This document shows, piece by piece, positions 1 through 64,000 of a DNA stretch of 64,000 nucleotides. Source of the DNA: Polytrichum commune. Lineage: Eukaryota; Streptophyta; Polytrichopsida; Polytrichales; Polytrichaceae. The notes under the pieces are model-generated. The model saw only the letters and a list, made by a program, of their open reading frames with translations, did not search any database and was not told the origin of the DNA. The position numbers and the translations under genes were made by a program. The stretch spans positions 28,352,527 to 28,416,526 of the forward strand of contig OX485808.1 in NCBI GenBank assembly GCA_950295325.1, given 5' to 3'. Position 1 is the first letter of the stretch. Each line of letters opens with the position of its first letter.

Positions 1-1039
1 AATAGTATAAGCAGGGATGATGTTTTTAAAATCTTTTTTGATGTCTTCCGTTTACTTGTTTATGTGTGGTTTCCTGTATACAGATCTTACCATTCTCAAT
101 GAAATGGAAGTGGAATGAGATGCAGTTATGGCCTTCCTGATGGAATTAAATTCTCTTGGCAGGTCTTGGTGAAGGAAAATCATAGATCGTTTTCGCACTT
201 CATGTTGGTGATAGTATGTTTTTAGAGGGTTTTCTGCAGGATGTTTCTTGTAAATCAAAGCAAGTAGTTTGTGTTTACCAGTAATTGTGCGGGCAAATAG
301 AGTTTATTTGTCCTACTGTCTAGTACCTATGATCTATAAGATGCTGGAGGATTCAACTTCGGTCATGAGGACTGCATAGAACTTTGCTGCCATCTTATAT
401 AATTTTTTGGTGCATGTTGCTGGTATTATTGACTCCATGTTGCACAATACCATACGGATGGTGAAGAAAGTCGAGGTAGGGAAACAGTTTTGATGCGCAC
501 GAATTTCAACCACTTCCTGTTTTGCCACATTTATTGGTGGATTACTGTCAGTTAGGATACAGGAGGAGGTTGGAATGTTGTTGTCCTCGAAGGTGTTCAA
601 AACTTTTTCTGGTGAAATTGCAATGCTATAGACCATATTGTATTTCTATTTCCAGGTAGCAATCTGACTCATCTGGCAGATACCTCGAGGACATCTTTTG
701 GTTGATGAGGTCTGATTATGTGCACAGGTTGTTGCAAATTGTTGTTACTAAGCCCTTTGATAAAAAGGTGAAATACTGGTTCTTTATGACAGAGATGTTC
801 TCGATTCTGGCTGGTCAAGCAGCAACAGTAGCACATGAACTCAATTACTGAGTACGAGAACCTTCACTTTGACATTAGATGATATATTCATATGAGCTCA
901 AAATAATCACAAGGCAAATGTCTACAGCCTCCATTTGGATTTGCTAACCAGCTCATGCTAAGCTTAACCACGTGTCTCACATCCTAGGAGACGTGGGCTA
1001 GCCGGAAAAAGAAAAGCATTTTAAGACCCATCTATCTTA
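1..1039. other. Non-genic stretch, nothing recognised
   Basis: Only short open frames are present (under about 100 codons on either strand), with no domain I recognise. The interval 330-480 reads on the plus strand as a short exon-like peptide broken by stops. I see no tRNA, repeat array or clear transposon end here. Confidence 0.4.
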
Positions 1040-1699
1040 CTAACCCATGACCGTCAACTTGATTCTTTTGTTGCTGGCTCTCGTCTCCTCTCGGGTGTCT
1101 TCGCTGTGCCATTGCGTTGGGGCGGCCTCCATTAATTCTGACAACCCAACATTTAGAATGGGCGCGAAGTTCACAAGCGGACAATCTGGAATGATCTCCG
1201 ATGTCGTGGTAGCTAAGTCTGGATGATGTTGTGGTGTGACTTGTCGTTGTGTGATATGTTGTTGATGAACTTGATCCAACATAGAGCTTTGTTGTTGTGT
1301 CACTTGTTGTTGATCGACTTGATCCAACGTAAAGCTTTGTTGTTGTGTCACTTGTTGTTGATCGACTTGATCCAATGTAAAGCTTTGTTGTTGTGTCACT
1401 TGTTGTTGATCGACTTGATCCAATGTAAAGCTTTGTTGTTGTGTGGCATGTTGTTGTGGTTTGGGGCGACAACATTTTTTCCACATTGCGCGGAGTTCTT
1501 CAGCGGTAAGGCAAGGAGGCATCCAGCTGCTGCAGCTAGGCTTTGGCTTTGATGCCAAAGCTAATTTGGCCTTGGCGATCAATGCAGTCATGTTTGGTGT
1601 TGGATCCTCTGGGATTTGGGTGGAGCTCCCCGAAAATTCACGATCCGGAACTCCATCGCACAAAACTTGGAGCTGAAGTGGCATTCGAAATCTCCCCAT
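1040..1699 (-). CDS. Hypothetical Gln-rich protein with 16-residue tandem repeats
   Basis: From the ATG at 1699 this open frame gives about 219 aa; it is open further upstream to 1792. I do not recognise the family. The N-terminal half is ordinary sequence with a Cys/Lys/Trp-containing stretch (AEELRAMWKKCCRPKPQQ). The middle is about four copies of a 16-residue unit (QQQVTQQQSFTLDQVD) encoded by a 48-bp tandem repeat. The C-terminal part is low in repeats and ends in a basic patch (NKRIKLTVMG). No intron or partner gene is evident and transposon remnants lie nearby. It could be a real Gln-rich regulatory protein, a captured gene fragment, or a chance frame kept open because the repeat period is a multiple of three. 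Confidence 0.35.
   Translation of the reverse strand: MGRFRMPLQLQVLCDGVPDREFSGSSTQIPEDPTPNMTALIAKAKLALASKPKPSCSSWMPPCLTAEELRAMWKKCCRPKPQQHATQQQSFTLDQVDQQQVTQQQSFTLDQVDQQQVTQQQSFTLDQVDQQQVTQQQSSMLDQVHQQHITQRQVTPQHHPDLATTTSEIIPDCPLVNFAPILNVGLSELMEAAPTQWHSEDTREETRASNKRIKLTVMG
1247..1442. repeat. 48-bp tandem repeat, about four copies
   Basis: A 48-bp unit containing TTGTTGTTGATCGACTTGAT is repeated head to tail with few changes; the first copy is the most diverged. The period is a multiple of three, so the minus-strand frame through it stays open. Confidence 0.9.
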
Positions 1700-2181
1700 T
1701 TCTTCTTTCTTTGTATGACTTTGACAGATCAGTGTCGGAAAAAATATGATCAATTTGTGTATGGTGACAACAAAAGTAATTACTTGCAACAAATCAGTTG
1801 TTTTGTGTTTTTTTTCTTTTGAATCTCACCCTGTAGTTGGCCCGAGTAGGCAGTTCAAGCTTAAGGCGATTATGATAATTGTGTAATCGCTAGATTGGTT
1901 ACACACACAAATGATCGATGACAGGAGTCGATGGGTTGAATGGCCCACAAAACTCCTCAAGTGAACACATTTATAGGGTGATCAGGGCTTAATACTTTTA
2001 CTTTTGCAGAGGAGAAGTTAAAAGTAGAATGGAGACGTCATGGTCACATTGGAAGGTTAAAAACCATAAAGTAAAAGGAAAATTGTAACGAGACGATGGA
2101 AAAGTAAACGTAAAATGAAAAAGGTCGAGGAAACGTAAAAGTAAAATGTACAGGAAAGTAAAAGTAAAAGAAAGGGTACAG
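1700..2181. other. Non-genic; GTAAAA-rich tract at its right side
   Basis: No gene was recognised. From about 1996 to 2176 the sequence is an imperfect run of AAAAGTA/GTAAAA-like words, which looks like a decayed simple repeat. Confidence 0.4.
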
Positions 2182-2514
2182 TACACTAAATAGGATATTT
2201 AGTGTTTTATTATATTTGATGTTGTTACCGCCCTACCCTACTCAAAACTAATTTCCAATTTTTTTTTAACAATTAGTGTTAGAAGATATGCTAGAAGATA
2301 TGTTGGAATTCTCCTTTTATCATTGTTACATTTTGTTTTCCATATATTTACTAACACTAAATTCAAACATGTAACTAAATTCCACATATTATCCATAGTT
2401 GATATTTAGTGTTTGAGTTTACATTTAATGTTACTTACTTTCATAGGTTTATTGATATTCAATGTATGTGTTTGTATTTAGTGTATCAAACACTTAATAC
2501 CCTATTTTAGTGTA
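2182..2514 (+). mobile_element. MITE, ACACTAAATA family, copy 1
   Basis: The left end reads TACACTAAATAGGATATTTA and the right end is its approximate inverse (CCCTATTTTAGTGTA), so the element has terminal inverted repeats. The inside is AT-rich and carries further internal TTTAGTGT/ACACTAAAT words. Related copies lie at 13,235 (right end lost) and, in the other orientation, at 27,313. There is no coding capacity, so it is non-autonomous. The ends resemble CACTA-type termini in places (CACTACACTAAATA), but no clean target duplication was established. Confidence 0.7.
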
Positions 2515-4029
2515 GTGTTGTAATGAGAGGAATAAATCTAACCTAGTTGGTGGCTGAAAACTATATGGCATGGAACGCTACACTAAATATTGTATTTTAT
2601 GTCACATGGTATCTTAGGGCATTGTGGTAAGTTTTTCTAATGACACTTCTTATTACTAATTTTGCGACAATTATCATTCCAACTCACTTTTCGTTCAACC
2701 ACTTTTAGTTTGGTACATTTTGCATCCCAACAATTTTGTAATGAATGTTGTCATGGATGATTAAAATTTGGATGAAAAATCATCCTGGGAACTGGATTCT
2801 TCATACCACGTGTAACTAACGTGAGTGTAAGAAGGGGTATTATTTGAGGCATTAGCGTACATAATATACAATAAGAGAGAGGTTATTTTCTCCTGGTGTA
2901 TGCACTTAATAAAGCTATCAAAAATGTTGACGTAAAAGTAGATGTACAAACGGAGGCCCTAAGACTTAGAGAAAAACTTACAATAAATGTGTTAGTTTCA
3001 TCCAATTCACATTTTCACTCCGTTCTATGAAACATCCAATTCGCAACATGAAATACCTTACTTGGTTATAAACGATATTCTCGATGGAAAAAAAGAAGTA
3101 AATATCTAGCCCACCATGTAACTCCAAATGGTAACCCACGCTACTTAGACAAATCGTTGTACATCCCAAAGATAGACTTTGGTGTTATTAAACAATAATA
3201 ATATGTGCCCCTTTTTCATGTACTAAGAAGATACTATACATATAGTAATCACGTGAGATTTGACTTTTTCCGACTTTGAAGTTTTGGCATGAATATTGTA
3301 GAGGCGGTCAAAGTCCGAAGGTTTGATGGGTCTCCGCATATCGGCCCACTTGGGTGACATGAAGTTTGGATTGAGAAGATCATCCACTAACTCTTTAAGT
3401 GAAATAAAATAGCATGGTACTTGATGCCTCAAACATGCAATGATGCGGGTGACGTTTACTTCTTTCAAATTCACATCCGAATCTTGTGTGAGCACTAATT
3501 TAAGGAACGCTTTCGTCATTCGGGCCCACAATACAAGAGAGTTTCATGGGTCACGGCGCTCAATGCAACCTAAGGTAACTTGTGTGGGTGTTAAGTGGCT
3601 CGTTTTTCATGTTTCCCAAACTCTATCAATCAAATTTACGGAACGTAACTTGTGGTGAATCAACAAAATTGTGACGAAGCATCATCCAAAATCGTATTGA
3701 AATTTAGATTTCCCTTGATGTAGTCATGATTATCAGATGTGAGTGTGTGTTGATTCTTTAATTGTTGTAAAGGGTGCATAGGGGGCATGCTTAGTTATGT
3801 AGTGCCTTTCATAGTAGTTCTCATCCTAATTTTGAAGAGCTATAAATTTAACTTCTCTATAATTACACTACCTGCTTATTTGTTATGTACACAATGTCAT
3901 TCCACTTTGTCACCTATAGCAAGATGTAAGAACGAACATAAAATTATCTTCATATGGTTTTATGCCCATCTCACATTGAGTGTTCCCACACATTTTTCCA
4001 CTCATTCTAAATTAGGATGAAAACTACTA
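2515..4029. other. Intergenic; one unrecognised 102-codon frame
   Basis: No conserved gene was recognised. A minus-strand frame at 3223-3531 reads as plausible protein (for example KAFLKLVLTQDSDVNLKEV), but it has no upstream exon, family match or supporting context. At 2577-2600 a short CTACACTAAATATTG fragment matches the ends of the nearby MITE family. Confidence 0.35.
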
Positions 4030-4346
4030 CTCCCTCTGTTTCAAAATAAAACTGTGGTTTCTATTTCAGTGCGGGATTAAGAACAGTGACCAGCTTTGAA
4101 CCACAATGCGTTTTTTAACCAAAATTGGGAGCTGCCGAAAATTAGCAAGCTGGCACGGAGTATACAGTATTTACCGAGGCTACTGTAGCTTCTTAGATAA
4201 ATATACCATATTTATTAGTAGGCCCAGCTGCACTGCCGTTGTTAGCCGTGAATGATAGGCATGAGTAGTGGTAATAACAAAACCATGGTTTTATTCTGGC
4301 ACGGAGTTTATGCAAAAACCATGGTTTTATTGTGAAACAGAGGGAG
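4030..4346. mobile_element. Stowaway-like MITE (Tc1/mariner type), 317 bp
   Basis: The ends are CTCCCTCTGTTTCAAAATAA on the left and the inverse (TTATTGTGAAACAGAGGGAG) on the right, flanked by TA on both sides (4028-4029 and 4347-4348). This is the classic Stowaway end CTCCCTCYGTTTC with a TA target-site duplication. There is no coding capacity. The inner borders repeat an AAACCATGGTTTTAT motif. Confidence 0.85.
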
Positions 4347-4450
4347 TATAAGCTAACTTTATGTGCATTGATTGTGGTAAATGATGTGGGTTTATGCATT
4401 GTATGATTATTACGGACAACTTATAGTGCGGCCCACATGCAACATCATTG

Positions 4451-4521
<71 letters not shown>
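4451..4521. repeat. Compound microsatellite (ACTA)n(AT)n(AG)n
   Basis: About five ACTA units, then a short AT run, then about 18 AG units. Confidence 0.95.
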
Positions 4522-4522
<1 letters not shown>

Positions 4523-5454
4523 GGGCATTTCTTGAGTGAAGCTATGCTTACTTTCAAGCATATTTCTTTCTACAACATCCTCTTGTCAAGAGGCCATTCC
4601 ATTCTTTCATATATCTATGTATCTATCCAAACCCGGGAGGGTGGGTGGGATCTTCCCTCCATGTAAGTACATTGCACAGTTTAACTTTCACACTTTGGAG
4701 CATTTTGAAAAAACTTGCAATATGTGTAACTTTGGAGTATTCACATCCCTAAAGTTAGCAAGTGTAAATCCTTTTCACACCAACTTGCAACCTAAGTCCA
4801 TCATATGCTAAATCAAGTTTAACATGATGTCCTAATATCCTCTTGAAGTCAATAACAAGGTATCATTGTAAAACATGCTTTCTAACTTGTAAAATGTTTA
4901 CTTCCTCTATACACACACTATTTCGTAAAAAGATGGTATACAAAACCTAATAAGGCCGTCAAGTTTGTGAAGGGTCTGCCTCACATGTGCCCATGCAACC
5001 AACCAACAAACAATTGAGGATTAGTTACGTACACGAGGTGAATAACAGCAGAACCCAATTGTTATCTATGTCACACAAATACATGAGGCATAACCATATA
5101 TTTTGTATCCAAAAATACTCACTATCTTCAATGAGTATTCTACCTGTTCCTTGGCCATTTGAGAATCCACACCTTGTAGTAAGGCACATTCACTTCCAAC
5201 AAGCCCCCTCCTTGTTTACCCTAACCTCAAAAATTACCTAAGGTAAACTGCTTCCGCGGCTTATGCTTGGAAAGGAAGTACTCAAGTGGGCTTCCTCTTA
5301 ATATATGGTTAGGTAAACAATTAGGACCGTAGATTTTTAGTCTAAGATCTACGGTCGTTTACCCTTAGTTGGCTATTGCCTAGTATTGAGGTAAAACTTT
5401 TTAGGGTACATATTACTGAGTGGTATCAATTGGTTAAAATTTGGCCTAGAGTTA

Positions 5455-5455
5455 G

Positions 5456-5499
<44 letters not shown>
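5455..5499. repeat. (GA)n microsatellite
   Basis: Uninterrupted GA dinucleotide run of about 22 units. Confidence 0.95.
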
Positions 5500-5500
<1 letters not shown>

Positions 5501-7165
5501 CTCTCCTCGAGGACCCACATATTCACTCAAAGTCAATAATTATCAATTTTGTCAATCATGAGGGATCATCCTTGGGGTCATGGCATAAGAGTATCTCATA
5601 TGCTCATTGAAAATTGATTCCCTCCAAAATTTGACTTTCTAGGGTTTTGTAGGACAATGCCACATGCTCGTCTCACCCACATAGGCCAAATGTTCTGCAA
5701 TGCAAGGGGGAATTGTTGCATGCAAGCATACCTCTCATCCACCCAACATAAAAACTTCACCCCTTATAGGCATGTGGTTGAATCATCTCAAATGACTTGG
5801 GTCAGACAAATTGAGGGGTTTTGAAGCAAATTATGGTGTCAAACCAACTAGAATAAAATTAACATCCATATTGCATTCAATTTCAAGGCTCGTTATGTTG
5901 GATGAATGAAAGGTACACTTGTATGCAATAATTTCCAATTTGCTAATTGCCACCTAAGTTTAGAAAGAGATAGAGAGAGTTGTATTTTTCAGAGCTTTTT
6001 TCATAGCTTGATCTTCCTCTTTGCAGAGGCCCTTTCCTTTTTATTCTTCATCAAAATAAAGCAAGGGTGGGTGGGATTTTCATTCAACACAAATCTGTTT
6101 TCTTATCAAGTCATAGTACTTATCAATGTAACTATGCTTGTGTTGCTAAGTTTTGTATAACATGGAATAACTTGCAATAACTTGCATTCTCAAGGAGGAA
6201 CATGTATCCTCACCATCATGCTTCCTTCAAATCAAATCAACTCAAATCATTTTGAAACCCTAGTTGTGAGGTATAAGTGGTCAAAATGTAATGATATGCT
6301 CATCACGTGACTTTGTATACAGTAGCATAGTCTGGAATAGAATCTAACTATGCAATGCATTGTGCTTGGTAGTCAATGTAACTAATGTTACTAATGTTAC
6401 CAATGTTACCATCAAGTAGTAGGTTGAGTATGTAAGATGTAAGCTTACATATATGTATCCATACTATCTCAACTACTTTGTAGTGTTTGTGTGCTAATCA
6501 AAGTACTATTTCAAAGCAGTAAATAAGCTTTCATACTTATCACATAAAAAGGTGAAAGAGTATTCAAACTTGAACAATGTACTATTGTTGGTGTAGAAAA
6601 TGTGAAGAGCTAGCCTCACCTGCACCCGTGCCAACCCAAACATACAAATGTGTGTTAGAAAGGCGTGTGTCAGGTGTCTTCAGCTAAGCTCAATTGCTAT
6701 CCATGTCACACATTAACCTCACCTGTCAAGTCCATTGATAGTTTACAACATCAATACTCATTACAAATCAATGAGTATACTTACGTGCTCTTTTGCGATG
6801 TTGTGTAACTTGATAGTAACAATCTTTAGTACACCAAATGTCAGTTTTTTCACCTCCCCTCCAACCTTGTTCTCACACTCAAAGTTAAGCGTTTTCCTTC
6901 ACGCATGTAAAAGAGTTTTCACATGGAAGAATGAGAAGCTTAAGTATTGGTGTGGTCAAGCAAAGAGGTTGTTTTAGGTCACATAAACCCTAACAACGCG
7001 GAGTATGGTAACTATTCTTTACCATAGTATTTTAACCCATGGTTAAGTTTAGTTCAACCTTTTAATTGTGGTGTGGATTCCCTTTAGGTGTCTTAGCCCT
7101 ATTGGAATGCTCATATTAGATTGTCAATAATGTTACTTTTTAATTTAAAGGCAAAATCAAGAGCA

Positions 7166-7170
<5 letters not shown>

Positions 7171-7218
<48 letters not shown>
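7171..7218. repeat. (AG)n microsatellite
   Basis: AG dinucleotide run of about 22 units, the third GA-type tract within 3 kb. Confidence 0.95.
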
Positions 7219-7219
<1 letters not shown>

Positions 7220-7328
7220 ACTTTAAACCCTTCCCCATGCTCAAGAAATTGAGGACCAAATACTTCAGAGATGTGTCTCTCTTTCTTAATAAAGTTATTT
7301 GTAAAGTCCCTCAGTGCAGGGAGAAAAT

Positions 7329-7545
7329 GAGGGTTTGATCCTTCTTTAAGAAAGCTTTCTTTTAAGAGCTCGTTAGCTTGTCATGTATTAGAGCATGTTT
7401 TGATAGTTGGATGAAACTTTTGGGATTTCCTCTTTCCACCTCTCGAACTTTGAGAGATTCTTAGAATTTAAAATAAGGCATGCGAATAGACCCATTGTCC
7501 TAAATCATGGATCAATGACGTATGCAAGGCTAGCTTTGCCCACCC
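7329..7545 (+). repeat. Dispersed repeat, copy 1 (partner at 26.2 kb)
   Basis: Similar in order and spacing to 26,219-26,440: 'GATCCTTCTTTAAGAAAGCT', 'CTCTCGAACTTTGAGAGA', then 'TATGCAAGGCTA'. It contains no recognised gene. It is likely part of an old transposon whose ends I could not define. Confidence 0.55.
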
Positions 7546-8452
7546 ATCATGATAAAAAGAAAGCTAAGATCTGATTTTTAAGAACCCAATATACTTTTTG
7601 TGTATATGGGCCTATGAAGACAAACCACACCAACACATTATTTATGGTATTTAGTGCCACTAACTACTTGGAATTACACAAATTGTTATAACTTCTTAGC
7701 ATAGATTTCATTTTTTGACAATAAGTTTAAATAGGTTGTATGGACATTATACACCAAGATTTACTTTTACTTGGTACTAACTGATATTCTTAGCAAAAAG
7801 TTATAGCACTTAGTAGCTCTAAACTGTAAGTGACATTAAATACTATAATTGGTGTAGTGAAGTTAGGATTTTTACTATTGTAGAGGGCATCAATTTCATA
7901 TGTTACTACATTTTCTGCATATATTATTGTGATGCACAATGATTTTGACATATCAAGTAAATTATGGTCAATGTAATTTTTCTTGGCCCACAAAAATTTT
8001 GAACCCACGTTATTATAAATTAAAAAAAGGGTTGTAGAATCAATCATTATTTTACTAAATATGATTTGTAATGGATTTTTAAGAGTATAATACCGATATT
8101 CTACCAAAAATTCAATATTTTGTTAGTGTTATATCATTTTGTATTTGCATTTTTGAACATATTAATTTGATAGCACCTAATTTTCAACTCACACATAAAA
8201 ATACATAAGCTTCACAAGATGCGATATGTTGTGAACGTGCTTCCATTTGAGTGATATGTATCACACAACTCCGGCATCGAATCAATAGCTTGAACAATTG
8301 GGTCTCAATTTAGACCTTCCAAGTGGGTTGGGGTTCCATCTTCCAACCAACTATGCCATGTTGGAATGCCACCATGACATCAAACCAATTGTTAAGGGGA
8401 TCGTTTGATCGACCAATCAAATCCAAAATGACAAACATACAAGAACTCATCA

Positions 8453-8702
8453 CATCACAAACTTCCAAAGGTGAATATAAAAAAACATTGTTATTACGCT
8501 TGGTGGTATATAATGTAATTTATCATATAAAACATTATCTTCATCTTAAGTAACAAATTTACTTCGTGGTAGTATAATGCGGCATACAATGAAGGAGAGG
8601 AACATAGTAATGTAGTTATCACGACACTAATCAAAAATTATGATGTAGTTTTAACACTTTATTAGATTTACGTAATAATTTCACCTTTGGAAGTTTGTGA
8701 TG
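8453..8702. mobile_element. Foldback/MITE-like element with 23-bp inverted ends
   Basis: CATCACAAACTTCCAAAGG at 8453 is repeated inverted at 8680-8702 with about 200 bp of AT-rich DNA between. Similar end sequence ('GGAAGTTTGTCATG' after 'TTAACACTTTATTGAG') occurs at about 22,580-22,640, so it appears to be a dispersed family. No target duplication was established. Confidence 0.6.
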
Positions 8703-9484
8703 AAATTATGATGAAGGAGGATCACCATGTCATCAGAAATCCTTTGAACTGAAGCACTGTAGCCTATAGTCATGGCAACATGTACGGGACAACCGTGATT
8801 GGACCTGCCTCAGGTGTGTGGTGGACCGATGCATGGAAACGTGTGCCGTATATTCTTGGACCCACATAGTAACCACTATGGGCTGAGTAACGTTGTGTGG
8901 CTATATCAATCACATCACTTCCATAAGTATAAATAAATAAATCGTAATGGCTTACATGACATCTTAGAAAAACAGATGTGGTGGATAGGCATTTGACGTG
9001 TTCCACATTATTATCAAAGTTGGATATTACAAATTCTTTGAAGTTAACGTGGTCCCCACAAATTACACGAACTGGTTTAGTGGGAATTGGCCCGTGATGT
9101 CCTCCCCCCGACCCCAAATAACATGTTCATTTTAAATGTTAAAAATTTGCTCCTTCAAATCATCCACATTTATCTTGAAGTAGATATACCAAAGTGGTGT
9201 ACATAAAAGCCATTAGAATGTAATTCCCTTCATCCACACTACCATCCTACCTAGGCAAGTTCAATATAAATTACATTGTTTCATATGTGTATGTGTGTGT
9301 GTGCAAAAAATATAATTAATAAAATAAATGTTTAATAATGTGTTTTTTGGGAAAGCGTCAATCTTCAATATAGTTTGGAGGGTTGCAATGGAAATTGTCC
9401 CTACTATAAAATGACCCAAAACCAACACAATAACCTGATGTTAAAGGTGGTGGACAATCTCAAGACCATATGTGTGCTTATTGC
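8703..9484. other. Intergenic; one unrecognised 115-codon frame
   Basis: A minus-strand frame at 8770-9117 is open for 115 codons, but I recognise no motif and no exon context. The remainder is AT-rich with a short TG repeat near 9285-9302. Confidence 0.3.
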
Positions 9485-10602
9485 AATGTGGTGTTCTTCC
9501 TCCTCGTTGTGCCAACAACACTTTGAATTTACATAACTTTTGACTTGCAAAGTTCATACACAAGTTCAAACATCTCTCACTCAAGTCTAGCAATAGGCGC
9601 CCCTTCCCCACTCCACTAAATTTAGTGGAGTTAGTAGGGACCCGGTGAAGTTGAAGAATGTGGAGGAATTTCCAACTTTGAATGTAGGTTCCCTACATGC
9701 AGGTCAGATTAGACGTAAAACATTTTTAATCAAAAGGTGCCACGTGTCATGATGTGAAAGGTTGGAGCATCTTTAAAATGAAGTGGAAAATGAATTTAGA
9801 TCAAGACAATCGGATGTTCAAATGACAAGTCTAATATTTTAATGTCATCAAATCTTGAGATGTGCCTTGCGTTTATCACCTTGAACTTTGCAAGTCCAAA
9901 ATGAGGTGAACTCAATGTGTTATTGGCATATTCTCCTCGCAAAACTCCAACAAGGAGGTTTGGATGAGCACCACATCACAAGGAAGGAAGGAAGAAACTA
10001 ATACTCGTGGTTTTGGGTCATCCATTAGTGAAAATTTGAGCCCTAATAACTCTTGTATATGTGATTCGAATAAGAAACAAACTATAGTGCATTCGAGTTT
10101 ACCGTCAATTGCTAATGAAAACCAATCAATTTCTTTGAATTTTAATAATATTATTCATGCTTAACACTTAAGCAACGGACTTGGGCACCATCTACCGTAT
10201 ATTTGAAGTTGGAGATTACTCTGCATCATTTCACTTCAATGCGCTCCCCACTAGTAAACTCCACTAAATTTAGTGGAGTTGGGGGAGAGACGCCTTAGTG
10301 CTAGACTCACTCGAGTGAGAGCCATCCTTGTGTGTTGTTTACCCCTCGAACTTTGCAAGCCAAAAGTAAGCTAAACTCGTGTCCCAATCACACCAAACTT
10401 TCCGTCCAGTTCTAGCCATGAAATTGCTGGGGATTATGTTCAGAAATAGATGTTGGCCCATCATTTTTCACATTATTACAGCTAGAGATGTTGATGGATG
10501 ATGCAAGAAGTGGTTGATGTAACCAACCCCTCAAAGTGTTATTGGCATATTCTCCCCAAGACTCTAACGGGGAGCAAGAGCACGATATCGCAATGAGAGC
10601 CG

Positions 10603-11002
10603 ATTCACATGGGGTCCCAAGTCCCAAGTGCCATTAATGTCAATAAGTTCCAACATGGAGGCAAAGTTCCAACTTTTGAGCCTCAAGAAACCATTATAGT
10701 ATGGTTTATATCCATTAAAGTGAGATGTTCTTCATTATTTTATGCAAAGAAATTCTTGGGATCTGTGTTGAGAGTCAAGTCGGGTCTAGCTTATTCAATG
10801 CTTGACCCAACTCTCAACACAAGTCCCAAGCCTCGCCTCGCCTCCAAAAAGTGTCGCCACATAGGCATCCATGTCATACTTGGGACTTCGAACTTGGGAT
10901 ATGTGTGAAGTGGTAAGTCCCATCTGCCATGCTCTCAACGGCTGAGATTACACGGATTGACCTCAAATGACTTGGGGCTTACGACTTGGGACCCGTGTGA
11001 AT
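10603..11002. mobile_element. MITE of about 400 bp with CACACGGGTCCCAAGT ends
   Basis: The left end ATTCACATGGGGTCCCAAGT and the right end (inverse ATTCACACGGGTCCCAAGT) form terminal inverted repeats. Inside is a smaller hairpin, with arms 10,755-10,780 and 10,801-10,830 centred on TGTTGAGAGT. It interrupts a unit of the surrounding tandem array, so it is younger than the array. Confidence 0.65.
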
Positions 11003-11723
11003 GTCCACCACCTTTGACATTAGGCTACTGTGTTGAGTTTGACGAACCCTTGGGTCATCTATCGTTAAAAACTTTGAACACTTTTAACATTTGCAGACAA
11101 AATTCAAATAAGCCATAAACTGACATTTTAAGCATATTTGGACAAACCGTTTGCCCATTGTTATTACCAAGATCCCAAGTGGTTTGCCCAAATATACTAG
11201 TGTTATTGTGTTAATCGATGAATTCAACGTGGTCCCTACTAAGTTAACTCCACTAAATATACGTGGAGTAGGAGAGGGACGCATAGTGCTAGACTCACTT
11301 GTGTGATACATTTCCTTATGTTTAAGTTACGTCCTTCAACTTTCCAAGTCAAAAGTTAGGGAAAGTTTTGAGCCCTTGCAACTTTTGTATGCAAAATCCA
11401 AACAAGACATACTTTGGTGCATTACAATCTTGTATCAATTGCTCACGTGAACCATGTAAAGCTTTTTATCCATTCTCAACACTTCAAGTGACGGTCTTAG
11501 CACGGCCTGCGTCACATTTAAACTATAAATTACTCCACATTCTTTGAATTCGACATGGTCCCCACTATATTAACTCCACTAAATTTAGTGTAGTCCCGGG
11601 AGAGACGTCTAGTGGTAGACTCATTTGAGTGAGAGCGGTCCTTGTGTTTAAGTTACCCCCTTTCACTTTGCAAGCCAAAAGGTATGTAAAGCCAAAGTGT
11701 TATTGGTGTATTCTTCGTATAAC

Positions 11724-11905
11724 TTTTTTTTTTGAGACAGAAGGCCGATAGGCCAGCGCTAAAGCACAGGAGGCAGTTCACCACCTGGCAAGTTTTCCAT
11801 CAAGTAGAGAGGAGATTTCACAGCCGGGATTCGAACCGCCAACCTCTTCCTTGAGATTTGGGTATCTCTCCACCATCATCCAGGAGTTTAAGGTCATCTC
11901 AGACC
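11724..11905 (-). mobile_element. tRNA-derived SINE, 182 bp, with 15-bp target-site duplication
   Basis: Read on the minus strand, the element has a box-A-like TGGTGGAGAGA (11,865-11,875), then a box-B-like GGCGGTTCGAATCCC (11,826-11,840) about 25 bp on, and ends in a poly(A) run, seen as T's at 11,723-11,732. It is flanked by the direct repeat ATTCTTCGTATAACT at 11,709-11,723 and 11,906-11,920. It sits inside a unit of the ~0.6-kb array. Pol III boxes, A tail and target-site duplication together make a SINE the clear reading. Which LINE mobilised it is unknown. Confidence 0.85.
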
Positions 11906-12832
11906 ATTCTTCGTATAACTCCAATGAGGAGGATTGGAGGTGCACGACATCGCACATAAGTAAGGGACTAGTACTCGTGGTTTTGGGTCATCTACCATTC
12001 TAATTTTAAGCTCTTGTAACTTTCGCATACATAATATTCAAATCAGACATATTTTGATACATTAGAGTTTTATGTCAATTGTTCACGATAATCATTTAGT
12101 AAAACTTTCTATCTATGTTCACCACTTAAAGTGACGGTCTTAGTACCATCCACCTCATATTCCAAGCTGGAAATCACTTCAACGTGGTTCCCACTAAGTC
12201 ACCACCACTAGATTTAGTGGAGTGGAGAGCCTAGGGTAGGAAAACGTAAAGCAACGAATGATCACTAGATTGAGAGTAGAATGATTCTTGTGTGGATCCA
12301 AAATGATTATTTGTAAAAGTGGTGGCCTGAAAAAAGATGCAGTGATTGGCCAGATAGGTCTTGTTTCACACCACTTGGGATCATTGTTGGGTGCCATTGA
12401 GTAAACCATTTTGTGTGCATTTGTATGTAGAGTAGAATATTCGATGCTCAAATTAGGGAGACTCTATTGTACAAGTAGGGGGTTTGACTTATTGGCCTCT
12501 TTGCAAAATTGTAACTAATTATTTACGAGGAATACACTTACCAAACGATTTTCATTTCTCATCATCGTATTCTCTCTGAGAAAATCACATGAATTTCAAG
12601 CCACTCTTTCTAGTCAAATCAACTTATATTCATCATTTCGGTTTTTCTACCTCAGAGGAGCACCACATTGCATAGAAGGAAGAAACTAACACTCATGATT
12701 TTGGATAATCTAACACTAAAATTTTGAGCCCTTACAACTTTTGCACATGAGATTCAAATAAGATAAATTGTGGTTTACAAGAATATATATATATGCTCAA
12801 CACTCAAAGTGATAGTTTTAGCACCATCTATA

Positions 12833-13208
12833 GTAGAGGCGCCTATTCCCCATCAGGACTCCATTGACAAGCTATAGGGTACCGGAATTTCGAATGGGTT
12901 GGGATTGAATTTTGATTAGGTCAAGAACCAGTGGTGCCATGGCACATGTCTTGGTGTAGAGTGCTAAAGCGAGGAGGAATGAGCAGCTAAAACGAGTAGT
13001 TATGGCATACTCTAGACATCGGTTATATGTTTGGGCCAACTTTTTAGCTTCAAAAATTCACTGTAATTTCAATTTGAAAAATAAAATTATTGAAAATTTT
13101 GTAGTCCTCGTGATTTCTATCTTTTTACACGCGATTTTTTTGCACCGCCTTATACTTCTCCATATTTAGTGCAAAACTTCTTAAGTGATCGGTTATGGGC
13201 GCCTCTAC
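12833..13208. mobile_element. MITE of about 375 bp with GTAGAGGCGCC ends
   Basis: GTAGAGGCGCCTAT at the left is mirrored by ATGGGCGCCTCTAC at the right. The array sequence that is split ('TTAGCACCATCTA' before, 'CTCATATTCCTAACCGG' after) matches an uninterrupted unit at about 12,140-12,175, which supports an insertion. Non-coding. Confidence 0.6.
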
Positions 13209-13234
13209 TCTACCTCATATTCCTAACCGGAAAT

Positions 13235-13471
13235 CACTACACTAAATAAGATATTTAGTGTTTTATTTTATTTAATGTTGTTACCACCCTACCTTGCTCA
13301 ACACTAATTTTCAATTTTTTGAAAATTAGAGTTAAAAGATATGTGTGAAGATATGCTAGAATTCTCCTTTTATCATTGTTTTTTTTACCAAAAAATTTAA
13401 AATTTTAATATCTTTACTAACACTAAATTCAAACATGTTACCATATTACCATAGTTGATATTTAGTGTTTT
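13235..13471 (+). mobile_element. MITE, ACACTAAATA family, copy 2, right end missing
   Basis: Starts CACTACACTAAATAAGATAT and follows copy 1 through the 'GATGTTGTTACC...CTACC' and 'GAATTCTCCTTTTATCATTG' blocks. It stops within the later 'GATATTTAGTGTTTTGAATT' part, where array sequence resumes. Confidence 0.65.
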
Positions 13472-13560
13472 GAATTCAACGTGGTGCCCACTAAGTAAGT
13501 CACTTCCACTAGTGTAGAGTTAGTGTTGGAGGCCCACTAACTTAGAAGAGTCCACTTTGT

Positions 13561-14755
13561 GTTGAGTTGGGCCCCTTTCCTTTGAAGCGTAAAATGGCAC
13601 ATTCTCCGCGTAACTTAACTTCGGAGCAGTCGGAGGCCCAGAGCTTCCTCGTCTCCCGCTCGCTTTCCCCTCCTCCGCCGCTCGCTTCCTTTCTTTCTCT
13701 CGCTCTTGCTCCCGCAAATTTCCCCAGACTCACGGGAGAACACTACAAGCTACTGGACATCTTCCTGGCTACTTTCTGCGCAACATCATTTTTCCTTCAT
13801 CTTTTGGGGCCCACACTTTCGAGAAGCAGAGCAGAGAAGCTGCCTCGCATTGGGACCCGGCTTCAAGCGGGTGTTTGCGTTTGCGGTTTTCCATCGCAAC
13901 CTGCTCAGGGTGTGGGGGAGTTGCAACCACCTCCTATCGGCGATCGAGGCCGTACATTGAGCTTGATTGGGGAGAAGAGAGAGACAGAGAGAGAGAGAGA
14001 GCCGTTGAGCGGTTGGTGGGAAATTGGAGGGGTTGGATCGGGCGCGGGAGGTGGAGGTGGAGGTGGAGGTTTGTTGTGTGGGGTTTGAAAGCAGGAAAGA
14101 AACTGGGAGGAGGCTCGGCGTTGGGGTTTGGAGACGGGGAAAACCAATTGCGAGGAGGTTCGGAGGCAGGGGGTAACGAACGAGCAATCGCGCGATTTTG
14201 GCGTTGGGGTTTGCACGGCGGGGAAGGGGGGCGATTGTGTGTGGGGAGCATTTTGTGAGGTTCGGTGATTTGGTTTTGGTTTGGAGGCAGAGGAGGGGAG
14301 GGAGGCAAGCAATTTTTGAGGTTTGTTACTCGACACCATTTCTCCGGTTTGGTGTTGTTTGTTTGGGGATTGCACGGCGACAAAGCATCTATCATTTTGT
14401 CCGATTTGGTGGTAGGGTTCGGAGACAGGGAAGCAAGCAAGCAATTGTTCGATTTCGATTTGGTGTTGGGGTTTGGAGCCAAGGTTGGAGCAATTGCGAG
14501 GTTTGGTGGGTGTCCGTTGAATTGGGTAGGTTAAGAGAGGTGGAAAGAGGACCAACCAAATAAAATACAAATACAAATATTGTCAAAAAAGGCATCAACA
14601 GAGGCAAATCTTGCGAAGTTTGGTGTTGCCGGATTTTGGAGGCAGGGGAAGCAAATTTCAGGTTTGGTGGTGGTCGGTTGGGTTGGGCAGGGTAGGGTAG
14701 GTTAAGAGAGAGAGAAGTCTCAGAGGTAAATTTGGGAGAAGAAGATTGGGCAGAG
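13561..14755 (+). promoter_or_regulatory. Promoter and 5' leader region of the TOM1-like gene, with degenerate repeats
   Basis: Composition changes sharply here to G-rich and GA-rich, unlike the AT-rich flanks. Words such as GTTTGGAGGCAGGG, TTGGTGTTGGGGTTTGG and GGGTAGGTTAAGAGAG recur many times (the last at about 14,521 and 14,694), so the leader is a decayed minisatellite. A CpG-containing segment near 13,640-13,960 is a reasonable place for the transcription start. No TATA box was pinned down. Long minus-strand frames here are Pro/Ser/Thr-rich and probably reflect composition. Confidence 0.45.
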
Positions 14756-17700
14756 ATGGAGGGGAACTTGAAGGACAAGTTTGCGGCATTCAGCGAGCGA
14801 CTGAAGTTAGGCAGCGGCGATCTAAGCCGCAAGGTGACCGAGCGGATGACAACAGTGTCCGGGAAGATGAAGGAGCTGTTCCAGGTGAGCACTCAAGCGG
14901 ACAAGATCGTGGAAGAAGCCACAGCGGAGGATCTGGAAGGGCCTGACTGGGGGAGGAGTCTGGAGCTTTGTGATTTGGTGAACATGGAGAAAGTGAGTGG
15001 ACAAGATGCTGTGAGAGCTATCAAGAAGAGGCTGGTGTTGAAGAGCACGCGTATTCAGTACTTGGCGCTCACTTTGTTGGAGACGTGTGTGAAGAACTGT
15101 GAGAAGATGTTTAGCGAGGTGGCCAGTGAGAAAGTGTTGGATGAGATGGTGAAGATGGTGGACGATCGACAGACGCCTGTGGAGAATCGGGAGAAGGCTC
15201 TCAAGTTGATTGAAGCTTGGGGGGAGTCTACTGAGGAGCTTCGCTACCTGCCCATCTTTGAGGAGACCTACAAGGTGCTTACCTTGCTTTTCCTAACTTT
15301 TGAGTGTTTTTGTTTGTTTTTGGTATTTAGGTAGATGGGTTTTAAATGGTTACTTTCTCGGACTAAGGTAGATGGTTCTTAAATGGTTGCTTTTCCCGAC
15401 TAGCCCACTTCTCCTCTGATGTCAGACACGTGCTTCGTACGAGATGGTTACCAATCCAAATTGAGGCCGTAGCCACTTTCCTCACAATTTTTTGGAGCTC
15501 ATCTGATACCTTGTTCATTATCAAAGTGAAGATTCTGTTGCTCATCAAAAGGTCATATAGGTCCTCGCAATCAAATCTAGTATGAATATCATATTTTGAA
15601 CACACAGTTCAATCTCTTTTTACAGACATGTCTTTTTGGTATCTGTTCTTGGAGCCACACCAAATCACATGTCACTCAAATATAGGTGCCCCACTAAGAT
15701 AAGTTACCAAATTAGGCATGTCTTAGCCCAATTCTCCTAGGATATGAAACATATGATTAGTACAGGATGGCATGCAAATCCACAACAAGGCTGTAATCAC
15801 TCTCATCATAATTTTGGGAGCTTATGTGAATATCCTATTCATTAACAAAGTGAAGATTCTTGTGCTCATTAAATGGTCTTGTAGGTCTATCCAACGATGT
15901 TGACTATTGAGCCTAGAATTCTTATCATATTCTAAGCAGATAGTCCAATTCTCTGACTAGCCCACATAGCCTAGGATATTAAACACCTGACTAGGACGGG
16001 ATTGTTAGCAACTCCAAATCGAGGCCATAGCCACTTTCCTTATTAATTTCGGAGCTCGCATGAATATCTTATTTATTGTTGAAGTGAAGATTATTGTGCT
16101 CATCAAATGATGGTGAGTGCATGTGTCTGTTGAGGCAGGCATCTTGCATCAAAATGAAACTCAAGGAATATGGCCCTATTGTGGGCACTTTAAACTCTAG
16201 TCATTTTTAATTGATGGATTGCTCGGGAAGAATTGTGTCATTCAGTAAGCATTCGCGATTGTTATCTCAAGTTTCAGACTGGGAGTAGAGATGCTAAATT
16301 TTACCAGAGTCCTAAGGGTAGGTTTTCGTTCTCTTTAAACAATCACATAGGTCATCTCAATTGTGTTAATCTTTTGAACCTGGTATGGAGGAGCTTTGGT
16401 ATCTGCCCATCTTTGGGTGTAGTTTTATGAAAATAAAATGATTGGAAACTCATCATCACTAAGGTGGTGAGTGTATCTGTTGTGGCGGAACAAAACCGTT
16501 TTACAAAGTTGTGAGTGTAGCTGTTGCGGACACTCAGCACATGTAGAGGTTTGAGAACCAGAGAAAATGTAAGGGATCTGGTCCTACTTTGGCCACTTTC
16601 TGATTGCTGGATCAGCTCTGGTCAGGATGTGTCTCATTTGGTTAGCAATTGCAAGTGTTTATGAAGATCATCATTTCAAGTTTCAGAATCGGAGTAGAGA
16701 TGTGAAAGTTGGCAGAGTTCAAAGTCAACATTTCCTTTCTCTTCAAACGATCACAGAGGTCCTCTCAATTGTGTTCACAATTGAGCCTAGGACTATGTAT
16801 CTGTTCTTAACTACTAGCCTTGCCACATACCACTCATATATAGGTGAGGGTTGACCACGTAAGGTCTGCATACCTTACATGAACACTTTAGCAAATCCTG
16901 GTGAGGAAAATGAGAATGTGGCATGGTATTTTTGGATTCTAGTTGAATGTCTTCAAAATTCTTGAAGTGAAACTCATAGACGCTTTATAGTGGTCTGTTT
17001 TGGATATGTACATTAGAAACCACCCTAGGATTAGGTGTACCCACCTTAGGTCATCAGCCAAGGGACTCAGGATGAGGAAGCATGTCAACAGTCCATTTTC
17101 TGAACTAATTGATGATGATGAGGAAGTTCACTCGAGAATTGAGACACTTAGTTCCAGGAGATGGAAATGTTTACCATCCTTAAGGTTAAGGTTGCAGAGG
17201 TTATCAATCTTTGGAAGTGTTGTGGTTCAGGTGGATGTTGTTTTGCACCATTCAGGATGCAATTTCTGCATGTAGAGCCGATGTGTGAAGTTGGCTTTTT
17301 CCCACTTCGTCTCTGTAATCATTCGAGGCATTTATACACAACCATAACCGCGGATGGTGGATGGCAGTGGTTGTGGTTGTAATTGTCATCAATGCACCAT
17401 GTCCTGCCTTCTCCCTAAAAAACAGAGCCAAAGTAAATTACAACTACTCTTGCTTTAAATATTACGATGGAAGGCATAGTGGTTATGATGGTTGTAGTTT
17501 GCTTTCTTTGGGCCTATCTGTTATAGCTACTATGTGGCACCAGGAGAGAACTACAAGGCCAAAGCATGGGAGCAGGATTGTAGGAGGAAATTTGCTCTTA
17601 GATAAAATTTACACTAGAATCCATAAATAGTTTATCTCCACTCAATTGATTGCATCAGTTGGAGGGGATGGCAATTAGGGTCAAAATGAGTGTTGGTCTG

Positions 17701-19816
17701 GTATATAGGTGACTGCATGGTATCAATAATCTATATCAATATCAAAATCGTAATGCCAGTCGAATGTTGATATTTGGTGGGTATGTCAATGTGAGAAAAT
17801 CTTTGTATACCTGAGTTATTATCTGGGTCAAGACCATTTAAAACCATATTGATACTAGGGGGATTTTGCGTAGGTATCAAGGTTCTTGCATGGTATAAAT
17901 ATCACAATGGCATCAAAAACAAAAATACTGTCAAATACCCATGCCCTACTGGTATCAAAAAAGGTGAAATCCTCATTATAGAGGCTGGAATGTTATAAAA
18001 GAAAAGATGATACCAGTCCAACACTGGTCAAACCACTCTTCAACTACAATTTTTTGTAGTTGTAGGTATAGTTATAGGTAGGTGCGAACCAAAATCACAA
18101 CCACAACCATTTAGGTAGTTAATTGTAGATGCCCCTTCAATGCATCCATTGCGAAGCTCAGGATGGAGGACGAAAGGGTAGATGAGGACTCTGAAATTGT
18201 GCATGGCTGGGGATGACATGCAGCATTGTTTGTGTCATTTTTTAATCCACACAATAAATGGCGTTGTAATATTGACTTTGAACTCATTTGTTGCACATGC
18301 GGTTGCAGAGTTTGAAATCCAGAGGAATCAGATTTCCAGGGCGGGATGAGGAAAGCCTCGCTCCGATCTTCACCCCCCCTCAATCAGTTGCAATAACCAA
18401 CACGGCAGATTCTGGAGGCTTTGATGAAGCGCGTGACCTTCCAGTTGATGAGAGTCCTGAAAACACCAAGGAAGTTTTTGATGTGGCACGCAACAGTGTG
18501 GAGCTTCTGAACACTGTCTTAATGGCAAACCCACTGCAGGAAGCACTTGAGGTTTGTGTACTGATCGACATGGCTGGTGTTTGGAGGGAAGCAATCAATA
18601 ATTGTAGAAACATATTGCTGTATTCGAGTCAGATTGGGCATGTATATGTTTAGTGTTTACTTTCTTGAGACTAGGATGACTTAGGCATCTCATTTGGAAT
18701 ATCTTTATTGTTTGGGCACATCAACCTCAATTTTTGTCTAATTTTTCAACACCTCATGCACTCTTTGAAGATGCTGATATCTTGGATATACTGAGCATTT
18801 GCATTGACAATGTGTGATTTGTTTGAAGGGCAGTTGCTGTTGTCAGCTAGAAGTTTACATGTAATTCGTTGCCAACTATAATATATCGTCAAATACTATC
18901 TGAATCACTTATCCTACATATTTTGTGGATTACTATTTATTTCCAAAAATCCAAGATTTAGGCAACCTTCTACAAAATTTTCAAATATTCAACGTGTCTT
19001 TTGAAATTCCCAAAAAGTTCCAACAATTGAAAAAAAGTTCAAATCATGCCTAATCTTACCCATGCGAATGACAATCTTAGCATCTGCACCTGATCATACT
19101 TACAATTACCATCAAGGAGATCAGTACAATTTTGTATCCCTAATGGTTTCGTAGTGGGTGGCTCTCCATGTGTTTCCTTCTCCACAGTAGAGAAGATAAC
19201 ATCTGTTGGGAATTGCAAAGTAGGATGTTTCTGAGTAGGATTTTTGAAATTCTATAGTTCTGTGAATTTAAGTAGGGAAGGAGGCACACTGTGTTTTGCT
19301 TCTGGGCATTCACTTCAGATATTGGTCTCACAGTGGGTGGGTGTTGGTGATATATGCAATTTGCAGGAAGAGCTCACCTTGACATTGGCGCAACAGTGTC
19401 GCACTTCTCAAATCAATGTGCAGAGGATCATTGAGAGGTCGGGTGATGCTGATCCTGTCCTCTTCGAAGCTCTCAATGTGAACGATGACCTGCAACGTGT
19501 GCTCACAAAATTCGAGGAGATGTCGAAACCAACGAATGGGGCGGAGCAACAAAATCCTCATGCGGCCGAGGAGGAGCCAGCGGTGTTTGTGCATGTGCAA
19601 GCTATGGAGGACGACGATTCTCATGGTGGTGGTGGGGAGGAAGCCGCGGCCTTGGTGCGAAATCGGGGGTCGAAAACCCCGGTTACCGCCACATCATCGT
19701 CTCATGATGATGATGCAATGGCTGATTTGGATGCGATGATTTTTGGCAACAAGTCCGGAGAGCAGCGCAGTCAAAAGCCAAAGAAGCAGGACTCTGATGA
19801 TTTGATTATGTTCTAA
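14756..19816 (+). CDS. TOL: TOM1-like (TOL) protein with VHS and GAT domains, three exons
   Basis: Exons 14,756-15,274, 18,309-18,551 and 19,367-19,816 all join in phase 0 at GT-AG sites and give about 403 aa. Residues 46-173 are a VHS domain (LELCDLVNME...AIKKRLVLK...ALTLLETCVKNCEK). The FPGRDEESLAPIFTPP linker leads to a GAT domain across exons 2-3 (about 220-310), with SQINVQRIIERSGD...LFEALNVNDDL. The tail is acidic with the DLDAMIF and DDLIMF motifs near the C terminus. Plant TOLs bind ubiquitinated cargo at the plasma membrane and early endosome and pass it to ESCRT for vacuolar sorting. The length is typical for the smaller TOLs. The start is the first ATG in frame after the leader. 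Introns are 3,034 and 815 bp, the first full of repeats. The gene looks intact. Confidence 0.92.
15400..16115 (+). repeat. Three tandem ~290-bp copies in TOL intron 1
   Basis: Blocks such as 'AAATTGAGGCCGTAGCCACT' (15,459), 'ACAAGGCTGTAATCACTC' (15,783) and 'AATCGAGGCCATAGCCACT' (16,018), each followed by 'TCATTATCAAAGTGAAGATT'-type sequence, recur in order. Related sequence is also seen at about 20,930-21,000, so the unit belongs to a dispersed family. Confidence 0.65.
16195..16790 (+). repeat. Tandem ~390-bp duplication in TOL intron 1
   Basis: The block 'TCAAGTTTCAGACTGGGAGT' plus 'CTCTTTAAACAATCACATAG' at about 16,268-16,350 recurs as 'TCAAGTTTCAGAATCGGAGT' plus 'CTCTTCAAACGATCACAGAG' at about 16,675-16,760. 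No coding meaning was found. Confidence 0.6.
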
Positions 19817-22684
19817 AGTCTTGTTTGGCATTCAATTCCTCTCTCTTCTAGTTGTAGTTTGTAGGTATGTGTCCCATATTTGTATAGTTTTCACAGAACA
19901 TGCGCGCCACAGGGGTATAACTTTTGGAGATACAACATTTGGTTGAGATTTTTAGCATCAGGAAGAAAGTAATTGATTGACATGGGAATCTGATGGTCTG
20001 GACAAGTCAGGTTCTACAACAGCACTAGATTGTCATTGTTTCTGGTGGTGGGTGGGTCAAATTTGTCGGTTCTGTAGGTGGATACGAATCGAAGGTGCAA
20101 TCTGACACTCTGGGACTCCTTGTACATTGGAGTATGTTTTCCATGAATCATTTCTGGAGCATTGGTGTACACTGAAGGAAAATTCGGGTCAAGGCTTCCA
20201 GGAGTGTGACCTGCCTGTTAGTCCAGTTGTGGACAATAATTAGTTTCTTTTTTTTGCAGTTTTGAATACAGGTGCCATCTCTGTGTACTTGTTGATTGAT
20301 GCCTTGGTCACAAGAATTTGTATTCCTGTAGGTACACTAGGTGTGTAAGGTTCTCAGTCCATATATTTATTTATTTATTTATGTTGATTTATTGTTTTGT
20401 TTTGGTGTTGGTCTCAGAAGGTGGTCATTTGTGCAGTATATCATTCTGGGTCATTCTTGATGTCAATAGGATGAGCTTTCATTGTTCAAGCCATTTGCTC
20501 AAACTGGTGTCACCAGAAGTACTGATATAGAAATGGATGAAGGCATCTCAAGGGTAGTGCCACAGAGGTGATATGTCCAAATTCACACACTTCTATGTCA
20601 ACATTTCAGTTAATTCACTTCCCATAGTATGCTCCACTACACAATTAATTTGCATCCTTTGCCACTGCGAGATCATCTGACTACATTGTATCGGTCATAC
20701 TTACACGCGCACCAAATCTGTGGTGATTCACTATATTGATGTGACTTACTGCGTTGGCTTGTGCTTCCAAGTTATTGAGATAGTCAAATTCACTTTTTGA
20801 ACGTGGAGCTGCATGAGTGTGTCTTCTTGATTATTATTGCATTCAATCTATTTTCTTTAGTAACTTTGGTCCACCAAATCATGTTGAATATTGATTAGAA
20901 TGGTTAACAAATTATGAGCATGTAGTACAATCTCTTACATGTCATTTTGGTGTCTGTTCTTGGATCTATACCCAAATATGGGTGTTCCAGTTGAAATAAA
21001 TAATAGAGCAAGGCTTGCTTACTTTATGTGCACATGCAGCCAGTGGACTTAATTAATTGAGTGGAGGCTTGACCTCTAGATTTTAGCATGTTCATACTAA
21101 ATTGTGAATTCTTTCTTTATACAAGATGATATGAAATCTTCATTAAATTCTTGTCAAATTACTTGGCATCCACGTGTCAAGAAGAATAACCTTGCCAAAC
21201 AACAAGCTATCACTATTTAGTAACGAGTCACATTATAATCTATGTTCATATTGCACAATTTTAGATTACCATAAGTATGAAGAGACACGAATTTGCTTGA
21301 AAAGCGTTTAGGATCAAGCATAGTTAAGGCCATGGATATGAAATAGATGGTGTTGTGGTTACAGAGCATCCATTGTTTGGATCATGACGTAAGTTTCAAT
21401 GTTGAGCTTTGTGAGTAATGAAGTGTATATACGTTCGGAAATATCAAGGAACTTGTCTTGCCGCCATCATCTTGTTGTTGGAAAATGATGGTGGTCTAGA
21501 AATGGAGATTGAATGTATAGGGGAATGGTTGAAGGGTTGGGTCACATGGTCAGATGAACCGGTTGAGTTTGAGAAATAACTGATTGAAGTTGGAGACTTC
21601 AGGAGAATTACCGATCATTTTAGAGGAATCTATAGAATATACCTTAAATGAATAAAGCAAAACTGGAAGATGTCAACATGTAACCGGCTGGATTTAGAAT
21701 CACTGGGATCTTGACCGACTATGCCCAAACAACTTCCCGGGCACTGGTGCAGATTCTCTTCACCCTACCCTTTTGTTTGACATCACAAATTTTCAAGCAC
21801 TGATGTATTTCCTAATTATCTGCATCAGAACTTATTATAACTAGTGGCGTATAATGCAATAATCTTATAATCTATGAATCGGTCTTATCTAACAATTTGC
21901 TCCGAAGTTGCAGAATGTAGCACATCTTTTAGATCAATAAGAAAATATTGCAAATAGGACGCACTAATGAAGAATCTATGATCTCATTTTAGCATTTTAT
22001 TGTTCTAACATGATAAATTGTTTTCCTGAAATTTGTGATTTAATGTCTTCAGCGTAACGAGATAGTGTTGTCTTGCATGTCATGCGAAGAATCTTGGTTG
22101 CACTAGTTTGGATTCATGTCGTCCCAGTCCATTGCACATGTGCATATATGAATCAATATCTTGGATGAACCCAACCCCCATGCACCCATGTCCTTGTGAA
22201 CCTGCCATATGCATGTAAGCCCATGTCCATGCTGCACAAACCCCCCATGGTGCACTTTAAAAAAGAAAAGTTAATACATAAAAATCTATTCAAATAAATC
22301 GACATAGTTTGCCCTATTGCCTATGTCATGTCACCACCCGAGCTCCATGCTCGTCACCACCTTTTGTACTTGTAATTCCCACATTTCCACATTTGTTTTC
22401 CCTTGTTTTTGTCACATGTTTTGTTTTAGGAAAAAAACAATATGACATGTGACCCTGTTTCCATCGTTTATAGACTCTCACCACCACAAAAATTTTTTGT
22501 CTATAGATAACATTGTAGCACATAGTAGAAAGAAATAAGATTACAATACAATTCATTCGAGAGCGCTCATGAATCTATGATGTCATGTTAACACTTTATT
22601 GAGTCTACATGATGATTTGGCATCGGGAAGTTTGTCATGTGTGCACTTTTGTCGACACGGTCAAGAAACTATTCGCTTTAGGAA
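19817..22684. other. TOL 3' flank and intergenic DNA
   Basis: The first few hundred bases are probably the TOL 3' UTR (T-rich, ordinary composition). Beyond about 20.5 kb I see only AT-rich sequence with short frames. The segment 22,570-22,640 resembles one end of the foldback element at 8.45-8.70 kb. Confidence 0.4.
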
Positions 22685-22888
22685 GTGAAGTTGCAAGCAA
22701 AGGAGGTTAAGCAAATGGAGAGGCTTTATCAACTTCGTTTCATTCGTGGGTATGGATGTAACGGTTTGGATGATGTAGAATGCGTTGAAATCAATCTTAT
22801 TGAGTCGGAAGCTCGGACCTATGGTAACAAGGAAAAATTGTTCCCTGTTGGAATATTAAGGCTCTTTCAGTCTATCCACTTTTGTTAG
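22685..22888 (+). pseudogene. Possible glycosyltransferase (UGT-like) fragment
   Basis: A 67-codon frame contains GYGCNGLDDVECVEINL followed by EKLFPVGIL. It recalls the middle of plant UDP-glycosyltransferases, where a 'G.lvN.feelE' stretch precedes 'k.fpVGPl'. No PSPG box, upstream domain or downstream exon is nearby, so if the resemblance is real this is only a relic. It could equally be a coincidental frame. Confidence 0.2.
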
Positions 22889-24108
22889 TTGACCTCGTCA
22901 CAACCCTCATTTGTTAGATGTGGAATGCATACAAAAAAATTGAAAGAAAATTGAAGTATGATTTTTTAATTAAGGAAATTGCATGCAATTTTGAGTTATT
23001 GTTTGTGAGGGCTCATGTTTCATCACACTAGAGAAAACTTGTCCGTTCCAACCATTCATTGCAACTCATGGAGAGAATATGTAAAAATAAGTGAACAGGT
23101 TGTCAATTGGAGGTTTTTTATTTTGAATTTGAAAGAATTGACAACCAACAATGAATTCTTTATGCATTTTCCCACCATGAGTTGCAATGGACAAGTTGCA
23201 ATAGATGGCTAGAACAAACATATGGTTCTTGAAGTTCATCCCCACTAAGAAAGTGCAATGCCAAACTAGCCACACATTTAGATTTCCATATTGGTCTAAA
23301 CCTAATTCCTTGTTGGACTAAGGGCACATTCACATGATGTACACCAAATGCAAACACAAAGAGGTGCTCAATTGGGTAACATTATTTCACAGGGGAGTAG
23401 TCTCATTATATGTCCCACACTTTCACTCTATATGAGCTTCATAACATGTGAGGTATTGATAGTAGATTATATAGAGGAATTGAAAGCTAGGCCGCAATGT
23501 ACCCAAGCTATTCCGGTATGGGAGGGCTTTCCAGGCCCTGTTGACATAATTATAGCGGTTGGGTATGATGGGTGGGTCCAACTCCCAAGCTAAACCCAAC
23601 ACTCTTCCGTTTTGGGGCGTCATGTGAAGAACCAATGAACATGCTTTGACTCAATATATGGCCAACTACACAATTCATATGGGCTTCACCTATTTTATAT
23701 ACTTATGTGTTTGAGACCCTATTATATACATTGTCTTATGTTGAGGAGAAAATCAACCTATACTCATACTAGACATTGTTGATCAACATAGAAGGGCATC
23801 CAGGTTGTGTATTTGAACTTGAAACTTCAATAACATCAAAGTGTTTAACTTATTCAAATAATGCACTTGAGGTTTAAGTTGATATTAGATAGGGTCACTT
23901 TTGACACGAATAGCTAAAAATGAAAGTATGTAGCTCAAATATGATTCTTTTGCTCAGAGAGGCCTAGTTTGGGTCTCATAGACGCTTAGGTGTCAAGTTA
24001 CATTCTTCCCATACTAATGGTAAGGCACCCGAACAATGATCTCCCTAAATGTAGAGGTTAATAATCTCCAAATCTAGCCCTTGAGAAATAACTTTGTTTT
24101 GCCCATTT
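22889..24108. other. Intergenic, nothing recognised
   Basis: AT-rich. The piece at 23,440-23,630 is less AT-rich ('GGAGGGCTTTCCAGGCCCTG') and may be part of a repeat, but only one copy is visible in the window. Confidence 0.35.
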
Positions 24109-24262
24109 CTATCATTATAACATTATTAAGTAGTGTGTTCATTCATATGGGCCCTCCGAATATAACCATACTCTAAATCTGCACTAGCTACAATATCTCA
24201 TGGTTATATTCTTGGGGCCCACATGAACAGATGCACATTGCTTAATAATGTTATGATGGTGA
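24109..24262. mobile_element. Hairpin/foldback element, arms of about 60 bp
   Basis: The left arm (24,109-24,170) and right arm (24,197-24,262) are inverted copies with a loop of about 26 bp. The pairs include AACATTATTAAG with CTTAATAATGTT, ATATGGGCCC with GGGCCCACAT, and GAATATAACCAT with ATGGTTATATTC. Transcribed, it would fold into a long imperfect hairpin. It may be a tiny MITE or a small-RNA precursor-like locus. Confidence 0.65.
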
Positions 24263-26660
24263 GATACTACGATTTTCAGAAGAGACATCCCATCAAACAT
24301 GTTCTTTCCAAGGTTTGGAAACAAATTATGAAGCAAAGTACTAGACACTTGTGATAACCTTGCCAAAACTAAAAACTACAAAACTACAAAAAAATTTAAA
24401 GGATTTGAACCAAAATTTTCAATTGATAAATTGGCATCATCCTTTTGAAAAGCCCTTCTTTAAAATTCAAAAATGATAAAGTTTTTGACTGAAGTTGTAC
24501 TTTTGTACCTGCTTTTGGTAGGGTAGGTGTGTTGGTGAGAGCCTCCAAACATTGTCTTCATACTCGGTTTAACACTATAATCAATTTGGAAGTAGGCATT
24601 GCAGACATGGTCCAAGGTTGGATAAGAGAGGTCAATCAAAACTTTGGTAGAGCTAGTCGTGCGATTAGGAGAATCTTATACATCGTATATTGTTCTTTGT
24701 GAAATAAAGTTACACAATTCATTCATTTTGGGAGCAAGCACAGTCAAGTATACAAAATATAGTGTTCCAATATACTACAACCATAAATGTTTGGCCAAAT
24801 GCCTCAAAGTAGTAGCAAAGTGTTGTTTAAATTGGATTTTTTTTCATGATGCCCTCTATTGTTGTGTTATGTACTCAAATATAAAATATCAAGCTCGGGG
24901 AGGTCACTAGCGAAAATCGTAGAAACAACGTGCGATAGAAAAATAAGGTCTAATATATTCATTGTAGATAAATTTTGCAAAAAACATACATATAATATAG
25001 GGGGTTCTTAAATAATGAAACATGTTTACATGTAAAATACCATCACATATAATGGCCTCTTTTATCTAGTCAGTATATGTAAAATAACATAGAAACAATT
25101 ACTAGAGGTAGCGGGTCTAGGGTAGGCTATGTGCTAGTGGATGAAAAGGGGTAATCTTCTATTGAAAAAACTTGCATGGATGACTTTGTAGGTTGGCTGG
25201 CTTGAACGTTATTGAACCAACGTATCCAATGTGGAGTTAATGTTTTCTACCTACGTGCCGGGAGGGAAAATTTAAGTGCGTTATTTGAATTGCAATCTTC
25301 ATTCCAATTTTCTTTGGCAGTATAAGTAAAATAGGGTATTTTAATATGATTCCCCAAAAAAACTATAATTATTGATATAGTGTATTAAAATACAAGTATT
25401 TTGAGAAGTACCATGCCTTGTAATCTTTTCTACAAGGTAAATAGCCCCCCGATAAATAGGTCCTGAGCGCATGTGTATGCATTAATATAAGAGGGAGTGA
25501 CCTCCTCGATATATCAAGATATGATTTATAAAACTTATCATTAAAAATACTACTATATAGGTAATGGCTAAATATATTTTTGAACATAAAATTCACGACC
25601 TTAAATATTTTGAAGTTGGATTTTTTTATCATATTCCTTTAATTTATTATAAACATGAGGGAACCATTACCAAGATTTATAGAAAAACATTAATTTTAAG
25701 TAATTTTATCATGTTTTAGACAAATTTTAGATGATTATATGTTCAATATATCTACTTGCACACTACTTGCACCGTCTTCTAGAATATGTAGACTTTTCTT
25801 GAAAAACATTTGTCAACTTGAACTGCATGGCTTTGTAGATCAATGTGTTTTTCAAAAATTTATGATTTTCCTCCACAAAATTCAAAATTAGTACATATTT
25901 TTGAATCACTTTCATCTAAACCTATGTAGGGTAATGGAGTTGTGTACCTTGATCGTCCTTGCATCCTTTTACAAAATTGATTTTGTGAAGTTGTGAATAT
26001 GGGCACCAAATCATGAAGTTGTTCACAACACGTAGTGAAATTTGTAGAAAGTTCAAGTTAAATTGGTTGTCTATATAGTGAACTTGGTTCATGATTCCAA
26101 TAAAATTGGTAGAACCTATTTCTACATTGGTTTGTAAAATCATGAAATTGAGTTTGCAATTTTGTGAATCCATCTTACCAAACGAGTATTTTTATGTTTG
26201 GTTATTAGAGTTATATGTGGGTTTGGTCCTTCTTTGAGAAAGCTTTCTATCAAGAGCCCATTAGCTTGTTATGCAACAAAGGCTATTTTGAATGTTGGGT
26301 GAATCTTTTGGGACCTCCTCTTTCAAGCTCTCAAACTTTGAGAGAAATTTAGGATCCAAAATAGGGTATGCACATGGGACCCACTGTTCTAACTCTCGGA
26401 TTGGCCTATGCAAGGCTAACTTGGTCCATCTTAGTTGGACAAGCTAGAAAGCCATTTTTAACAGCCTTACACCACTCTTTGTGTATGGTAATTTTAGCAT
26501 TAAGAAAAATTAAGTGACTTTGTGTTAATTCTTATAAACTCAAGGTTTGGGGCTAAACTTATGGATTCATCTCCTTTACTTTACGAATAACTCTATTGAT
26601 GCCATTCACCTATATATCAAAATCAAACAATGGTCTAAACTCTAGCGTTAAAAGATCTAA
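24263..26660. other. Intergenic; second copy of a dispersed repeat at its right side
   Basis: No gene was recognised in this AT-rich stretch. The interval 26,219-26,440 is the partner of the repeat at 7,329-7,545. Confidence 0.4.
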
Positions 26661-28043
26661 GGGCCGGTTTACACTATGGACCAGGGTGTTGTAAGAGCGT
26701 TGTAAGAGCGTTGATTGGTTGTTGAACACGTCCTGGGACCACTTCGATTTACACTAAGGAAAAATTTGACAAAGGGACCATGGAGGTCGAGTTCCCCAAA
26801 ATATAATTTTCAAAGCCTAATAAATGCACTAACATGGTCCAATGGGTCTTGCGGTGAGAGAGGCAAGATGGGTGGTACAGTTGGAAAAAGCAAGGTCCCA
26901 TGACAGTGAAATACCGTTATATTGATATTTTTAAGAATTGTTTTTTGGGGACTTTATATACAACTCTTCCCACTAGGTAAGGCTCACAAGGCATATTTTT
27001 CAACATCTATATGATGTAATGAATCTTGAGAAGGAAGTCCACCCTCTATGTGCCTAGATCATGTCATAGCCCATGAGACATACAATTTCTTCCATGCCCT
27101 ACCCCTTAAACTTGCTTCCACATGTTTCATCAAACAATGTGGGACATCTAGAACTCAAGAATTTGAGTGCAGATGTTTTTTTTGGTCTACGTAAAATATT
27201 ACAGTTAAAAAATGATAAAGAAAAATTTGTAGTCATTTAGCGACTGTAGATCAAGGTGGTCTAAAGAACCGCAATGGGAAAACAATTGTGATTCTTTTTT
27301 ACATAGTTGTCTACTACACTAAATAGGATATTTAGTGTTTGATACACTAAATACGAACACACACACTAAATATCAATAATCCTATGAAAGTAAGTAACAT
27401 TATATGTAAACTCAAACACTAAATATCAACTATGGTAATATGTGGAAGTTACATGTCTGAATTTTGTGTTAGTAAGGATATGGGAAAAAAATCGACAACA
27501 ATAATAGGAGAATTCCAACATATCTTCTAGCAAATTTCCTAACACTAATTTTCAAAGAATTAAAAATTAGTCTTGAGCGAGGTACGGTGGTAACAACATT
27601 AAATTTAAACAAACACTAAATATCTTATTTAGTGTAATGACAACACAAGGTACATGTCAGATGTAAATTACATTGAACATGTACAAATTAAATCACTCAT
27701 TTTTTTGTAAAAATTGTTGAGAGAAGATTTACAAGCCACATTTTTGACACATTTAATAAGAAGTGAAGACAAGTGAAGCCCAAGAGAAAACAAGAGAATG
27801 ATCAAACTTGAATTTTTTTTCAAAACTATCCATTCTCAACATGTATTAAAAAAAATTCAATACATTCACTTTTCGGTGCATGGTCATTCTTCTTGGTCCA
27901 CTTTTTGTTTACACCTAGTGAGGGGCCCAAGGCTTTCAAAACTAATTTTTTAAGAAGTCGGACCATGGAAGTTGGACCATGAACTCGGACCATTGAAAAC
28001 TCTTCTATGGTCCGACTTCATGGTCCATAGTGTAAACCGGCCC
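26661..28043. mobile_element. PIF/Harbinger-like non-autonomous element, 1.38 kb
   Basis: The ends GGGCCGGTTTACACTATGG and its inverse (CCATAGTGTAAACCGGCCC) are perfect terminal inverted repeats, flanked by TAA on both sides (26,658-26,660 and 28,044-28,046). A 3-bp TAA duplication with GGGCC-type ends fits PIF/Harbinger (Tourist-like) elements. Near the right end the word GGACCAT recurs as subterminal repeats. No transposase was found. A MITE of another family is nested at 27,313-27,637. The element ends about 160 bp before the PITH gene start codon, so it forms part of that promoter region. Confidence 0.8.
27313..27637 (-). mobile_element. MITE, ACACTAAATA family, copy 3, nested
   Basis: An inverted copy relative to 2,182-2,514. 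It starts TACACTAAATAGGATATTTA and ends ATATCTTATTTAGTGTAATG, with the shared internal blocks in reverse order. It lies inside the Harbinger-like element, so it inserted later. Confidence 0.75.
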
Positions 28044-28204
28044 TAAGTTATAGGTCTTTGTAGTTAGTTTAAAGCCAGGGCGCGTTCACACGAGAGAAGC
28101 ATCGGAGCAGGGGTTTGCTGCTCTCTCTCTCTGCGTTGTTTGTTTGTGCTTTGTTTGGTGCGTTGTTGTTGCGATTTGATTTCACTGCAAAAATTTCGAC
28201 CATC

Positions 28205-30132
28205 ATGGCCACCACCGCAACTCCAGTACAGCAGCTCCCTCTCGGTCAGGTACGCAAGGCGATCTTCCTCCTGTTCCTCACATCATTAGAAAAAGGGCCC
28301 TCCGACGAGCCCACGAAACAAATTTTCCAATGCTTTAGCCCTAAGCATGTCAATTTGGAGTTGAAGTGGTGGATTGGGTTTTGAAGTGGTTGGAAAGACG
28401 GGCAGGGTTATTTTATTTCTTTCGTTTATTGTTGGGTCGAGGCGGATGGGTCGGAAGGAGTGAGTAATATGATGGGTTTTGCGCAGATTTTCTACCAGGC
28501 GGATTAACCCTAAGCATGTCAATTTGAGGTTTGGGTTTTGGACTGCGTTGAAAAACCTGGGCAGGAATCTCCTAATGCTCCCATCTTCCGAATTTTCTGT
28601 TGTGTCGATGCCGATTTGTCGGTGTGATGGATTTTCGTAGATTTTTTGCACGAGGGGGATTAGCCTTAAACATGTCAAATTGACGTTTCAGTGTTGGATT
28701 GGGTTTTGGAGTGGTTGAAAATCTTGGCGGGAGTCTTTTATTTCGCTCATTTTTTGTTGGGTCGAGGTGGATGGGTCGGAAGTAGCGAGTAGTATGATGG
28801 GTTTTGCGCAGATTTTCCACGAGGTGGATTAACCCTGAGCATGTCATTTTGAGGTTTGGGTTTTGGAGTGCGTTGACGTAACTGGGCAGAAATCTTCTTT
28901 TTCTCCCCTTTTCTGTATTTTCTGTTGGGTCGATGCCAAAAGAGTAATCTTTATGATGGGTTTGCCAAGATTTTTCGTGAGGCGGATTAGCCCTAAGCAT
29001 GTGAATTTGAGGTTTCAGTGTTGAAGTGTGCTGGGAATTAGGTTCACTGATGTTTGACATATGGATATATCATTCTTATTGCTCTGCAATGTCAGGGAGT
29101 TTTGTTTATGGCATGTTGATATTTTTGTGTTGAGCTGGTGAAAGAGTGATAAATATCTTAGTGTCTGACTTAAGGGAATCAAAACCCTCGAGAGGTTTAT
29201 TTAAGGATTTTTTGTCGCGGTACTGGAATAGGTATTCTACCTCTTTCACTATGATTGCTGGACTTTGATTGTGCTTGATTCAAGTAGGGAAGACGACGAT
29301 ATATGGTCAAAACTCCTGAACATGCATGGTTCAAATTGAGTTTTTTTTGTGTAACACTTTTGCAATGACTGGTCTGTGAATCTCGTTTTAAATGAAGGAT
29401 GGCAACATCACCACGAGAACATCAAGTCATGGGTTTAATGAAAAAAATTGATCTCACCTTTCAAGACCGTCTTGGTTGAAATCTCAAAGCTCCCATTTTA
29501 TAGAAATTAGATTAGATTTAAAGCATGTACTAAAGTCTTTGTAATTTTTATCTATCTTGTGACTCAAAATTGAAGTTTTCCTGCAGGTGGATCTTGCAGA
29601 ATGCATTGAATGGCAATCTGTGGAATGTCTGAACGAGAAGTCAAACCACACATTTGTCAACGCCCTCAAGCAGGTCTCTACACATTTGCACTACGATTAT
29701 TGTTCTTCCAAATCTCGTTTGTTGCATTTGTTTCTCGAGTTTCTTCACGTTTTGCATCTTGTCTTCTCTAGATCTCATTATGATTCGAAGATTGGAAAAT
29801 GAGGTTCAGTTTATCATATCCAGTATATAAATAACTATATCAGCCTTCTTATGTGATGCATAATTTGACAAGGAATTATTAATTGAGTAACGCCAAGAGG
29901 AAGTTACTTTGTTGGAACTGCAACAATTGTACTCTTTCAAAGGATCTCTTTCATCACAGAATCAGTTAATCATGGGGTTTGAATTTTTGAGAGTTATTAT
30001 GGTTGCAGGGATATAGAGAAGATAATGCATTGCATCTAGAGAGTGATGCTGATGAGCAGCTGCTTCTCTTTATTCCATTCAATCAAGTTGTCAAGCTCCA
30101 TTCCTTGATAATCAGAGGTCCCCCAGAAGAAG
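28205..30132 (+). CDS. PITH-domain protein, first three exons (3' part not found)
   Basis: Exons are 28,205-28,249 (15 codons), 29,587-29,673 (29 codons) and 30,009-30,132, with the first two junctions in phase 0. They encode the start of a PITH domain: [17 protein letters not shown], then [22 protein letters not shown], then [16 protein letters not shown] and [12 protein letters not shown] is the C-terminal, proteasome-binding domain of thioredoxin-like TXNL1. Plants have a short stand-alone version of about 175 aa. The third exon ends at a good donor (GAAG|GTGAAG) in phase 1, exactly where the family continues with a KxxKFF-type strand. Reading through would stop after six more codons. I could not find the remaining exons before 35 kb, so the gene either has a very long intron or has lost its 3' half. 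Confidence 0.8.
28337..29045 (+). repeat. Dimeric tandem repeat in PITH intron 1
   Basis: The marker 'CCCTAAGCATGTCAATTTG' or a close variant recurs near 28,341, 28,510, 28,666, 28,834 and 28,992. Spacings alternate at about 169 and 157 bp. Units one and three share 'GGGTCGAGGYGGATGGGTCG'; units two and four share 'GTCGATGCC'. The array is therefore a duplicated A-B dimer of about 325 bp. Confidence 0.8.
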
Positions 30133-33100
30133 GTGAAGTTAATCAAGAATAGCGTTTCACACAATCAATATAGAAAACCATTGTGCGATGCATATTTGTC
30201 TACAAGTTGGTTTCATTTTGTGCAAGGTACTTGATGAGTTCCATGTTTTACAATTAGATGTTTAATTATAAAGTAGGGCAGAACTTGACATGGTATCTGG
30301 TGTATAATTGCATTAATCTATCATTAAGATGACAAAGATAATTTTAAATGGTAAGTCACAAAATTATAACCTCAATATTAATGAGGATTTTGTAATGAGG
30401 ATTCACTTCCGGAATGAAATCCCAATCAATTGCTTATTCACTAACTGGAAATGCACATATATACTGGATTTTAGACCTTCAAGGTGAAGTGCACTCAATA
30501 TGGGATTCGTAGTCAAGTGGCCTTCAAGAAGGCAAGGGCAAATTGTTTTTTCGAAGTTGGGCGGGATGGGCAACAATTTTCGATCGGGTTTAGAAATTTC
30601 TTTAGAGGGTTGCCCTAGACCAAATTTGAGACCCCCGAAAGTTCGTGAGGGGGTATTTAATGTCCGCCCATATTAATTACTTAAAAATAACCGGACTAGT
30701 AATCATAGGTTGGCAACGTATGATGCACCCACTTGTTTCTATATGAGGCATTTTTATTTTATCTAACCCCCTTTGTATTATTGCCTTAAGTATTAGATTA
30801 GACTAGGATTATTTAGAACTACTAAAACTTGGTATTTTTGAAACCCTTGAGACATGGAGCTGAGGACGTGAGGTAGTGTCTAAAGTGGTTCATCTCATCC
30901 GCAAAGATGAATGAACTCTCACTAATGAGAATACATGAGTGCCATGAATCCCCGGCCCAGGTTGGTCCTACCCATACAATACATTCACTTACCCATATAA
31001 TCCATCATTGATACACATTCTTCAAAAATCTTCAACACGTTCGTCTAAAATGGTACTAACCTAACCAAAATCCTCATACAAAATTGGATTACACCTGATA
31101 ATGGGTTTTTGCACTCCTTCCTTGTTCCATTAACTAATTCGCCGCTAGTCACGTCCAAGCGTGCAAAAACACCTCTCAAACTAGTATAATCCCCTAAAAC
31201 TTTTGTTTAAGGCTTGAAAATGTGCTCTGGACACTACCTACCAACTCCCATTTTTTGTCCGATTTGCCAACTTTTGAAGACCGATGTAAGCTTGGATCTA
31301 GCATCTCTAACCTTCTACCAACCTATGGTAGGGTTTTCGCGTCATTCTGACCACTTTCATGTTTCCTACTAGCTCACGTTTTTTGTCGAATCCGCCAACT
31401 TCCGAAGGTGGTTTTCGCAAACCAAGTCCAAATATGACCTCTCTAACATCCTACCAACCTATGGTACATTTTCCATGTCATTCTAACTACTTGCTCTGGA
31501 CGTCCTCTCATGAGCGTCATGTCCGTGCATACACACCCATTCTACTTTCTAATGCATTCTTTGGTACTACATCACAAGTTGTCTGATGCACCTTTTCAGT
31601 ATCACATTCAACACCTACATCTTGTCAACACTAAGGACTAAGTTAGCTTACAAGAAGAGCAATAATGGGATAATACCCACAATGAATCTATTATTCAAAT
31701 CCCTCTTTCAACACTTTACTGCTTGTTTTTTTCAGGATTGTGGTCCATCCGGACTGCCATACATTTCCAGGACGCTACCCATCCAGATCTAAAACTCACA
31801 AGCATACACACCTTCTCTAAGAGTGTAACCTATCTTCGCATATGTGTACTAAGAGAGCCAAAAGGCTTTAGGACAATCCTTATATACTTCAAAACAACTA
31901 CTTACTAGGTGGCCACCATGTCAAAACATTGCAACTAGTTGTCCTGACGTGTTTTTGCCCAATGTCCAGTTCATAACCAATTGGCACACTGAGGTCATAA
32001 AAAACGGTCAACTAGTAAAAGGCTTGCAATGCCAATTTAATAACTTTGGACCTACAAGTCATTTTTTGACAAACTAAGTTACTAACACCAAATAATTATT
32101 ATAATTGAATAAAATGTTCAATAATAAAACAATATAAACCAACTAGTGGACGTTCTAACAATTAATTGCATTAGGGACATATTTGACGTCAACTAGTAAA
32201 TTGGCATTTTTTGCCCTTTTGACAATTTGTGACCAACTAGCCAATTTTTGATGGGTTGGTTTACTATGGACATTTAGGTTCTTAAAACATAGTGTTAAAT
32301 TCTACCTTAACAACACCCAACATTTTTCACTCTCCTCTTAAATACTTTCATCCACCCTATCTCAACTTCAAGTCTTAGCCACACCTTCAACAATGTTTAT
32401 TCTTCATTAGAACCTTCTTTCTTATCCTTATCTAATTCTTTATTTCAACTAACCCTTATCCCTTCCTATATACTTCTACTTCTAAGGCTATTTCAATATA
32501 GGTAACTTCTAACTACCGTTGACAAAGATCCATGGCCTCCTTCTCTTACTCAAGAAAATAAGTATCTCCAATTGTGGCGACTGACCCAATTTTTTTTAAA
32601 TAAAAAACTATGAAAAAACATATAGCCACTATCTTTCTTGTGGTTGCACAACTCCAGACATACGAATTCACAAATTGATGATACAAAAAGGGAGATTTGA
32701 AATTATATTGCAACATGCAAAGGCAATCAATTTATCCTAGACACACAAACATAGGCTAAGTTACAAGTGAAAATTGAGATTGCACAAAATTGTCAATTTC
32801 CACATCTTGGTGTTCAAACTAATGCTTAACCCTCACTTTGATGATGCCACTTTGATGACCCTTATCGACATATTCAACTCAACTGCCAAGAGGACAAACA
32901 AACATGGTGATAGTTTTTGACTCATTCATGCTCATTGCCCAAGACTTGGCATGTCAAATGAAGGTGATGCATATAGTTGAGAAGTAGTGGAATACACATG
33001 CAAGTCTTGTATTAGGGTATATTTTACATGGTGTTTGCATGCTTTTGTGGTTGTTGCAACTAGGACATTGTTCTAATTTATTGGGTCCCCTAATTGTTAG

Positions 33101-34647
33101 CACTACACTAAATATTGTATTTAGTGTCACCAATTCTAGTTGTCTTGATCAATACTAATTGTAAACCCTGGTGTAGTGTTACCAATACTAAATGTTAACC
33201 TAACATTATTTATCATTCTTCTTAATGAAATTTGGGGATTATAAATTTACAGTGTTGCAAATATTGTCATTTACTAAGTGATATCTCATCCATGACAATA
33301 TTCATCACTAATTTGCTAGGATGCAAATTATGCCAAACTTTGTTTCAATAATTCGCATGGATTTCATGCATTAAGGTAGAAGTTCCATAAACCGTGAAAA
33401 TAAGGTGATTCGCATTGAAGATTTGGTCTTAAAATCTTGAGATAATTTTCCAAGATAGAAGAGAAGGAATCATGAAGAATGCAAGTTGTTGCATATTTTT
33501 ATTCCTTGTTAAAAAAATTCTACAATTTTTCAAAGTGGAAAGTTTGTCAAACCCCTTACTTGTCCACTAGATTCTCCTTAAACCAAAAACAATAATGCTC
33601 ATTTCCACATGGAACATCACCTAAACCAGTTAACTCATGAGTACATTAAATTGTGGTGGATGGTAATCAAACATGACCAAATGTATTGGTGATCAAGAAG
33701 TATATCTTATGAGAGATTATTCTCGATCAAGAAGAATGTCGTATGAGAATAATCAATCACCCCATGTAGACCGAAAGCTTCGCTGCACCCAAATTTGGTT
33801 GAATGTAAATGCATTTCAAGTTACCATCCTCGTAATTCTTCGTTTCAAAAATATCACTTCACTATTATGATGGAAATCTACTCCACATGTAGAGGGTAGT
33901 TCACTGGTTGGGTATTTCTACCTTGTGCGCAACCCATAGAATAATAGATGACAAGAGAAGGTAGGGTTTTGGCCAATGAATGAACTTGTCCATCATCTAA
34001 GACAATATTTGTTCACTCATTCATAAGAATGGCGTCATCAAAAAAAGTTATCAAATTGACATAAAATATCATATGACACAAAATACAAAATTTAGTTTAG
34101 TACAACTCTCCGTGACAAGGATTTCAACATACAAACTAAAAACAAGGGATCTATGCCATGACAAAAATGAATTATTCTCTAGCCACATGGCTTAAGTGCA
34201 AATTTGTGACTCCATAATGGAAAGAAGAAGTCCTCTTGAAGAAGATTGCTCTTTAGTATGTGTGCACACATTTGACATTTATGTGAATAAAACATGCCCA
34301 AAAACAATGGTTGAAACTTTGATAGTTGAGCACTTCGGAGCTCATCACAAAGGCCTTAAACCATCTCCGACTTTAGGTCGTCAATGGAATTAAAATATTT
34401 CAAATTTTAATAACTGATAAGATACTGAATGCAAATCAAACCCTGACACACGCACACGCATGCACGCATGCACGCATGCGCATGCACAACTATAGAACTA
34501 TATTTACGTATTTGTCATAAATATTATATTATATAAAACATTCACTCATAACTTGTGTCTTAAATTAGTTCCACTTCTTCTTCAAACCCTTAAAAGAAAT
34601 TGTATTGACTATAATAAAATCATTTTCAACTCTCATCTTTTGGTCTT
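30133..34647. other. Long non-genic stretch (intron or intergenic)
   Basis: No PITH exon or other gene was recognised. It holds the repeat at 30,342-30,660, a ~117-bp tandem pair at 31,240-31,490 ('CTACCAACCTATGGTA' in both), and a MITE-end fragment at 33,101-33,180 (CACTACACTAAATA ... GTGTAGTG). It also holds a CA/ATGC-rich simple repeat near 34,443-34,488. Confidence 0.4.
30342..30660 (+). repeat. Dispersed repeat, copy A (partner at 48.7 kb)
   Basis: Shares ordered blocks with 48,729-49,090 in the same orientation: 'AATGGTAAGTCACAAAA', 'TGCACTCAATATGGGA', 'GGCAAGGGCAA' and 'TTTTTTCGAAGT'. The two copies lie on either side of the large LINE. Confidence 0.7.
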
Positions 34648-35124
34648 TTGGGAAATGGAGAGGTTCGAGAGGAGTTTGATGTGGACGACCATTACGTGGG
34701 GCCTCCTAGTAGTCATCCTCCACCATCTTTCCGCATTGCAGTGGATTGTCATGAAGGCTATATGCTCATTTTGCGTCTTGGAGATGAGACATATGCAAAG
34801 CCAATGTGGGTGGCAAGAGCTTTGTCCAAACCAAATTTTGTAACTTCTAGCCCTCATTTTCGGCAAATTGAGGTGGAGTATTACCGACCGATGGCACGGA
34901 ATGAAGATGTGGTTCGGCATTACACGAATTGGGATACAAACCCAAACTTTCGGTGGAAGGTGGATTTTGAGCACGGTCCATCTTGGATAGATACAGGTTC
35001 CATATTCATAGCATGGAAACCACGGAAAAATCATACTGGATTAGTGTCCATCCCTCAAAAGTACATAGCTTTTGCTAAAGACAACCTTGCTCGGATCGAA
35101 CAAGAAGCATGCCACATTGAATGA
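34648..35124 (+). CDS. Orphan exon-like ORF, unrecognised Trp-rich protein fragment
   Basis: The frame is open for 158 codons with no in-frame ATG at its start; AG at about 34,659 could be a splice acceptor. The protein looks real: ILRLGDETYAKPMWVARAL, then IEVEYYRPMARN, FRWKVDFEHGPSW, FIAWKPRK and AFAKDNLARIEQEA. The spaced Trp and Tyr residues suggest a small beta-barrel module of the kind found in chromatin-reader proteins (BAH, Tudor and Agenet type). This is only an impression, and I cannot name the family. It could be the last exon of an interrupted gene or the C-terminal part of a transposon protein. The LINE target site begins 49 bp after its stop codon. Confidence 0.45.
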   Translation: MGNGEVREEFDVDDHYVGPPSSHPPPSFRIAVDCHEGYMLILRLGDETYAKPMWVARALSKPNFVTSSPHFRQIEVEYYRPMARNEDVVRHYTNWDTNPNFRWKVDFEHGPSWIDTGSIFIAWKPRKNHTGLVSIPQKYIAFAKDNLARIEQEACHIE

Positions 35125-35172
35125 GAAGTTGGTAGGATTGTGTTATCATAATAATTATAGTTCCATATTTAA

Positions 35173-35184
35173 CTATAGTAGGTA
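35173..35184. repeat. Target-site duplication of the LINE, left copy
   Basis: CTATAGTAGGTA, identical to 48,006-48,017 on the other side of the element. Confidence 0.85.
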
Positions 35185-35187
35185 AAG

Positions 35188-35232
35188 AAGAAAAAGAAGA
35201 AGAAGAACTCCGGTCCCTACCAGGGACCGGAG
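35188..35232 (-). other. LINE 3' terminus: hairpin plus TTC-rich tail
   Basis: On the minus strand the last element bases are CCGGTCCCT, a 3-nt loop, AGGGACCGG (35,212-35,232), then a run made almost only of TTC/TTTC (35,187-35,211), then the target duplication. A 9-bp perfect stem right before a short simple tail suggests an RNA structure used in target-primed reverse transcription. That role is inference. Confidence 0.6.
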
Positions 35233-35361
35233 TGAATAAAGTGTCTGTTCGTAGGACAACCGTGGCCGTACCCCAGGGTAGCGGCGTTGGGTGTAATACT
35301 ACTTCACCCTTTGCAGGGAGTAGACACTATGTTAGTAACCGATGTTTTAACCGGTTGAACC

Positions 35362-35381
35362 GGGGGGGGGGGGGGGGGGGA
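35362..35381. repeat. G homopolymer of about 20
   Basis: A poly-G run (poly-C on the LINE sense strand) sits in the LINE 3' region beside an AACCGGTT palindrome. Length is prone to sequencing error. Confidence 0.8.
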
Positions 35382-35522
35382 GGGTGGTGTGTAGGGTGCA
35401 TGGGTTTTAATTTAGAATTGTGTGGGTTTTTCTACTTCATTGGAGACGGGAAGCGTGCGTATTTGTTTGAGTATAAATGATGGTTGATTGTGTTGTTGGT
35501 CACCAAGTCATGGTTCCAAGGT

Positions 35523-35573
35523 TGGTTGGATAAGGACGTGCGTGTTGTATTAATACGGTCCGGGTTCGATTCG
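35523..35573 (+). other. tRNA-like Pol III box pair inside the LINE 3' region (antisense)
   Basis: On the plus strand TGGTTGGATAAGG (box A-like, 35,523-35,535) is followed about 27 bp later by GGTTCGATTC (box B-like, 35,563-35,572). The spacing is right for a tRNA-derived promoter. No clover-leaf tRNA could be completed. It may be a SINE head captured in the 3' region, or chance. Confidence 0.4.
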
Positions 35574-35739
35574 CGTTGAATTCGTCTGAGCGTGTTAGTG
35601 CAATACACTTTGACTTGGTGCTGCAAGTGAGTTAATCATAGGTAGGAAAGTTGTACCAACCAGCCGGCTACTCCCCGCCTTTCTGAGCTATAGGTGGTAA
35701 CTTAATAACTAGTGGTCTGACCACTACCCCTCTCTAATT

Positions 35740-38660
35740 TTAGTTATGATTTTGTAGGTCTGTGATGGGTTGTTTATTTTCTATTCGTCTTTTGTGGATT
35801 AATATTGAGTGTGCATATTGTATGGCAATTATGTTAAGTTGTTTGAATGTGTTCCTAATTTGTGATGTGGGGAGTTTAAGCTTTGTTTCAAGTTCGTTCA
35901 TTGAGGGGATGTGAGTTGTGGCTCGGGCACCAGATGCTAATACAATAAGTGGGGCTACGTTCCAACCCTTTGCGATGATATTATTTATGAGTGGTTGATA
36001 TTTTGTGACTTTTTGATTTATGGTTTCAGTGGAGAATCTGTCATTACAGTATGTGAATTCTATAAATTGAACTGTAATTTCTGGTGTGGGTGCTTCTGGT
36101 GGTGGGGAATTGTAAGGGTGTCCTATAATGCATAAAATGTCGGGTTTGAGTCTAGCGTTGCAATGACATCTTTGGGTACCACATGTGCAGGGTAGTAACC
36201 ATGTTGGTACTGTGTTGTCTTGGGGTAGTTCATTATATGTACCTGCGTTCATGAGTATGTAGTGTCTTGTTATTTTATTTGAGACAAGAAGTTTGCGTAT
36301 TTCCCATACCGCTTTGTTATGTCTTTTTGTAATTAGTGCGTGGATGTGTTGTTGTTTGCACTTAAGGAGTATATGTAGCCATGTATCCGCTTCTAATGAG
36401 TTGCAAATGTTACATGTATGGGATGGGTATGCAATTCTACCAAAAAAGAGTTGTTTTCTAGCTTGTCCCATGTATTGTCCAGTTCGGAATTTTACTAAGC
36501 ACGTTTTTTGCTTGTCTGAGATAGCCGGGTTGGTCCAAAAGTCATTTGATAATGTTTTGTCGATATCTTTGTTATCAAGCCATTTATGTAATTGATGTGT
36601 TTGGGTTGCTAGAATGGATAGGTTGTGTTTTTTATCGTGTTTGGTGATGTATTTGCCAAGGTGTCGGATGGGGCCTTTGTCTGGTGTTTCTTGCATTGAA
36701 TGCCACCAATCTTTTTGGAGGTAGTATGGCGTGGGGTGCGCATGCTCATGTGTGGCTATAGCGTCTCTATGTTCTAATTCACAACCCAATTTTGCTAATT
36801 TATCGGCTTGTTCGTTACCTTGAATGTTTGTGTGGGCTTTGACTTTGTGTAGGGTGGTGGTTTGTGTGCGGGATTGCAGCATCTTAACTATGGATTCTAG
36901 TATCTTTTTATCCGGGTGGCTATTGTGTAGTGTTGGGTGTTTAGTTTGCGTGTTCAGGAGGTATAAGACATTGAGACAATCTGTAAAGATATGTGCCGGT
37001 TCATTCCGGTATGTGGTAGTGAGGAGGTGGAGGGTGTGGTGTATAGCCATAAGTTCTGCTCTAAGTATATTTTGGAGTCCGGGTAGTCTTTCTGTGATTT
37101 TGAGGTTTTTGAAAGGGTTATATATACCATACCCTACTTTTTCTCTTCTCCAATGCCCTCGGGTTATTTCTTTGGGTGGCATGAATGATCCATCCGTGTA
37201 ATAGCAAAATTGTGGGTGGTATTTGAGGGGTAGGCATATGTCTTGATTCGTGTATATGGGAGTGTTGGAAGTTTGGTTTGTAATTGGATGGGGGGGTGGG
37301 TATATAAGTTGGGACCATTTCTTGCTTCTATTTACTAAGGTGTTTATAGGTGTAGGCGGTGCCGATGTGTGAAATGATGTGGGTATTTGGAGGTTAGTGC
37401 TAATAGTGTCCATACGATTCGCATATTCACATGATCCGGGGGACGTGTGTTTGTGGTGTATACATAATATGCGGATGTCATGATTTTCTGTTCGTGGGTT
37501 AGTTCGTAATTCCGGGGGTATTGTGGGTTCATCATATGCAATGGTGTCTGCTTTGAAATGTGAGATAACGTGAGAATCTGGGAAAGGGCCTTCATGGGGG
37601 TTGAGATTGTGGTACCAGTTTGGGTCAGTTGTTATGAGTATTGTGATTGTGTCTGGGTTATGTTTGGCGGCAAGTCTAGCCCAATGTAGGGCTTGTTGAG
37701 TGTCTTTTTCTGTGTGCGGGTGGGCATATCCCACCCCTGCCCATTTATGTTGGAATGCTGTGCCTATTGACCCGAATACCTTGTCCCTAGAAAATGGGGA
37801 GGAGAATTGTTTCAATGTAGTAGGACATGTGATTGGTGATGAGAAGTAGGAATGGGTGATGTGGAAGGAGTCAATGATGTTTTCTATGATGGCATTTGGG
37901 AGGGTGTATTGTGAGAGTTTGAGGGGGTCGTTTTTGGGCATTCTATATTTGTATCTTTGATATAACCATGCCACTTCTTTTTCAAAGGATTGTGTGGGGG
38001 GTTCTAAGTTGTGTGGTTTGTTTAATGCATTTTGGTATTGTTCCCATAGCCATTGTAGTCTGAGTTCGGGAATGGTAATTAGGTGGTGTCCGTCATTATC
38101 ATAGATGTGTGATGCGCCATATTGGCTTTGAATGGTGTGTTGTGTGCATTCAATGTCATTATCTGGGTTGCATTCATTGATATGAATGTGGCATAGGGGT
38201 ATGTCTTGTGGTGGACGGACATATCTTGTGTCTCTCATTTGTGCTTCACTAAAGTTTATTTGGAGAATGTTGGTGAAGTGTTGGTGTTGTTTTTGGGTAT
38301 AGTATTGTGTTAAGAGTAGTATGTTGTGATTTATAGTGTTTTGATTGTTCCAAGGGAACAAATCTCTTTGTGGGAGCCATTTATGATATTTGGTTTCGTT
38401 AGGAAGTATCCATTGGCAAAGGTAGGATGTGTAGTATTTTGTGATATTGTGTTTGTCTTTGTATGTGTGAGGGTGGTCGTTTATTATAGATTGTATTGGG
38501 AATTGTATATGGTTTTGTTGGATATGTAAGGGGGGTTTTGGATGTTCCGGTAGTGGGGGTGATATGGGGTGTATGTTTTGTCTATTTAGGCTTGTGTTTA
38601 TACGATGATTTTGTATTTTGTAGGCAAGTATTTGGGCATTGGTTGTGACAAGGGGGTTTA
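35740..38660 (-). pseudogene. LINE ORF2, C-terminal block: RNase H, CCHC knuckle, putative restriction-like nuclease
   Basis: Residue numbers count from 38,361, but the frame stays open upstream to about 38,660, where a frameshift separates it from the RT block. Residues 194-280 (VFGSIGTAFQHKWAGVGY...HVISHFKADT) form a region I recall beside RTs in some algal ORFs. RNase H has D390 (YYTDGS), E436 (LRAELMA), D461 (IFTDCLN), H510 and D520 (NEQADKLAKLG), so its catalytic set is complete. A CCHC knuckle follows at C650, C653, H663 and C668. Then comes CxC..CxC, LKPDILCI (D741), VQFIEFTY (E768) and LIVLASGARATT. These resemble the PD...(D/E)xK core and following strand of R2/Dualen-type nucleases; this last assignment is tentative. 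Confidence 0.8.
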
Positions 38661-41151
38661 CAAAATAGCTTACGCGCGTGTTCTAGGGCGGTTTTAACTA
38701 GTTTAGTGGGTGGGGCATAATAGTACTTGAATTCATCATTTGTCATGAGGTGTGTGCCATTGGGGTGCGTTATGTGTTTTAGTTCGGTTATGTTGTGTAG
38801 AATTAATTTATGTAAGTATTTGAGGGAAGTGGTGGGAGTTAGTGTGGGTATATGGTGTGCTTGACTCATCCATTGTGTCTCTAATGGCGTAGGGTGAAGG
38901 GGGAATTTTGCAAGTGTACTTCTAAGATGAGTGTCACTAGTTTTTTTGAGTAGGTATAATGTTCTAGTAATTGGTGATCTCATGCAATCATGTGGGGTTA
39001 TTCGTGGTAAGTGGAGTGATCCGCCATGTTTAGCAAGGATATGTTTGGTTAATCCATTATATATTTTTCCAAGTCTTCCTTGGTCGTTGAGGGCATTTAT
39101 GAGTTGTTCTCCGATACATGTTATATAGGCATTTTTTAGTGAGAAAGCTTCGGTGCCGAACATATTTTGTGGAAGTTGTGTAACTGCATTTGATAGGCAT
39201 TTTGGGAGGCCACATATATTTTTGTGTAGGGCAATTATTTTTTTATCTAGTTTTTTAATAGCGGGAAGTGAATAAGGGACGGCATAAAAGCTATAGGCTA
39301 TGCCGGCTCTTATGACTGTGTCAACCATTTGTATTTTTTGCTTCATGGTGGCTGGGCATGTGGTTAGGAGTTTACATTGTTTGATTAGTTTGGTTGTTGT
39401 GATATGCGTTTGTGTTTTCCATTGTAGTGATGGAACTAAATTGATTCCGAGGTAAACATATGGTTCGTGTTGGCTTAGTATCGGTATTGGTTGGTTTCGG
39501 AAGTTAATATTAATGGCCGTTAAATGTGTTTTAAAGGCTTGTGCATTTAGTTTGGATTTATTTGGGCATCCTGTGATTGCACATTTCGGGATGCCGAGGT
39601 CCATTCCGGCCCATTCGTAATATCTATCTAGCTTGTTCAATTGTTGTTGTATGGATGTCGTATTGTTGGATATTACCGCTAGGTCGTCCGCATAGGCCGC
39701 GGAGCTTAATTTTGTATTAGAGGTTTTAAAGGTGTATCCGTGGGGTCCACGTTGTAACCATCTAAGTAATGGTTCGAGAAAGATGATGAAGAGGTAAGGG
39801 CTTAGCGTATCTTCTTGTATGGTTCCCCTTTGTATGGGTATGGTTAGTGTTTTATCGAAATATTCCCCGATAAATGTGGTAGTTGATTGTGAATAGATAT
39901 TTCCTACTAGTGCTACGGCATCTTGCGGATAACCGAGGTCTTTCATAATGACGAGGAGTCTAGCATGGTCGATAGAGCCAAAGGCATTTTTGAAGTCTAT
40001 GTATAGGATGTAGATGTCTTGGTTAGTGAGTCGTGCATCTTCTAATGCGGCAATGAGGGTTTGGAGTTGTCGGGCGGTGCATCTTTCCGCTCTAAAGCCC
40101 TCTTGGCTATCATGTAGAATTTGGTGTTTTTCCCCGTATGAGGAGAGAATACTAGTGAGCGTGCTAGTAAATAGTTTGTAGATAGTGTTGGCAAGTGCAA
40201 TAGGCCGATGGTTGGTGAGGTGATGGGGGTTGCCTTTTTTGTATAAGAGTATCGTAAGGCTCGTTTTCCAAGCTTCAAGTATTTGTTTTTGTTTATAACA
40301 GTGGATAAAAAATAATAGTAGAAGCTTGTGAAATCTTGGCGGCATATTTGTTAGTATGGTGTTAGGAATTTGATCGGGTCCCGGCATTTTCCCGTTGGTA
40401 AGGTTTTTAAGACATATATCGTATGTTTCTTGGTCTAGGTATGTGTGTAAGGGAGTTAAGGCTTCGCCTCTATTTTCTATAGTAAATCCGTTGAGGTCAT
40501 GCCACGGATATTGTCTAACTCCACATAGGCATTGTTGTGGGTGATCGGGTTGATAATGGCATGTTGGGACGGTTGGTCTATTGCTTATGGATTGTTGCAC
40601 ATGTATTTCTTGTGCGATGTCTGTGGGGCTTGTAAGGATATTATTGAATCGATCTATTAGGCAGTCTAGAGGGGGGGGGTGTCAATATTCTTGAAGACTT
40701 TTCTATTAATTTTCTTGGGACTTTTGTCATATAATTGTTGGTATTTGCATATGGCTTTTTTGATTTGTTGGGTTGTGTAGTTTGTTGTTATTTTGCGGGC
40801 TTTATTTTTAGCTTCTTTGGCGATGTTGGCTAAGTTGGCTAACCATGTTTCGTATGGGTGGGAAGGATGTGGAGGTGAGGGTATAGTGACAGGGGTATGG
40901 TTGTTAATTTCTTGTGTGATAATGGGGTGAATTCGCCAATTTGGGTTATTTTTTATGATATATATTGTTTTTCTAATAAGATGGTAGGTAGATAGATGTA
41001 TTTTCCATTCTTTTTGGAGTTTCTTTGGAAGGTAGCCTCCTTGCTTAGCAATTTTGTTTGATAGCGTGGGAATGGGTGGGGCACTACATGTTTCTAGGAC
41101 GGTGGTTGTAATGTTATCGGTGAGGGAGCTTAGTGATTGACATGCTAGTTG
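38582..41151 (-). pseudogene. LINE ORF2, linker and reverse transcriptase block
   Basis: After the TGA at 41,152 the original frame stays open to a run of nine C's (G's on the plus strand, 40,671-40,679), where the frame slips. The shifted frame runs to a TAG at 38,582. The RT reads (counting from 40,600) NGKMPGPDQIPN, KKGNPHHLTNHRPIAL, QEGFRAERCTARQ, ILYIDFKNAFGSID (D202), RGTIQEDTLSP and AAYADDLAV (YADD at 303-306). The usual Gly of the xxQGxxLSP motif is Glu (residue 263, about 39,812-39,814), which may weaken activity. A thumb-like region and the NKSKLNAQAF segment follow. Only the C-tract slip and the final frameshift break this part. Confidence 0.85.
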
Positions 41152-41952
41152 TCATTGTTCATTTGTCAAGTGGTTATTTTCTAACAATTGTATGAGCTCG
41201 TCGATTTGGTTTGAGTTGTCCTCGAAGAATTTGGTGTGGAAAATTTCTAGATTTTCCTTGGGTATAGGGTTAAGTATCCTAGGTGGTGGGTCGGGGGTTG
41301 TGATTGGTTCTCTTGCTATAAGTGTGTTTGGGGGTATTCGGAGTTGTACAGGTAGATGATCGGAGTTTAGGTGTGTTGTTTGATTTGTAGTTGAGGTGAA
41401 TTGGTGGTTATGTGGGGTTTTGATGTAAAATCCATCTATTAGGCTATTTTGTGTGTAATTATGCCCTCCTTGCCTTGAGAATGTTGTGTTTGTCGTGATG
41501 TATGTTAATTCTAGGTTGGTTGTAAATGATCGCCAAAGGTAATCTTCCGGTTGTGGCGGTGTGGTTTGTTGGTCGTTTTGTCTTCCAATCAAAGCAATGT
41601 CTCTATTAAAATCTCCACATAGGATGTATGTGTGATTAGGGTGTGTATTGATTTGATGAGTGATGTTAGTTTGTATGATGGGAATGAGGGGTAGGTCCTC
41701 CTCATGCGAGGGCATATATAAATTAATTAAGAGCCATGGTTGTAAAGGTTGGTTTGCTATGTGCGTTACTTGGAGGAATGGGGATATGTTTGCGGGGGTG
41801 GGAATTTTGGAAAGATTGCCTGGAAATGCATGTTTGTTGTGTATTAGTAGTAGTAGTCCTCCTCTATATCCTCTATATGTCATTCGTTGGCGTGTGATTC
41901 TTGTGATGTTGTGTGTGTTGTTGAAGAAAAGTTTGTATTGAGGGAATAGGTG
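41152..41952 (-). pseudogene. LINE ORF2, main part of APE endonuclease
   Basis: This block is in the same frame as the upstream block, from which a single TAA (41,953-41,955) separates it; it ends at a TGA (41,152-41,154). Counting from the Met at 41,883, it has the APE signature strands LLINLYMPSH, ILCGDFNRDI (D91 and N93), SLIDGFYI (D150) and NSDHLPVQLRI (S174, D175, H176). With N715 and E744 of the preceding block, the full catalytic set of an apurinic-type endonuclease is present. This enzyme nicks target DNA to prime reverse transcription. Confidence 0.85.
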
Positions 41953-42735
41953 TTATATATATTTTGTGGATTTAGTGGCGGAAAGCTTGGTTTCTTGAAT
42001 GGTGATGATTGATGGGGGTTGTTGGGGGTCCGTGATTAGTTCTTGTAGACATGGCATGGCAGTGTTTAGTGAGGAGGCATTCCAGGTTATGGCGTATGAT
42101 TCTTGACTAGTTAGCGGGACCGGGTTGGGCGAGGGTGATGGATGATAAGTAATGGGGGGGTTGGGACGTGTGTATTCATTTATAGGTTCGTTATATCTTA
42201 GTGCCTCCATTAGTAGTTGTCGTGGTAGATATGAGAATTTTTCTTGTAATTTTTCTATATTAACGGAGTTATGGTCTAGATGTATATAATCATATAATTG
42301 TTTATGTATTGTGTTGGGAGGGGTGATAGTGTCTTTATATATATGACAAAATTGTGTATATGGGTGTGGGGTATCTATGTGTCTTTCTGGTGGGTTTTGC
42401 AATCTTGACATTTTTTCTAGTAGCTGAGATGTCCATTCTTGTATTGGTTGGTGGTGTAGGAGTGTGTTACATATTAGAGTAGAGGGACTAATGGTTACGA
42501 CTATTGCATAGATGACCCTTGGGGGAGGATGGTGATTATATTGTTGTATGTGATTATACAAGCATGGGAGGGAGTGTATTATTTGTGTATGGAGCGGATG
42601 TGTGTGTTGGAAAAGGGGTTTGAATGTTTCGGCCAAGTGTTGGTATTCTGGGTGGAATTTTATCGTACTTGGTAGGAAATATGTTGTTTGTCTTCTCTTG
42701 TGGTCAAGGGGGTGTGTTTTTAGTAGGTCAGGCAT

Positions 42736-42765
42736 AGGTCCTGGGTTAGGGTGGATGTCGCCGCA
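42736..42765 (-). other. 2A-like motif, second copy (CGDIHPNPGP)
   Basis: Residues 487-496 of the ORF2 block. The canonical ribosome-skipping motif is D(V/I)ExNPGP; here the E position is H. A hydrophobic run (LHLFILQ) precedes it, as in most 2A-like sequences. Activity is uncertain. Confidence 0.7.
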
Positions 42766-42936
42766 TTGTAAAATGAATAAATGTAGTTGAGTATGGTGTT
42801 GTATTATTATGTTTAATTGTGATTTTTGGTTGGATTTTTGGTTGATTGTTACGATTATTGCATAGATTATCCATGAGGGAGGATGTGTACTATGTTGTTG
42901 TATATAGTTGTATAGGTCTTTGGTTATGTGTATATT

Positions 42937-42963
42937 TGGTCCGGGGTTAGGTTTTATGTCACC
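42937..42963 (-). other. 2A-like motif, first copy (GDIKPNPGP)
   Basis: Residues 421-429, preceded by the hydrophobic LQALILLS. The E of the canonical motif is K. NPGP is intact. Confidence 0.7.
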
Positions 42964-44215
42964 GCTAAGGAGTATGAGTGCTTGTAGGTCTATAATGTAT
43001 GTGGTTAGTTTATATAAGGTTGGATGTTTGTGGTGAGGGTGTTTGGTTGTGTAGAATGTGATGTGTATAGAGGTGTGTGGTATGCCTATGTATTTTGGAT
43101 ATTGGAATTGTAGTTGTTGTGGGGTGTTAAGAAGTATGGGTATTGTGGTGTCTATGGAGGTTGTGGTGATTTTGTAGTATAATAATAAGGTCCTTTTATA
43201 TAAAGGTGTGCCATAGATATTATGTGTGCGATTAGATGTGTTGTGTGTGTGTGGGGTGTCCATATAGGGTGTGGGTAGTGTTTGTGGTTTGATTGTGGGA
43301 TGTGTTTTTATGCCCGATCGATGGGGGTTTAGTATTTTTTCATGTGTAAGAGGCAATAGTCTATGATGTGGGTTGGTAGTGTGGGTTCTATCAAAGGGGA
43401 TGGGTATGTGTTGGTGTGTGATGACTTTTTGTATGAGGTTGGTGGGGTGGGTAAGTAGTAGGCGTGTAATATAGAGAGGTGTTAGTGTGTGGTTTAAGGG
43501 GGATTGGGAATTTGGTGTGGGGTTTGTGTTGTTATTTTGTGTGGTGCAAGTGTGTATGGGGTGGATGTAAGTACAAACTAAACAAGTGAGGATCAAAGTG
43601 TCTCTTTCTTTATATATAAAGTAGGGAATATAATATGTAGGGGATATGGGCCATTTGTGGTATGTAGTGGGGTTAATATCCGTTACATGTGTGAGGTTTT
43701 TTATGATGTTTTTGTGGGTGGGATGGGGATAGGATGTTCTCTTTAGATGTATATTTTTAGGTTTGAATATTAATATGTGTTTTTTGGGGCATTGTTTTGG
43801 TGGATGTAATATTAGTGCATTGATGGGGATGTTTGTGGGGGTGTACTTAAGTATATATTTTTGTGTGTTGAATATGGTTTTATTATTTGTGATTGTGTTG
43901 TTGATGTAATGGGGGTGAAATGTGTTGTTGTGTGGGGTTTGTGATTGTGTGGGGTTTGGTGGGTGTTTGAAGGATGTGTGTGTAAAGTCTAGGGGTTTTA
44001 GTGTATATTTTGCTTGTAATTTTGGTGGGGATTTTGTGTGGAGGTTTGTATTGGTGTGTATGGGCCTTGGAGTGATGGTTGACATTGTGTATGTGACTAT
44101 GTATGTGGTAGGCGTGTGGAGTGAGAAAACGAACTCTTTATTAAGTAAATAAAATGTAATACAACAAATAAGCAAGATAAGCAAAGGGGACCATTGGTGA
44201 TGTCTCGGGTGGTCA

Positions 44216-47200
44216 CTATTCATTAAATGAGTTGTGTCCTTGGTGATGTGTTGATGGGTTGTTGTGGAAGCCCGGGGGGGCTTGTAGGGGGAGAGGTGGT
44301 GCGGTAGCGTTGTAGCCGTGCGGTAGTGGTGGTATTGTAGTTCTATGTAGTATTTCCGGTGCGGTGGTAGCGAGCCCGTTGACTAGTCCTTGCATGCGTA
44401 GGTTGGATTGTTGGAGTTCTTGGGCGATTGTTCCAAATAGTGCTTGGAGGTTGTTGGAGTGGTGTGTGATTGTGGCCGTGGTGCCCTCGTGCCTCCGGTC
44501 CGTATGTGTGTTTATGGTGGTGGTGAGCGTCCCAAACTTCTCATCCAACTTGTCCTCCAACTCCTTCATGGTTTTGGTGAGGTACTTCTCGGTGAGGATT
44601 GGGTTGGAGTTGGTGACGTTGCCCATGGCTTGGATTTTCTCCGCGATAGCCTCTCTCGCGGGTGCTTGGGCTAGGCGGATGGCCGTGTTGTTCGGATCCG
44701 TGCCGTCGATGCTTCCGTGGTGTGGGATGAAGTCGATACGTCGTCCTAGGATGAATGTGGATCGGTGTAGCCACTCCGTGTAGACCGCGGCGTTGAGACA
44801 TTGGATGTGGCACCATCCCGCTTGCTTATCGGTGTGTGGGTTGGTGCCAAAGCTTACTCCCACAATGTTATCCGCCCCGAATGCTTGCTTGATGGCCTTG
44901 GTGATGGATGCTTGGGACTCGCGTTGTGGGAGGTTATTAGCGACAAGTGTTGTGCTAATCCGGAGCTCCGACGGGTTGCCGGCACTACGATCCCTTGTGA
45001 TACTCACTTGTAATTTCTCATGTTTGAATGAGAGTCCTTCATTGAGTATTATGTCCCGGGCCTCCTCCGTGGTGAGAGTGAGAAAAGCGAAGGTTTTGTC
45101 GAGCTCCGGCTTGGTGAGGCCCATAAATTCGTGTTGTCTACCGGTGTAGTAACTTTCTCTCACAATTTCCTCAAATACATAAGAGGCATGCTCATGGCGG
45201 AGTGTCTCACCTTTGATGTGTAGACGAAGATTCCGGGCCTTTGTCATGAGCTCGAATCCTTTTTCTACCTTGCCAATGACGCGTTCACCACCTTCCATCT
45301 CCATGACAAATGCCCGGTTACCTTGGAGGAGTGCTATCCCGTCCCTTTGGGGGTGTAGTAGGTGAATTTTGATGAAGCCCGCCCAATTCTTCGTGACGGC
45401 ATTGATTCCTATGTCTATGGGATTGGAGTATGTCAAGCCGAGGGGGATCTCCATTTGTCGAAGTCGTTCCATGCAACCTCTCCTTGCCTCTTGTCTACTT
45501 GTATTCTTGAAACCGAAATCGTATCGGACGGTGATGTGAAAGCCTTCGGATAGGCCGGTGGTTGGGTCGATCTTCTCTAGTCTTGGGAGTTGTGTGAAGT
45601 GGAGGTGGTTCCCGGGGACCGCATCCGGTCTCTCTTGTGGGTAGTAAACTTGCGGTACATGCGGGAACGCTCTTCGGAGAGTCTTGAACTCGACAATCTC
45701 TTTGGTGGGGATCCCTAGTCTTGTGAATTCTTCGGTTGGCCGGTGTTCGTGGATGATCTCTTGGCCCCGTTGAATGGCTATGGCTTCATGGATGGGGAAT
45801 CCTAACCACATGTGGGAGACGATGTCAATGCTTGGGACGACTTCTTTGGTCTTCTCATGTTGGAGTTTGCTCGTTCCGAGTGGAGTTGTGTGTCGTCCCT
45901 CTTCATTCCTCCTACGTTTGGCGCTTTGTGTGTTGGATGTAGCTTCCTTCCTTGGGCTCTTGTGTGAGGTCGTGGGGGTCTCATCGGCAAGATTGATGAT
46001 GTCTAGTCGATTTGTGGAGATGGCGGCTTGGTTGGGGATGGCGGCGTACTCATTGTGGGATGATGATAGTTGAAGTGAGCTTCCGTCGTGTTCGGGCGAA
46101 ACGTCTACGAGTTGCATATCTATGTCGGAATCATGAGAAGGGGGGGCCTTCTCCTTTATGACCGTGGGTTGGCTAGGTGTTGGGGCAGTTGTCTCCCGGT
46201 CCTCTTCGTCACTGTAGTCGGAGATGAGGGCCCGTCTTCGGCCTAAACTGCGGCTCCTGGTCCCGGCTCCCGCTAGTGAAACCGCCGCTTCCTCGTCTCC
46301 TCCACGCCCTGCATGTTTCTGTACCGCTCTGTTGTGGCTCTTGGCCGGGAAGCCTGCTCCGGTGCTGGTGGTGTTGCCTTTCACTTTGGTCCTGCTATCT
46401 TGGTGCTGGCTCGGATTGCTGCGAGTATGCTGGGCGGCTGTGTGGGGATCGCTGTTAGGAGCCATTGTAGTGTGGATTGAGTGTGAGGAGAGGATGAGAG
46501 GATGAGTGAGGAAGGGTGAGCGGAGCGGAGGTATTTGTAGGAGTTGGTGTGAGTGTGATTGTTCCTGGTGATCTGCATTGGGGCTTTGTTGGGGGGTGTC
46601 AGGTTGGGAGATCGGGATCAGCGGGTGGCGATTTGCCTTTGCGGGGAATGTGGTTAGTTTGTGTGAGAGGTTGTGTCTATTAGGGGAAGAGTCTTGTGAG
46701 GTTCCGGAGTGGTTGGCTGTGTGTGCGTCTGTGTTTGGGTTGGAATTGCGAGTATCTGTGTGGCTGCCTTTGGTGTGCGCTGGTACTGATTGTGGGATTG
46801 CGGGAAGGGTAGGCATGTGGGAGTCTGTTTTCGGGAGAGGGGTGTGCTGGATCTGACGGGGTGGGGTGCAGCGGTGTGTGAAGTATGGATGTGTGTTGGA
46901 CTTTGTGGGATGGCGGACTGCTATCTGAGTGTGGGTGAGCTGGGGTGTGCGGCTAGCTGTGTGGCGTTTATTGTAGTTTGGGTGTGTAGGGGTGGGTGAG
47001 AGGTGTGTGAGTGTCAGGGGGTTGTGGTTAGGGTGAATGCTGGTGCATGCGGCTAGGAATGTAGGTAGCACTCGTTCTGTTTTAAGTGAGTGAGCTTGCG
47101 GGATGTGGCGTTTTGTGGAGTTTGGGTGTGAGATATGGTGCAGGGTCTGACATTTGGCCATTTGAGGAGGCGGGGGGCGGCGGCAGCGACTTTTTTGCGG

Positions 47201-47890
47201 TAAGTTTGTACAGTGTGTGTTGTGTGTTTTTCTGGTGATATTGTCTGTGCATGCTTGCTGGTAAGTGCCAATCTTTTTGCTAACCTTTGTGTTTTCGACT
47301 TTGTGCTTTGTGGGTGGCTGCGAGTGAGGCGATCGGGGCGTGGTGGCTGGAGCTGGGTGCAAGTGTGGAGGAGGCGCACTCTGGTGTGATATTTTATGAA
47401 GGAGGGTAGTGTAGGCTGAGTGAGGTTTTGGGAGGTAGAGATAGAGGAAGCTTTGTTGCTGATGTATGGTGGGGTATTGCTGGAGCAAGTGAGATCTTAG
47501 TGTAGTGACTATGTTGGTGGGATTTTCTGGGGAGGAAGTGTGGTGTGTGTTGACACACAGTGTAATGGTGCTGATGAGCACCCATGCAATTAGTAAATCC
47601 TTGGCCGTTTGTAGCCATGTCGATTCTGGTCCCTCTCTTCGCCGCTTGTCTCTCAGATCTGGATCTGTGTTGTTGTTGCTGCGCCCTTGTTTGTTCGGTG
47701 TTGCAGATCTGGTTGTCCCGAAGTCTCGCAGTAGCGAGCTCTTGAGGTTGTGGGTTGTTTTCGGCGTTGAAGAAGTAGATCTGAGGGGAGGGTGCCGCTG
47801 TGCGCCGCGTTGTGTCTGTAGCTGTGCTTCACTTCGCTGTGTCTGTGTCTGTGCTTCGCCGGCTGCGGGCACAGCAGCGGGAGGGCTCAT
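44216..47890 (-). CDS. LINE ORF1, RNA-binding-type protein
   Basis: The start is the first ATG at 47,890 (about 1,224 aa). The frame is open with no stop to 47,977, and another ATG at 46,465 would give 749 aa. Residue numbers here count from 47,977. The first 500 residues are rich in T, H, P, S and Q, with one hydrophobic stretch near 125-143 (DLLIAWVLISTITLCV). A basic segment near 560-610 (VQKHAGRGGDEEAA, RSRSLGRRRALI) precedes the folded part. Residues 1005-1084 look like an RRM (TTLVANNLPQ ... AGWCHIQCLNAAVYTEWL). Residues 1124-1190 are likely a coiled coil, and the end is Pro-rich. ORF1 proteins of this kind bind element RNA. The last codons overlap the ORF2 ATG. Confidence 0.75.
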   Translation of the reverse strand: MSPPAAVPAAGEAQTQTQRSEAQLQTQRGAQRHPPLRSTSSTPKTTHNLKSSLLRDFGTTRSATPNKQGRSNNNTDPDLRDKRRREGPESTWLQTAKDLLIAWVLISTITLCVNTHHTSSPENPTNIVTTLRSHLLQQYPTIHQQQSFLYLYLPKPHSAYTTLLHKISHQSAPPPHLHPAPATTPRSPHSQPPTKHKVENTKVSKKIGTYQQACTDNITRKTHNTHCTNLPQKSRCRRPPPPQMAKCQTLHHISHPNSTKRHIPQAHSLKTERVLPTFLAACTSIHPNHNPLTLTHLSPTPTHPNYNKRHTASRTPQLTHTQIAVRHPTKSNTHPYFTHRCTPPRQIQHTPLPKTDSHMPTLPAIPQSVPAHTKGSHTDTRNSNPNTDAHTANHSGTSQDSSPNRHNLSHKLTTFPAKANRHPLIPISQPDTPQQSPNADHQEQSHSHQLLQIPPLRSPFLTHPLILSSHSIHTTMAPNSDPHTAAQHTRSNPSQHQDSRTKVKGNTTSTGAGFPAKSHNRAVQKHAGRGGDEEAAVSLAGAGTRSRSLGRRRALISDYSDEEDRETTAPTPSQPTVIKEKAPPSHDSDIDMQLVDVSPEHDGSSLQLSSSHNEYAAIPNQAAISTNRLDIINLADETPTTSHKSPRKEATSNTQSAKRRRNEEGRHTTPLGTSKLQHEKTKEVVPSIDIVSHMWLGFPIHEAIAIQRGQEIIHEHRPTEEFTRLGIPTKEIVEFKTLRRAFPHVPQVYYPQERPDAVPGNHLHFTQLPRLEKIDPTTGLSEGFHITVRYDFGFKNTSRQEARRGCMERLRQMEIPLGLTYSNPIDIGINAVTKNWAGFIKIHLLHPQRDGIALLQGNRAFVMEMEGGERVIGKVEKGFELMTKARNLRLHIKGETLRHEHASYVFEEIVRESYYTGRQHEFMGLTKPELDKTFAFLTLTTEEARDIILNEGLSFKHEKLQVSITRDRSAGNPSELRISTTLVANNLPQRESQASITKAIKQAFGADNIVGVSFGTNPHTDKQAGWCHIQCLNAAVYTEWLHRSTFILGRRIDFIPHHGSIDGTDPNNTAIRLAQAPAREAIAEKIQAMGNVTNSNPILTEKYLTKTMKELEDKLDEKFGTLTTTINTHTDRRHEGTTATITHHSNNLQALFGTIAQELQQSNLRMQGLVNGLATTAPEILHRTTIPPLPHGYNATAPPLPLQAPPGFHNNPSTHHQGHNSFNE

Positions 47891-48005
47891 CTCGTCGGTT
47901 CGGTTCGGTGTGGATTTCGAGAGCGGTTGTCCAACCTGTTGTAGTAACCTTGGTATGACTGCATCACTATGTCTCACGTACTACACCAACGTACGTAAGA
48001 CGTCC

Positions 48006-48017
48006 CTATAGTAGGTA
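48006..48017. repeat. Target-site duplication of the LINE, right copy
   Basis: CTATAGTAGGTA, identical to 35,173-35,184. Confidence 0.85.
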
Positions 48018-51000
48018 CATATTAGTCATATGTGTGCTCCGCAAAATAAAAGTAGAGTGTGGGTTGAATTTAGGAACACTCCAACTCCATTGGGGTTGGA
48101 TGAATATCCATATACAATATTTCATAACAAATGTGACATTTATTTTATTATTTTGTTTGGGACCAAATTATTGGGTTGAATGAATATGCATTTTTTGCAC
48201 GACGCTTCCAAGGTCGTAGTATCTATATTTTACTTCATATGCTAATAGTAGCCATTATACTATATGATTTCTTTCGTGAGGTTCGTTTCAAGTGCTCCAC
48301 CCTTGTGGTTCGGTTGGTGAAGCTGGTTTCAAGTGCTCTACCCAATGTGCTTATATCGCCAACCATTGATTTTGGGATATTAGACTGATAATATATTTGA
48401 GATTGTTGACAATATAATTTCGGGCGAATTCACGTTGTTGTGGTCCATATATTAATTTGAGACAAGAGAAAGTCTCAAATTAACGAATATAGTGTTTACT
48501 TTCATAAAGTTTTCATACGCATTTAAACTAATTGAGTGTGATTGAATGTAACTAAGTCTAATTGATCCTGATTATTTCTCATTAAGACCAATTAAATCAT
48601 AAAGCATGCTTACCAAATTAATTGAGCCTCAGTAATTATAAAATGTACTTACTGTAATTAATCATGATTTACTGGAATTAAATCCAATAAATATAACTTA
48701 TCATTAATTAGAATGACACAAACCCTTTGAATGGTAAGTCACAAAAATCATAACCTTAGTGCTAATGAGGGTTTTGTAATATTTCTGACTTCCAAGTTAA
48801 TTAAATCGTTTATTGGTGGTTTCACTTTGAAAATGAAATTCCAACCAATTGCTTATTTACTCAATGAAAGTGAACATATATATATTGGATTTGGGACCTT
48901 GAAGGTGACGTGCACTCAATATGGGACTTGTGGATAAAGCGGGCTTCAAGAATGCAAGGGCAATAGTTTTTTCGAAGTCCGGCGGGCGGGCAATAGTTTT
49001 CGGTCGGGTCCAGAGAATCTTGATTTTTTGAACGGACCGCTGCCCCTGCCCGAATCTTCCTCCCCAACAAACTTCGTGGGGGAAACTTAACATCCTCGGT
49101 AGGACAAAGGAGGCGAATCTCAAGTAAAATAAGTAGAGAGAATTCGGGCAGCAAAGCTGGAGTCATGAATACTCAAGAATCTTGTAACTAAAGTCGTAAG
49201 TATCGCTCAATGCGTGCCTGGATGAGTGCCTGGATGCGTGCCTGGACTTGGCAAGACTTGAAACAGTATCACATTGATTTATTTGAACGTGTCTGTCACT
49301 CTCAAACCCACTGCAGAACAATTATATACTCACATTGAGTGCGAATCTCGCCAAATTGCAGACACTTTGAACAGCGTGAGAGCTACAGGAGAGGGAGGAT
49401 TCCAAAAAAAACGGTAACCCATGCTGGGCCAAAAGGCACAACCAAGCCAGGTGACCAGGTGATGCCCATGCATTATGAACCTGGACTTGGCCGAGGAAAC
49501 TCACTCTGCTCCCACCTTCTTCCCCGCCATAGCCGCCCTTCCGCTTGTGTGGCTGCCTCTCCTTCTCCACCACAGCTCTCACGATCAACCCACTCCCATA
49601 CAGGCTTTTCCTAGTGTTGGTTCGTGGCTCCTGAAGGGCGCTGATGTTCTCATGCTTAGGCTCATGGGCGTTTTCCTACTCTTTGCCCTCCCTTCCACTT
49701 TGCTTCCTGGCTGGTCTCCTCTTATCCCACTTCGGATTGATGAACGAAAGGCAGTGCAACTGCGACCCTTGCTTCAGGAGTTTCTTGCTTCAATCCATTG
49801 GTCCTGATGATCAAGTGTTCAATTTGTGTTCCATGATTTGGCGGATCTCTGAAGTTGGTGTGCTTCATGCTGAGAGGACCAGAGTAAACAGGAAGCAACG
49901 GGCCTGGAAGCAAATATTTGTTGGTGGTTCTTTTTGGTGATGAGACTAGCTCGTTGTTGAGTTGGGTAGTGGTTCAGCGTTGGTTCGACACTTTTGGGGG
50001 CAAGGGACAACATGAGGAGGGACTCTATGGATGCTCGCTTCCACAAGCCTCATGAGGATTGGGATGTCAATTTGAAGGAGCATCTAAACACCAAGTCGCG
50101 CCTTTCATAGGTATGTACGATCCTTTCACAAAGCTGCATATTTTTTTGTATCTCAAGATTGCTATGTGGTTGCATGATTCCTTGTGAGGACCCACATCTA
50201 GCTTGTTGTTGAGTCGAAAGCACTTCCAACTTTGAGGAACATTGCATGGCTTGCAGGAAGCACAACAATTTTTGGGTCATAAAGTTCATGAGGGACATTT
50301 GCGGTCTTAATTTGAACCAATTTGTTGACATTTAGGATCAAAATAATTGTGTAAGAAGAATCTTGATTTGCTAGAGGATGAGTTGCATCTCACCAGGGGT
50401 GAGGTGGTCATGTCGTTTGTGAATCCGCCAAGCCAAGCCAGATCAGTCGAGTGCTGCTTAGATTACCAAGAAATAAGACATAATGTTTAACAAGCGGAGA
50501 GTTCGATTGCTTGATGAGAATTCTAGATATGTGGTAGACTTTCACCTTCCAACTTTGTTCCGCTTGAGTATTTGTGGTGCCTTCACCATGTAAGGCCATA
50601 GTCAAATTTTGTTCAAATATGTTATGAGAGGTACAACAAACTTTACTACGTGATAATAAACATCAGTCGATTTTTGAATAGTGAGTCGATGACAATTGAT
50701 GTGACCCAACCCAACTGAGGTGGTAGAGATTATGAGTGAAATGAACTTGTCCGATTCTCAAAGATTATGTACTTTTAATAGCATGATCATGTGAATGTAG
50801 TTTTAGTGTTATTTAAGGAGCGAGTTCCTTTTGAGGTGCTTGTGTTGGTCCAGTTTGTGAATCCATCAAGCCAAGCTAGTCTAGAGACTTTGGGCTTAAT
50901 ATTTGGAGGCTTAATATTTGGAGATTAAAAGGTATGCAACTAATAGTTTGACCACTCTAATCATACATGCTTGCATAATATTTTGGATATTTGATAGACT

Positions 51001-52955
51001 TTGCCTTCAAACATTGCTCAAATTGCAACTATCATAGTTGCACATGGTTAATCATGTATTCCAATAATTTCACATCAACTCAAAACAAATTGAATTGTCA
51101 TTTAAATATTTTTGGTTATACCACTTGTTCAAAATTAATAAGGGATGTGCACTAGTGGGGACAAAAACATGAAAAGCCAATAACAAAAGTAACAACACAT
51201 CAACCACAACTTGAAATGTTTGTATCCCATGTTTGTTAACCATCATTACATTCCCTTACTTTCATAATGGCAGTTGGAATTGTCCAAAATTCATGCATAA
51301 CATGTTTGCTTGTTGCAATCCCCATGTTGTAGCTAATGGCAGTGTAAGGCATTAGCGGTGTTGGACCTATTTATGATACAAAAGCAAGGTCGAATTGTTT
51401 ATATTTTTGTTCATGGTCATGGTGGAGTTGGGACGTTACCAAAGAGCTTTGCTTTGCCCCAACACTTTGGAAGCAAAAATATCATTTGGTTCAGGATGTC
51501 TTGTGAGAAACATGATGTGCGTTTAAAGGTTGATCTCAATATGACTTGGAAGTCACGTCCATGCATAGGCATGTATTAATGGCAACTGTCCCAACATTAA
51601 CGCCTAGAATGGCACTGCTTTTTTGATGCACCCCTAGATGTTGTGAGCTGGAACATTGTAAGACTACCTTGGCGCAGATCACTCTGATTGTTGCAATACC
51701 CAGCTAGCTTCAGTATAAAGTCCAGACTATATTCTAAGTAATTTTTGTTTTCTTCAATGGCTTTTAAAAGCCACACCACTTCACCGCCTTTTGTCATGTC
51801 CATCCAAATGGTTCAATGGACTCTTTTTAATACCGGTGTTAGTTGCAAATGTTGCAAATTAATATCAGAAAGGTCTTTGTTCCGTTTAGTTTTGTCACGT
51901 TGGGGAATTCCCAAACCTCAAGGTTGTAATCACGCCTGTCGCCATTCAAGAGTCCTCGATGAATAGGGTGCAGAAGAGGTTTGACAGCTATCAGACCAAA
52001 GGGGATGGAACTCTAATATTCAAGAAAATCTTGTCATTGGAATTGAATATAAAAAGGATAAATTGTTCACTTTCAGTCCGGTTTACAATCTGGTTATTGC
52101 AGATGTTTCATCATAGGTTTGCTACTGTAGCCCGGGTTTGGTTGTGTAAATCCAATGAGTGAAAGTTGGAGAACATGAAAAACGAACCAAAGAACACCCA
52201 CATACCTTATGGTCGAGCTCATGTTTTGAAGGTTTTTATAACAACTCTATATTACATTATTATAGAACTATTATCAACTCTGAAATGGTTTTATTATGTG
52301 AGGGCCCTTGGAGTATATCCCACTTGCTGGCCCCTGGGCCAATCCTGCCCTTGTTTAGTAGTCCTTTTGGTGCTTTTGTTTTACCTCTGTCCATGTGAAT
52401 TGTTGGACATTTGGCAGGTTTGTGAACCGTACATAATTGTGGACAAAAGTCCTTCTGATGTAAGAGGTGAATTCTTTATTAGTTGTGTACGTATCGTGAA
52501 GCATACTTGTAGTGTGGTGGTTTTTTTTGGAGTTTCTGGGAGAGACCTGCTATCGAAGGATCTGGAACAATCTACAAACTGCTGAAGTATGTGTAGGGAG
52601 TGCTTGATTGCATGTGGTTTCTGTCGGTAGTCAATATTCATCTAATTCAAAGGGTCTCGTCGGCTCAAGAGAGGATGCAGGTGTGTAGGTTTGAAAATTT
52701 TGCAGTCCTGAGTAAAGGGAGAGACCACCTTGTGATATGTTGAAGCAAATTATTAACGTGTAAGGGCTTAGGGGTCTATCAGATTCTACTCTTGCTTTTG
52801 GCTCCCTTATAGTGAGTGGAGGTTGAAAATCGTGTGGTGGGGTTTGTGATGCCACTATCAGACAATGGTGTCATTCCAATCTTTGTTACGTTTTATTTCG
52901 AGTTGATTATGAGATGAATTCCTCAATTTGGGTTCCCCTGTTTTGATGTTTGGTC
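48018..52955. other. Intergenic; repeats but no gene recognised
   Basis: Contains the repeat copy at 48,729-49,090, a short run of 'TGCCTGGATG' units near 49,214-49,250 and a ~450-bp tandem duplication (50,413-50,600 and 50,855-51,030; 'GTTTGTGAATCC', 'CAAGCCAAGC'). Frames near 49.5-49.9 and 52.2-52.6 kb are open for 100-140 codons but show no family. Confidence 0.35.
48729..49090 (+). repeat. Dispersed repeat, copy B (partner at 30.3 kb)
   Basis: Same ordered blocks as copy A. The end continues into 'CGGTCGGGTCCAGAG' and 'CTTCGTGGGGG', also present in copy A in diverged form. Confidence 0.7.
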
Positions 52956-54800
52956 AACTGTCTCATTCCAGTCTATTGTGCATAGCAACTCATTGCTGCC
53001 ATCTTTCTTGGTCATTGTTTGTAGGAAAGATGTAATTCATGTTTTGATAGAAAGTTTGAATTTCAGGGTGCATCATGGTCTTCATGTGTATTGCAAAATC
53101 ATAAAGGAAACACAATCCACATATTGTCCACATTTTGGATTTGGTTGCAAGGGTGTAGTAATTCGGAGAGCCTTAGTAATGTTGGGGTGACGATACATGT
53201 GTATGATGTATAGTGACTCTTTATCACTCGAATTTCACACTTGAAGGAGAATATATAGCCAATCAAGTGGGTGCATCCAATTGCCTTGTATTTCTTCAAT
53301 GAGGGTCAAGGGAGTGCTTCTTTTGAGTATGTTTGTCGTTGCTTTAAGGTAATATTGTAAATTATTATATTTTGAGCTATTAAGAAATTGGTTTCATAGT
53401 AGTAAGAGTAATTTGTGTAAAATATCCTCTTGAACTCTCTGAGTCACCTACCTTATGGAAATGTAGGTGATCAAAACACCTCCTTGATTGTGGAGTATGA
53501 TGTTTGTTCATGGTGAACTCAAAGACATATTCACTTTGTGGCAATAAATGTGTTGGGGTTTGGAGGACGGGTGCCTACATGAGGATTGTTACACTTCTTT
53601 CTCTAGCAACAATTCTTGTGGATTGGTGTTGTTTGATTTTGAGTTGACTTTGGTGTTGGTTTTTTCATATGTTAAGTACGTTCATGCATGTAGGAAATCT
53701 ATCAATCTACCATGAGGATGTACATGGAGTTGAAGTTTTGTTGTCTATGTGGTTCATTGGTAAACTCTTGACAAAATTGGTGTGGAACAATTTAGATGGA
53801 GCATTGAACTACCCTAGTCTAGTAACCCTCTTGGAAGTTTTTTGGTCCTTTGTCCATGTGAAATGTGGGACTTCCAACATAATTTCATCCTTACAAGTGT
53901 CAGGTTCTTAGAGAATTTGCCGAGTGTCAATTGTTCATTTTAAGCCAATTACAAGTTTCCTTTGGATTATTTAAAACAAGCTCCCCAATTTGCGATTCTT
54001 TTGGACTGACGTTTAATCAACGGTGTTGTTTCAATCTATTGTGTGGCATGTCATTACAGTCGTCATTTTTGGTGATCGATTGCAAGGAAGATGTAATTGA
54101 TGTTTTGGGGCATCCTCATCCTCATGTCATGTAAAATTACAACATTTAGTGATTCTAATTTCCAATTGGACACTTGGAAGGAGACTACATAGCCTATCAA
54201 GTGAGTGCATCCAAGTACCTTCTAATCTTGGATGATCTTCTTGAATCATGATTTCACCTTGTTCTTAATAGTTAATTAGCTTGTGTTGCCTAGTGGTTTC
54301 AAATTACAAGTTCCAAATTCTTGGTCATAGTTTGAGTATTGAAAGTGGACTAGGAATGATTTTATGGGTGGTTGTAGATTCTAATAGGTGTCAATGTGAT
54401 AAATTTATTTGGTTTCCTATAAAATTACTATCATCTAGGTATTGAGGACATAAATATGAGGAAGACCAATTCTTGTAAAATATAACGTCGATAAACCTAC
54501 CTTATTGGAATGCAATGAGGCACTTGTTGGGGTTTAGTAGGTGTATGCCCCATAAATGTGGGTTCATGGTCAAGTCAATGACATCATTCACTTTATGACA
54601 ATGATGTGTTTGGGTTTGTAAGAAGAAGATTATGTAGGAGGGTTGTAGGAGCTACTTCTCTAGCAACAATTCCTTTGGTGTTGGTTTGCATATGGTAATG
54701 AGTGTCTTGCACATATGATTTGGATCCATCACGAGGATCTAAATAAAGTTGAAATAGTGATCTTTCTATGGTTCATGGATACATTTTTGATATTATCGGT
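52956..54800 (+). repeat. Tandem duplication (~1 kb units) upstream of the TNL gene
   Basis: Unit 1 (about 52,960-53,780) and unit 2 (about 54,010-54,790) share a series of blocks in the same order: 'GGAAAGATGTAATTCATGTT' / 'GGAAGATGTAATTGATGTT', 'ACTTGAAGGAGAATATATAGCC' / 'ACTTGGAAGGAGACTACATAGCC' (trimmed), 'AAGTGGGTGCATCCAA' / 'AAGTGAGTGCATCCAA' and 'CTCTAGCAACAATTC' in both. The second unit runs to the TNL start. A good acceptor (GGTGCAG) lies 15 bp before the ATG, so it may contain a 5' UTR intron. Confidence 0.7.
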
Positions 54801-54814
54801 GCAGGCAAATCCAA

Positions 54815-57800
54815 ATGGGAAAAAGAGGGACCTCTTCATTCGAAAAGGAAATAAATGAAAATAAAAAACAAAAACAAAGTGCTTCATTAGAAAAAGAAAA
54901 AGAAACAAAAATGGAGGATGTCAACAAAGGGATGGAGCTTGATTCACAAGATGTGAGCCCAGAGGCATTGGGCCATTATGATGTTTTTTTGAACCACCGT
55001 GGACCGGATGTAAAACGTTCTTTTGTTTCTCACTTGTATAAGTTACTTCGTGATCGTGGTTGTAATCCATTTTTGGATGTTGAAACTCTTCATAAGGGGG
55101 AGCATGCCTTGAAGTCAATCAATGAGGCTCTCTATGGGGTTCGTGTGCATCTTGCGATTTTTTCTAAGGGTTATGCCGAATCAAAATATTGTCTTAACGA
55201 GCTGTTCGATATGATGAAAAGCTCCGAGAAGGTTATCCCAGTTTTTTTTGAAGGTGTGGAGCCTGTGGATCTTCGTTTGATCGAAAGTGGACCCTTTGCT
55301 AAGGCTTTTGAAAAACACTTGGGAAAGAATCGAGACGAGGATGTTAAGAGGTGGACGAAAGCCCTATTGGAAGCTTCTCATCTTACAGGATTTCGACATT
55401 CCGAGTACAAGTAAGCACCGTATGGACCTCTATAATTGTTTAATGTAGAATTTGATTAAATGTTCACAAGTGTTAACATTTCATCATTTATGGTTGTTTG
55501 GTGATTTGTTCATAGAATTATACAATGTGTTGTATGCCTCTGATTTCGAATGGATATTTGGGGTCACAGACATGAATGTGCATTCATGGAAGATATTGTG
55601 GCTAGAGTTTTGGAAGCTTTTGGCCCAGCTCAACTCCGTCCTGCGCGGTACCCGATGGGTTTAGAGCAATCATCGGAGGTGGTTTTGAACATTTTGAACC
55701 AAATGGGCAACACCGTGGGTGTTGTGGGCTTAACTGGCACAGGCGGGATTGGCAAAACGACTCTTGCCACACACCTATACAATGAGCAAAACAATTTTAC
55801 TTGTCGAAGTTTTTTGAAGGATGTGAAGGATGCAAACATGGAGAATCTTAAAGAAAAAATTGTGTGGGACTTGCTACAAGAGGATATGAAAAAAATTGGT
55901 GGTTTTGAGCGTTGTTTTGACCAAATAAAGAAAAAAAAAATATTTGTAGTTGTGGATGACATTGTAAAATGTAATCAATTCGATGAGCTTATACCAGAGT
56001 TAAATAATCTTGCTTTAGGAAGTCGAGTGTTGATCACATCTCGAGATCAAAGCGTATTGAACAACATAATGAGGGATGCTGGAGAGAAGTTGTTGCATGA
56101 GGTGCAAGAGTTGAGCCCATCAAACTCTCTACAACTTTTTTTGAAGAACGCCTTTCACAACGATATTCCAAGTCCTAGACTTCGTGATTTGTCAAGAGAT
56201 ATAGCAAAGGCATGTGGTGGTTTACCTTTAGCCTTGGAAGTTACTGGAGGGTTTTTGTTTGACAAAAGGGGGGATGAAGCATTATGGCATGAGGCAATGA
56301 AGGCACTCCACAAGAACAAAGAAATTTTGGATTGTCTGAAGTTGAGCTACAATAGCCTTGGTGAAGTTGAACAAGAAATGTTTTTGGATATAGCCTTCTT
56401 TCTTGTTGGTGCGCCTAAGGACGCGGCAGTGGATTTTTGGAACTCAGATGATTTCTTTAGCCCAGCATCTACATTTCTATGTAAACTTATTGATAGGTGT
56501 CTACTTAAGGTGGATGAGAATGGTTTCCTTACTATGCACGATCTTTTGCGAGACATGGGACGTGATGTGGTCCTGAAGAAATCACCACGGAATGCAGGGG
56601 AGCAAAGCCACTTGTGTAATCCTTCAGCAATCAGCAAAGTTCTTGAACAAAATAAGGTAACAATCATGACTGCCTTGACATATTTACTACATGTATTTGT
56701 CCATGTCGTCAAATTCCTTTGAAATCTCTTATGTTGTTCCACAACACATGTATCAATTGTGTACGAGAATCAAGGCAACTTATTTGTTGGAAGGATAGTT
56801 ATGTTAAGAATATAATATATCCTAGCGAAGAGAAGAAATCAGGTAGATGTTTTAGATGAAATTTACAGAACAATTTGGTGCACAAATGATAAGTAGTACT
56901 TGTTTCCAAGGTATTATGAGTATTAAGTACTTTGCAACAAAGGAGTTTGTTATATATGTTAGGTTCATCTCGCAGGGTACTGAAAAAGTGCGAGGACTCA
57001 CAACAAGTGGAATTCAAAATAGAGGAAACGGAATTGAAGCAATTTGGCAAGCTGAACATTTTGCAAGTTTGAATGAACTTCGAATTCTCATATTGGAAGA
57101 TTGTGACGTGAAAGGCGATTTTTCAAACTGGTCAAGGGAATTGAGATGGTTGCAATGGAGACATTCCAATCTCACTGAGTTGCCTCATGATTTGCAATTA
57201 CCCAACTTAATAGTGTTGGATCTTGCATACAGTGAGCACCTTTGTTGTATTTGGCCCAAAGACTTTGAAATACAGGTAAAACTCCCATTGAACTTGATGC
57301 ATTGATTGTGAACCTTCTACAATAAAGACGAGTGTAAGTTTCATGTATTAAAAATATGACTTAATGAAGTCTTAGTTACATGGGTTTCTATGAAAAATTT
57401 GCTATAAGAGTTTTATGAATAAAAGTAGTTATGACGAAAATAGGAGGTGTAACGTTTCCTTTATTGCATCTTAAATTCGTGTTCCTAGATTGGAATGAGT
57501 AGATTGAAGTTGGTATAAGTCATACTTGGGTTGCCCATTCTTATTCTCTACAATGATTGAGCAATTTATATAAACTCTTTGCATGTTTATTATCTTCATG
57601 GTTAACTTGGTCTTGTTGCCATTTTTCATCGTACATAAAATATAAAACCTCACAAGAATGTGGTTGTAATTTTCTAGATTCCGTTTCCAAGGTTGCGTAC
57701 GTTAAACCTTGAGGGATGTTGCAATCTTCGAGAGCTACCAAAATCCATAGGTGGGCTTACAAAATTGAGAGTTTTAAACATATCGTACTCAAGAGTGAAA

Positions 57801-60767
57801 GAACTTCCAGAGGATTTTGGGGGATTACAAAGTCTTGTAGAGTTCAATGCAAGGCGTTGTTCTTCCTTGTCAAGGTTATCAGAATCATTCGGTCAGTTGC
57901 CAAACTTGGAAAGATTGGACCTGGAAGGTTGTGGCCGCCTTCAAAGCCTACCTACATCTATTGGTGGGCTCACGAAGTTGAGAATTCTCAACATATCGGA
58001 CTCAGAAGTGCAAGAACTTCCGGAGGATTTTGGGAGACTACAAAGTCTTGTAGAGTTCAATGCAAGGCGTTGTTCCTCGTTGTCAAGGTTACAGGAATCA
58101 TTGGGTCAGTTGCCAAACTTGGAAACATTGTACCTCCAATGTTGTGGCCAACTTCAAAGCCTACCTACATTTGTTGGTGGGCTCACGATGTTGAGAGTTC
58201 TAAACATATGGTACTCAGGAGTGCAAGAACTTCCGGGGGATTTTGGGACATTACAAAGTCTTGAAGAGTTCAATGCAAGTGGTTGTTCCTCCTTGTCAAG
58301 GTTACCGGAATCATTCGGTCAGTTGCCAAACTTAGAAAGATTGACCTTGGAATTTTGTGGGTGCCTTCAAAGCTTACCTACATCTGTTGGTGGGCTTACT
58401 AAGTTGAGAGTTCTAAACATATCAGACTCAAGAGTGCAAGAACTTCCGGAGGATTTTGGGAAACTACAAAGTCTTGTAGAGTTCAATGCAAGTCGTTGTT
58501 CCTCCTTGTCAAGGTTACCGGAATCATTGGGTCAGTTGCCAAACTTGGAAAAATTGGACCTGGAAGGTTGTGGCCTGCTTCAAAGAATACCTACATCTAT
58601 TGATGGGCTCACGAATTTGGAAGTTCTTGAATTATCGGGGTTAGGAGTGCAAGAACTTCCGGAGGATTTTGGGAGACTAAAAAGTCTTGTAGAGTTCAAT
58701 GCAAGGCGTGTTTCCTCCTTGTCAAGGTTACCGGAATCATTGAATCAGTTGCCAAACTTGGAAAGATTGGACCTGGAAGGTTGTGGCCAGCTTCAAAGCT
58801 TACCTACATCTCTCGGTGGACTCACAAAGTTGAGAATTCTAAACATATCGGGCTCAGGAGTGCAAGAACTTCCGGAGGATTTTGGGAGACTACAAAGTCT
58901 TGTAGAGTTCAATGCAAGGGGTTGTTGTTCCTTGTCAAGGTTACCGGAATCATTGGGTCAGTTGCCAAACTTGGAAAGATTGGACCTGACAAGTTGTGGC
59001 CGCCTTCAAAGCCTACCTACATCTATTGGTGGGCTCACGAAGTTGGAAGTTTTTGAAATATCGTGGTCAGGAGTCCAAGAACTTTCGGAGGATTTTGGGA
59101 GACTACAAAGTCTCGTAGAGTTCAATGGAGGTTTTTGTTCCTCCTTGTCAAGGTTACCGGAATCATTGGGTCAGTTGCCAAACTTGGAAAGATTGGACCT
59201 GGAAGGTTGTGTCTGCCTTCAAAGCTTACCTACATCTCTTGGTGGGCTCACAAAGTTGAGAGTTCTAAACATAGGGCGCTCAAGAGTGCAAGAACTTCCA
59301 GAGGATTTTGGGAGACTACAAAGTCTTGTAGAATTTAATGCATGGAATTGTTCCTCCTTGTCAAGGTTACCGGAATCATTGGGTCAGTTGCCAAACTTGG
59401 AAAGATTGGAGCTGACAAGGTGTGGCCGCCTTCAAAGCCTACCTACATCTATTGGTGGGCTCACGAAGTTGGAAGTTTTTGAAATATCGTGGTCAGGAGT
59501 CCAAGAACTTTCGGAGGATATTGGGAGACTACAAAGTCTTGTAGAATTCAATGCAAGGTGTTGTTCCTCGTTGTCAAGGTTACCGGAATCATTCGGTCAG
59601 TTTCCAAACTTGGTAAAATTGGACCTCCAACATTGTGACCAACTTGAAAGCCTACCTACATCGGTTGGTGGGCTCACGAAGTTGAGAGGTCTAAACATAT
59701 CTCACTCAAGAGTGAAAGAACTTCCAGAGGATTTTGGGAGACTACAAAGTCTTGTAGAATTCAATGCAAGGTGTTGTTCCTCGTTGTCAAGGTTACCGGA
59801 ATCATTCGGTCAGTTTCCAAACTTGGTAAAATTGGACCTCCAAGATTGTGACCAACTTGAAAGCCTACCTACATCGGTTGGTGGGCTCACGAAGTTGAGA
59901 GGTCTAAACATATCTCACTCAAGAGTGAAAGAACTTCCAGAGGATTTTGGGAGACTACAAAGTCTTGTAGGGTTCAATGCAAGTGCTTGTTCTTCCTTGT
60001 CAAGGTTACCGGAGTCATTGGGTCAGTTGCCAAACTTGGAAAGATTGGACCTGGAAGGTTGTGGCCGCCTTCAAAACCTACCTATATATATTGGTGGGCT
60101 CACGAAGTTGACAGTTCTAGACATATCGGACTTAGGAGTGCAAGAACTTCCGGAGGATTTTGGGAGACTACAAAGTCTTGTAGAGTTCAATGCAAGGCGT
60201 TGTTCCTTGTTGTCAAGGTTACCGGAATCATTTGGTCAGTTTCCAAACTTGGTAAAATTGGACCTAAAAGGTTGTGGCCGCCTTCAAAGTTTACCTACAT
60301 TTGTTGGTGGGCTCACGAAGTTGATAGTTCTACACATATGGTGCTCAGGAGTGCGAGAACTTCCGGAGGACTTTGGGAGACTACAAAGTCTTGTAGAGTT
60401 CAATGCAAAGCGTTGTTCCTCCTTGTCAAGGTTACCGGAATCATTCGGTCAGTTGCCAAAATTGGAAAGATTGGACCTGTACGGTTGTGGCCGCCTTCAA
60501 AGCTTACCTAGATCGTTTGGTGGGCTTACGAACTTGAGAGGTCTAAACATATCTCACTCAGGAGTGAAAGAACTTCCGGAGGATTTTGGGAGACTACAAA
60601 GTCTTGTAGTGTTCATTGGAAGGGGTTGTTCCTCCTTGTCAAGGGTACCGGAATCATTCTGTCAGTTGCCAAACTTAGAAAGATTGTACCTCCAAGATTG
60701 TAACCAACTTGAAAGCCTACCTACATCGTTTGGTGGGCTCACGAAGTTGAAAGTTCTTGAATTATAG
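54815..60767 (+). CDS. TIR-NB-ARC-LRR (TNL) intracellular immune receptor, four exons
   Basis: Exons are 54,815-55,410, 55,570-56,656, 56,976-57,275 and 57,678-60,767. The phases (2,0,0) all fit and the product is about 1,690 aa. After a Lys/Glu-rich start, residues 54-190 are a TIR domain (YDVFLNHRGPDVKRSFVSHL; E129 in CLNEL is the expected NADase glutamate). NB-ARC has the P-loop GTGGIGKT (255-262), kinase-2 VVVDD (325-329), GLPLA (416-420) and MHD (521-523). Exon 3 is the usual pre-LRR segment (LRILILEDCDV). Exon 4 is about 14 copies of a 71-residue, three-LRR unit. TNLs sense pathogen effectors and signal through TIR-made nucleotides and EDS1. The TAG at 60,765 ends the frame within the array. 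It may be a working receptor with a shortened C terminus or an early pseudogene. Confidence 0.88.
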
Positions 60768-61478
60768 TACTCAAGAGTGCAAGAACTTCCGGAGGATTTT
60801 GGGAGACTACAAAGTCTTGTAGAGTTCAATGCAAGGCGTGTTTCCTCCTTGTCAAGGTTACCGGAATCATTGGGTCAGTTGCCAAACTTGGAAAGATTGG
60901 ACCTGGAAGGTTGTGGCCGCTTTCAAAGCTTACCTACATCTGTTGGTGGGCTCACGAACTTGAGAGTTTTTGACTTATTGGACTCAGGAGTGCAAGAATT
61001 TCTAGAGGATTTTGGGAGACTACAAAGTCTTGTAGAGTTCAATTGAGGTTATTGTTCCTCCTTGTCAAGGTTACCGGAATCATTGGGTCATTTGCCAAAT
61101 TTGGAAAGATTGTACCTCCTACATTGTGACCAACTTGACAGCCTACCTACATCGTTTGGTGGGCTCACGAAGTTGAAAGTTTTTGAATTATAGTACTCAG
61201 GAGTGCAAGAACTTCCGGAGGATTTTGGGAAACTACAAAGTCTTGTAGAGTTCAATGCAAGGGGTTGTTCCTCCTTGTCAAGGTTACCGGAATCATTTGG
61301 TCAGTTGCCAAAATTGGAAAGATTGTACCTCCAAGGTTGTGGCCAAGATCAAAGCCTACTTACATCTATTAGTGGGCTCACAAATTTGGGATTTCTAAAC
61401 ATATCGGGGTTAGGAGTGCAAGAACTTCCGGAGGATTTTGGAAAATTACAATGTCTTGTAGACTTCAATGCAGGTGTA
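57678..61478 (+). repeat. 213-bp tandem LRR-coding array, about 17-18 units
   Basis: The unit encodes LPESFGQLPNLERLDLEGC, then LQSLPTSIGGLTKLRVLNIS, then GVQELPEDFGRLQSLVEFNA (71 aa). The period is constant. Some neighbours are nearly identical: 59,560-59,770 and 59,773-59,985 differ by about one residue in the shared part. Others repeat two units apart (SWSGVQELSED at 59,060 and 59,486), so the array grew by unequal exchange of one- and two-unit blocks. Confidence 0.92.
60768..61478 (+). pseudogene. Decayed 3' continuation of the TNL LRR array
   Basis: About three more LRR units follow in the same frame but contain a TGA (61,044-61,046) and a TAG (61,191-61,193) besides the TAG at 60,765. 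There are no frameshifts; similarity stops at 61,478, where the LTR-like sequence begins. Confidence 0.8.
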
Positions 61479-61589
61479 TGAGCCCAAAATGGGGGCTCAC
61501 ATTTGTTTTATGCTTAGAATTTAGTTGAAGTTGCATTTGACGTCATTATTGAAGCATCAAAAAGTATAAAAAAGAGTGAGGTTGTGTGA

Positions 61590-62110
61590 GGCCAAACTAC
61601 CCACCCTTAAGCGTCCTAGTCCGGATGAGGGAATTTGGATCACATTCGTGTTCATATAACTCCCTCTTACCCACTTCGCACAAATCCATTTCATTTTCCA
61701 TCAATTCTTGCACACCAATTTATTCCATAATAAGAGTACAAGCATTGAAAAATGCTCTTCTCTAATGTCAACCCCGTATTACATCCCATCATAAAACCCA
61801 TACACCTAGTGAACATTCAATACCACCACCTAACATGACGTGGTGTACTCACTAACTCACTAACTAGTCAATTAGGCCGACTTCAGCCAACTTAGGCCAC
61901 CTCCAATTACTAATGTGAGCCGTTGTGAGGCCAAACTGCCCACCCTTAAGCGTCCTAGTCCGGGTGAGGGCATGGGGATCACATTCTTCCTAGCCTAGCT
62001 AAATCATTCCAATGCCCTTGGTTTGCATCGCATCCAACATCATCGGTAGGCACCCCAATTTATTCCACAACAAGATTACAAGTGTTAAGAAACACTCTTT
62101 TCCATTATGG
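61590..62110. repeat. Two ~335-bp-spaced direct copies inside the LTR-like sequence
   Basis: 'CCCACCCTTAAGCGTCCTAG' occurs at about 61,603 and 61,940, each followed by 'GGATCACATTC' and 'CCAATTTATTCCA'. Confidence 0.75.
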
Positions 62111-62299
62111 CATTATTGGCTCCCTCCCTTACAAGTCCACACAACACAACCACAAGTCCAACCCCTAAGACCACCTTCTAATGCCGGTGTTCACCTAACT
62201 TGCTAATGAGCTATCTACCTAGATAAAATTATGTAATAACTAATTTACTAACTACACACAAGCTAGTAAACCTATTAGTTCCGTCAACCCCCACACGTG

Positions 62300-62642
62300 G
62301 TCTTAGACCAGCTCCTAACCATCTCGGCCTTGGCCAACTGTCTCCCATTTCAGCCTCGGTCTTAGACCAGCTCCTAACCATCTCAGCCCTGTCCAACTGC
62401 CTCTAAGTTCAAGCCTCGGTCTTAGACCAGCTACTCACCATCTCAGCCCTGTCCAACTGCATATAATTTCAGGCCTTAGTCTTAAACCAACTCCTAACCA
62501 TATCGGCCTTGACCCCTGCCTCTAATTTCAAGCCTTAGTCTTAAACCAGCTCCTCACCATCTCAGCCCTGTCCAACTGCCTCTAAGTTCAGGCCTCGGTC
62601 TTAGACCAACTCCTCACCATCTCGGCCTTGGCCGACTGTCCC
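62300..62642. repeat. 60-bp tandem repeat, six copies
   Basis: The word 'GTCTTAGACCAGCTCC' or a variant starts near 62,300, 62,360, 62,420, 62,480, 62,539 and 62,599, followed by 'ACCATCTCAGCCCTGTCCAA'. Lies inside the LTR-like sequence. Confidence 0.9.
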
Positions 62643-62782
62643 CCCTTTCACCTTAATCAACCACTTTTCTAAGTCTCCACTAATCACTATATTTTCTAAG
62701 TTCTCCCTAATCAACTACATTTTCTAAGTTCCCCCTAATCAACTACATTTTCTACCACACTACACCACACCCACACACACAC

Positions 62783-63974
62783 ACACACACACCCAAGGGA
62801 GAGAGAGAGAGAATGAGAGAGGAGGAAGGAAGATGAGAGAGGGCATCCCACAACCACGACCTCACTAACATTTTCCTACTTAGTAGGACCTTATCCTATC
62901 CACTAACTCCTTACCCCCTAAACTAACAAGAACATGTTCTAATTCAAACATTTAAATCAAAGGCACTTCCCCTTGCCTCATCAAACACTACTCCTCTAAT
63001 CAAAACTCTCCCTAATGCCACTAATCCTTTATTTAACCACACAAAATGGCTTAAGGCCTAAACATAAATCCACACTAAGCCTCACTCTTTTTATACTTTT
63101 GATTGTTTCAATAACACTCCAATTGCAATTCTAATTAAATTCTAAACATAAAACAAATATGAGCACTCATTTTGGGCTCATAGCCGTCCCAGCTGTCCCC
63201 TTACTATCTGAACTCAATCCTTGCGGCACCCAGCTGCCAACCTTGCGGTCTGAGACCAGTCCCGCAGCCGTCCAGTTGCTCCCTTACTATCTGAACTCAA
63301 TCCTTGCGGCACCCAGCTGGCAACCTTGCGGTCTGAGACCAGTCCCGCAGCCGTCCAGCTGCCCCCTTACTATCTGAACTCAATCCTTGCGGCACCCAGC
63401 TGGCAACCTTGCGGTCTGAGACCAGTCCCGCAGCCGTCCAGCTGCTCCCTTACTATCTGAACTCAATCCTTGTAGCTACCCTTAATCCCAGCAGTCCCCC
63501 ACTAATTCCACTAAGTCCCCTACCTAATCCCACATATTTCTTCCGAGCTCTAAGAGCTCTATCTCCTAGAGAAGAGAGAGAGAGAGAGAGAGAAGAGGAA
63601 GAGAGAAAAATGAAGAGAGAAAGGAAGAGAAGGAGAGGGCACCCAAGACCACAAACCCTTTAACCTTCTCCTACTTAGTAGGACCTTATCCTATCCACTA
63701 AACCCTCACCCCCTAAACCAACAAGAACATGTTCTAAATCAAACATTTAAATCCAAGGCCCTTCCCCTTGCTTCATCAAACACTACTCACTTAACCACAA
63801 CACTCCCTAATGCCACTAAGCTTCTAATTAACCACACAAAATAGGCTTAAGGCCTAAACATAAATCCACACCAAGCCTCACTCTTTATACTTTTGATTGT
63901 TTCAATAACACTCCAAATGCAATTCTAAATAAATTCTAAACATAAAACAAATATGAGCAACCATTTTGGGCTCA
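62783..63974. repeat. Duplicated right part of the LTR-like sequence, ~790 bp apart
   Basis: 62,783-63,180 and 63,570-63,974 are alike from the GA-rich start through 'CTTAGTAGGACCTTATCC', 'AACAAGAACATGTTCT' and 'CTAAACATAAAACAAATATG' to TTTTGGGCTCA. Confidence 0.9.
63181..63475. repeat. 83-bp tandem repeat, about four copies
   Basis: 'TCCTTGCGGCACCCAGCTG' starts at 63,218, 63,301 and 63,384, and a truncated version starts at 63,467, giving an exact 83-bp period. Confidence 0.95.
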
Positions 63975-63980
63975 TATAAT

Positions 63981-63997
63981 TGGCGACCATCGGGGGA
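63981..63997. other. Putative primer-binding site of the LTR retrotransposon
   Basis: TGGCGACCATCGGGGGA begins with TGG, the complement of the tRNA CCA end. It has the general form (TGGCG..NNN..GGGGA) of primer-binding sites in plant Ty3/gypsy elements. The tRNA was not identified. Confidence 0.5.
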
Positions 63998-64000
63998 TGG

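Follow-up and report, generated by a model that had tools for sequence, protein, structure and literature searches.

Predicted StopGo/2A sites kept by selection in ORF2 of a Dualen/RandI-like LINE from a land plant

Our analysis reveals a set of 2A-like sites, maintained by selection, within the N-terminal region of ORF2 in a land-plant LINE resembling the Dualen/RandI group, and we consider it probable that they work as StopGo/2A (ribosome-skipping) signals, the skipping being predicted from their sequence. Most 2A known so far come from viruses and from elements of animals and trypanosomes.

In the mechanism we propose, translation of ORF2 would start, in some copies at least, from an ATG overlapping the ORF1 stop. 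With the leucine-rich stretch and GDI(E/H)xNPG lying in the exit tunnel, no Gly-Pro bond would form; the peptide made up to that point would be released, and translation would resume from Pro. The enzyme part (endonuclease, reverse transcriptase, RNase H and second endonuclease) would begin with P-M-P, separate from the N-terminal peptides, and duplication of a module consisting of the 2A plus the stretch following it would have produced multi-site copies and extra small peptides.

The 2A-like sites of the window and the element that carries them

The window, i.e., the whole stretch of 64,000 nucleotides analysed, carries GDIKPNPGP (site 1) and GDIHPNPGP (site 2) on its minus strand in one ORF2 frame of a LINE (Table 1), in agreement with the original prediction. 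The open frame holding both extends over 41953-44382 (minus strand, 809 codons). Counted start to start, the sites are 67 residues apart (66 had been claimed), and each follows a hydrophobic run, LQALILLS and LHLFILQC, respectively, as had been noted. Their placement just upstream of the endonuclease was correct as to order but loose as to distance, with ~215 residues between site 2 and the endonuclease start.

Table 1. Features of the LINE copy in the window, with positions counted from the first letter of the window.
Feature	Position	Strand	Basis
ORF1 frame, 1254 codons stop to stop	44216..47980	-	open frame
8-nt overlap ATGAATAG, ORF2 ATG (first base 44223) over ORF1 stop	44216..44223	-	4/7 copies
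ORF2, broken	35740..44223	-	frames
16 codons preceding site 1, KLTTYIIDLQALILLS	42964..43011	-	same type (DLQ/DLH) in L008, L010, L016, L018, L019, L067, L072
2A-like site 1, GDIKPNPGP, p14 = K	42937..42963	-	same stretch in L001; upstream class under purifying selection
Segment following site 1, IHITKDLYNYIQQHSTHPPSWIIYAIIVTIN	42841..42933	-	aligns with the segment after site 2, score 96, 0/1000 shuffles as high
16 codons preceding site 2, ending QLHLFILQC	42763..42810	-	sequence, comparison with copies
2A-like site 2 (last 2A), GDIHPNPGP, p14 = H, then MP	42736..42762	-	H14 throughout L001-L019
Segment following site 2, IHSLPCLYNHIQQYNHHPPPRVIYAIVVTIS	42487..42579	-	partner of the segment after site 1
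AP-type endonuclease (Exo_endo_phos_2)	41347..41733	-	Pfam E 1.9e-8
Reverse transcriptase	39440..40237	-	Pfam RVT_1 E 4.1e-25
PCIF1_WW-like segment	37675..38022	-	Pfam E 2.2e-9
RNase H	36781..37209	-	Pfam E 1.4e-14
CCHC finger and putative restriction-like endonuclease signature (RH, PD, E, KX2KY)	35770..36507	-	invariant columns, 10 copies

The proposal that the motifs lie in a plant LINE was borne out as regards the land-plant host by a TNL gene (with frames for TIR, NB-ARC and LRR) together with a VHS gene frame in the same window. A contig of 146,561 bases (C8) holds a chlL gene above the family cut-off, adjoining a second long frame that we take to be chlN, the pair being presumably of plastid type; to our knowledge, flowering plants are without plastid chlL and chlN, and the host is therefore probably non-flowering, perhaps a bryophyte such as a moss.

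The minus-strand frames of the element span 47980 to 35740. The ORF2 of the window copy is damaged by two in-frame stops, which leave frames ending at 41953 and at 41152, and by changes of frame at about 40.67 and 38.6 kb. Long frames exist in its relatives (related loci or copies in the genome are denoted L###, and contigs C1 and C8): the ORF2 of L041 is a single frame of 2625 codons, and the open frames listed for related loci include 2625 codons at three places as well as 2663 and 2924 codons. No Pfam match was obtained for the ORF1 frame at E 0.01. The 8-nt overlap of the ORF2 ATG with the ORF1 stop (ATGNNTAG) is present in the window, L042, L044 and L045 and absent from L041, L043 and L046; it suggests coupled termination and restart, like that of SART1 as reviewed in PMC5972666.

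Several further observations concern the element as a whole. Upstream of ORF1, within the 80 letters read, a stretch containing GTGCCGATGCTGCTCACACC occurs two times in L136 and one time in L135. GC skew ranges from 0.375 to 0.680 over 36001-44000 in 2-kb steps, a strong strand asymmetry, and the coding strand is therefore C-rich. The PCIF1_WW-like segment lies between the reverse transcriptase and RNase H (residues 1871-1966 of the L041 ORF2, Pfam 3e-10); the NPPF letters are not kept in the PCIF1 alignment, as judged by eye, and the search against PDB reached PCIF1 at no better than E 0.1 and 0.24. Three near-identical copies with a 2625-codon ORF2 (L024, L031 and L032, flanks L137-L139) differ in sequence past their CTAT-repeat 3' end, a sign of recent movement.

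The domain content bears on the LINE group. By PDB search score, the reverse transcriptase has its best match in R2 (5.3e-26), with LINE-1 ORF2 at 2.2e-13; a reverse transcriptase that branches between the RLE and APE groups is one criterion for Dualen/RandI. The AP-type endonuclease that precedes it was recognized by Pfam in the window, and L041 and L042 contain GDFNRDI and SDH; the L041 endonuclease region gave no Pfam match at E 1, no PDB match, and NCBIfam xth at 0.0048, under its cut-off. RNase H was found in L041 as well (4.6e-13). The C-terminal domain is invariant in 10 copies at C32, C35, H45, C50, R62-H63, P122-D123, E150, K166 and K169-Y170, and LINEs with a restriction-like endonuclease are characterized by CCHC, RH, a PD-(D/E) core and KX2KY (PMC5678591). 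The CCHC spacing is CX2CX9HX4C here vs. CX2-3CX7-8HX4C in that source, the C-H interval being one residue longer. Relatives of this domain were not confirmed in viral contigs. Because searches against PDB with phmmer or a profile gave no match and the single-sequence structure model was poor (pLDDT 36), the second endonuclease is a putative one, assigned by motifs.

The combination of an AP-type and a restriction-like endonuclease marks Dualen/RandI (PMC3636483, PMC4640811), for which RNase H has also been reported (PMC4640811). In 2015 this group was listed for green algae only (PMC4438587, in the part available), and a 2022 review names L1 and RTE as the LINEs of land plants (PMC9033089). 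A poly(A) 3' end, the criterion for plant L1, was not found: three L041-type copies end in a CTAT repeat with different flanks. Searching for the CTAT-repeat border did not locate the 3' end of the window copy. An ordinary plant L1 is not favoured, given the nearer match to R2 than to L1, the CTAT-repeat ends of related copies and the second endonuclease signature; the element looks like a dual-endonuclease LINE of the Dualen/RandI type.

Genome-wide occurrence and selection

In the genome searched (407.8 Mb in 64 contigs, seven of which are large at 42 to 78 Mb), GD(V/I)xxNPGP occurs 425 times (230 + 195), and neither the pattern read backwards (0 + 0) nor the reversed-order peptide (0) occurs at all. 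These controls bear on the idea that NPGP arises by accident wherever P, N, H and T abound in a protein. The frame in the window does contain much T (13.7%), P (11.6%) and H (9.1%), but from this composition 1.8e-7 occurrences of GD(I/V)xxNPGP are expected and two are observed; 425 motifs against none in both reversed controls, together with the selection described below, argue further against it. The sites are therefore not due to chance, and we reject this explanation, whose probability is negligible. The original prediction had noted that E is replaced by K or H. This applies to the two window sites but not generally, since E stands at position 14 (p14) in 256 (135 + 121) of the 425 motifs, and the loss of E is thus special to some subfamilies.

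The motifs belong to a recognizable family. Among loci retrieved through the place of a motif, 33 were read (L048-L080, all but one on C1), and each of their 37 motifs has, by eye, the family stretch before it or the family protein after it; the following stretch is difficult to recognise after the first site of L054 and that of L071. With a motif-free query beginning right after the 2A (150/587 candidates scored), 27 of the 34 C1 matches listed carry an exact copy of the motif at the codon where it should lie, and in two more it is one base off. The remaining five comprise GNIEPNPGP (L081), RDIESNPGP (L083), GDIELNRGP (L084), GDIEPNPRP (L085) and one locus with no motif (L082); L081 and L083 fit the widened core of PMC12846837, and L084 and L085 have one core change each. 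With a motif-containing query, 26 of the 34 C1 matches listed carry the motif, and the other eight (L085-L092) include two GDIEPHPGP and six with other core changes.

Selection was assessed on FastTree trees with ancestral states by parsimony, and the results are counts, not likelihood tests. For the last 2A, 81 rows (80 loci and the window) were reduced to 65 after eight were dropped (gap, stop or shift) and eight identical ones merged. On internal branches, the eight core codons other than p15 show 43 silent and six amino-acid changes (dN/dS 0.043), against a neutral expectation of 139 amino-acid changes. At p15, three silent and five amino-acid changes give a dN/dS of 0.83, i.e., no constraint. 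The flanks lie in between, with 0.42 for the 16 codons before and 0.158 for the 41 codons after, and the core differs from both (Fisher p 1.8e-10 and 7.6e-4, respectively). The core is laxer on terminal branches (28 silent, 19 amino-acid changes; 0.209), where it differs from the codons before (p 0.002) and not from those after (p 0.33). The sites are kept by selection except at p15, as expected of StopGo/2A. Conservation across related copies had been set beforehand as a check, and because the motif is conserved among them, with purifying selection on its core, the prediction passed its first refutation test.

Other samples gave similar counts. In the motif-free set (51 loci, four dropped and identical ones merged, leaving 40 rows), the core shows 17 silent and three amino-acid changes (0.055); it is tighter than the codons before (p 0.0085), and its tightness relative to the 41 codons after falls short of significance (p 0.28). 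The 19 rows of the window subfamily have 13 silent and no amino-acid changes in the core on internal branches, and 11 and one on terminal branches. For upstream sites, 21 rows fetched by homology yielded 11 silent changes and one amino-acid change on internal branches, and eight and three on terminal ones. A larger upstream set of 36 rows (19 silent, one amino-acid) leans to conservation because it was partly motif-fetched and its rows needed 5/7 motif letters; the same 5/7-letter rule applied to the 21 rows.

An alternative that we regard as unlikely is that the sites form a conserved structural motif of the N-terminal domain of ORF2, with no skipping, and resemble 2A by convergence. The position of the sites within a duplicated region, the constraint on the 41 codons after them and the persistence of K14 in a lineage with long open frames would all agree with it. 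However, the constraint is distributed as in 2A, with p15 free and almost no variation at p12, p13 and p17-p19 (the same residue in 60 to 65 of the 65 rows); residues known to be active mostly occupy p14 and p16 (PMC12846837), and the preceding leucine-rich run fits 2A.

Still less credence is given to the sites as relics of an ancestral activity, with the Met right after the last NPGP acting as an internal start that makes the enzyme. Met does stand behind the last 2A in 64/65 rows and behind 0/36 upstream sites, as an internal start would have it; however, amino-acid selection acts on internal branches on the codons before the Met, and upstream sites with no Met behind them are also selected (11 silent, one amino-acid). 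The selection on the core, including these Met-less sites, calls for a motif that is translated and used.

Tandem sites and residue variants

The number of NPGP sites per frame varies: one in L041 and L042, two in L046 and L047, three in L043 and L045, and four in L044. A tandem pair, as originally described, is thus present in the window but is not the rule, with seven copies holding 1, 1, 2, 2, 3, 3 and 4 sites. Atypical members occur, namely GAIHTNPGP in L045 and RDIELNPGP in L044.

In the window, both sites are followed by a shared segment of 31 residues (Table 1), and the post-site stretches of L069 and L041 align with a score of 101 (best of 2000 shuffles, 48). Comparison of 34 upstream sites (those with at least 35 open residues behind) with the L041 stretch gave 15 that beat all 300 shuffles and 19 that do not, and the idea that the same module follows every upstream 2A was not borne out by these 19. 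Part of the 19 resemble one another (WNN and DLQ types), and in them the stretch may have diverged or gone missing. For part of the sites, these sequence comparisons show a likeness of modules that speaks for duplication. As to arrangement, GDIQTNPGP follows GDIHPNPGP in L043, the latter being elsewhere the last site, and module order therefore varies.

Among the 65 rows of the last 2A, p14 is E in 42, H in 19 and K in four; p15 is P in 48, S in seven, L in seven, T in two and A in one; and p16 is N in 57, H in seven and K in one. These tallies count copies, and the amino-acid changes on the tree number four at p14 and three at p16; because the events are few, the match of these variants to the viral ones is suggestive only. 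H14 is shared by L001-L019 and the window, and H at p16 (EPHPGP or EPHPAP) was seen in L089, L090, L093, L095, L097, L099, L100, L104 and L110. Of 41 distinct motifs with no MP after them, five are of the last type by their following letters (L004, L053, L076, L098 and L113); the other 36 are upstream sites, with Q (20), E (7), H (7), K (1) and Y (1) at p14. K14 is carried by site 1 of the window, L026-L030, L033, L035 and L065, and is the residue of the single 2A in one lineage (L026-L030 and L033) with open frames of up to 2924 codons.

Neither window site falls within the core (D/G/C/N)(V/I)ExNPGP, K14 and H14 standing outside it. One of the upstream motif types of 2A is rich in L and has (A/S/C)G just before D12 (PMC12846837); judged by eye against that source, both window sites have such a stretch (LILLS-G and FILQC-G), and some relatives have G-G, H-G or I-G before D12 instead. 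Li et al. flagged H14 and H16 variants in RNA viruses, with >95% activity in natural flanks, and K14 is not among the variants flagged in the available part of that work (PMC12846837). The doubt originally cast on the activity of both variants is therefore eased for H14 and upheld for K14, and site 2 of the window is, by its sequence, likely competent. E14Q retained 56% or 26% activity in earlier work cited in the same source, which also reports that D12A abolished the activity of F2A (PMC12846837).

We lean slightly towards regarding ORF2 as a true poly-2A frame, in which up to four skipping sites, perhaps differing in strength (E, H, Q or K at p14), would yield graded small peptides and a free replication enzyme. 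Counting against working sites are Q14 in 20/36 upstream sites, the upstream GAI in L005-L007 and the K14 lineage; if K14 does not skip, the intact-frame lineage L026-L030 and L033 would do without skipping.

Significance and comparison with known systems

StopGo works in plants as a tool, and plant ribosomes can respond to such a signal, as shown by the skipping of a sea-urchin 2A in tobacco leaf (PMC4981915). If our reading of the sites as working StopGo/2A in a Dualen/RandI-like element is true, plant ribosomes have met a 2A signal in evolution, and hundreds of natural 2A sites exist within one land-plant genome; with the E, H, Q and K forms that occur naturally, one could test which signals plant ribosomes accept, and dual-endonuclease LINEs would be extended from green algae to land plants. 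No report of 2A in plant retrotransposons was among the literature matches listed (title and abstract opening), and an earlier mention is possible; the available parts of PMC12371167 and PMC5972666 name no 2A in plants.

With the StopGo/2A of RNA viruses, the sites share the D(V/I)(E or H)x(N or H)PGP core, the free p15 and the L-rich stretch ending in (A/S/C)G (PMC12846837). For plant viruses, the 2026 virus-genome survey, in its available part, gives no evidence of natural StopGo use (PMC12846837). In contrast to the RNA-virus sites, those described here belong to a land-plant retrotransposon, and K14 and Q14 are common in some of its subfamilies.

Among non-LTR elements, a 2A was reportedly described in the trypanosome L1Tc by Heras in 2006, and in elements of sea urchin and other animals by Odon in 2013. 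The 2A of trypanosome and animal LINEs sits in the reading frame before the AP-type endonuclease, as it does in the present element, which differs from them in its apparent dual-endonuclease group, its plant host and its up to four sites per frame.

Like Dualen/RandI, the element combines an AP-type endonuclease, a reverse transcriptase, RNase H and, by motif, a restriction-like endonuclease; unlike it, it comes from a land plant and carries 2A-like sites, whereas Dualen/RandI is known from green algae (PMC4438587) and the available parts of PMC4640811, PMC3636483 and PMC4438587 mention no 2A. The multi-2A picornaviruses are similar in having several sites, ~50 to 150 residues apart, in numbers that vary between close relatives (PMC11512398). 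Their inter-site tracts match only those of related viruses (PMC11512398), whereas here the tracts appear to be partly copies of one module.
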